The notes beneath the pieces were generated by a model that ran no database searches, was not told the DNA's origin, and worked only from the letters and a program-made list of their open reading frames with translations. Below are positions 1-35,053 of a stretch of DNA of 35,053 nucleotides, in pieces. A program made the position numbers and the translations under genes. The DNA lies in assembly GCA_039111535.1 (NCBI GenBank), contig JBCCIM010000046.1, positions 1 to 35,053 on the forward strand, read 5' to 3'. This DNA comes from Bacteroidota bacterium (GTDB taxonomy: Bacteria; Bacteroidota; Rhodothermia; Rhodothermales; JAHQVL01). How positions within the stretch are numbered: the first letter of the stretch is position 1; every line of letters begins with the position of its first letter.

Positions 1-267
1 GAACAGGCCGGCCCTGAATTCTTCTTTATCTCGACGCCAGTCAAGTTCGTATTGTCGCGACAACGTCAGACGGGGTACATAACTTACCGCGCCATCAATA
101 TAACCGAGACGTGCCAGTTCATTACAGATAATCTGGCTGGCCAGGGTTTTCCCGTAACCGGGACAAAGAATAAGGGTGATTGACTTGGTGCCTTTGATAC
201 AGAGCTGGACGGCTTTCTCCACCGCCACTTGCTGCTCCTTACGCAAACTCTTCACTTCCGATTTCAC
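1..267 (-). CDS. DEAD/DEAH-type (superfamily II) helicase, N-terminal part, runs off the window
   Basis: Reading leftward from a GTG at 267, 89 codons stay open to the window edge. Residues 9-20 (RKEQQVAVEKAV) look like the Q-motif/entry helix of an SF2 helicase. The peptide LILCPGYGKT matches motif I (Walker A, GxGKT), and VPRLTLSRQYELDW fits motif Ia. The family uses ATP to translocate on or remodel DNA or RNA. An in-frame TAA 11 codons upstream (298-300) limits the start to GTG 267, GTG 255 or a nearby TTG, and none has a clear ribosome site. Only the first ATP-binding motifs are visible, so the subfamily (for example restriction-subunit-like or repair) cannot be told. The helicase motifs are convincing; the exact start is not. 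Confidence 0.7.
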   Translation of the reverse strand, partial: MKSEVKSLRKEQQVAVEKAVQLCIKGTKSITLILCPGYGKTLASQIICNELARLGYIDGAVSYVPRLTLSRQYELDWRRDKEEFRAGLF

Positions 268-323
268 GCCAGTACTCGCTGCAGGTAAAGCTTTTAGTTA
301 CAAATGTTTTAGGTAAGCTTTGT

Positions 324-349
324 AGCCAGTTCCGATGGGACAACTGGCT
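324..349. other. Hairpin in the 268-518 intergenic stretch
   Basis: Arms AGCCAGTT (324-331) and AACTGGCT (342-349) pair perfectly around a 10-base loop. No T-run follows on either strand. It lies between the helicase start and the 3' end of the lyase gene, so it could be a weak terminator or a regulatory hairpin. The rest of 268-518 shows no gene, only AT-rich direct repeats of the type TTTAAGGTTT near 413-437. Confidence 0.3.
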
Positions 350-518
350 GGAGTTGTGGTGTGGGGTTCTAATGCACAAGATGCTAACTTGCTCCCGAAA
401 ATGGGTTAAAAGTTTTAAGGTTTAATGTTTAAGGTTTTGCTGGTGAAAACAGGGTGGTAGTCATGCTGTCTTGAGGTACTTTTAAAATGGCGCCGGCTAG
501 CCTGAGCTGCTCATTGTG

Positions 519-2924
519 CTAAGCTTCAATTGTCGGGGCAAGCATCTCCAATCCAAATAGAAAATCAGGGAGTACATGCCAGGTGCCATCAATTTTTTTG
601 CATCGTGCATAACCGATGTCCTTGTTTTCGCCTGAGATGAACGCCATTTGTTCACCCTCAAGAGAAACCTCAAACTGCACCATGGCAGACTGGGGCAGGA
701 GGGCAAGTGATTTTACAAACAGGATGTCAATCGTATCTGATTCTTGATTGTCCCATTGCCAGATGCGGTATGTGGCGGCTGCATCTGCTGGGGCAATGGC
801 CTGCGGTGCTGCAAAAGGGGCATCTGCACCTGCGCGAAAAAGACCTACCGTAGTAAAGGTCTCCCGTGGTTTGCCCTCGCAAGTAAAGCGCTTGATCTGC
901 GACCGGGTACGAAATCTTTCCTCAACTTCTGCTTCCTCAATCAGAATGCGTTCTCCTGTATCGTCGTGCTCTACACAATCGAAATACAAATGGCATCCGG
1001 GTGCGTTTGGGACATGCCACGAGTGCCAGCCGGCTGCCGTCTGGCTATAGTCATTTGAACCTACGTGGTAACGCATGTTCAAGCCGGGCATGGTGCCTTT
1101 TTCAACCGTGTTTTTTACCTGGTTGATGTCGATCAGGTAGGGATAGGTTTCATCTGCAATAAAGAGTACCGTTCGCGCGTACTGCCCTGTTGTTTTGTCT
1201 TTGAGATTGCCTGGTGAAAGTATGCCGCCCAGCCAATGCAAGCGGGTTTGGCCTTTCATAATGGAAACAGACTCTGTTGATGCTGGGTCGAAATAGAGGA
1301 AGTCAACAGGGGTGTGCTGAACCTGTTTTGTGAGTCGGTCTGGCGACTTCATGCCACTGTCACCTTTTGCGTAAGCCATGACATTGTGATCGGTGTACCG
1401 ATTCCATGAGCTGTTTTTCGTGATAAAGCCCCGATCGTAGCCGGCGTCCATGATCAGGGATTGTTCATCTACATAATAAAGCAGTTGCAACTGGTCGGGC
1501 TGCTCGTGTCCCTCGCCGCGGGCAATAGACTCAATGTCAGGTTCGCCGTGGATGCAAACAAAATGCGTTTTTCCATTAATAGTACGCCTTAGAATGAGCT
1601 GTTCTTCGTGGCGCTCAATGATGTTGCGGTTGCCAATGATAGCAGCTGGTGGTGCGGTTGCCACTGCTTTTGGCATGGCAAGATACTGCAGGAGTACGTC
1701 GTTGTTAATTGTTTTCCAATCGGTGGGAACGCCGTCTTTCGCTGACGAAACACGTTGGAAAATCCAATTCATTTTCTCGCCAAGAAGCGGTATGCCATAG
1801 TCCTCGTTCCATGCCATAAGGTGCGCGTTGAACATGGGGCGACGGTTGCCATCATCAAAAGGCGGCGTTTCGCCGGCGTGGGTCGTGATGTCTGCCAGCC
1901 AGGAAATGGGCTCGGTAAACCAGGGCGCATAAAAGGGGTCGTCGATATCAACCTCATGATCAGAAGACGTGAGGTAGCCGTTTGCACGAACTGCGTGCCA
2001 CAACGGCAATACATCCTGTAGGGTAAAGTGCAAGTAGTAGGGTCCCTCTGCCCAGGTGCGTTGGCTGTCGCTTAGTGCGCCTCCCACTTCGCGGGTAGAC
2101 ATGTACGTCCAGTATCGCCGTTTGTCGTTTTTGTCACCCGGGCTGGCGCGTCGAAGCCCACGCCCAAACCAGACAAAAAGCTGCCGGGCTTCTGCTTCGT
2201 TTTTGTACTGCGTACCCAGACAAGCATAGGCTTCTGCCGCCCACATTTTAAGTGACCAGTTGCCAGATATCAGTGCGCCGATGCCAATGTTTGAGTCGAC
2301 CACTTCCAATACCTGGCTGATGCCCAGGATGTGCCGGTCAAGCAGGGCTTCTTTTTCAGTTTCTGTCAAAAGGAGGTCTTCTGGTAGACCATAGTGTGCA
2401 TATGCATTTTCCAGTGCCAGATAAAGATCTATCCCACGGGCCATGTTACACAATGAGGTAGTCCATTTTACGCGATCGGGTCCTGAGAGCATCTCATTTG
2501 CGTAGAGCGGATGCAAACGCTTTTCAGTGAGCAGCGAGGCCCGCAGCATTTCCATCGCATAGGCGTGGGAAGGTTGTTGGACGTCGGGTAGCGTTTGTCC
2601 ATTTTGCTCAAGGACCAGGGTAAGCAGTGCAATAAAGGCGCGGCCTTGCAGTAACTGGCTGTTGTGGTTTACAACCTGGGTTTTTGCATCCGAAACGGGC
2701 GCATCTTTGTCTTTTGGGTGCCGGGTGGCTTTTTCGATCAACGTACTAATAATGGCGTTTTCGCGAGATGTCGGATCGAGCGCGCGTTCAATGATTTGTT
2801 TGAGGCCATAGCCGTGTATGTTGTTTTCTTGGTTATCAAAGCCAACAATACTCAAGGCGGGCCGGTGACGGGCAAATGGGTCAGTGAAAAAACGGGAGTT
2901 GCGGGTGTCCGGTGGTAGGTTCAT
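519..2924 (-). CDS. Heparinase II/III-like polysaccharide lyase family protein
   Basis: An 801-residue protein with the two-part look of heparinase II/III-type lyases. The N-terminal two thirds is an alpha-helical toroid rich in W, Y and aromatic clusters (for example GPYYLHFTLQDVLPLW near residue 300 and FDDGNRRPMF near 360). The C-terminal part is beta-rich and begins around residue 440, containing GEGHEQPDQLQLLYYVDEQ followed by LIMDAGYDRG. That segment resembles the family's H-x-D/S...L...G..LI.D.G signature. Such enzymes cleave uronate-containing polysaccharides by beta-elimination. No signal peptide is apparent at the ATG at 2924 (MNLPPDTRNSRFF), so it may act on imported oligosaccharides or the annotated start may be too late. 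No Shine-Dalgarno is visible. Family level is fairly sure; the substrate (heparin-like, alginate, ulvan-like) cannot be read from the sequence. Confidence 0.7.
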   Translation of the reverse strand: MNLPPDTRNSRFFTDPFARHRPALSIVGFDNQENNIHGYGLKQIIERALDPTSRENAIISTLIEKATRHPKDKDAPVSDAKTQVVNHNSQLLQGRAFIALLTLVLEQNGQTLPDVQQPSHAYAMEMLRASLLTEKRLHPLYANEMLSGPDRVKWTTSLCNMARGIDLYLALENAYAHYGLPEDLLLTETEKEALLDRHILGISQVLEVVDSNIGIGALISGNWSLKMWAAEAYACLGTQYKNEAEARQLFVWFGRGLRRASPGDKNDKRRYWTYMSTREVGGALSDSQRTWAEGPYYLHFTLQDVLPLWHAVRANGYLTSSDHEVDIDDPFYAPWFTEPISWLADITTHAGETPPFDDGNRRPMFNAHLMAWNEDYGIPLLGEKMNWIFQRVSSAKDGVPTDWKTINNDVLLQYLAMPKAVATAPPAAIIGNRNIIERHEEQLILRRTINGKTHFVCIHGEPDIESIARGEGHEQPDQLQLLYYVDEQSLIMDAGYDRGFITKNSSWNRYTDHNVMAYAKGDSGMKSPDRLTKQVQHTPVDFLYFDPASTESVSIMKGQTRLHWLGGILSPGNLKDKTTGQYARTVLFIADETYPYLIDINQVKNTVEKGTMPGLNMRYHVGSNDYSQTAAGWHSWHVPNAPGCHLYFDCVEHDDTGERILIEEAEVEERFRTRSQIKRFTCEGKPRETFTTVGLFRAGADAPFAAPQAIAPADAAATYRIWQWDNQESDTIDILFVKSLALLPQSAMVQFEVSLEGEQMAFISGENKDIGYARCKKIDGTWHVLPDFLFGLEMLAPTIEA

Positions 2925-3055
2925 GGTACAGCTGGTCGGTCAACAGGGTAAAGTGCAGGCAGATGGTGCTAAAAGGAAATTGTCCTGCGGTTTTAAATCA
3001 AGGGACTAACACATTATCCTTGCAGATCAGCAAGTTTGCTGGATCGTTGATGCGG

Positions 3056-3505
3056 TTAGTTTCGTGTTTTGAGCCCAAACAGCCTGCGCAACGAAAACTT
3101 GCGTTTTGAGACGGAAGGTGGTGCTTCCGTTGGGGGTGATGGGGTGTTTTGCGCCGACACTGTTTTGCCTGTATCAGCGGTTTGTTTAGACCGTGAATCA
3201 GCAGATTCAAGTGTCGCGTTCTCACCCGCTACAGTATTATCCCGGACCGGTTTTGCATCAGGTACCTGTTTGACCAATGGGGTTGGGCCGGCCACGACGG
3301 GCACATTTATGTCATCACCCAGGATCAATTCTGGGTTGGGCAGCGCATCCTTGGAGACCGTGCCGGCACCGGCAAGGAAGTCATCCAACTCTTCTTCGGA
3401 GAGGTCAGTTTTCGGGTCCTTGGAGCCCGGGGGACTGGATTCAGCCATCTGTGGTGATATAGTAGGGAGCAGTAGAGGGTCTACAGCTAAAGGTAGGCGC
3501 TTCAT
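3056..3505 (-). CDS. Small acidic, low-complexity hypothetical protein with basic C-terminus
   Basis: 149 residues, not recognised. It has an acidic patch around residues 34-45 (DLSEEELDDFLAG), a long Pro/Thr/Ser/Ala-rich middle that looks disordered, and a strongly basic end (SKRKFSLRRLFGLKTRN). The acidic patch resembles the short LSQ-EEID-type peptides at the N-terminus of FliM-like proteins, but nothing else supports that link. The basic amphipathic tail could bind membrane or nucleic acid. The start may be ATG 3505 or the internal ATG at 3448 (MAESSPPG). The overlapping plus-strand frame (3069-3512) is less protein-like, so the minus strand is preferred. 2925-3055 upstream of the lyase holds nothing else recognisable. 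Confidence 0.5.
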   Translation of the reverse strand: MKRLPLAVDPLLLPTISPQMAESSPPGSKDPKTDLSEEELDDFLAGAGTVSKDALPNPELILGDDINVPVVAGPTPLVKQVPDAKPVRDNTVAGENATLESADSRSKQTADTGKTVSAQNTPSPPTEAPPSVSKRKFSLRRLFGLKTRN

Positions 3506-3572
3506 TCATTAAAAAAATTGCCCCTAGATAAAGAATTGGCTAATCGAACCGTAATAATTCGTTAACCAGTAC

Positions 3573-3594
3573 ACCCCTTAACATATTTAGGGGT
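3573..3594. terminator. Small hairpin at the end of the secreted-protein gene
   Basis: ACCCCTTAA (3573-3581) and TTTAGGGGT (3586-3594) pair with one mismatch around a four-base loop and overlap the stop codon (3587-3589) of the minus-strand gene. No clear U-run follows on the minus strand, so a terminator role is only plausible. Confidence 0.35.
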
Positions 3595-5176
3595 GATGGC
3601 TAACAGATAGGAGGCGGGTCGCATTTGGTGTTTGTACGTGTACAAAGTAAACACCGGCCGGCCAATCTGTTGGGGTCAGGTTAAAGCTGTGTGGCTGATT
3701 CCCCGAGAGTCTGCCGTTGTGTACCACGTGCATCAACCGGCCAAGGCTATCAAATATTTTGATGTTGACGTCTGTTGTCTGCGGGAGTTTGATGTCAAAC
3801 GTTGTAGCTGTATGGAATGGGTTGGGATATGCGGACGACAATTCAAACGCATCCGGGAGCTGTTCACTGCTTTCATTGGATACAGATTGCGAAGTCACGG
3901 GTAACGCATAGGCGGCAATTATGGGTGGATTGTTGAACTCACCTTGTTGTGTATCGGCTGCGCGGAGTGCCATGTACAAGGTCCCGGTATCAAAATCAAC
4001 AGTAGCGCCGCTGATGGCCGGCGTTGGTCCCTGTATCGGCGTTGGGAACGAACCGTAAGCGTAGGGTCGAAGCGCATGTGGAGGCACAAAGCCATCACGA
4101 ACGTCAACCATATCGTCGACGTCCCATAACCAATAATATTGGGCGTAGTCGTTCACATCGGGGGCACAAAAGCCATCACACAAGGTCCCATCGGTTTGCG
4201 TACACTTGTAGCATACCCCGCTCTGGTGTCCTCCGGTGTACCCAATGGTCATATACGTACTGGTCCCTGGTACAATGAATCCATAGACAGCACGTGAGAG
4301 ATGGGTCCAGATGTCGTTGTTACGTTGTTCGTTGTACAGATCGGCATGCAGCGGGTGGTCCAGCGGGAAATCCATCAACTGGATCGTTTCAAATGTCCCT
4401 GGCAGGGTGCTGCTGCCTACAATCTGGTAGGGATCAAAAACAAAAGCAGAAGGACCCACACTGGCCCGCCCAATGATGGGAATTCCGCTTGCGTGACCCG
4501 TCAGGAAGCTGCCGCCAAGCTGAGTTTGCCATGCTGCGGGTATCGGAGACATCCAACCAGAAACATGCGCTGCATCCGGGTATAGGCTGAAAAAGCCTTC
4601 GATGTCAGAGGTCGCCAGGTTGTCGGCATCGCGAATAACGAGGGTAGAATGCGAGTTATCCGCTGGCGCATCATAGTACTCATACCCGTTGATCAACAAC
4701 TCGCGGCCAGAAGGTGTATCGATGCAGACCATGCCGCCGATCCTGTCGAGCGCTTGCGGGTTACTCACCCGGGCTAGAATCGCGGTAAACGCCTGCATGG
4801 GCGCATCGGCAATCAGCAAGTCCGTGATGGCTGACGCGTTAATGAGTTCGGGGATTGCAAATTCTGCCAGGGCCTGGTGGTGGCTGTGGCCAACAACAAA
4901 AAGCGTGTGCCGGCTCGCATTGTAGGCAATGGGGCCTTCAGCGTAGTTCATAGATGACGCCCCAAAGGTACCCGCCGGTAGCCTAAACGCACCCAGGTAA
5001 TCGAGCTCTGAGATTTCCATTCTTGGCAATGGGGTTGTGCCCTGGCCAAGAAGCGGTTGTGCATTGCCTGATAGAAAGAGAAATCCTAAAACCAGGACCA
5101 GCTTTGAGATGGACGTGTAGCCAGTGGTTTTAATCTCAGTATGTTTTGTAGGCCTAAGCGCGGCTTGCGTCATCAT
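3587..5176 (-). CDS. Secreted protein with type IX secretion (Por) C-terminal sorting domain
   Basis: 529 residues from ATG 5176. A longer frame reaches 5338 but would overlap the upstream peptidase gene. The chosen start gives a basic N-terminus followed by a hydrophobic segment (KLVLVLGFLFLSGNAQPLLGQG), a good Sec signal peptide. The body begins ELDYLGAFRLPAG and looks beta-rich, possibly propeller-like, with a Cys cluster CYKCTQTDGTLCDGFCAPD in its second half. The last about 85 residues (SSAYPNPFHTATTFDIKL through GVYFVHVQT) are a textbook type A sorting domain: the YPNPF motif, a beta-sandwich and a final VHV/TRLLSV strand. Known biology: this domain sends proteins through the PorSS to the surface or medium of Bacteroidota-like cells. 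The catalytic or binding role of the body is unrecognised. It follows the peptidase by 44 bases and may be cotranscribed with it. Confidence 0.8.
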   Translation of the reverse strand: MMTQAALRPTKHTEIKTTGYTSISKLVLVLGFLFLSGNAQPLLGQGTTPLPRMEISELDYLGAFRLPAGTFGASSMNYAEGPIAYNASRHTLFVVGHSHHQALAEFAIPELINASAITDLLIADAPMQAFTAILARVSNPQALDRIGGMVCIDTPSGRELLINGYEYYDAPADNSHSTLVIRDADNLATSDIEGFFSLYPDAAHVSGWMSPIPAAWQTQLGGSFLTGHASGIPIIGRASVGPSAFVFDPYQIVGSSTLPGTFETIQLMDFPLDHPLHADLYNEQRNNDIWTHLSRAVYGFIVPGTSTYMTIGYTGGHQSGVCYKCTQTDGTLCDGFCAPDVNDYAQYYWLWDVDDMVDVRDGFVPPHALRPYAYGSFPTPIQGPTPAISGATVDFDTGTLYMALRAADTQQGEFNNPPIIAAYALPVTSQSVSNESSEQLPDAFELSSAYPNPFHTATTFDIKLPQTTDVNIKIFDSLGRLMHVVHNGRLSGNQPHSFNLTPTDWPAGVYFVHVQTPNATRLLSVSHHP

Positions 5177-5220
5177 CTGGTACCGGGGTTGTTGTGCGGT
5201 CTCCGAAAATAACCAATTTC

Positions 5221-6435
5221 TTACGCATTTGAGAAGGGGGCCTCCAGGCTGGGCATGGGCTGGGTGAACCAGCGGGGTCCTGTTTTGGTCATATAGAAAT
5301 GGTCTTCGTGTCGAATACCAAATGCGCCCGGTACACAAATCATGGGTTCAACGCTTAGCACCATACCCTTTTGTAGTGGTGTCTGATCACTGCGTACCAG
5401 GTAGGGATGTTCATGGATCTCAAGGCCGGTACCGTGACCGGTACGATGGGGGAGGCCGGGCAATTTATAGTCGGGGCCGAGTCCGGCGGCTTCCAGCGCA
5501 CGGCGGGCAGCATCATCGACAGAAGCGCAGGTTGCGCCAGGTTGTGCGGCATCAAAAGCCGCCAGTTGGGCCGCTTTTTCGAGCTGCCAGATTTCTCGCT
5601 GGCGGGCAGTAGGTGTGCCATATACATAAGTCCGCGTGATGTCGGATATATAGCCGTGCAATTGACAGCCGGTGTCAACCAGTACCACATCGTTGTTTTG
5701 CAGCGGCTGCGGGGCAGGTACGCCGTGTGGGTATTGTGTGTCTTCCCCAAACAGTACGGTGCAAAAGTAGGAGCCGGCTGCTATGCCAGAACGGATATGG
5801 GCTTCATTAATAAAGTCGATTACCGTTTTAGCGGCAATGCCCGGATGCATGATACGGGCGGCTGCCTTCTGGACGGCCAGCGTAATGTCTTTTGCGCGTT
5901 GAATGAGGGCAATCTCGGCTTCAGACTTACACATTCGGCAGCCGGCTGTCACGGGCGTTGCATCCACCAGTTCGTAAGACGGGTTTGTTGCGCGAAGCGA
6001 CTCAGAAATGAAGAAAGGCACAGACTCATCTACCGCAATTCGTCCGTCTGGAATGCCGGCATCTTTGAGCATTGCACCGAGCAACTGGGCAGGACTTTCG
6101 TGCTCTTCCCAGCATTGGAGGGGGGCATCAACCTTCATGAAACTCTTGATGGTTCCGGCTTCAAACGCAGGGCCGATGTACTGTAATTGTCCGCTGGCTG
6201 TGAGCAGCGCGCCAACCATGCGCTCCGAAGGCTTCCATTTCATCCCTGTGAAATAGAGGAGGTTAGCGCCGGCGTGCAGGTAGATTGCGGCGAGATCATT
6301 TGCTTGCAAGAGCGCTGTTGCTTGCTCTAATCGCGTTTTGTGTTCTGCGCCCTGAATGGGCACCATATCAGCGGTGCGGTTCTGAAATGATGCGAGTACT
6401 GTTTGCAGGTCTGATCCACCGATGCCACGTGTCAT
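5221..6435 (-). CDS. M24 family metallopeptidase (Xaa-Pro aminopeptidase type)
   Basis: 404 residues. Residues about 30-165 form a creatinase-type N-terminal domain (YLHAGANLLYFTGMKWKPSE), and residues 170-400 the pita-bread M24 domain. All five expected metal ligands are present: D254 (VDTG), D265 (SDITRT), H334 (TGHGTGLEIHE), E363 (SVEP) and E377 (RHED). These enzymes use two Mn/Co/Zn ions to release N-terminal residues, commonly before proline. No signal peptide is seen, so it is probably cytoplasmic and used in peptide recycling. ATG 6435 is taken; an internal ATG (MVPIQGAEHK) at 6366 is an alternative. It is divergent from the GH43 gene across 187 bases in which no confident promoter motif was found. 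Confidence 0.92.
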   Translation of the reverse strand: MTRGIGGSDLQTVLASFQNRTADMVPIQGAEHKTRLEQATALLQANDLAAIYLHAGANLLYFTGMKWKPSERMVGALLTASGQLQYIGPAFEAGTIKSFMKVDAPLQCWEEHESPAQLLGAMLKDAGIPDGRIAVDESVPFFISESLRATNPSYELVDATPVTAGCRMCKSEAEIALIQRAKDITLAVQKAAARIMHPGIAAKTVIDFINEAHIRSGIAAGSYFCTVLFGEDTQYPHGVPAPQPLQNNDVVLVDTGCQLHGYISDITRTYVYGTPTARQREIWQLEKAAQLAAFDAAQPGATCASVDDAARRALEAAGLGPDYKLPGLPHRTGHGTGLEIHEHPYLVRSDQTPLQKGMVLSVEPMICVPGAFGIRHEDHFYMTKTGPRWFTQPMPSLEAPFSNA

Positions 6436-6622
6436 AAGCTGGAAAAAGGTTCGTAGTTGGCAAAGCGATTGTGAAATAACGGGGCCGGCGCAATTTGCAC
6501 ATAAACTTGCGCATCTTCAAGTGCTGCGCATAGGCTGATTCTGTATTATAACCCTGGAAATACGCAGCAGTATAGTCGAGTACTGGTACGCGAATCAGAA
6601 CAATTCTTGTTGCAGCATAACA

Positions 6623-7624
6623 ATGGCTACCATTAAGAATCCGATTTTAAAGGGATTTAATCCAGATCCCTCTATTGTACGCGTTGAAGATGATTATTAC
6701 ATCGCCACTTCTACTTTCGAGTGGTTTCCCGGTGTGCAGCTTCATCATTCGAAAGATCTTGTTAACTGGCGGCTATTGGGCCGGCCTTTAGATCGGGTAT
6801 CACAACTCGATTTGAGCGGCATACCCGATTCTTGCGGCGTATGGGCGCCCTGCCTTTCTTACTATAATGGGACGTTTTACCTCGTGTACTCCAATGTAAA
6901 GTCGTTTGATGGACGCTGGAAAGACACGCCCAATTATCTTGTTACAGCGACCAATATAAACGGCCCCTGGTCTGAACCGATATACTTGAATTCGATTGGA
7001 TTTGATGGATCGCTGTTTCATGATTCTGACGGCAGGAAATGGTACCTCAGTATGCGCATTGATCATCGGCAGAAGGACTTTTTCGGCGGGATCGTCATGC
7101 AAGCGTATGATGCCGCTGCCGGCGCACTTGTTGGAGAAGTTTTTACCCTCACGCAAGGGACGGACCTTGGGTCGACTGAGGGGCCACATCTCTATAAAAA
7201 AGATGGATTCTATTACCTGTTGCTAGCTGAGGGAGGGACGGAATACGGCCATGCAGTAACCATCATGCGCGCCCGCGAGATCACTGGGCCCTACACACCA
7301 CACCCTGAAAATCCACTGTTGACCGCTCGAAATAATGCTTCGCTGCCTTTGCAGAAGGCCGGCCATGGCGATTTTGTTGAAACACAGGAAGGGGATTGGT
7401 ATATCGCCTTTCTTGTTGGGCGGCCGCTGACCGAACGAGGGAAATGTATACTCGGGAGAGAAACTGCCATAGAACGCGTAGTCTGGCGAGACGGGTGGCC
7501 TTTTTTGGCGGCAGGAAATGAGCCTCGAGAACAAGTACCTGTGCCGACCTTGTTTGATACACCTCCAGTTGAAACAGCGGGGGGTATATTGCTGATCGTG
7601 TATTGTTTGACAAGCCCTCGTTAG
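6623..7624 (+). CDS. GH43 beta-xylosidase / arabinofuranosidase, N-terminal catalytic part (frame-disrupted)
   Basis: The first 320 or so residues are a complete five-bladed propeller of a GH43 XynB-type enzyme. It opens with NPILKGFNPDPSIVRVEDDYY. The catalytic residues expected from the Selenomonas-type enzyme are present: base D15 (NPDPS), pKa modulator D128 (GFDGSLF) and acid E186 (STEGPHL). It would release xylose or arabinose from xylo-oligosaccharides; no signal peptide is visible, so action is likely intracellular. After residue 318 the frame leaves the family sequence at a six-G run (7579-7584) and stops at 7622-7624. The C-terminal domain continues in the -1 frame (next entry). Intact family members are about 530 residues, equal to both parts together. 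It is the neighbour of xylose isomerase, which fits xylan use. Confidence 0.9.
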   Translation: MATIKNPILKGFNPDPSIVRVEDDYYIATSTFEWFPGVQLHHSKDLVNWRLLGRPLDRVSQLDLSGIPDSCGVWAPCLSYYNGTFYLVYSNVKSFDGRWKDTPNYLVTATNINGPWSEPIYLNSIGFDGSLFHDSDGRKWYLSMRIDHRQKDFFGGIVMQAYDAAAGALVGEVFTLTQGTDLGSTEGPHLYKKDGFYYLLLAEGGTEYGHAVTIMRAREITGPYTPHPENPLLTARNNASLPLQKAGHGDFVETQEGDWYIAFLVGRPLTERGKCILGRETAIERVVWRDGWPFLAAGNEPREQVPVPTLFDTPPVETAGGILLIVYCLTSPR

Positions 7625-8229
7625 ACCTTCATTTTCAAACGCTTCGAATTCCTGCGACAGAAGATTGGTGCTCCCTTCAGAAGCGTCCCGGCTGTCTACG
7701 GCTCACAGGACGGGCATCTCTTGCTTCACTACACGCGCAGAGTATGGTCGCGCGTCGGGTGCAAAGCTATCATGTTGACGTTGCCACTGAACTGGCCTTT
7801 GCGCCAGATACATTCCAACAGATGGCCGGCCTGGTTTTTTACTACAACACAGGGCATTACCATTATCTCCACATCACAGGTGATGATACAGGGCAGCATA
7901 AATACTTGTCGATAGCTTCAAGCGATAATTTTGAACTGACTGTGCTAGAAACTCCGGTGGAGATAAGGGGCGCCGAAAAGGTAAAGCTGCGGGCAGTTTT
8001 AAGCCGAGAGGAGTTGCAGTTTTACTACAGCCTGGGCGATTCTGCCTACCATCCTGTAGGTGGAGTACTGGATGCTAGTATTTTGTCAGATGATCACGTA
8101 CGGGAGGGGAGTGCTCGATACCGAGCGGCTTTTACGGGGTGCTTTGTCGGACTTTGCTGTCAGGATTTGGCTTACAATCAAATGCCGGCCGATTTTTTCT
8201 GGTTTGAATACCGCGAACTAGACAAATAA
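7603..8229 (+). CDS. GH43 beta-xylosidase, C-terminal beta-sandwich part (out of frame with the N-terminal part)
   Basis: 208 residues beginning FDKPSLDLHFQTLRIPATEDW, which matches the start of the concanavalin-A-like C-terminal domain that follows GH43 propellers. This domain normally packs on the catalytic domain and closes its active-site pocket. The frame is open from 7585 (YIADRVLFDKP), so the TTG at 7603 is not a genuine start: the segment has no start of its own and no ribosome site. Adding one G to the run at 7579-7584 fuses the two parts without a gap. Together they are best treated as one gene (6623-8229) that carries a real frameshift, a sequencing error in the homopolymer, or a slippery site. 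Confidence 0.85.
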   Translation: MFDKPSLDLHFQTLRIPATEDWCSLQKRPGCLRLTGRASLASLHAQSMVARRVQSYHVDVATELAFAPDTFQQMAGLVFYYNTGHYHYLHITGDDTGQHKYLSIASSDNFELTVLETPVEIRGAEKVKLRAVLSREELQFYYSLGDSAYHPVGGVLDASILSDDHVREGSARYRAAFTGCFVGLCCQDLAYNQMPADFFWFEYRELDK

Positions 8230-8253
8230 GTAGTTGAAGTTCAACTTACTTTT
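8228..8253 (+). terminator. Weak hairpin with short T-run after the GH43 gene
   Basis: AAGTAGTTGA and TCAAC(T)TACTT form an imperfect stem with one bulged T and a three-base loop just after the GH43 stop, followed by TTTT. It may act with the stronger hairpin that follows. Confidence 0.35.
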
Positions 8254-8265
8254 AATGAGATGCAT

Positions 8266-8301
8266 CAACAGGCAGGCGTAGCGAACTACGCCTGCCTGTT
8301 G
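8266..8301. terminator. Bidirectional 16-bp hairpin between the GH43 gene and xylA
   Basis: CAACAGGCAGGCGTAG (8266-8281) and CTACGCCTGCCTGTTG (8286-8301) are perfectly complementary around a CGAA loop. It lies between two converging genes, five bases from the xylA stop, which fits a shared terminator. T-runs are short, so it may also protect mRNA 3' ends. Confidence 0.8.
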
Positions 8302-8306
8302 CTCGA

Positions 8307-9626
8307 TTAGATATACTGGTTGAGAATGTTTTCGTAGAGCTCCTGCCGGCCGCTTGTCATGGCAGGCTCTCCGTTTGCTGTTGCCAATTTATGCAGATCC
8401 TCCAACGACAGGGTTCCTGATTCAAAGGCCTTGCCGTTGCCTGCATCGAAGCTGGCATACCGGTCTGCCCGCATGCCTTCCACAGGTGATTCCTGTATGA
8501 TCGCGTCTGCAATGAGCAAGGCGCGTGCAAAAATATCCATACCGCCAATGTGGGCGTAGAACAGGTCGATCAGATCTGTTGAGTTGCGTCGGGTTTTAGC
8601 ATCAAAATTGACTCCGCCGCCTTGCATACCGCCGGCACGGAGAAATACCAGCATGGCTTCCGTCAGGTCATAGATGTTGTTCGGAAACTGGTCTGTATCC
8701 CATCCATTCTGATGATCGCCCCGGTTGGCATCGATGCTACCCAGCATGCCGGCAGCAGCCGCCACCTGCAATTCGTGTTGGAAGGTGTGTCCGGATAGCG
8801 TGGCGTGGTTCACTTCGACATTAAGCTTGAAGTCTTTCTCCAGGCCGTAATTGAGCAAGAAGCCAATGACCGTTGCTGAGTCGTAGTCATACTGGTGCTT
8901 GCTTGGCTCACAGGGTTTGGGCTCAATAAAAAAGGTCCCTTTGAATCCCTGGCTGCGCGCGTAGTCTTTTGCTATGTGGAGGAAGCGGGCCAGATGGTCT
9001 TGTTCGCGTTTCAGGTCTGTATTGAGTAACGACATGTAACCTTCCCGGCCGCCCCAGAAGACGTAGTTTTCTCCATTGAGTTTGAGCGTGGCATCCAGCG
9101 CCTGTTTGACCTGGCCGGCAGCATAGCTCAGTACATTGAAGTCGGGATTGGTTGCAGCACCGTTCATGTAGCGTGGATTGCTAAAGAGATTAGCAGTGCC
9201 CCACAACACTTTGATACGGCTATCCTTCATGTGCTGGAGCGCATGGTCGGTAATGGCTTGCAGTCTTTGTTCAGATTCTGCCAGGTTGGCCCCTTCATCT
9301 ACCAGGTCATAATCGTGAAAGCAGTAGTATTCGAGGCCAAGTTTGGACATGAATTCAAAAGCTGCATCCATTTTGTGTTTAGCGCGACTCACCGCATCCG
9401 CATCGGCGTCCCAGGGGAATGTTATTGTGCCGGGGCCAAACGGATCGCCGCCTACATTGCAGAATGAATGCCAGTACGCGCACGCAAACTTGAAATGTTC
9501 GCGCAGCGTTTTTCCAGCAACTTTACGGTTGGGATCATAATACCTGAAAGCCAATGGGTTGGTGGATTTTGGGCCTTCAAATGGGATTTTACTGATATCG
9601 GGGAAATACTGTTGGGGTGAGGGCAT
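8307..9626 (-). CDS. xylA: Xylose isomerase (class II)
   Basis: 439 residues, the usual class II length. It interconverts D-xylose and D-xylulose using two divalent metals in a TIM barrel. All key residues fall at a constant +3 offset from the E. coli enzyme: H104 and D107 (CFHDYDLVD), E235 (IEPKP), E271 and H274 ([11 protein letters not shown]), D299 (SIDANRGD), D310 and D312 (GWDTDQFP), and D342 (VNFDAK). The start ATG at 9626 gives the conserved opening [13 protein letters not shown]. No xylulokinase is in the window, so the next step must be encoded elsewhere. An AT-rich palindrome lies 35-65 bases upstream, and the LacI-type regulator gene is next upstream on the same strand, suggesting sugar-responsive control. 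Confidence 0.98.
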
Positions 9627-9660
9627 AGCGCTACTGGCAGTTAAGTTGTCGGCAAGGGTA

Positions 9661-9691
9661 GTAAATAATATTATTTATAATAATTATTTAC
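9661..9691. promoter_or_regulatory. AT-rich palindrome upstream of xylA, candidate regulator site
   Basis: GTAAATAAT (9661-9669) and ATTATTTAC (9683-9691) form a perfect 9-base inverted repeat with 13 bases between. A second pair, TTTACA and TGTAAA, flanks the CG step near 9688-9705. The position, 35-65 bases before the xylA start, suits an operator or promoter. Assigning it to the adjacent LacI-type protein is inference. LacI-type sites usually have a central CG, which the second pair contains and the first does not. Confidence 0.4.
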
Positions 9692-9756
9692 ACGTTTTAT
9701 GTAAAAAAATTGCAATTTGGAAAAAGGGCGATTTTCTAAGACGTGTTGGATGGGTG

Positions 9757-10767
9757 CTAGGAAGATTCTCGAATAGAAAGAGAAACAGGTACGACGCTGA
9801 CAAGGCCCTGGTGGTCTGTGCCTGTGCTCCGAATTTTTTCGCCAATCATATTTAGCGCATTTTGACCCAGTTGCGTGTAATTGGTGGTCACCGAAGAGAT
9901 AGAAGGGAAGTGGTAGTCGCAAATGGGCAAGTCATCATACCCAACCAGTGCAACGGTTTCAGGTATTTTTACGCCGGCCCGCCGTGCAGCCTCCATAAAT
10001 CCGAGGCACATGATGTCGTTGATGAGGAAAATAGCCCGAGGCTTCTGTTCAAGCTGGCTGTATTGTTTATACGCTTCCTGACCAGATTCAAAGGTGTAAT
10101 TGCCTTCAAATTGCCAGATCAGGTTCATGTCTGAGTGGTGCTGGATGTAGTCGGTATAGCCGCTTTTGCGGAGCAGAGATTCGTTGCGGCGCGTATCACC
10201 AATGACAACACCCAGGTCTTTGTAGCCGCGCGCATGAAAGTGCTTGGCAACAAGGTTGCCACCCCGATACGAATCAAATGAAACGGTATCCATGACCGGG
10301 TGGAAAATGGTGGCTGCGGAGATCACGATGAAGTGCCGGGGGAGCTTGGCGAGAATTGCCCGGTAATCAGCTTCATTGAGCATCGGGAGGAAGAGAATGG
10401 CAGCGTCGTAGCTTTTGCCGGCCAACTCATGCAACAGATCGATCAGCATTTCGACATCTGGTGCCGCGTCGATAAGCGTTAACTGTGTGTTGTTTTGCCT
10501 GGCAGCCCTGCTGAACCCATCAAAAAAGGAAGAATAGAATTCGCCTATGTGCGTCGAGGCTATTAGCGCAACAAACAGGCTGCTGTTTCTTTTCCTTGCT
10601 GCATCAAAAACGGACGAGGAATAAATGGGGTAATTCAGGCTTTGTGCGGCCTCTATAATCATCTCCACATTTTGCGAGTTACGCTTGGCTTTGCCGCGCA
10701 ATACCCTAGAAACGGTAGAGACAGACAAGCCGGTGGTGTCAGCTATGTCCTTTAAGGTGGGTTTCAT
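9757..10767 (-). CDS. LacI/GalR family transcriptional regulator
   Basis: 336 residues, normal family length. Residues 4-23 (TLKDIADTTGLSVSTVSRVL) are the helix-turn-helix, followed by a hinge helix region and a periplasmic-binding-protein-like effector domain (residues about 62-336). That domain has the usual features SFDSYRGGNLVAKHF, IFLINDIMCLGFMEAAR and VALVGYDDLPICDYHFPSISSV. Proteins of this family bind palindromic operators as dimers and respond to a sugar or sugar phosphate. It sits directly upstream of xylA on the same strand (130 bases) and is divergent from the epimerase-like gene, so either could be its target. The start ATG 10767 places the helix-turn-helix at the expected position. 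The effector cannot be read from the sequence, but a pentose is likely by context. Confidence 0.95.
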   Translation of the reverse strand: MKPTLKDIADTTGLSVSTVSRVLRGKAKRNSQNVEMIIEAAQSLNYPIYSSSVFDAARKRNSSLFVALIASTHIGEFYSSFFDGFSRAARQNNTQLTLIDAAPDVEMLIDLLHELAGKSYDAAILFLPMLNEADYRAILAKLPRHFIVISAATIFHPVMDTVSFDSYRGGNLVAKHFHARGYKDLGVVIGDTRRNESLLRKSGYTDYIQHHSDMNLIWQFEGNYTFESGQEAYKQYSQLEQKPRAIFLINDIMCLGFMEAARRAGVKIPETVALVGYDDLPICDYHFPSISSVTTNYTQLGQNALNMIGEKIRSTGTDHQGLVSVVPVSLSIRESS

Positions 10768-10806
10768 ATATACTTGGTAGGTAGCTCCCTATTGATCTAC
10801 TCAAAC

Positions 10807-10821
10807 TAAGAAAAATTCTTA
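10807..10821. promoter_or_regulatory. Short inverted repeat in the divergent regulator/epimerase intergenic region
   Basis: TAAGAA-AAA-TTCTTA is a perfect 6-base inverted repeat in the 174-base gap between the divergent LacI-type and epimerase-like genes. It could be an autoregulatory site, but it is short and AT-only around its centre, so support is weak. Confidence 0.25.
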
Positions 10822-10941
10822 AGTAAAAGATAGTCTACCCTAAAACATGTGATAATAAGTGTGGCGGCGGCGTATATTTTTGTCTTCCTGCGTCGCTAAA
10901 AAACTGCTGAATTACATGGCCACAAACGCAAGCGCTAGAAC

Positions 10942-11808
10942 ATGAAGCTTGGCATCAATACGTTCCTTTTTTGCTCGCCTTTTGCGAACCCAAACCTGTC
11001 TCTTTTACCCGTTTTTGCTGAATGGGGCTTTGACTGTGCTGAGATTGCAATAGAAGATCCCGGACTTGTTGACGGTGATACGATCAACGGTGCTTTTAAA
11101 CGAAGTGGCCTATCACACCTGATTACCTGTGGTGCCTATGGCCCCGGACGAGATTTGCGGGGGAGCCAGGCAGATCAGGAGGCTGCGGTGTCTTACACAA
11201 CACGGGTCCTTGATATGATGCCGGCCTACGGCTCAACCCTGTACTGTGGTCCGCTTTACTCTGCTGTTGGCCGAGCCGAGGCGTATACCGAATCAGAGAA
11301 AGCATTGCAACGTGAGCTGGTTGCCTTGCATCTATACAAACTGGCCAGTTATGCAGCCGACCGCGATATTACGATCGCGATGGAAGTACTCAATCGTTTT
11401 GAAACAGACTTCCTGAATACGGCTGCACAAGCCGTTGAAATGGTTGAACAGGTTAATCACCCGAATTTGGGCATCCACCTCGATACGTTCCACATGAACA
11501 TGGAAGAACGCAGCTTTACAGAAGCAATTCATACAGCCGGAAAACATCTTGCGCACCTGCATGCAAGCGCCAACCACCGTGGTGCGCCCGGGCAGGGTAC
11601 CATTCCCTGGGAAGCTGTTCGGGATGCGCTGACTGAAATTGGTTATGCCGGCGATGTGGTCATCGAGTCATTTTCTACGCGAATCGAAACCATCGCCCGC
11701 GCCTGCTGCGTCTGGCGCGACCCCGGAGATCCGGAAACCATCGCACGAGAAGGCCTTGCGTACCTTCGGGAGGTTTTTGAATATCGAACACCGAACAAGC
11801 AACGCTGA
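10942..11808 (+). CDS. Sugar isomerase/epimerase TIM barrel, D-tagatose 3-epimerase (D-allulose epimerase)-like
   Basis: 288 residues with the AP-endonuclease-2-like barrel. The metal ligands sit at a constant -4 offset from Pseudomonas cichorii D-tagatose 3-epimerase: E148 (MEVLNRFET), D181 (HLDTFHMN), H207 (LAHLHASANHRG) and E242 (VIESF). The substrate contacts H184 and R213 are also present. Known members epimerise ketohexoses at C3 with Mn or Co, and related proteins act on other keto-sugars, so the exact substrate is open. Start ATG 10942 (MKLGINTF) is typical of the family. It is divergent from the LacI-type regulator and close to xylose genes, which fits a role in sugar interconversion. 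It ends 26 bases from the converging sialidase-like gene with no room for a large terminator. Confidence 0.9.
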   Translation: MKLGINTFLFCSPFANPNLSLLPVFAEWGFDCAEIAIEDPGLVDGDTINGAFKRSGLSHLITCGAYGPGRDLRGSQADQEAAVSYTTRVLDMMPAYGSTLYCGPLYSAVGRAEAYTESEKALQRELVALHLYKLASYAADRDITIAMEVLNRFETDFLNTAAQAVEMVEQVNHPNLGIHLDTFHMNMEERSFTEAIHTAGKHLAHLHASANHRGAPGQGTIPWEAVRDALTEIGYAGDVVIESFSTRIETIARACCVWRDPGDPETIAREGLAYLREVFEYRTPNKQR

Positions 11809-11834
11809 ATGTCGAAGGGAAATCCAATCACTCC

Positions 11835-13121
11835 TCACTCCTCAGCCAACCGATCCAACTCTTCAGCCGTAAACCGCACGCTCAAAATGTATGGCGCTTC
11901 GTCTGGTGTCCAGTGGCCGTAGGTGGTGGCTACCACGGTGCCATCTGGCAAGAGCTCAAGCGCGGGATAGGCGCAATCTGATCCTCGATGGTTGTCTTTC
12001 AATCGAACGCGATACTGGCCTTCATTGCCGGAAACCAGGTCTTCATACGTGCCAACCCAGCCTACCCAATCGCCGGCAGTAGGACTCACTGGACCCGCCT
12101 GCTCATACAGTATGTTTTCATCACAATCGGGGCACTGGCTTTTGAGTTGCCTGAATCTGGATACCCCCGGTGCATTATCGCGGAAAGAAATGAAGAGCCG
12201 GCCATCTGGCAGGTAAAGGGCTTGATGGCGGTCACCCGTTAAAGCGTTCGGGAGTTGGCGCGGGGTGGTCCAGGTTTTCCCTTCATCGTTCGAAAACATA
12301 ATGTGGCTATTCATGCGTCGCGAGTTTTCGCGTAGCAAAATGGCGAGTTGTTTGCCGTCGGGCGATCGCACAATGCCCGGCTCGCAAAGGTGAATCACGC
12401 GCGATTCAAACATGGCTTCAGGATGGCTCCAGGTGAGGCCGCCGTCGTACGAGAAGGTTTTGAATAAGGTGAAGTTTGCAAGGTTGTTGGTAGAGCGCGC
12501 AGGTTCGCTGGCGCCGCGGCCCTGGTGGGTAAAGAAGCGGCCATCGTCGTGAAAGAGGGCCATGTAATGTCCTTTGCCCGTGCGCAATGGCACAAGGTCA
12601 CCCATCACAACAATGCCACCCCAGTCGCCCACGATGTTAAGCTCCGACCACTGCTCACCCATGTCTTCTGAAACAGCCATCCGTGCAGGGTAGAGGCCGG
12701 AGAACATGATGAGGCGGTTGTTGCCGGCAGCGTCTTCAACAGGATGTAGTGTTGGCACCTCGAGGGAAGAAGCCCAACTGGCCGGCACAGGGAGTCGCTC
12801 ACTCCAGGTCATGCCGCCATCATTACTCCGTTTCATCACAATGCCACCACGCCCGTGGCCCTTTGGATATACGGCGTACATGGTTTTACCGTCTTCAAGC
12901 AACACGGTAGTGGGGTGCCCTAGGTACTGGCCGGCTTCCCGGTCAACCACAACCTGCCGGTGCGTATCACCATCCAGGTCGATTAAGGGCAGGCTGTAGT
13001 AGTTGGTGGAAAAGCCGGCGAGATCGATACCGCCATTTGATACAGCTTGTGCTTGCGCTTGCGGGATAAGCAGCACGATAAGAAGTATGCTAGCTACTGT
13101 GCTAGCTACACGATTGGTCAT
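11835..13121 (-). CDS. Secreted sialidase/neuraminidase-like (BNR/Asp-box) protein
   Basis: 428 residues from ATG 13121. The frame extends to 13340, but only into the GMC gene and with poor protein character. The chosen start gives a clear signal peptide (MTNRVASTVASILLIVLLIP, cleavage after AQA). The mature part is a six-bladed propeller with Asp-box motifs SNDGGMTW, SEDMGEQW, SYDGGLTW and SNDEGKTW. It also has an RDN-type loop (FISFRDNAPG) and CEPGIVRSPDGKQLAILLRENSRR, which supplies Arg/Glu residues of the exo-sialidase type. Known relatives hydrolyse sialic acids or act on other glycans, and many environmental BNR proteins are not true sialidases. It is the third gene of a minus-strand set after the GMC pair (65-base gap). 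Confidence 0.8.
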   Translation of the reverse strand: MTNRVASTVASILLIVLLIPQAQAQAVSNGGIDLAGFSTNYYSLPLIDLDGDTHRQVVVDREAGQYLGHPTTVLLEDGKTMYAVYPKGHGRGGIVMKRSNDGGMTWSERLPVPASWASSLEVPTLHPVEDAAGNNRLIMFSGLYPARMAVSEDMGEQWSELNIVGDWGGIVVMGDLVPLRTGKGHYMALFHDDGRFFTHQGRGASEPARSTNNLANFTLFKTFSYDGGLTWSHPEAMFESRVIHLCEPGIVRSPDGKQLAILLRENSRRMNSHIMFSNDEGKTWTTPRQLPNALTGDRHQALYLPDGRLFISFRDNAPGVSRFRQLKSQCPDCDENILYEQAGPVSPTAGDWVGWVGTYEDLVSGNEGQYRVRLKDNHRGSDCAYPALELLPDGTVVATTYGHWTPDEAPYILSVRFTAEELDRLAEE

Positions 13122-13186
13122 GAGCGTGGGGGATAGGCGGCTGGTACCAAAGCATAATACCGGCCACCGTCCCGCAACGCAAGTTG

Positions 13187-14893
13187 TTATAGTTCGCCGC
13201 GCTTCATGGATTCGACTGCATAGTCGCAAGCGCGGGCAGTGAGGGCCATATAGGTAATGGAAGGGTTCTGACACGCAGACGAGGTCATGCAGGCACCGTC
13301 GGTGACAAACAGGTTCGGGACATCGTGCGCCTGATTCCATCCATTTAGCACAGAGTCTTTCGGATCGCGTCCCATACGCGCCGTACCCATTTCGTGGATG
13401 GCATCGCCCGGTACCGTCCGACTAATGGCATCGTAGGTTGAGATATCCGTTGCGCCGGCAGCTTCTAACATTTCACCCGCAGAATCTTTCATGTCTTTCC
13501 GCATCGCCAATTCATTTTCGCCGAACGCCGCGCTCACATGCAGAAGCGGAATACCCCATTGATCCGTTTTTTCGCTGTCGAGGTATACATGGTTATCATA
13601 ATTTGGCAGCATCTCACCAAATGCATTGATGGACATACGCCATGGTCCCGGCGTGCGCAATTTTTCTTTGAGCTCAGCGCCCATGCCCAATTCGCTGCTA
13701 CCGCGCCCCCAGCCAATTCTGCTTGCCCCGCCGCCATAATGGAAGCCGCGGATGTAATCATCACGGTCTGTATCACCGCCAACATTTCTGAACCTTGGGA
13801 TGTACGTAGGAGCCGGCCGGTTGCCAATGTAGTACTTGTCTTCCATGCCAGGTAAAATTCCTGAACCGCCGACACGGAAATGGTGATCCATCAAATAGTG
13901 GCCCAGGGTACCGCTCGAGTTGGCAAGACCATCAGGGAAGCGTGGGCTCTTGGAATTCAACAAGATCTGTGTGCTGCCTAATGCTGAGGCGCACAGGAAG
14001 ACTACTTTACTGTAGAATTCGATCATCTCTTTTGAATGATGATCTATGACGCGGACACCAACAGCGCGGTCCGTTTGTTCGTCAAAAATAACGCTATGCA
14101 CAACACTGTCGGGACGCAGTGTCAGGTTGCCTGTTGCCTGTGCTGCCGGCAACGTTGTGCTTTGGGTGCTGAAGTAAGAACCCGTCAAGCACCCACGCGG
14201 ACAGTTGCCGCAATAGTGACAGGCAGGCCGTCCGTTTAAGGCTTCTGTCAGAATGGCCATTGGGAAGATGGTCATTGTGCGACCGGGAAAACTGTCCTCA
14301 ATACACTTGCGGAAGTATTTCTCACCGGCATTCAACTCCATGGGTTTTTGAAAAACGCCGTCTTTGATCGCCCGGCTTTTCATCGGCTCACCGTTTACCC
14401 CGATGAAACGTTCTACATAGTCGTACCAGGGCGCAATGTCGTCATAGCGGATGGGCCAGTCGATTCCCATGCCATCTTTTGCCGGCGCTTCAAAATCCAT
14501 TGGACTCCAGCGCGGCACTCCGCGGCCCCAGATCAGCGAACGCCCACCTACCTGGTCGCCGCGTACCCAGATAAAGGGTTTGTCTTCTACGTAAGGCTGC
14601 TCTGAATCTTTTACGTGGAAATGTTTGGTTGCTTCGCTGATTGCCCCGCTTCGGTACTGGACTGGGTAGACGTTTTCTATCTCGTCTGGTGTCATCCGGC
14701 CGCGGTTTGGGAGTTCCCAGACACGCTTGCTCTGCGTGGGATAGTCGCCGTGTTCTTGTGCACGGCCCCGTTCGAGTAACAGCGTTTTTAATCCTTTTTC
14801 GGTCAGTTCTTTGGCAGCCCAGCCGCCGGAGACGCCAGAGCCTACTACAATAGCGTCGTACGTTTCTTTCTTGATAATGGAGAAGCCCTTCAT
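13187..14893 (-). CDS. GMC family FAD-dependent oxidoreductase (gluconate 2-dehydrogenase large-subunit type)
   Basis: 568 residues. The FAD-binding Rossmann motif is at residues 16-30 (VVGSGVSGGWAAKEL), with the acidic end of strand 2 at LLLERG. The central Cys-rich segment CHYCGNCPRGC and the C-terminal GMC signature IHEMGTARMG with QNPSITYMALTARACDYA (catalytic His and Asn) are present. Such proteins oxidise sugars or sugar acids in the periplasm when paired with a small Tat-exported subunit and a cytochrome c. No export signal is seen here; co-export with the small subunit, whose gene lies 88 bases upstream, is the family's usual route. No cytochrome gene is present nearby. The start ATG 14893 (MKGFSIIKKETYDAIVVG) gives the family's normal spacing to the FAD motif. 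Confidence 0.93.
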   Translation of the reverse strand: MKGFSIIKKETYDAIVVGSGVSGGWAAKELTEKGLKTLLLERGRAQEHGDYPTQSKRVWELPNRGRMTPDEIENVYPVQYRSGAISEATKHFHVKDSEQPYVEDKPFIWVRGDQVGGRSLIWGRGVPRWSPMDFEAPAKDGMGIDWPIRYDDIAPWYDYVERFIGVNGEPMKSRAIKDGVFQKPMELNAGEKYFRKCIEDSFPGRTMTIFPMAILTEALNGRPACHYCGNCPRGCLTGSYFSTQSTTLPAAQATGNLTLRPDSVVHSVIFDEQTDRAVGVRVIDHHSKEMIEFYSKVVFLCASALGSTQILLNSKSPRFPDGLANSSGTLGHYLMDHHFRVGGSGILPGMEDKYYIGNRPAPTYIPRFRNVGGDTDRDDYIRGFHYGGGASRIGWGRGSSELGMGAELKEKLRTPGPWRMSINAFGEMLPNYDNHVYLDSEKTDQWGIPLLHVSAAFGENELAMRKDMKDSAGEMLEAAGATDISTYDAISRTVPGDAIHEMGTARMGRDPKDSVLNGWNQAHDVPNLFVTDGACMTSSACQNPSITYMALTARACDYAVESMKRGEL

Positions 14894-14981
14894 GCTGCAA
14901 TAAGGTTATCGGTGAGATTTCTGGCCGGGCTGTATCCGGCACACTGATCGTTGGGGTGGTGGTTGGCCTACGTTCGCTTCG

Positions 14982-15578
14982 TCAGGACCAGGCGCGTCCA
15001 ATTTCTTCAAACGGAACGTCACCGCGGTATTGGCCGCTCGGGTTGACAGACAGTTCTTGCGTAGCGCCAACTTCCGACGTGTAAAAGCCGGAGACCGTAA
15101 GTATTTTCAGCCGGCGGAAAAAGGCCTTGCTGTTTTCAACGCCTGCCTGTGCATGGGCGGCGCGTTCGTTGTCACTTTTTTCTTCCTCGTCAAGGAATGC
15201 AGCACGATCGAGCGTATTCAACAAGGCAAACTGCTGACCATGGTCACACTTTATAAAGCCTTTTCCATATTGCTCTTCAGCCCATGCATCCACGCTGGCA
15301 AGCCCATCCAGAAAAGCCTTTTGTTCTTCAGCATCATAAAATGTTGTCAGCATGGCATCGATGTAAGCGCCAACCTGCGCGGTTTTTGCGCCCGGCGTGT
15401 CCGTTTCCGGGATGATATGCTCGCTCATCACTTCCAACACATTGAACTGCGATGATGACAAGGTTTTTAGTGGGCCATCGGTGGGTTGGCAGCCACTCAG
15501 GATGCCGGCCATCGTTGGGCCGGTAATCGCAACGCCGACAACGGCGGAGATTCGTTTCACGGCAGCTCTTCTATCCAT
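14982..15578 (-). CDS. Gluconate 2-dehydrogenase subunit 3 family lipoprotein
   Basis: 198 residues. The N-terminus MDRRAAVKRISAVVGVAITG has an arginine pair and a hydrophobic stretch, followed by a lipobox-like ILSGC at about residue 30, so it is a likely Tat-exported lipoprotein. The body (SSSQFNVLEVMSEHIIPETDTPGAKTAQVGAYIDAML) is typical of the subunit-3 family, where the conserved IIP-TDTPGA segment is diagnostic. The family partners GMC flavoproteins, probably carrying them across the inner membrane. It is the first gene of the minus-strand set ahead of the GMC gene. The start ATG 15578 is set by the signal sequence. 15579-15745 upstream has no gene and would hold its promoter back-to-back with that of the BlaI-type operon. 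Confidence 0.92.
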   Translation of the reverse strand: MDRRAAVKRISAVVGVAITGPTMAGILSGCQPTDGPLKTLSSSQFNVLEVMSEHIIPETDTPGAKTAQVGAYIDAMLTTFYDAEEQKAFLDGLASVDAWAEEQYGKGFIKCDHGQQFALLNTLDRAAFLDEEEKSDNERAAHAQAGVENSKAFFRRLKILTVSGFYTSEVGATQELSVNPSGQYRGDVPFEEIGRAWS

Positions 15579-15745
15579 AGCTCGCTCGGTGTGATTGGTA
15601 GTTGACGGAGGAATTAATTGGTGGTGGCCTAAGATACTATCTCGGGCAGGTTATTGGCAATACAGTAACCAGGAAGGCAAAAATATTCGCCGGGTAAACC
15701 GCCTTTTTAGCCTTGCTTGGACTGATTTAGCGACCGGTTAAAATT

Positions 15746-15765
15746 AATGCTAGAAAAATAGCATT
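15746..15765. promoter_or_regulatory. Operator 1 (BlaI/MecI-type) upstream of the repressor gene
   Basis: AATGCTA (15746-15752) and TAGCATT (15759-15765) are perfect 7-base arms around six bases, ending five bases before the -35 hexamer. The TGCTA...TAGCA core is shared with operator 2 and recalls the dyad sites of BlaI/MecI repressors. Confidence 0.75.
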
Positions 15766-15770
15766 TTTTC

Positions 15771-15799
15771 TTGACATGCCTGCATCTTTCCTTTATGTT
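15771..15799 (+). promoter_or_regulatory. Sigma-70-like promoter of the BlaI/M56 operon
   Basis: TTGACA (15771-15776), 17 bases, then TATGTT (15794-15799). This places the start of transcription near 15806, just before operator 2. The -35 is perfect and the spacing ideal; the -10 has two mismatches to TATAAT. It is bracketed by the two operators, which predicts strong autorepression. Confidence 0.65.
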
Positions 15800-15809
15800 T
15801 ACCCGTAGG

Positions 15810-15825
15810 TGCTAGTATTCTAGCA
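15810..15825. promoter_or_regulatory. Operator 2 (BlaI/MecI-type) over the predicted transcription start
   Basis: TGCTAG-TATT-CTAGCA is a perfect 6-base inverted repeat lying about 4-20 bases past the predicted start site. It has the same TGCTA/TAGCA half-sites as operator 1, about 62 bases centre to centre from it. Confidence 0.75.
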
Positions 15826-15859
15826 TTTACAACAGGCATCTTTAACCTGGAACGTAACG

Positions 15860-16252
15860 ATGAAAGACAAAAACTCTCCCATGGATCTGGGGGCCCGTGA
15901 GCGTCAAATCATGACCTTTATTTACCGTAAGGGGGCAGCGACAGCTGCTGAGGTCATGGAAGGCATTGCAAATCCGCCCAGCTATTCCGGCGTCCGGGCC
16001 ATGTTGCGCATCCTGGAGGAGAAGGGACACCTCAAGCATCACAAAGAAGGGGCGCGGTATGTGTATTCGCCGACCATTACGTCTGCTGAGGCCGGCCGTT
16101 CTGCGATTGATTATATGATCCAGGCTTTTTTTAGCGGCTCTGCTGAACGGGCCGTAGCTGCATTGCTCGATCACAAAGGGGATGAGCTTTCGGAAACCGA
16201 TCTCAACCGCCTCTCTTCCATGATTGAACGCGCCAAACAACAGGAGGACTAA
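15860..16252 (+). CDS. BlaI/MecI/CopY family transcriptional repressor
   Basis: 130 residues. Residues 10-75 form the winged helix (LGARERQIMTFIYRKGAATAAEVMEGI...YSGVRAMLRILEEKGHLKHHKEGARYVYSP), diagnostic for this family. The remaining helices (SAIDYMIQAFFSGSAERAVAALLDH...LSETDLNRLSSMIERAKQQ) are the dimerisation region. The family represses its own operon and is inactivated when the partner M56 protease signals, classically by cleavage of the repressor. Two TGCTA/TAGCA dyads flank its promoter. The gene ends two bases before the M56 gene starts, so the two are translated from one mRNA. Start ATG 15860 has a weak GGAA about 10 bases upstream. Confidence 0.96.
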   Translation: MKDKNSPMDLGARERQIMTFIYRKGAATAAEVMEGIANPPSYSGVRAMLRILEEKGHLKHHKEGARYVYSPTITSAEAGRSAIDYMIQAFFSGSAERAVAALLDHKGDELSETDLNRLSSMIERAKQQED

Positions 16253-16254
16253 CC

Positions 16255-18717
16255 ATGCAAGCACTACTTGAATCTACATTATTATCGGCCAACATGAGCC
16301 CCTGGATTGCCAATCTGATGCTCCTGTTTTTCAAAGGTGTATTGGTACTTTCTGCAACATGGATTATTGCTTACGCTTTGCGGGGCAGTGCTGCTGCTGT
16401 GCGCTATACTGTATGGTGCGCCGGCCTCTTGAGCCTGATGCTGCTCCCGGTCCTTTCCAGCGTGCTTCCGGCATGGCACCTCGATTACCTTGCTGACCTA
16501 TCTGTTGAAGAAATCGACAGGGCTGTGACTACAACACCGCCGGCTGATGCTATCCCAATGCCCTCCGTCACAGAAGAGGCCTTGCCTCCTGATGTTGATT
16601 CATCAGACGAAGAAGCTTTGTTGCCACCCACGCAATCCGCTACACCTGATGGGGCAGATACGTCTTGGGCTGCCAGCCTTTCAGCCTACTTTAAAGGGCT
16701 GAATTTTCACTGGACAACGTGGGCATTTGTGATCTGGTTGTTGGGCGTTTTTGTAGCCCTGACGCGGCTTGCTCTGGCACACGCCGGCGCTACGCTCCTC
16801 GTCCGTAAATCGGAACTCGTACACGACGAAGACTGGCAATTGCTGGCAGAGCGGGTAACGAAGCGCCTGGGTATTGAAGGGTATGTGCGCCTGCGCAAAA
16901 GTGCCTGGACTGCCGTGCCGATGAGTGTTGGTATTCTGCGGCCTGTTGTCGTTTTACCTGAAAATGCCAATGAATGGGATGAAGCGCAGCGCCGCACCGT
17001 AATGTACCACGAGATGGCCCATGTGAAGCGACGCGATTGCCTTTTACATCTGTTGACACAAATTACCTGTGCGCTCTACTGGTTCAATCCGCTGGTCTGG
17101 GTTGCTGCCCGACAGTTGATGATTGAGCGTGAAAGAGCCTGCGATGATCTGGTACTGGAAGCCGGCGTGGAAGCTGCCAGTTATGCTGAAACATTGCTCC
17201 AGACTGCCCGGCAGATAAAAAGTGCTGAGTGGTCGAACCTCGCTACCCTTTCCATGGCCCGTCAGTCTCAACTTGAAGGCCGCCTACTTTCGATACTAGA
17301 TCCTATGCGTAGAAGAAACTTAAACAAAGCCAGCCTTGTGCTCTCTGTATTTATGGTTGCCTGTATTGTACTGCCATTGGCGGTAATGCAGCCGGCAACT
17401 GCCCAACGGGTATCCGATATTCCCCAGTCAATTGCCAGTGCGCCGGCTGTAGCGCCTGTATTACCGGGAATTACCAGCGCAGCACCTGTATTTGCGCCAA
17501 CACCAAACCGTTTGGCTTCTCCCGTACCAGTAATTGTCCCAACAAACCCTGCCGCAGCTCCTGTGGCGACGTTGCCTGACAGGTATCCTGCCAGTCCTGC
17601 ACCAGTAATGCTGCCGGGACCAATTGCCACCTTTCCCGGGAAAATCAGTGAATCCGATATGTTAATGTCTGATGTGATGATTGACTCACTGTCAATCGAC
17701 CAGATCATTCAGTTGCGTAAATACGGGATTGATGCTGATTTCATCACAGAACTGAAGGAGCTTGGATATACCGAGCTATCGTATTCAACCCTGGTTCGCC
17801 TTGGGAAGTATGGTGCAAGAGCCTCGTACATCAGAAAGATGCGCGACGCCGGCTATACAACCCAGAGCCTGGATGCGTACGCAGAAATGAGCAAGTATGG
17901 CGTGAATCCTGATTATGTTGCGATGATCAATGAGCTGGGATACACAGGCCTATCCGCTGATGAACTGACTAGACTCTCTAAATATGGCGTTGATCTTGAG
18001 CTTGTTGAAATGCTTGACGCGTATGGGTATGACAACCTTGACGTAGACGACCTCGTGAATGCCCGGAAGTATGGTGTGCAGCCTGATCTAATCGAAGCGT
18101 TGGGCAAATATGATTACAAAAACCTCGACCTTGACGATCTGATTCGAGCCAGTAAGTACGGCGTCAATGCACGGACACTCGATTGGATGAATGAAAACGG
18201 TTATGGTGACGCAAGCCTGAATGATGTCATAGATGCCTCGAAATATGGCGTGCGCCCTGATCTGGCGTCAGATCTAAAAGAAGCCGGGTATGATCTTTCA
18301 CTGGATGAATTGATTCAGGCAAGCAAATATGGTGTAAGTGGTAGCCTGGTTAAATCGCTTAATAGCTACGGCTATGAGAACCTGACGGCTGATGAGCTGA
18401 TCAGTGCGAGCAAGTACGGCGTGCAAGATCGTGTGATGGAATCGTTGATCAAATACGGCTACCGCGACTTATCGTTGAATGAAGTGATTTCGCTATCGAA
18501 GTACGGCGTAGACAACCGATATCTGCAGGAAATGAGCGAGTTAGGTATGGACCTTGACGCTGATGACCTGATTCGAATGCGCAAATACGGTGTGGATGCC
18601 CGGTACATTAAAGAACTCAAAGCCGCCGGCATCGACGAAATCTCTGTCGAAAAGTTGATCGATATGCGCAAGCATGGTGTAGATGCCGACTTCATCAAGT
18701 CTCTCAAAGACAACTAA
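16255..18717 (+). CDS. M56 (BlaR1-like) membrane metalloprotease with 12 periplasmic 29-residue repeats
   Basis: 820 residues. Transmembrane segments lie at about 18-42, 48-72, 154-178 and 358-378. The zinc protease motif is H252-E-M-A-H256, with a further acidic ligand candidate in ERERACDD (291-298), as in BlaR1/MecR1. A Pro/Ala-rich linker (about 385-470) follows the last membrane segment. From residue 478 to the end there are 12 tandem repeats of 29 residues with consensus -LS-DELI--SKYGV----I--L---GY-, in place of the penicillin-binding sensor domain. By family logic, a signal on the periplasmic repeats activates the cytoplasmic-side protease and removes the upstream repressor. The repeat region is rich in Asp, Tyr and Lys and predicted helical (two short helices per unit). 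The ligand is unknown. Confidence 0.92.
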   Translation: MQALLESTLLSANMSPWIANLMLLFFKGVLVLSATWIIAYALRGSAAAVRYTVWCAGLLSLMLLPVLSSVLPAWHLDYLADLSVEEIDRAVTTTPPADAIPMPSVTEEALPPDVDSSDEEALLPPTQSATPDGADTSWAASLSAYFKGLNFHWTTWAFVIWLLGVFVALTRLALAHAGATLLVRKSELVHDEDWQLLAERVTKRLGIEGYVRLRKSAWTAVPMSVGILRPVVVLPENANEWDEAQRRTVMYHEMAHVKRRDCLLHLLTQITCALYWFNPLVWVAARQLMIERERACDDLVLEAGVEAASYAETLLQTARQIKSAEWSNLATLSMARQSQLEGRLLSILDPMRRRNLNKASLVLSVFMVACIVLPLAVMQPATAQRVSDIPQSIASAPAVAPVLPGITSAAPVFAPTPNRLASPVPVIVPTNPAAAPVATLPDRYPASPAPVMLPGPIATFPGKISESDMLMSDVMIDSLSIDQIIQLRKYGIDADFITELKELGYTELSYSTLVRLGKYGARASYIRKMRDAGYTTQSLDAYAEMSKYGVNPDYVAMINELGYTGLSADELTRLSKYGVDLELVEMLDAYGYDNLDVDDLVNARKYGVQPDLIEALGKYDYKNLDLDDLIRASKYGVNARTLDWMNENGYGDASLNDVIDASKYGVRPDLASDLKEAGYDLSLDELIQASKYGVSGSLVKSLNSYGYENLTADELISASKYGVQDRVMESLIKYGYRDLSLNEVISLSKYGVDNRYLQEMSELGMDLDADDLIRMRKYGVDARYIKELKAAGIDEISVEKLIDMRKHGVDADFIKSLKDN
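17686..18714 (+). repeat. Twelve tandem 29-residue (87-base) coding repeats, KYGV type
   Basis: Units begin with SLSIDQIIQLRKYGIDADF and end with EISVEKLIDMRKHGVDADF. Lengths are 29 residues, with units 8 and 11 one residue shorter and the last one truncated. The near-invariant core is KYG-V/I, followed about 12 residues later by GY. At the base level the units are diverged, so this is an old protein repeat rather than a recent DNA expansion. Confidence 0.9.
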
Positions 18718-18792
18718 CGTACAAACACGTTAGGCTGCAGTGTACCCTGTCGGAAGATGTACATGCTGCAACACACAAACCTGACTGGTTCA

Positions 18793-20001
18793 ATGAAAAG
18801 AACATTATACGCCCTTGCAACCCTTTTACTGATGGGTGGGGCAACAACACAATACCTGGCAAATGCTGCGTCTAATGAAGCAGATACACAGCCGGCCCAA
18901 TCGACCCGCTCAGCGGACATCACGGGTACCTGGATTGCTGAATTCCAGGAGCACAAGTGGCGCGGCGTTTCTGAAACGCTTTGGATTACCATGCGTGCCA
19001 ACACGAAACGCGACCGTCACGGCTTTAATTTCACCATTCCGCTCAAGGACCTTGATGGTTTGGCTATTTCTCGCGGGCACAACGGGAAATCGAGCGTTGC
19101 GTTTCAACTGCCGCGCGAAGCTGGCGTGTTTGCCTTCGATGGCCAGTTTGTGGATGACGCTGGCTCAGGGACGTTCGATTTTACGATAAGCGAAACGTAT
19201 GTCCGCGACATGGGCCGGCTTGGGTACAAGTCGCTCGGACAAGACAAGTTGCTCCAATTGGCGATCCACGACGTGACGACCAGCTTCGTTAAAGAACTCG
19301 ACAAACTCGGATTTGCCGATCTGAGTTACGATGATCTGCTGGCCTCTGCCATTCACGGATTGACGCCGGAATATATCCGCGATATTCGCCGGTTTGGATA
19401 CAAAGATATTACCCATGATGAGTTTATCGCGATGCGCATTCATGGCGTCACCGTCGAGTATATCGAAGAAATGGCTGCCCTTGGGTTTAGCGACCTGCCT
19501 TATGATGAACTATTGGCTGCACGTATCCATGGCGTATCTACCGATTTTGTTGGGGAATTTCAGGAGATCGGTTTCAACCTGAAATCGCTCGACAAGCTTG
19601 TTGAGTTGCGTATCCATGGTGTGAGCCCGGCCTACGTACAATCATTTGTAGATGCCGGCTATGACAATGCACCGCTGAAGGAATACGTGCAGATGCGTAT
19701 TCATGGCGTGAGCGAGCAGTTTGTTGAGACAATGGGGAAACTGGGATATGACAACGTATCGATGGACAAGCTGGTCGAGATGAAAATCCACGGTGTGACC
19801 AGTTCGTACGTTTCCGAACTGGCAGATCTGGGCTATAAAAATATTCCGGTCAACAAGCTCGTTGAGATGCGCATTCATGGTGTAAGCGCGTCATTCGTAC
19901 GCGAAGTAAAAGAAGCCGGCTACACCCCGCGCGTGAACAAGCTTATTGAAATGCGTATCCACGGCGTGAGTCCACGCATGTTGAAGGCAACCAAAGGATA
20001 G
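18793..20001 (+). CDS. Secreted protein with beta-rich N-domain and 29-residue IHGV repeats
   Basis: 402 residues from ATG 18793, chosen because it opens a clean signal peptide (MKRTLYALATLLLMGGATTQ, cleavage near ANA). An in-frame ATG at 18757 adds 12 residues. Residues about 40-130 are a beta-rich domain (ITGTWIAEFQEHKWRG, IPLKDLDGL, REAGVFAFDGQF, GSGTFDF). From residue 147 to the end come eight full repeats and one partial repeat of 29 residues. Their consensus is D-LVEMRIHGVS--YV-EL--LGY-, clearly the same fold as the KYGV repeats in the preceding M56 protein, with IHG replacing KYG. It follows the protease gene by 75 bases with no terminator between. It could be the protease's ligand, inhibitor or regulated output. 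Homologous repeat proteins beside M56 genes exist in other phyla as far as I recall, but no function is known to me. Confidence 0.85.
   Translation: MKRTLYALATLLLMGGATTQYLANAASNEADTQPAQSTRSADITGTWIAEFQEHKWRGVSETLWITMRANTKRDRHGFNFTIPLKDLDGLAISRGHNGKSSVAFQLPREAGVFAFDGQFVDDAGSGTFDFTISETYVRDMGRLGYKSLGQDKLLQLAIHDVTTSFVKELDKLGFADLSYDDLLASAIHGLTPEYIRDIRRFGYKDITHDEFIAMRIHGVTVEYIEEMAALGFSDLPYDELLAARIHGVSTDFVGEFQEIGFNLKSLDKLVELRIHGVSPAYVQSFVDAGYDNAPLKEYVQMRIHGVSEQFVETMGKLGYDNVSMDKLVEMKIHGVTSSYVSELADLGYKNIPVNKLVEMRIHGVSASFVREVKEAGYTPRVNKLIEMRIHGVSPRMLKATKG
19231..19998 (+). repeat. Tandem 29-residue coding repeats, IHGV type
   Basis: Eight full units and a 24-residue final unit with near-invariant IHGV (first unit IHDV, second IHGL), and GY or GF about 12 residues later. 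The period equals that of the KYGV repeats in the upstream gene. The beta-domain ends in a half unit (YVRDMGRLGYK) just before the first repeat. Confidence 0.9.
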
Positions 20002-20004
20002 GCT

Positions 20005-20023
20005 GTATTCAGCACCTGAATAC
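20005..20023 (+). other. Hairpin directly after the IHGV-repeat gene
   Basis: GTATTCAG (20005-20012) and CTGAATAC (20016-20023) pair perfectly around CAC, four bases after the stop codon. It is stacked against the larger hairpin at 20025-20055 and may form part of a double terminator or an mRNA 3'-end stabiliser. Confidence 0.5.
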
Positions 20024-20024
20024 A

Positions 20025-20055
20025 AATAAGGCCGGCTACCATAGCCGGCCTTATT
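20025..20055. terminator. Bidirectional 14-bp hairpin closing the BlaI/M56/repeat operon
   Basis: AATAAGGCCGGCTA (20025-20038) and TAGCCGGCCTTATT (20042-20055) pair perfectly around CCA, followed by AATTTT on the plus strand and preceded by T-rich sequence for the minus strand. It lies between converging genes. Confidence 0.85.
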
Positions 20056-20067
20056 AATTTTCAGCAC

Positions 20068-20799
20068 CTAGCGGAAAAAGAAACGGGCAAGTAGTACCAG
20101 ATCCGGCGAGCCGTCATCGACACCAATTCCGAATGCCGGCCTGAGTCGATTGCCGCCGTTTAGCCGGTAGTCCGCGCCAAACGTTAGCAGTGCACTGTCC
20201 ATGTCTGTCAGAAAGTTGAGTTCTGCAAGAAATTGCAGATCAGGATCTGTTTGCCAGACGAGGCCGCCGGCAAGGCGCAGGGAATAGTCGTAATCATCAC
20301 CCTGTTCGAGGAATTCGATGCCAAACACACCCGTAATGGCAAGGGTAGGGTTTGTGGCATGACGGAGTGCCCCAAACACCCTGACATCAACGTCCCCCTG
20401 TCCAACGTCTTCATCACCTACAGGAAGGGTGAGTCCACCGCCCACGGATATGTCCGTGTTGTTATCTGACGAAATCAGGTACCGGCCCGTAACGCCTATG
20501 TCTGAGAGGCCGTTGAGATTGTCACCAAATTCCCGATCCACCGAGATATAAACAAGATCGACGCCCAGTTCAAAAGCCCGGCCAAGCCGAAATCCCAACT
20601 GCGCGCCGACATCAAGCACATTGGCGCCGTCGAAGTCGGCATAGTTCAGGCCGGCATCCCCATAAAAGCCGCCAACATGTGAGCCGTCTCTGAAAAAATT
20701 TTGAAATGTTCTTGCATCAGGTTGCGCTTCTGCTGTCAATGCAAAACTAAGCAGGATACCGCAATAAAGCAGTCTTTGCATAATTCGAATTATTCCCAT
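20068..20799 (-). CDS. Outer-membrane beta-barrel protein, hypothetical
   Basis: 243 residues with a signal peptide (MQRLLYCGILLSFALTAEAQ, cleavage after AEA) and alternating strand-like segments ending in LVLLARFFFR, the aromatic C-terminus of a barrel. Repeated turns such as GGGLTLPVGDEDVGQGDVDV and TFGADYRLNGGNRLRPAFGIG resemble small transporter-like or OmpW/opacity-type barrels, but no family is confidently recognised. Either ATG 20799 or ATG 20781 can start it; the second gives a more usual signal peptide. It converges on the repeat-protein gene, sharing the hairpin at 20025-20055. Confidence 0.7.
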   Translation of the reverse strand: MGIIRIMQRLLYCGILLSFALTAEAQPDARTFQNFFRDGSHVGGFYGDAGLNYADFDGANVLDVGAQLGFRLGRAFELGVDLVYISVDREFGDNLNGLSDIGVTGRYLISSDNNTDISVGGGLTLPVGDEDVGQGDVDVRVFGALRHATNPTLAITGVFGIEFLEQGDDYDYSLRLAGGLVWQTDPDLQFLAELNFLTDMDSALLTFGADYRLNGGNRLRPAFGIGVDDGSPDLVLLARFFFR

Positions 20800-20929
20800 T
20801 GATGGAAGTGGACTCGCAAGATACGGTAGGTGTGGTAAAGAAGGGGTCCTTTTCTGCAGGATACCTCCATAACCGGGCCATTTTGCGATGCCTTTCTGCT
20901 ATGGTTCGAATATGAGGAGCTAATCTGCT

Positions 20930-21509
20930 AAATTGAGTTAATTGACCACCAAACCAGCGCTGGCCCCAGTGATGGCGCCAACCTCGGCGGCCTTGATGGT
21001 GTGCAGACCTGCACTACCAGAAACTGGGTGTTGCGGCAGGGCAGGGGCATCGCGACTGGAAGGCTTACCTTAACACCGTTGCTATGGGAGACTAAGTCGG
21101 CGTTGACGCACGCGACCGCATTGGCTCCGGACCCTGGTATAACGCGAAAGGCGTTGAAGTTGCCAGCAGCGTTGCCAACCTCCACAGGGATAATAATAAC
21201 CTGACCAAAGCCACTGTACTTACGGAAATAGGCGATGAAATGAATGGCCGGGGAGATGACCCCAACCGGCATGACATCCTTACAGGCGCTGAGCTTGATG
21301 GTACAGCGTTCGACGGGGAAGGAGACAGCACGTGTTCAAACTGGATGATTAACGGCGAAGGAAGCGCGCTGGTAGGACATCACGACCGCACAGGCGGTGG
21401 CGATAATCCCACTTCGTGGCATTCAGCCCACGGCTCCCGTGGATGCAGCCAGCAAAACCTGCAAGACACAGGGGGCGATGGCCTTTTCTATTGTTTTGCT
21501 GCGGACTGA
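20930..21509 (+). pseudogene. Decayed secreted lectin-like (DUF1554/C-type-lectin-fold-like) domain gene
   Basis: Three pieces together give one recognisable extracellular domain. DGANLGGLDG is read in the frame of 20971. The next piece, ADLHYQKLGVAAGQGHRDWKAYLNTVAMGD, is in the frame of 21003. A third piece in that same frame (VDARDRIGSGPWYNAKG, DNNNLTKATVLTE, NGRGDDPNRHDILTG, CSNWM, GHHDR, SRGCSQQNLQDTGGDGLFYCFA) runs to TGA 21507-21509. The first two are separated by a frameshift near 20998-21004, and the last two by an in-frame TAA at 21093-21095. A stop at 20929 removes the N-terminus and there is no start codon or signal peptide. The conserved residues, paired Cys and length of about 180 residues match domains seen in secreted proteins annotated as lectin. 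The strong terminator at 21552-21594 is still intact, suggesting recent loss. The family name is less certain than the decay. Confidence 0.75.
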
Positions 21510-21551
21510 TATGGGTCTGCATACGAATCAACAGCTTTGTTGATATCGCAT

Positions 21552-21594
21552 CGGGGATGTAGGCGCAATCCAGCGCCTGGATCCCCGTTTTTTT
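21552..21594 (+). terminator. Rho-independent terminator after the lectin-like pseudogene
   Basis: CGGGGAT(gt)AGGCGC (21552-21566) pairs with GCGCCT(gg)ATCCCCG (21573-21587) around six bases, with one 2x2 internal mismatch, followed by seven T residues (21588-21594). It is the most canonical terminator in the window, 43 bases after the broken gene's stop. Confidence 0.85.
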
Positions 21595-21627
21595 GCTCCA
21601 TTAATTGCCCAGAGCCCGTTACATCAC

Positions 21628-22470
21628 TTATTGCGATACAGCCTGCTGCGTGTACACGGGCGCGAGCCGGAAACAAGAAGATGAGGAGTAATGACAGAGT
21701 TCAAACGAAGTATCGAGTTGGGAGACGGTTTCGGACTGCCCCAGGAACAGGTATCCGTCGTGGTGGAGATATTTCTTAACGTTGCCCAGGATTTTCTTCT
21801 TGGTGTCATTTTCGAAATAGATAAGCACGTTGCGCATCAGGATAATGTCCATCGCAGGAGTGTAGGCCGGCCATGGTTGTACAAGGTTGGCTGTTTCGAA
21901 GGTTACCATGGTGCGTATGGCTTCTTTCACGCGCCATCCTTGCCCATCTTGCTCAAAATATATCAGGAAATTGGCCGGCAAGCCGCGCTCTACTTCAAAT
22001 TGAGAGTATTGTCCTGCACGTGCTTTTTCGAGAATGGGCGCTGAGATATCAGTTGCATAAATGTAGATGTGCCAGTTTCGCAGTTCAGGGAAGTATTCCC
22101 GCAGCATCATGGCGATGCTATACGGCTCCTGTCCACTTGAGCAGGCTGCGCTCCAGATATTCAAGCTACGGGCCTCGCTCCGTGCTTTGATGAGGGCCGG
22201 CAGCACCGTGGTACGCAACACATCGAACGGTGCATCATCCCTAAAAAAGAATGTCTCGTGGATGGTAAGGACATTAATGACTTCCTGAATGAGCTGCGGC
22301 GTAGGCTGCCATCTCAAACGGATGATAAGTTCATCAATGTTCTGGAGATTCCTTTGCTTCAACACGGGCTTTAGCCGCGCATTGATGAGGTACATTTTCT
22401 CTTCATACAGCGAGATTCCACTTTCCCGCTGCACGAGGGTTCTCAGGAATTCAAAATCTTGCGGCTTCAT
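21628..22470 (-). CDS. cheR: Chemotaxis protein methyltransferase CheR
   Basis: 280 residues from ATG 22470 (MKPQDFEFLRTLVQRESGI). The frame extends to 22533 but only into cheB. CheR adds methyl groups from S-adenosylmethionine to glutamates of chemoreceptors. The N-terminal helical domain (ESGISLYEEKMYLINARLKPVLK) and the SAM domain are intact: NIWSAACSSGQEPYSIAMML (motif I), YATDISAPILEKARAGQY, and MDIILMRNVLIYF followed by YLFLGQSETV. It overlaps the end of cheB by 20 bases, which implies translational coupling. No pentapeptide-binding tether site can be judged in the neighbouring receptor, which ends NIVAQFKY. Confidence 0.97.
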   Translation of the reverse strand: MKPQDFEFLRTLVQRESGISLYEEKMYLINARLKPVLKQRNLQNIDELIIRLRWQPTPQLIQEVINVLTIHETFFFRDDAPFDVLRTTVLPALIKARSEARSLNIWSAACSSGQEPYSIAMMLREYFPELRNWHIYIYATDISAPILEKARAGQYSQFEVERGLPANFLIYFEQDGQGWRVKEAIRTMVTFETANLVQPWPAYTPAMDIILMRNVLIYFENDTKKKILGNVKKYLHHDGYLFLGQSETVSQLDTSFELCHYSSSSCFRLAPVYTQQAVSQ

Positions 22471-23563
22471 TGTATTCCGGTTGATAGGTATATGACCGAG
22501 TGTTGCGTGCTGTCCGTTGGACAATTTCATCACCCATTCGGGCCAGAGGAATCAGCGTATCGGTAAGGCCGGCGCGAGCGACAGCACCAGGCATGCCCCA
22601 AACCACAGAACTGGCTTCGTCCTGTGCAATCAGGGTACCGCCGGCGTCCACAATGTGTCGGCTACCTTCCAGACCGTCTTTTCCCATACCTGTTAACATG
22701 ACTGCAAGGACGTTGGCACCAAAAGCGCGCGCTACCGACCTGAATAAAACGTTTACAGAAGGCCTGCAGCCCACCTCAGGCGTATCTTTGCTTGTACTGA
22801 TAATAACCTGTCCCATGGCTTTGCGGACTGTCATGTGGAATCCGCCAGCGGCTACCCAAGCCCCCCCTTTGTATAAGACGTCGCCCGGCCGGCATTCCTT
22901 TACATCAAGTTCTGAAATCGTATCCAGCCGATCCGCAAGGTTCTTGGTAAACAACGGCGGCATGTGCTGGACAATTACAATCGGAATAGGAAAATCAGCC
23001 GGGAAGCTTGGGAAAATTTTGACAAGGGCATCTGGGCCCCCCGTTGATACCCCAATCGCTACGCAGTCGATATGCTTCGGCTTGATATGCGTGTTTGAGC
23101 GAGGGCGTAACGATTCGAACCCCTTCTGTACTGCAGGGATTCGGATGTGAGGGGTCTGGATTTGGTGGTGAATGGCCTTGATTTTAGGAACCAGGCTTCT
23201 GGCTATCAAGGATTTGCTCTCCTCAAAGTCTCGTGCGCCAGACGGCTTCTCAATAAAATCGGCAGCTCCAAGTTCAAGGGCTTGGATGGTTGAGGCTGCT
23301 GCGTTTTCATTGTGCGCCGTAAAAACAATAATTGGTGTTTTGGGCCGCATGTTTTTCATGATGCGCAGGGCATCAATGCCGTCCATGTCTGGCAGGTTGA
23401 TATCCAGGAGAATGAGGTCTGGATCGAGTTGGTCAACCTTTCGAAGCGCAATCAGGCCATTGGGAGCGGTGCTGGCAACACCTATCTCGGGATCTTCCTC
23501 AAGCGCCTTTTTGATGAGCCGGCGTTCCAGTACTGATTCATCGACAATAAGTACCTGAATCAT
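22451..23563 (-). CDS. cheB: Chemotaxis response regulator protein-glutamate methylesterase CheB
   Basis: 370 residues. Receiver domain: residues 1-120 with phosphoacceptor D54 (LILLDINLPD), the acidic site D8-E9 and K106 (EKPSG). Then a 40-residue linker, then the methylesterase domain (165-355) with the catalytic triad S173 (GVSTGGP), H200 (VQHMPP) and D296 (MGKDG). It removes methyl groups from receptors, and deamidates them in many species, when phosphorylated by CheA. The start ATG 23563 is just before the first beta-strand of the receiver (MIQVLIVDES). It lies 105 bases after the receptor gene and overlaps cheR. Confidence 0.97.
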   Translation of the reverse strand: MIQVLIVDESVLERRLIKKALEEDPEIGVASTAPNGLIALRKVDQLDPDLILLDINLPDMDGIDALRIMKNMRPKTPIIVFTAHNENAAASTIQALELGAADFIEKPSGARDFEESKSLIARSLVPKIKAIHHQIQTPHIRIPAVQKGFESLRPRSNTHIKPKHIDCVAIGVSTGGPDALVKIFPSFPADFPIPIVIVQHMPPLFTKNLADRLDTISELDVKECRPGDVLYKGGAWVAAGGFHMTVRKAMGQVIISTSKDTPEVGCRPSVNVLFRSVARAFGANVLAVMLTGMGKDGLEGSRHIVDAGGTLIAQDEASSVVWGMPGAVARAGLTDTLIPLARMGDEIVQRTARNTRSYTYQPEYNEAARF

Positions 23564-23668
23564 AGTAACGAATCCTCACTGGGATTTAAGGATGAGGGAT
23601 GTGTACAGCCCCGGGCCAAATAGCAATGGCAGACAGCATCAGCAGCCTGCCATTGCCCCGTGTTCAGC

Positions 23669-26600
23669 CTAGTATTTGAATTGTGCTACAATGTTTTGTA
23701 GCGTATTTGCCATTTTGGTAAGCTCCATCGTGGCGCTGCTGGTATCACTTGCACCACTTGATGTGCTTTCTGCGGCCATGGCCACTTTGGTGATGTTCTC
23801 CGCAATCTCAGCGCTGCCTTTGGCTGCTTCGTGCACGTTACGCGCAATTTCAGACGTTGTGCTGGACTGCTCTTCAACCGCCGTAGCAATGGTGCCCTGG
23901 AATTCATTGATCTGGCCAATGATACTGCTGATGTGGCTGATGGCCTGCACAGCGCCCTGGGTATCCGTTTGAATGGCTTCGATTTTCTGACTGATTTCTT
24001 CCGTCGCCTGTGCAGTTTGCTTGGCTAACTCTTTCACTTCGTTGGCAACAACTGCAAAGCCTTTGCCGGCTTCTCCGGCGCGTGCTGCTTCAATTGTTGC
24101 ATTGAGTGCAAGCAAGTTGGTCTGCTGGGCAATGGAGGTAATTACTTTGATGACCTTGCCAATTTCAGTACTGCTTTCGCCAAGTTTGGAAACGGTCTGG
24201 TTTGTCTGCTCAGCAGCCTGTACTGCTTCATTGGCTACGCGAGAAGCTTCGCCGGCACTGCTTGCAACCGACTTGATGCTGGCTGTCATTTCTTCTGCGC
24301 CGGCTGCTACAGTTTGAATATTGCTGCTTACCTGTTCAGCTGCAGCAGCTACCAGGTTGGCTTGTGACGAGGTTTCAGTAGCACTGCCACCCATCGTTTC
24401 GCTCACTGCTGAAAGCTGCTCTGATGCGGACGTCAGCATCTGGGCACTGTCATCAATTTTGATAATCGTTTCTTTCAGGTTTTCGATGAACCGTTGCAGG
24501 CCTTCACCCATTTTGCCAATAGCATCTTCACCCGATACGCCAACCGCAATGGAGAGATCTCCCCGCGAGGCTGCATCAACAACCTCCAGCATGCTGTCTA
24601 CGCTTTCTTTCAGGTGAATTTTAGACTGTACCGCGGCTGTTACGTCAGATGCATACTTGACTACTTTGATCGGTTTGCCATTCGGGTCGTAAATCGGGTT
24701 ATAAGAAGCCTGTATCCATACTTCATTGCCACTGCTGCCAAAGCGCTTGAATTCACCGCTTTGGTAGCGCCCTTGATTCAGGCTGGCCCAGAAGTCTTTG
24801 TATTCCTGGCTCTGTGCATAGGCCCGGTCCACAAAGATACGGTGGTGTTTGCCTTGCACTTCGTTCAGCGTATAGCCGAGTGCCTGCAGGAAATTATCGT
24901 TGGCCGTGATGATGGTGCCATCGAGTTCAAACTCAATGACTGCCTGCGATTTGTGTATGGCTTCGAGCTGGCCTTCAAAATTGGCACGCGCCATCACCTG
25001 CTCGGTGATGTCCGTTGCGTATTTGACAACCTTGTAAGCCTCACCTTCCGGATTATAAATCGGGTTGTAAGAAGCCTGAATCCATACTTCTGCGCCGTCT
25101 TTGGCGACGCGCATAAACTCACCAGACTGGTACTCACCGCGTCCGAGCCTGGCCCAGAACGCTTTATACTCAGCACTTGCAGCAAATTCGGATGTAGCAA
25201 ACATGCTGTGATGCTGTCCCTGTACTTCGCCCAGGGAATAGCCGAGTGTGTTTAGGAAATTATCGTTTGCCGTGAGAATGGTGCCATCGAGTTCAAACTC
25301 AATGACTGCCTGCGACTTGTGAATGGCGTCGAGCTGGCCCTCAAAATTGGCACGCGAAGTGACCTGCTCAGTGATGTCAGTGGCGTATTTAACGACCTTG
25401 TAGGGTTGGCCCTGTGGGTTGTAGATCGGATTATACGAAGCCTGTATCCATACATTGGATCCGTCTTTTGCAACGCGCATGAACTCTCCTGACTGGTACT
25501 CACCGTATCCCAGTTGCTCCCAAAAGGCTTTATACTCAGCGCTGTTGGCCAATTCTGGCGTAGCAAACATGCTGTGATGTTGCCCCTGTACTTCACGCAG
25601 CGAATAGCCAAGCGTGTTCAGGAAATTGTCGTTGGCTGTGATGATGGTGCCGTCGAGTTCAAACTCAATGACTGCCTGCGACTTATGAATGGCATCAAGC
25701 TGTCCCTGGAAGTTTGCCCGTGCTAGTACCGTCTCCGTGACGTCCGTTGCATACTTGACTACCTTGACAGGCTGGCCTTGTGGATTAAAAACAGGATTGT
25801 AAGATGCCTGTATCCAACGCTCCGAGCCGTCTTTTGCAACGCGCATAAACTCGCCGGACTGGTATTCACCACGGCCAAGTAGCTCCCAGAAATTTTTGTA
25901 TCGCGCACTCTTTGCATGCGCAGGTGTGACAAACATTCTGTGATGTTTGCGTTGGATTTCTTCCAGCGAATAGCCAAGTGTTTTCAGGAAATTTTCATTG
26001 GCCGTGATGATGGTACCATCCAATTCGAACTCAATGACTGCCTGTGACTTGTTGATGGCCTCAAGCTGGCTCTTGAAATAAGAGCGCATCGTGACCTGCT
26101 CTGTGATCTCGCTCGCATACTTGACAATTTTGAATGGATCGCCGTTTTGGTCAAGTACGGGGTTATAAGAAGCTTGAATCCAGACTTCATTTCCTTTTTT
26201 ATCAAGCCGCATAAATTCGCCGGCTTGGTATTTCCCTTCACCCAGTGCGTCCCAGAAATCTTTGTAAGCCGCGCTGTAGGCTTCTTCCGGGCTAACAAAC
26301 ATCCGGTGGTGTTGCCCTTGCACTTCTTCAAGGCTGTAGCCCAGTGTGTTTAGGAAGTTAATATTGGCGTGCCGGATGGTGCCATCCAATTCAAATTCAA
26401 TGACAGCAAAAGACTGATTAATGGCATTGAGTTGCCCTTCATAGTCATCATTCTGCTGCTGGGTAATTGACATCTCGTTTCTGATTTGTCCGAGATGGTC
26501 GGTAAGGTCTGTGTCCTGAACCGTTTCAATGCCGCCTAGATCAATGCCAAGCGCGTCAACTGTGTTCAGCAGCGATGCATCGCCAACAGCCTGGATGTCT

Positions 26601-27172
26601 AGCAAAAAGACGCGGGTAATGATCGACTGGGCCTTTTCGATGAAGTCTTCGTCGTCATACGATTTTTTAAGCTGCTGGAGGGTTAGTGAAAGTAGTTCTG
26701 CATAAGATCCCACAAACCACTTGAAAGGCATGTTGTGCTGATCATTTTTAGTGCCCATGTGCAGCCGGCTTTCAAAATATTCGAGCCCCCAGTCTTCGCG
26801 AGCGCCAGTAAAACAGCCCGTGAAATAGGCCGTATGTGTGCTTTCCAGCTGCTTCCGCAATTCGGTGGTGCGAATGCTGCGCGCAGCGCTCATGTCATCA
26901 AAAATCGCCGTAGTATTCGGAAAGCTGAATTGCCAGTCATACAAATCTTTGATGATCCTTGGACCATTGGTTTTGGCCCAGGGAATCAACTCAATCATAA
27001 TCGCCTTTTCCTCTTCGCCCAACCGGAGAAATTCCCGCCGCTGTCTGAGGTTGAAGTCGTCTATATGGAATTTGTCATTGAGGTTGTTATGGCCCTGTAG
27101 ACCACCTGCTTTGATGCCTTGGTCGAGGTTCTTCGACGCAACAGACTCTTTTAGATATTCTAACGTTTGCAT
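23669..27172 (-). CDS. Soluble methyl-accepting chemotaxis protein: globin-like sensor, five PAS domains, MCP signalling domain
   Basis: 1167 residues with no transmembrane segment, so it is a cytoplasmic receptor. Residues about 40-235 look like a protoglobin sensor ([21 protein letters not shown]..., [16 protein letters not shown], and [21 protein letters not shown]). Residues about 247-848 are five PAS domains spaced 122 residues apart, each containing [20 protein letters not shown] and WIQASYNP. Residues about 860-1167 are the MCP coiled coil with the canonical hairpin tip ([20 protein letters not shown]). The PAS repeats match the [18 protein letters not shown] type common in aer-like receptors that bind flavin or haem. 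The usual proximal His position of the globin reads Asn here. It sits between cheW and cheB, so it is probably the input of this pathway. Confidence 0.93.
24629..26434 (-). repeat. Five tandem 366-base PAS-coding repeats inside the receptor gene
   Basis: Approximate units: 26093-26434, 25727-26068, 25361-25702, 24995-25336 and 24629-24970. The stretch coding [11 protein letters not shown] is almost identical in the last three units (near 24915, 25280 and 25645) and more diverged in the first. This is a gradient expected from stepwise duplication with the most recent copies near units 3 and 4. Confidence 0.88.
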
Positions 27173-27212
27173 GATTGTTCAGGTAAGCACTTTGTAAAAG
27201 CTGGTGGAAGGA

Positions 27213-27680
27213 TCAGGCAACAGCCAGTTTGTTTTGGCTGTTGAATCGCTCTGCGAAGAGTTCAAAAGTTCGTTCAGCATCCATGACGAGTAACAGCTGG
27301 TTTTCAAGTTTGTAAACGCCACTTATGAGCTCCCGAATATTCTCAATCAGGGTTTCAGGCGGGCTTTCAAAAGCGTGTTCATCAGGCTCAACTACATCTC
27401 CGATGTCGTCAACCAAAAAGCTGAGAATATCTTCGTCAGCACGAATCACGACGTTCATGGCTGCTTCGCTGTCTGCCATTGGAGAAAACCCCAACCATGT
27501 TCTCAAATCTATCGCAGTTACAACCTGTCCCCTTAAATTGATGAGCCCACGGATAGCCGGCGCCGCAAGCGGCACTTCCGTCATTTCCTGGGGCCGAATG
27601 ATTTCCTGCACTTTCAAGACATCGATGCCAAAGAGCATATCGTTCAGGTAAAACGTGCAGAATTGCTTCTTAATGTCCAT
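27213..27680 (-). CDS. cheW: Chemotaxis coupling protein CheW
   Basis: 155 residues forming one CheW domain: FCTFYLNDMLFGIDVLKVQEIIRP at the start, then VPLAAPAIRGLINLRGQVVTAIDLR, which carries the conserved RG-I-LRG core. LSFLVDDIGDVVEPDEHAFESPP follows. It links the receptor signalling tip to CheA. It lies 12 bases after cheA and 40 bases before the receptor gene, so all are one transcription unit. Start ATG 27680 (MDIKKQFCTFYL) directly precedes the first strand. Confidence 0.97.
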   Translation of the reverse strand: MDIKKQFCTFYLNDMLFGIDVLKVQEIIRPQEMTEVPLAAPAIRGLINLRGQVVTAIDLRTWLGFSPMADSEAAMNVVIRADEDILSFLVDDIGDVVEPDEHAFESPPETLIENIRELISGVYKLENQLLLVMDAERTFELFAERFNSQNKLAVA

Positions 27681-27692
27681 GGATTTCCGGGT

Positions 27693-30395
27693 TTATTGCT
27701 GTAATGGCGCAACTGTGGTCCGTTCAAAGATGCCCGTGTCAACGGTGTCCAGCACTTCTTCAATACTCAGTAGATCTGTTGCCCGATTTTGGATAATGGC
27801 TACGCTTTTTACGAAGCCCGAGCGCTCTTGCATCACAATTTGCTCTTCAACGATATCCACAATGGCATCCACCACCATACCGATATTGACCCCATTCTTC
27901 TGGCAAACAACCACCTGGAGGCATTCATTGGCATCCGTGTCATTTGGCGCCGGCAAATTGAGCAAGTTGGTCAACCGTATGAGCGGCATCAGATCGCCGC
28001 GGTACTGGATAATTTCCTGCCGGCCTGTTTGCTCGATGGCATTTGCGTCAATTTCTTCCAATCTGGAAATCATGGAAAGCGGGATCGCAACTTGACGGTC
28101 TTCCGTGACGCGCGCAAGCAGTAAGGTTGTGCGCTCGCTGTCTTCTTTCTGGAATGTGGCTTCTGCGCGCCCTTTAATGTTTTCATTCTGCGACATGACA
28201 CCACCTTTTCTTGCAAGGCCGGCGACATCAAGAATCAGCGCAATTTTGCCGTCACCCATAATGGTTGCGCCGGCAAATGTCGATTGGTGTTTTAGCAGCT
28301 TGGTGAGCGGCTTCACGACCACCTCCTCCGTGTCTACTACCTGTTGAACCACCAGGCCAAAAGGTTGATCTTCCGCTTGCAAAACCACAATATTAATAGC
28401 AGTCAACTCATCTTCGTCGTGCTCCTCTGTCTCAGCAGGTTCGCTGGCAAGCTCCAGTTCGCGGTCCAGGTAAACCAGGGGCAGGAGTTTGCCACGAAGT
28501 CTGTAAACCGGGGTGTTGTGGATTAACTCAATGTGTGTTTCGATTTGATCGCCTTCCAGCCTGACCAACTCAAGCAGGTTCACCTGAGGGAGGGCAAAGC
28601 GTTCATTCTGAACCTTTACGATCAATGCCGGGATGATAGCGAGCGTGAGAGGAATTTTGATTTTGATTGTGGTGCCGGTGCCAAGCTTGCTGTGGATGTC
28701 GACCGTGCCACCAATCCGCTCGATATAGGTTTTTACGACATCCATACCGACGCCGCGCCCCGATATGTTGCTAACCTGCTGTGCGGTTGAGAATCCTGAT
28801 ACAAAGATCAGGTTATGTATTTCGCGATCAGACATCCGAGCGCCCTGGGATTCAGAAATCAGCCCGTTCTTGATCGCCTTGTTTTTGATCTTTTCAGGAT
28901 CAATACCTGCTCCATCATCTGCAATTTCGATGTTTACGTGCCCGCCTTCATGGAAGGCCCGTAACTGTAGTTTTCCCGTCTCTGGCTTGCCGCAGCGTAC
29001 CCGTTCAGCCGGCAACTCAAGCCCATGGTCAACTGCGTTTCGAATCAGATGGGTCAGCGGGTCTTTGATCGCCTCGATGATCGTTTTATCTAGCTCAGTT
29101 TCTTTGCCTTCCATCTCTATCGTGGCCTTCTTGTCACACGATTTGGCCAGGTCATGTACGATCCGGGGGAATTTCTTCCAGATCGTTCCGATGGTTTGCA
29201 TCCGGGTTTTCATTACACCCTCCTGCAACTCGGTTGTAATCAGGTCGAGGTTTTGGGCCGAGTTGGCAAACGCAGGATTGGAGCCGGTAGAGGTGAACTG
29301 TAGAATCTGATTTCGGGTCAGTACCAGTTCACCAACAAGGTTCATCAAGGCATCCAGCAGTTCAACATTTACCCGGATATTGTTATCAGCTAAACTGCGC
29401 CTGGACGTTGTGAATTCTGCTGCGCCGTTTTTGGCTTGTTTGGTTGGTTGGGGGGCAGGCGTTTTTACTGGTGCAGTACCAGCTTCTGCTGGCGGCTTTG
29501 CGGTTTCTTTTGGCTTTTCTGCTATGTCAGCCGGCACCTCGGTTGCTGATTCTTGCGTGGATGCGTTGTTTTCGCGTAACGCAATATGCGTGTCTATAAG
29601 CGCCTGGAAGTCGGTAACTTTCTCTTCTTCCGTTTCAGCGATGTTACCCATCAGTACTTTTGCGGCGTCAACGTGGCCGGCAAGCGCTGTGAGGAATGCT
29701 TCCGTGACCGTACATTCGCCGGCCATAAGCGCATCCAGCTTTTTGCGGATGCCTAGCATCACGGAAATGAGCTTTCTGAAGCCCATGATGCTACTGGGAC
29801 CAACAATGCCTTTTAGTGCTGCCTGTATTTCCCTGATGCGCGGCAAATCGAGCGGTTGACGTGGGAAATCTTCCAGGGCTGCATAAATTGCATCGAGATG
29901 TGCGTGGGTTTGCCGTAGGTATGCTGCAAACTCGTCTTCTTCTTCGGGCTCAGCTTCTTCCGAGGGCTCGGCTTCAACTTGAACAGCAACAGCAGGCTCG
30001 GCCATTGTTTCTCCGTCTTGCAGGCTAACCAGCGTTTTGACGAGTTCCTGATACGTTTCTTCTCCATCACGGCCTGTGTCTTCAATTGAGTGCAGGACCT
30101 CTCGAATGGCGTCGACAAGCTCAAGCAAAGAGCTGGATACATGTTCTGTTGCTTCTACTGTGCCACTACGTAAACAATCGAGCAAGCCTTCTCCGGCGTG
30201 AGCAATGGCAACAAGGTTGTCGAAGTCGAGAAAGCCGCCCGTACCTTTAATAGTATGAAGCGCCCGGAAAATGCGGGCAAGCAACTCGGGATCTGAAGCT
30301 TCCTTCTCCAGAGACAACAGGTCTTCATCGAGCGAGTCGAGGTACTCAAAACTCTCAATAAGAAACTCTTTTACTAATTCGTCTTGCTCGTCCAT
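27693..30395 (-). CDS. cheA: Chemotaxis histidine kinase CheA with degenerate second HPt-like domain and an extra CheW domain
   Basis: 900 residues from ATG 30395 (MDEQDELVKEF); an ATG at 30434 would add 13 unlikely residues. Order: HPt P1 with phosphoacceptor H47 (RALHTIKGTGGF); an acidic linker; a second HPt-like helical bundle (about 153-262) where the His position is Ala192 (QAALKGIVG). A Pro/Ala/Lys linker follows, then dimerisation P3 (NNIRVNVELLDALMNLVGELVL). The ATPase shows its N box (HLIRNAVDHG), G1 (DDGAGI) and G2 (GRGVGMDVV). After the P5 CheW-like domain (IIPALIVKVQNERFALPQ) there is a second CheW-like domain at the C-terminus (ERTTLLLARVTEDRQVAIPL, YRGDLMPLIRL). It phosphorylates CheY and CheB. 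It is first in the che operon; 30435-30925 upstream holds its likely promoter but no gene. Confidence 0.96.
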   Translation of the reverse strand: MDEQDELVKEFLIESFEYLDSLDEDLLSLEKEASDPELLARIFRALHTIKGTGGFLDFDNLVAIAHAGEGLLDCLRSGTVEATEHVSSSLLELVDAIREVLHSIEDTGRDGEETYQELVKTLVSLQDGETMAEPAVAVQVEAEPSEEAEPEEEDEFAAYLRQTHAHLDAIYAALEDFPRQPLDLPRIREIQAALKGIVGPSSIMGFRKLISVMLGIRKKLDALMAGECTVTEAFLTALAGHVDAAKVLMGNIAETEEEKVTDFQALIDTHIALRENNASTQESATEVPADIAEKPKETAKPPAEAGTAPVKTPAPQPTKQAKNGAAEFTTSRRSLADNNIRVNVELLDALMNLVGELVLTRNQILQFTSTGSNPAFANSAQNLDLITTELQEGVMKTRMQTIGTIWKKFPRIVHDLAKSCDKKATIEMEGKETELDKTIIEAIKDPLTHLIRNAVDHGLELPAERVRCGKPETGKLQLRAFHEGGHVNIEIADDGAGIDPEKIKNKAIKNGLISESQGARMSDREIHNLIFVSGFSTAQQVSNISGRGVGMDVVKTYIERIGGTVDIHSKLGTGTTIKIKIPLTLAIIPALIVKVQNERFALPQVNLLELVRLEGDQIETHIELIHNTPVYRLRGKLLPLVYLDRELELASEPAETEEHDEDELTAINIVVLQAEDQPFGLVVQQVVDTEEVVVKPLTKLLKHQSTFAGATIMGDGKIALILDVAGLARKGGVMSQNENIKGRAEATFQKEDSERTTLLLARVTEDRQVAIPLSMISRLEEIDANAIEQTGRQEIIQYRGDLMPLIRLTNLLNLPAPNDTDANECLQVVVCQKNGVNIGMVVDAIVDIVEEQIVMQERSGFVKSVAIIQNRATDLLSIEEVLDTVDTGIFERTTVAPLQQ

Positions 30396-30925
30396 ATATC
30401 CAGCGCTGGTCCTGGTGTGAGCCTGAGGGCCCATGGAATGGTATTGGTGTCAGACTTGGAGCTTCCGGCAGCAGGGTTGCCGCAAGCGGTTGCTGAATGA
30501 GATGCCTGATGCGCGCAGGTTCAAAAAATGCGCCATCGGTCTGAACAAGAACTTTGCTGCATCAGGGCCTGCACCTCCCTGGCTTTTTTAGCTTGCGTCC
30601 GAAAAGCTTGGCCAGGTGCAGGAAATAGTTGCCGGTCTCCGGATTGGTGCAGCAGTATCCCGTCGATTGATCAGGCTACAACAGCTAACATGGGTATCGG
30701 CATTTTTCTCAATTTCATAACCCCAAAATGGGGCGGGAGGGGCGCGTTGCTTAATGAATCAAACGTGTAAATACCCGTTTTTTGATCACTATTCCTTCGA
30801 AAATGGGAAAAAAAGGACAAGACCTAAAGATTGTTTTTGCAAAAGTCGATTACTCTAGTACATCCCTCGACTGACCACCGTCAGTTCCGTATTGCAGACC
30901 ATTTGAACCTTAATGAGCCACTCCT

Positions 30926-31288
30926 ATGAAAGTCCTGGTTGTCGATGACAGTATGGCCATGCGCATGATTGTGATCAAAACCGCAAAGAAGGCGGGGTTG
31001 TCCAACTATAAATTTATCCAGGCTGCTGATGGTGAGGAAGCGCTGACTGCCATTCGGGCGAGCAAACCCGACCTCGTCCTCTCGGATTGGAATATGCCCA
31101 ACATGACCGGTATTGAATTGCTGGAAACGCTTAAGGCGGAAGGCATTAATGTCAAGTTTGGGTTTGTTACTACAGAAGCAACCACCAGCATGCGCCTGCG
31201 CGCCCGAAAAGCCGGCGCCCTGTTTCTTGTTGCCAAACCGTTTACCGTTGAGACGTTTGAGCAAGCCTTTTGGGTTGTAATGGACTAA
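30926..31288 (+). CDS. cheY: CheY-type single-domain response regulator
   Basis: 120 residues, a stand-alone receiver. The acidic pair is D7-D8 (VVDDSMAMR), phosphoacceptor D54 (LVLSDWNMPNMTG), switch Thr in GFVTTEA, and conserved Lys in LVAKPF. The start ATG 30926 precedes the first strand (MKVLVVDD). It is divergent from cheA across 530 bases and followed 42 bases later by a CheC/CheX-like gene. Its output partner (flagellar switch, pilus or gliding motor) is not in this window. It is expected to be phosphorylated by the neighbouring CheA. Confidence 0.95.
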   Translation: MKVLVVDDSMAMRMIVIKTAKKAGLSNYKFIQAADGEEALTAIRASKPDLVLSDWNMPNMTGIELLETLKAEGINVKFGFVTTEATTSMRLRARKAGALFLVAKPFTVETFEQAFWVVMD

Positions 31289-31330
31289 GACACGCAGCTT
31301 TCCCCCTTTAAAGCTTTATCCCGACTGATT

Positions 31331-31798
31331 ATGCTACAAGTACTCCCGAATCAAGAAGATATTTATGACATGCTCAGTTTGTTGCTGAGTGACCGGATCG
31401 TTGTTGAATACAGCAAAATGCCGATGAACCTGGCTGACAAATATGTAGCCACCTATCTCGACGAAGCAGGTGAGATTGGCGCGTTGTGTTGTTGTGATCC
31501 ACAGTTTGCTGCATTTGCAGGTGGTTCAATTACCCTTATGCCACCCGACGCAACCAAAGACGCGGCAGACTTCGACGACCTGACTGAAATGATGGTGTCG
31601 AATATGTACGAAGTGATGAACATTTGTACCCGCCTCGTTATCAACGATGAAACACCTCACCTGAAACTTACAGAAGTAAAAAAGTTTGAGGAAGTGCAGG
31701 AAGCAGTAGCAGCCATCTTAGGTCAAGACAACCGGGGCGACTATACCGTCGATATTCCCAGGTATGGCAAAGGGTCACTGACGTTTTTTGTACGCTAG
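31331..31798 (+). CDS. Probable CheC/CheX-type CheY-P phosphatase-like protein
   Basis: 155 residues. It contains S-N-M-Y-E-V-M-N at about residues 95-102, which fits the S/D-x3-E-x2-N catalytic signature of CheC, CheX and FliY phosphatases. The rest (ALCCCDPQFAAFAGGSITLMPP, TVDIPRYGKGSLTFFVR) has the alternating strand pattern of that fold, but overall similarity to named members seems low. Such proteins dephosphorylate CheY. Position just after cheY on the same strand supports a role in signal termination. Only one E-x2-N signature is seen, as in CheX. Start ATG 31331 is the first in frame. Confidence 0.6.
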   Translation: MLQVLPNQEDIYDMLSLLLSDRIVVEYSKMPMNLADKYVATYLDEAGEIGALCCCDPQFAAFAGGSITLMPPDATKDAADFDDLTEMMVSNMYEVMNICTRLVINDETPHLKLTEVKKFEEVQEAVAAILGQDNRGDYTVDIPRYGKGSLTFFVR

Positions 31799-31814
31799 TC
31801 GCGCTTAAGATATC

Positions 31815-31856
31815 TATAAGAAAGGCCTGTAGCTTCTGCTACAGGCCTTTCTTATA
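31815..31856. terminator. Bidirectional 19-bp hairpin between the CheC/X-like and HDOD genes
   Basis: Bases 31815-31833 pair perfectly with 31838-31856 around TTCT (core GGCCTGTAGC / GCTACAGGCC, ends AT-rich). It sits between converging genes, 17 bases after one stop and 10 before the other. The A/T-rich base of the stem supplies U-tracts in both directions. Confidence 0.88.
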
Positions 31857-31865
31857 TCCTGTTGG

Positions 31866-33035
31866 TTATGCGTAGCTGGGTTGGGCTTTGTCGATTTGCG
31901 TGATGAGCCAGTTACGGAGTGAGCCAATGTTGAGTTCGCCATGCGGGGTATAGGGCTGCTGCGATCGCCAGGCGTTGAAATCGATAATGGATTCGTTTGA
32001 GAATCCGTGTTCAGGCATATAGTCCATGATAACAATCTGCGTAGCGCCTGTATCATTTCCATGGTAGTACCCAAGTGTATACAAGATGTAGCGCAACAAA
32101 AGCCGGTCAGATTCCCGTCGTGTGTGTACTTCGATATGGGGTCTCGGCGTGTTTTGCTTGAAATATCCAGGAAGCGGCGATATGCCGTGGATCCCCAGTA
32201 CACTACCGCATAATTCGTCGACAAGTCCCGGCAGAACATCCAGGATATCAAAAATATCTGCCTCACTGAATTTCGGATTGGGCAATAACAGGCGGGGATC
32301 GCAAAGCCCATAGGGATTTCCGCTATCACCAATACCGCAAATTTTTGCTAGCATGTTGGCGCTGCGGATGATATTGGCTACAGTCACCGTGATGTTGTCT
32401 GCTGCATTGTGATGGTGTGCAACGGCTTTCATGCAGGTAACCGGCAAAAACCATTTCCGGCTGATTACGCCAGAAAGGGTTGCATGGTTAACACCGAAAG
32501 CGCTCAGTTCAGCAGCTTGCAGCGGTGTGCTGGATTGTTCAGCATGGGCCATAACATCGCGGTACGCCGTCGCATCGTAGGTATGCAGGGCAATTTTGCC
32601 AATATCGTGGATCAGGCCGGCAAAAAAGCAGAGCTGTGTGTGTGATACATTCATCCGCTCCGCAAGCATGCGTGCTGCGATGGCGACGGCAATGTTATGC
32701 TTCCAGAAATTGACATCTCCCTTGGGCCAGGTGTTTTTTGTCATCTGGCGGAGAATCCGTGTGATGTAAAGGCCTGTTGAGTCGAGAATATGTTGTTGCC
32801 CCAAAACGACAATGGCGCGGTCAAGCGTTTCGACGCGGTTGCGAATCAGGCCGTAAATGGGGGAGTTGGCCATACGAATGACAAGGGCGCTGAGGACGGC
32901 GTCGTTTTCGATGACTTGGGCGAGGAGCTTGAAGTCAACAGGCTCTTGCCTTGCCAGATAGAGTACCCGATCTGCAATGGCCGGGAGTGGTTTGATGTGC
33001 CGGGTTACCTGGTTAATAAACGTTGTTTTGTTCAT
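31866..33035 (-). CDS. HDOD domain protein
   Basis: 389 residues. Residues about 10-215 form the HDOD bundle (LPAIADRVLYLARQEPVDFKLLAQVIENDAVLSALVIRMANSPIYG), with an HD-type motif GLIHDIGKIAL and a later HHHNAAD. A C-terminal region of about 150 residues (from SGNPYGLCDPRLL) is not recognised. HDOD proteins often serve in signalling, for example as regulators linked to chemotaxis or cyclic-di-GMP, and usually lack hydrolase activity; here the H-D pair and extra His are kept, so activity is possible. It converges on the cheY pair, which fits a signalling role. Start ATG 33035 (MNKTTFINQVTRHIKPLPAI) is typical. Confidence 0.88.
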   Translation of the reverse strand: MNKTTFINQVTRHIKPLPAIADRVLYLARQEPVDFKLLAQVIENDAVLSALVIRMANSPIYGLIRNRVETLDRAIVVLGQQHILDSTGLYITRILRQMTKNTWPKGDVNFWKHNIAVAIAARMLAERMNVSHTQLCFFAGLIHDIGKIALHTYDATAYRDVMAHAEQSSTPLQAAELSAFGVNHATLSGVISRKWFLPVTCMKAVAHHHNAADNITVTVANIIRSANMLAKICGIGDSGNPYGLCDPRLLLPNPKFSEADIFDILDVLPGLVDELCGSVLGIHGISPLPGYFKQNTPRPHIEVHTRRESDRLLLRYILYTLGYYHGNDTGATQIVIMDYMPEHGFSNESIIDFNAWRSQQPYTPHGELNIGSLRNWLITQIDKAQPSYA

Positions 33036-33182
33036 GACCTGCTGGAAAGAATTTGTCGCTGATGTGCACCTGCTCGGCGTGGCATTTTTGAGCGAGCGTT
33101 GGCAGGTAAAAGACGTTTTTCTACGACCCGCGCGTTACATTAGAACTATCGCAGTGTTCACCCGAAAGTTTAGGGTGTAGCC

Positions 33183-33683
33183 ATGAATCGGTATAATTTA
33201 ATGCCATCTGCCACAGATAATAACCCAGTACAACACGCATTGACCCGGTTATGGAAGCAACTGGGTACAATAACGCAGTTGTCGTTTAGCGCGCAGTCTG
33301 GTAACGGGGCTGCTGGCTGGAATGGCATGGGGAAAGGCAGGGTTGACGTCACGCCGGCTACAGACGTGATCCTTTTCCGGGAAGCCGGTACCTGGCAGAC
33401 TGCCACCGGTCAAACACTGGCCTTCCGCAATGTATTTCGATGGACGCGCAACCTGCAATTGGGCCATATACAGCTTGAACACTTACGGTATGGCGAAAAT
33501 CAGCCCGTTTTTTTGTTTGACCTGGTAGGCATTGGCGCTGCTGAATTAACGTCAGCTGAGCCGCATCATTGTGCAGCAGATGTGTACACTGGCCAACTCG
33601 TGCTCGAAGCGAACGGATTTACACTGGATTGGTACATTCAGGGGCCGCGAAAAGACGAACACATCCGCTATCAATACAGCTAA
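33183..33683 (+). CDS. DUF6314-like hypothetical protein
   Basis: 166 residues resembling the DUF6314 family. It reads WNGMGKGRVDVTP, VILFREAGTWQTATGQTLAFRNVFRWTRN, IQLEHLRYGENQPVFLFDL, PHHCAADVYTGQLVLEANGFTLDWYIQGPRK. The compact beta-rich pattern with W/H/Y residues lining a cup suggests a small ligand-binding barrel. The function is unknown. It has no signal peptide. It is divergent from the HDOD gene (147 bases) and converges on the BLUF gene. The family assignment is from memory of the motif pattern. Confidence 0.6.
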   Translation: MNRYNLMPSATDNNPVQHALTRLWKQLGTITQLSFSAQSGNGAAGWNGMGKGRVDVTPATDVILFREAGTWQTATGQTLAFRNVFRWTRNLQLGHIQLEHLRYGENQPVFLFDLVGIGAAELTSAEPHHCAADVYTGQLVLEANGFTLDWYIQGPRKDEHIRYQYS

Positions 33684-33725
33684 AAGTAGGGGCTGTGATG
33701 CAGAAACGCATTGGAAGCGTCGGCG

Positions 33726-34148
33726 CTAGGCTTTAACAGCCAACTTATGCTTTTTGACAAGCTCCATAATGGCGTTGTGTGTTTCTAATCCGGTCCAGTG
33801 CTGGGGCCTAAACTTTTCAAATTTGGGGCCCATGTAAGAGGCGGGTTTGTATTCGGGCCATTTAATAAGCTTCATGCCCCATGCTGGAAAGTCACGCGCA
33901 CCTATTTCTACAAAATCAACCAACACAGCTTCACTGTGGCGAAAGTCCTGGCTGATTCTTAAAAAGGTATGCGTGAGATTTTCTCTGCTACCTTCGAGGA
34001 TCTGGAGGAATTGGCCTTCACTGTAGAGCAGGACACCCGTAATTTCGTTGACAAGGTTGTGTTTTTCGGCTGAAAGCAGGATTTGTTTGAGTTGCTGGTA
34101 GCCGAGGCCAGGTTTGGCCGTGCTGTGGTAGATCAGACGATAGAGCAT
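33726..34148 (-). CDS. Short BLUF-domain blue-light photoreceptor
   Basis: 140 residues from ATG 34148 (MLYRLIYHST). An upstream in-frame ATG at 34202 would add 18 residues that do not look like the family. The FAD-binding BLUF residues are present: Tyr7 (LIYHS), Asn34 (NEITGVLLY), Gln49 (GQFLQILEG) and the FPAWGMK Trp/Met segment. Light rewires the hydrogen bond between the Gln and the flavin. Only about 45 residues follow the domain (YKPASYMGPKFEKFRPQHW...LVKKHKLAVKA), so it is a short BLUF protein acting through a partner. Nothing nearby is clearly that partner. It is divergent from the oxygenase gene. Confidence 0.93.
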   Translation of the reverse strand: MLYRLIYHSTAKPGLGYQQLKQILLSAEKHNLVNEITGVLLYSEGQFLQILEGSRENLTHTFLRISQDFRHSEAVLVDFVEIGARDFPAWGMKLIKWPEYKPASYMGPKFEKFRPQHWTGLETHNAIMELVKKHKLAVKA

Positions 34149-34273
34149 GTTATTGCGGGGAAAATGGTTGTTCTTGCCAGTATCGTCCAAAGGTATAGTC
34201 ATATTAATAGGGTCGACCTATTTTCATTGGCTAAGGAAAGGTCAATACTTATCACAATAAAGAAGGACGTACA

Positions 34274-35053
34274 ATGTCTCTCCCTGTAATTGATATTCAA
34301 CCTCTCCTGACACACAGCGCGGGGGTAACGCAGGTTGCAAAGCAAATCCGGACTGCGTGTACAACGGCCGGCTTTTTTTACGTCAGCGGTCACGGGGTTG
34401 ACCACGCGCTGCAGCAGGCCTTGGAGACACAGGCCCGTTTATTTTTTGAGCGGGACGCCGACCAGAAATTGGCTGTTGCTATGCCGCTGGGAGGCAAGGC
34501 ATGGCGTGGGTATTTTAAAGTAGGAGATGAGCTGACGTCGGGTAAACCAGACCTGAAAGAAGGCTATTATTTTGGAGAAGAGCTGGGCGCAAACGATCCA
34601 CGTGTTCGCGCCGGATTGCCGATGCACGGCCCCAACCTGTTTCCTGGAGATATGCCGGCGCTCAAATCCGCCGTATTGGCTTATATCGAGGCGATGACGC
34701 AGTTAGGACACGCCCTGATGGAGGGGATTTCGCTAAGCCTGGGCTTGCCGGCTGGTTACTTACATGAAGCCTACACCCGGCAGCCCCTCACCCTGTTTCG
34801 GATTTTTCATTACCCGGCACCTGCCGCGCCCAACACTAACACGCAATGGGGCGTGGGAGAGCATACAGATTATGGGGTACTGACCCTGCTCAAACAGGAT
34901 GATGCGGGCGGATTACAGGTAAAAGGCCCTGCTGGCTGGATAGATGCGCCACCTACAGCGCCAAACACCTGCACCCCGATTCGTTCAAGCGCATTTCTCA
35001 GCATCTTTTCATGGCGTGCGCTGCCAACCCGGTTCAGTATCACACCGGAAAAC
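34274..35053 (+). CDS. 2-oxoglutarate/Fe(II)-dependent dioxygenase (isopenicillin N synthase-like), disrupted or chimeric near the window edge
   Basis: ATG 34274 follows AAGGA by eight bases. Residues about 1-100 are the DIOX_N part (LPVIDIQPLL, CTTAGFFYVSGHGVD, KEGYYFGEEL). Then come ISLSLGLPAGYLHE, LTLFRIFHYPAP and the iron-binding H197-T-D199 (GEHTDYGVLTLL), and GLQVKGPAGWIDAPP. Family members then continue with a proline-rich turn and an NIGDMLxxxTNG core leading to the second His. Here the frame stays open, but after about base 34954 the sequence (TAPNTCTPIRSS...) no longer resembles the family. The final 99 bases read as another gene on the minus strand (next entry). So the catalytic second His and the 2OG-binding Arg are missing. 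The family up to 34953 is secure. Confidence 0.85.
   Translation, partial: MSLPVIDIQPLLTHSAGVTQVAKQIRTACTTAGFFYVSGHGVDHALQQALETQARLFFERDADQKLAVAMPLGGKAWRGYFKVGDELTSGKPDLKEGYYFGEELGANDPRVRAGLPMHGPNLFPGDMPALKSAVLAYIEAMTQLGHALMEGISLSLGLPAGYLHEAYTRQPLTLFRIFHYPAPAAPNTNTQWGVGEHTDYGVLTLLKQDDAGGLQVKGPAGWIDAPPTAPNTCTPIRSSAFLSIFSWRALPTRFSITPEN
34954..35052 (-). CDS. Fragment of cobyrinate a,c-diamide synthase (CobB/CbiA) reading into the window end
   Basis: Reading left from 35052, the 33 codons give FSGVILNRVGSARHEKMLRN and then ALERIGVQVFGAV. This is a close fit to the conserved GVILNRVGSxRHxxxLxxALExxGxxVxGAxPR segment of CobB/CbiA. That enzyme amidates cobyrinic acid in cobalamin synthesis. The next expected residues (PR) are replaced by GG, because the sequence turns into the oxygenase gene at about 34954. 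The frame runs on to a stop at 34870-34872 without family similarity. No start or end is present, so this is a fragment joined to the oxygenase gene by a rearrangement or a chimeric assembly. Confidence 0.6.

What the first reader, a model, noticed from the sequence alone, without database searches (positions are those of the whole stretch)
15746..20055. BlaI-type repressor, M56 protease with helical-repeat sensor, and secreted repeat partner: candidate new envelope signalling circuit
Seen: a BlaI-family gene, two bases later an M56 protease (HEMAH, four membrane segments) whose periplasmic part is 12 29-residue KYGV repeats rather than a beta-lactam sensor, then a secreted protein built from the same 29-residue unit in an IHGV version, all on one strand and closed by one terminator. 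Known: BlaR1/BlaI pairs transmit an external signal by proteolysis. Inferred: the repeat array is a new sensor, possibly read out by, or blocked by, the secreted partner through repeat-to-repeat contact. Similar repeats may exist beside M56 genes in other phyla, so novelty lies in function rather than in existence.
Basis: partly seen in the sequence, partly recalled or inferred. Interest (0 to 1): 0.75.

Follow-up and report, generated by a model that had tools for sequence, protein, structure and literature searches.

The report
Self-regulating envelope sensor with TALE-like repeats
The three genes form a switch conserved across several bacterial phyla, in which a membrane protease carrying an unnamed coiled repeat array outside the cell controls a repressor whose likely main product is a secreted protein built from the same repeat; what it senses is unknown.

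Summary
BlaI, an M56 protease with 12 external 29-residue repeats, and a secreted repeat protein form one operon. The same triad occurs in 47 of 70 loci from public genomes, mostly Acidobacteria and Rhodothermia. In searches seeded only with the protease's repeats, 13 of 24 such proteases have the secreted gene next door and 2 are fused to its domain. Acidobacterial and Rhodothermia proteases belong to different M56 lineages. The palindromes are conserved before blaI. In Rhodothermia they also precede stand-alone secreted repeat genes and other envelope genes, so the secreted protein looks like an output of the repressor. Best reading: a BlaR1/BlaI-type proteolytic switch whose sensor and secreted output share one binding fold. 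The repeat is in neither Pfam nor NCBIfam; a profile of it finds TALE repeats in the PDB (best E 1e-11), while the reversed profile finds nothing. Ligand, cleavage and binding are untested.

The parts
15748..15763 (.). operator O1, TGCTAGAAAAATAGCA
   Evidence: imperfect palindrome just upstream of the -35; motif conserved before blaI in relatives
15771..15799 (+). sigma-70-type promoter, TTGACA-17-TATGTT
   Evidence: 10 of 12 consensus matches, between the two operators
15810..15825 (.). operator O2, TGCTAGTATTCTAGCA
   Evidence: near-perfect palindrome about 10 bp after the -10; this strict G/C form is unique in the genome
15860..16252 (+). BlaI/CopY-family repressor (130 aa)
   Evidence: Pfam Penicillinase_R 2.1e-27
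16255..18717 (+). M56 membrane metalloprotease with repeat ectodomain (820 aa)
   Evidence: Pfam Peptidase_M56 5.9e-32; Foldseek to BlaR1 structures, prob 1.0
17008..17022 (+). HEMAH zinc site (residues 252-256)
   Evidence: H252, E253, H256, E293, D297 and R343 invariant in 34 repeat-bearing M56 proteins
17386..17679 (+). Pro/Ala-rich disordered linker (about residues 378-475)
   Evidence: pLDDT below 50 over most of it
17695..18714 (+). 12-unit helical repeat ectodomain, KYGV version (residues 481-820)
   Evidence: 12 helix pairs, pLDDT mostly above 90; unit hits
18757..20001 (+). secreted repeat protein, the partner (414 aa; start may be Met13)
   Evidence: signal-peptide-like N-terminus; model pLDDT 91.3, pTM 0.77
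18919..19188 (+). partner N-terminal beta domain (residues 55-144)
   Evidence: six strands in the model; G57, W59, A122, G123, G129, G136, G138, F140 invariant in 39 relatives
19189..19998 (+). partner IHGV repeat array (residues 145-414), 29-residue units
   Evidence: unit hits
20025..20055 (.). 12-bp perfect hairpin closing the operon, shared with the convergent gene at 20068-20799
   Evidence: read from the sequence; not listed by the terminator scan because the T-tract is short

Best explanation
An autoregulated envelope-sensing circuit that works like BlaR1/BlaI. In the resting state BlaI sits on two operators flanking the operon promoter (inferred from conserved palindromes). The M56 protease faces the cytoplasm and carries, through a flexible linker, a 12-unit helical solenoid outside the membrane. 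When the solenoid meets its ligand or loses it, the protease is activated and removes BlaI (inferred from BlaR1), and the operon is induced. The main output is the secreted protein, which carries the same kind of solenoid on a beta-rich domain. Sensor and effector therefore probably recognise the same envelope ligand, as the BlaR1 sensor is related to class D beta-lactamases. By capturing that ligand the effector protects the envelope and resets the switch (inferred). Shown: operon, domains, conservation, operator distribution, different M56 lineages, fusions. Inferred: ligand, cleavage of BlaI, capture and reset.
For: Triad in 47 of 70 loci, M56-partner gap mostly under 100 bp. Unbiased sample: 13 of 24 adjacent, 2 fused. 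M56-beta-repeat fusions with BlaI and no separate partner: L092, L140, L148. Repeat-bearing M56 not one clade: AU p about 1e-80; Rhodothermia ones group with HEAT-type M56. Operators before blaI in 47 of 49 loci. In the five of six sampled acidobacterial genomes with any match to TACGAANNNNTTCGTA, every match is at a promoter of these operons. Rhodothermia operator: 37 sites, 32 outside ORFs in 90% ORF-covered loci (P about 1e-27), mostly just upstream of secreted or envelope genes, including stand-alone repeat genes L054, L056, L160. Parallel case G030: HEAT-ectodomain M56 plus a secreted HEAT protein behind the operator. Catalytic residues invariant. BlaR1 cleaves BlaI directly and its sensor is related to class D beta-lactamases (PMC9834060).
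Against: No ligand, no binding and no cleavage has been shown. Position 3 of the repeat differs consistently between sensor (Q or Y) and partner (H), which could mean different ligands. Stand-alone partners in Acidobacteria have no recognisable operator. 9 of 24 repeat-bearing M56 genes lack an adjacent partner or fused partner domain. Which BlaI paralogue binds which operator is not known; Rhodothermia carry two related BlaI types.
Confidence: 0.5

Rival explanations
1. The secreted partner binds the M56 array directly, repeat to repeat, and is itself the signal: either a built-in inhibitor titrated away by envelope damage or a co-receptor that presents the ligand.
For: Close linkage and co-occurrence; fusion of the partner domain to M56 proteins; sensor and partner repeats diverged at one loop position, which could be a complementary interface.
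Against: Fused proteins have only one array; genomes with an operator-controlled secreted repeat protein but no repeat-bearing M56 detected (G030, G239); M56 genes without adjacent partner. No complex could be modelled here.
Confidence: 0.25
2. The array is a mechanical or spacing sensor of envelope geometry, and the secreted protein is a structural envelope component whose repeats contact the cell wall or outer membrane; no soluble ligand exists.
For: Long disordered linker and elongated array; other M56 ectodomains in the same genome and relatives are HEAT, M23 and TonB_C modules.
Against: Strong conservation of loop residues H/Q/Y-G rather than only of the hydrophobic core suggests recognition; array length varies from 3 to 14 units.
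Confidence: 0.12
3. The TALE-like arrays bind extracellular nucleic acid, so the circuit senses environmental or neighbour DNA.
For: Profile and fold matches to TALE repeats.
Against: Each unit has Pro-Glu or similar acidic residues early in the second helix where, from general knowledge, TALE repeats contact phosphates; unit is 29 rather than about 34 residues; the sensor-side profile prefers designed helical repeats.
Confidence: 0.05
4. Ordinary M56/BlaI operon carrying a low-information repeat spacer and a passenger gene.
For: Many M56 proteins carry assorted C-terminal repeats.
Against: Conservation of both genes and operators in different M56 lineages and several phyla.
Confidence: 0.05

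Closest known systems
BlaR1/BlaI and MecR1/MecI beta-lactam switches
   Same: M56 gluzincin membrane protease with HExxH, adjacent BlaI-family repressor, autoregulated promoter with palindromic operators, sensor fold shared with the induced secreted product
   Different: no penicillin-binding sensor domain; helical repeat ectodomain instead; output is a repeat protein, not a beta-lactamase or PBP; different operator sequence; ligand unknown
CopY/CopR copper repressors
   Same: same repressor superfamily; CopY_TcrY is the best NCBIfam hit of the repressor (49.5 bits)
   Different: far below the family cut-off of 122 bits; operator is not TACANNTGTA (PMC7253601)
TALE and TALE-like repeat proteins
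   Same: two-helix solenoid repeat; profile matches E 1e-11 to 6e-6 with about one unit per unit; Foldseek prob 1.0 for the M56 array
   Different: 29-residue unit, exported or periplasmic location; TM-scores at most 0.24; homology not proven. A published screen for TALE-like tandem repeats used 30-43 residues and could not have found it (PMC5472282)
M56 proteases with HEAT ectodomain (own genome C55, G030, G239, G001)
   Same: same BlaI/M56 lineage in Rhodothermia, same operator type, and in G030 also a secreted protein of the same repeat class
   Different: HEAT instead of the 29-residue unit
DUF4097 toastrack envelope-stress proteins
   Same: repeat proteins sit beside DUF4097 genes (L139, L147), and DUF4097 is fused to an M56 with HEAT and 29-residue units (L060)
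   Different: different fold; only an association

Membership tests
M56 (BlaR1) metalloproteases | HExxH plus downstream Glu/Asp of a gluzincin site | tested here: met
   H252, E253, H256, E293, D297, R343 invariant in 34 sequences; Pfam PF05569 6e-32
M56 (BlaR1) metalloproteases | BlaR1 membrane-protease fold with four transmembrane helices | tested here: met
   Foldseek to 8ext/8exp/8exq prob 1.0; helices 16-41, 47-70, 153-185, 358-377
BlaR1/MecR1 beta-lactam sensors | C-terminal penicillin-binding sensor domain | tested here: not met
   residues 481-820 are helical repeats; NCBIfam blaR1_generic 109 bits against cut-off 400 and no match beyond residue 377
BlaR1/MecR1 beta-lactam sensors | cleaves its BlaI repressor on induction | not testable with these tools
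   needs biochemistry
BlaI/MecI/CopY repressors | Penicillinase_R winged-helix domain | tested here: met
   PF03965 2.1e-27
BlaI/MecI/CopY repressors | palindromic operator in its own promoter | tested here: met
   two palindromes at the window promoter, conserved in relatives; binding not shown
BlaI/MecI/CopY repressors | protease cleavage site in the C-terminal half | not tested
   the PDB alignment covered only the N-terminal domain
CopY/TcrY equivalog | score above family cut-off | tested here: not met
   49.5 against 121.95 bits
TALE-like repeat proteins | sequence relation of the repeat unit | tested here: inconclusive
   forward profile E 9.7e-12 with only TALEs significant; reversed profile no hits; but no TALE Pfam family was hit by any member and TM-scores are low
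TALE-like repeat proteins | 33-35 residue unit | tested here: not met
   unit is 29 residues
TALE-like repeat proteins | one-base-per-repeat DNA binding | not testable with these tools
   needs binding assays; acidic residues early in helix 2 argue against it
HEAT/TPR/other named Pfam repeats | match to a curated repeat family | tested here: not met
   no plausible Pfam or NCBIfam repeat family shared by 39 partner proteins; scattered hits only

The most novel reading that the evidence does not exclude
The 29-residue unit is a true relative of TALE repeats, used by several phyla as an extracytoplasmic recognition solenoid and coupled in different M56 lineages to BlaI proteolytic switches, with sensor and secreted effector sharing one modular recognition code. 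TALE-type DNA readers would then be one branch of a wider bacterial recognition-repeat family.
Probability: 0.25. Interest if true: 0.88.

Novelty: new variant of a known kind. Interest (0 to 1): 0.77.

Why it matters
It shows that the BlaR1/BlaI mechanism, known mainly from antibiotic resistance, is a general envelope switch with exchangeable ectodomains, and suggests a rule: the ectodomain often has the same fold as a secreted product of the circuit (repeat with repeat, HEAT with HEAT, as BlaR1 with class D beta-lactamase). The operators make the regulon predictable in uncultured Acidobacteria and Rhodothermia. The repeat belongs to no curated family that was searched, and its TALE-like profile makes the origin of modular recognition repeats testable.

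Tried and rejected
Prophage or plasmid origin: no relatives in phage or plasmid records; the single viral-contig hit was a marginal local match in a 1870-aa phage-type protein, and the repeat profile found nothing in that locus. HEAT, TPR, UBA or LytB identity: scattered Pfam hits to repeats, no consistent family. Two further genomic matches of the first operator pattern, C89 and C110, are asymmetric and lie inside coding frames, read as chance. Foldseek of the partner model in PDB and viral libraries gave no convincing fold, lipocalin-like hits for the beta domain being below significance. The similarity to a designed nanocage, 8v2d, is taken as generic helical repeat likeness. My first repeat-register script was wrong and was redone. 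Rfam: nothing in the window. Literature searches found no description of this repeat or of BlaI regulons with such members; the library is open-access only.

Full report
What is there. The three genes are as described: BlaI 15860-16252, M56 16255-18717, secreted repeat protein 18757-20001, all on the + strand. Pfam gives Penicillinase_R (2e-27) and Peptidase_M56 (6e-32); neither the repeats nor the secreted protein match any curated family convincingly, and this holds for 39 relatives. First, two palindromes, TGCTAGAAAAATAGCA (15748) and TGCTAGTATTCTAGCA (15810), flank a promoter TTGACA-17-TATGTT at 15771-15799. Second, the secreted protein starts with a conserved six-stranded domain (55-144) before its repeats.

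Structure. The secreted protein is predicted with pLDDT 91.3 and pTM 0.77. The M56 model shows four long membrane-type helices, a protease domain, a roughly 95-residue Pro/Ala-rich disordered linker and 12 helix pairs (the linker composition is). Foldseek matches the membrane protease to S. aureus BlaR1 cryo-EM structures with probability 1.0 and the array to TALE repeats with probability 1.0 but low TM-score. The unit is helix A (9 residues), a four-residue loop holding H-G-V-T or its equivalents, helix B (9 residues), and a longer loop.

Distribution. A scan of genome contigs seeded with five partner proteins found 70 loci: Acidobacteria, Rhodothermia, Chloroflexi, one Planctomycetota and a few labelled Proteobacteria. 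HMM classification gives 47 BlaI - M56+repeat - beta-domain+repeat triads. That scan is biased to the partner, so I repeated it with the M56 repeats as query. In 149 acidobacterial genomes, 10 repeat-bearing M56 loci were found: 7 with an adjacent partner, 2 with the partner domain fused, 1 with neither. In 245 Rhodothermia-class genomes, 6 of 14 determinable loci have an adjacent partner; one more lies at a contig end. Stand-alone beta-domain+repeat genes are also common in Acidobacteria (10 loci in the same sample). In this genome the repeats occur only in this operon.

Different M56 lineages. Repeat-bearing M56 domains do not form one clade (AU p about 1e-80). Those of Rhodothermia group with HEAT-ectodomain M56 proteins of the same class; most acidobacterial ones fall in the lineage that includes the M23-ectodomain M56 of this genome. 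The tree is unrooted, so gain and loss cannot be told apart; either way ectodomains have been exchanged. In four genomes outside the Rhodothermia the partner's beta domain lies within the M56 polypeptide: L089 (two tandem copies), L092, L140 and L148.

Operators and regulon. Palindromes precede blaI in 47 of 49 triad or fusion loci: TGCTA-type in Rhodothermia and a few acidobacterial loci, TACGAA-type in most Acidobacteria. In six acidobacterial genomes tested with TACGAANNNNTTCGTA, five counted with G248 have matches or none at all, and every match found is at one of these operons' promoters (G245, G246 twice, G248, G355; none in G309 and G398). In the window's own genome the strict TGCTAG/CTAGCA palindrome is found only here; TGCTAA/TTAGCA versions precede the HEAT-type blaI (C55), a DUF5916/CBM9-type gene (C33) and an erythromycin-esterase-family gene (C44). 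Across 13 further genomes plus this one, 37 sites of TGCTARNNNNYTAGCA were examined: 32 lie outside any ORF of 100 codons or more, in loci 90% covered by such ORFs (binomial P about 1e-27), and most are 10-160 bp upstream of a start. Targets include blaI-M56 operons, three stand-alone secreted repeat genes (L054, L056, L160), a secreted HEAT protein (L199), DUF5916 genes in several genomes, erythromycin-esterase-family genes in two, MacB-type permeases in two, and a sortilin/BNR protein. The total number of sites is no higher than for the reversed control pattern; it is their position that is non-random. G030 and G239 carry an operator-controlled secreted repeat gene but no repeat-bearing M56 was found in them; their BlaI operons carry HEAT-type M56.

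How it most likely works. By analogy with BlaR1, where the activated protease cleaves BlaI directly and the sensor is related to class D beta-lactamases (PMC9834060), the solenoid is the sensor and the secreted solenoid is the induced product. The sensor/product likeness recurs with HEAT in G030, where a HEAT M56 and an operator-controlled secreted HEAT protein coexist. I therefore read the secreted protein as an output that binds the same class of ligand and closes a feedback loop. Steps shown: gene order, domains, conservation, operator placement. Steps inferred: BlaI binding, protease activation, BlaI removal, ligand and feedback. A caution is the consistent difference at unit position 3: H in partners (about 88%), Q in acidobacterial sensors (81%), Y in Rhodothermia sensors (68%).

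TALE likeness. A profile of the partner repeats searched against all PDB sequences finds 23 TALE sequences (E 9.7e-12 to 6e-6) and nothing else below E 0.007; alignments pair about one 29-residue unit with one TALE unit (for example 134 profile positions with 154 residues). The same eight sequences reversed give no hit up to E = 1. Repeats inflate E-values, the sensor-side profile instead finds designed helical repeats, and TM-scores are low, so I claim TALE-like fold and sequence pattern, not proven descent. The published TALE-inspired screen used units of 30-43 residues (PMC5472282).

Verdict. The module is real, conserved and not in the curated libraries searched. It is a new variant of BlaR1/BlaI-type signalling with an undescribed sensor and a secreted product of the same repeat class. 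Correction to a count used in the evidence list: matches of the acidobacterial operator were found in four of the six acidobacterial genomes (five sites), all at these operons.

Noticed in passing
own genome: C55, C71, C95, C16, C254, C3 (L012-L017): Seven M56 genes in this genome carry different ectodomains: 29-residue repeats, HEAT, tandem M23, TonB_C and unassigned ones; at least four sit directly behind a BlaI gene.
   Followed up: partly
G030: L204, L199/L207, L056: A HEAT-ectodomain M56/BlaI operon, a secreted HEAT protein and a secreted 29-residue-repeat protein, the last two behind BlaI-type operators: a parallel case of sensor and product sharing a fold.
   Followed up: yes
own genome C33 (L208) and C44 (L209); L188-L190, L192, L193, L202: BlaI-type palindromes immediately upstream of DUF5916/CBM9-type genes in several Rhodothermia genomes and of erythromycin-esterase-family genes in two, suggesting an envelope or drug-defence regulon.
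   Followed up: partly
L139 (4774-6925) and L147 (4684-6852): In Acidobacteria, beta-domain+repeat genes lie beside DUF4097 genes; in L139 also an ECF sigma factor and a HEAT-bearing protein in the anti-sigma position.
   Followed up: partly
L104 and other Caldilineaceae loci; L161-L167: Chloroflexi fuse the repeats to a SHOCT-like N-terminus; many Rhodothermia-class genomes of family f16 carry a roughly 235-aa repeat protein with one apparent membrane helix and no M56 beside it.
   Followed up: no
own genome C181:86-501 (L219): A BlaI gene whose downstream neighbour is cut off by the contig end, with two TACGAA-type palindromes at its start: a second BlaI of the acidobacterial operator type, beside that of C71.
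   Followed up: no
L155 (G196): A 1440-aa M56 protein with a very long repeat array; Pfam reports only spurious families on it.
   Followed up: no
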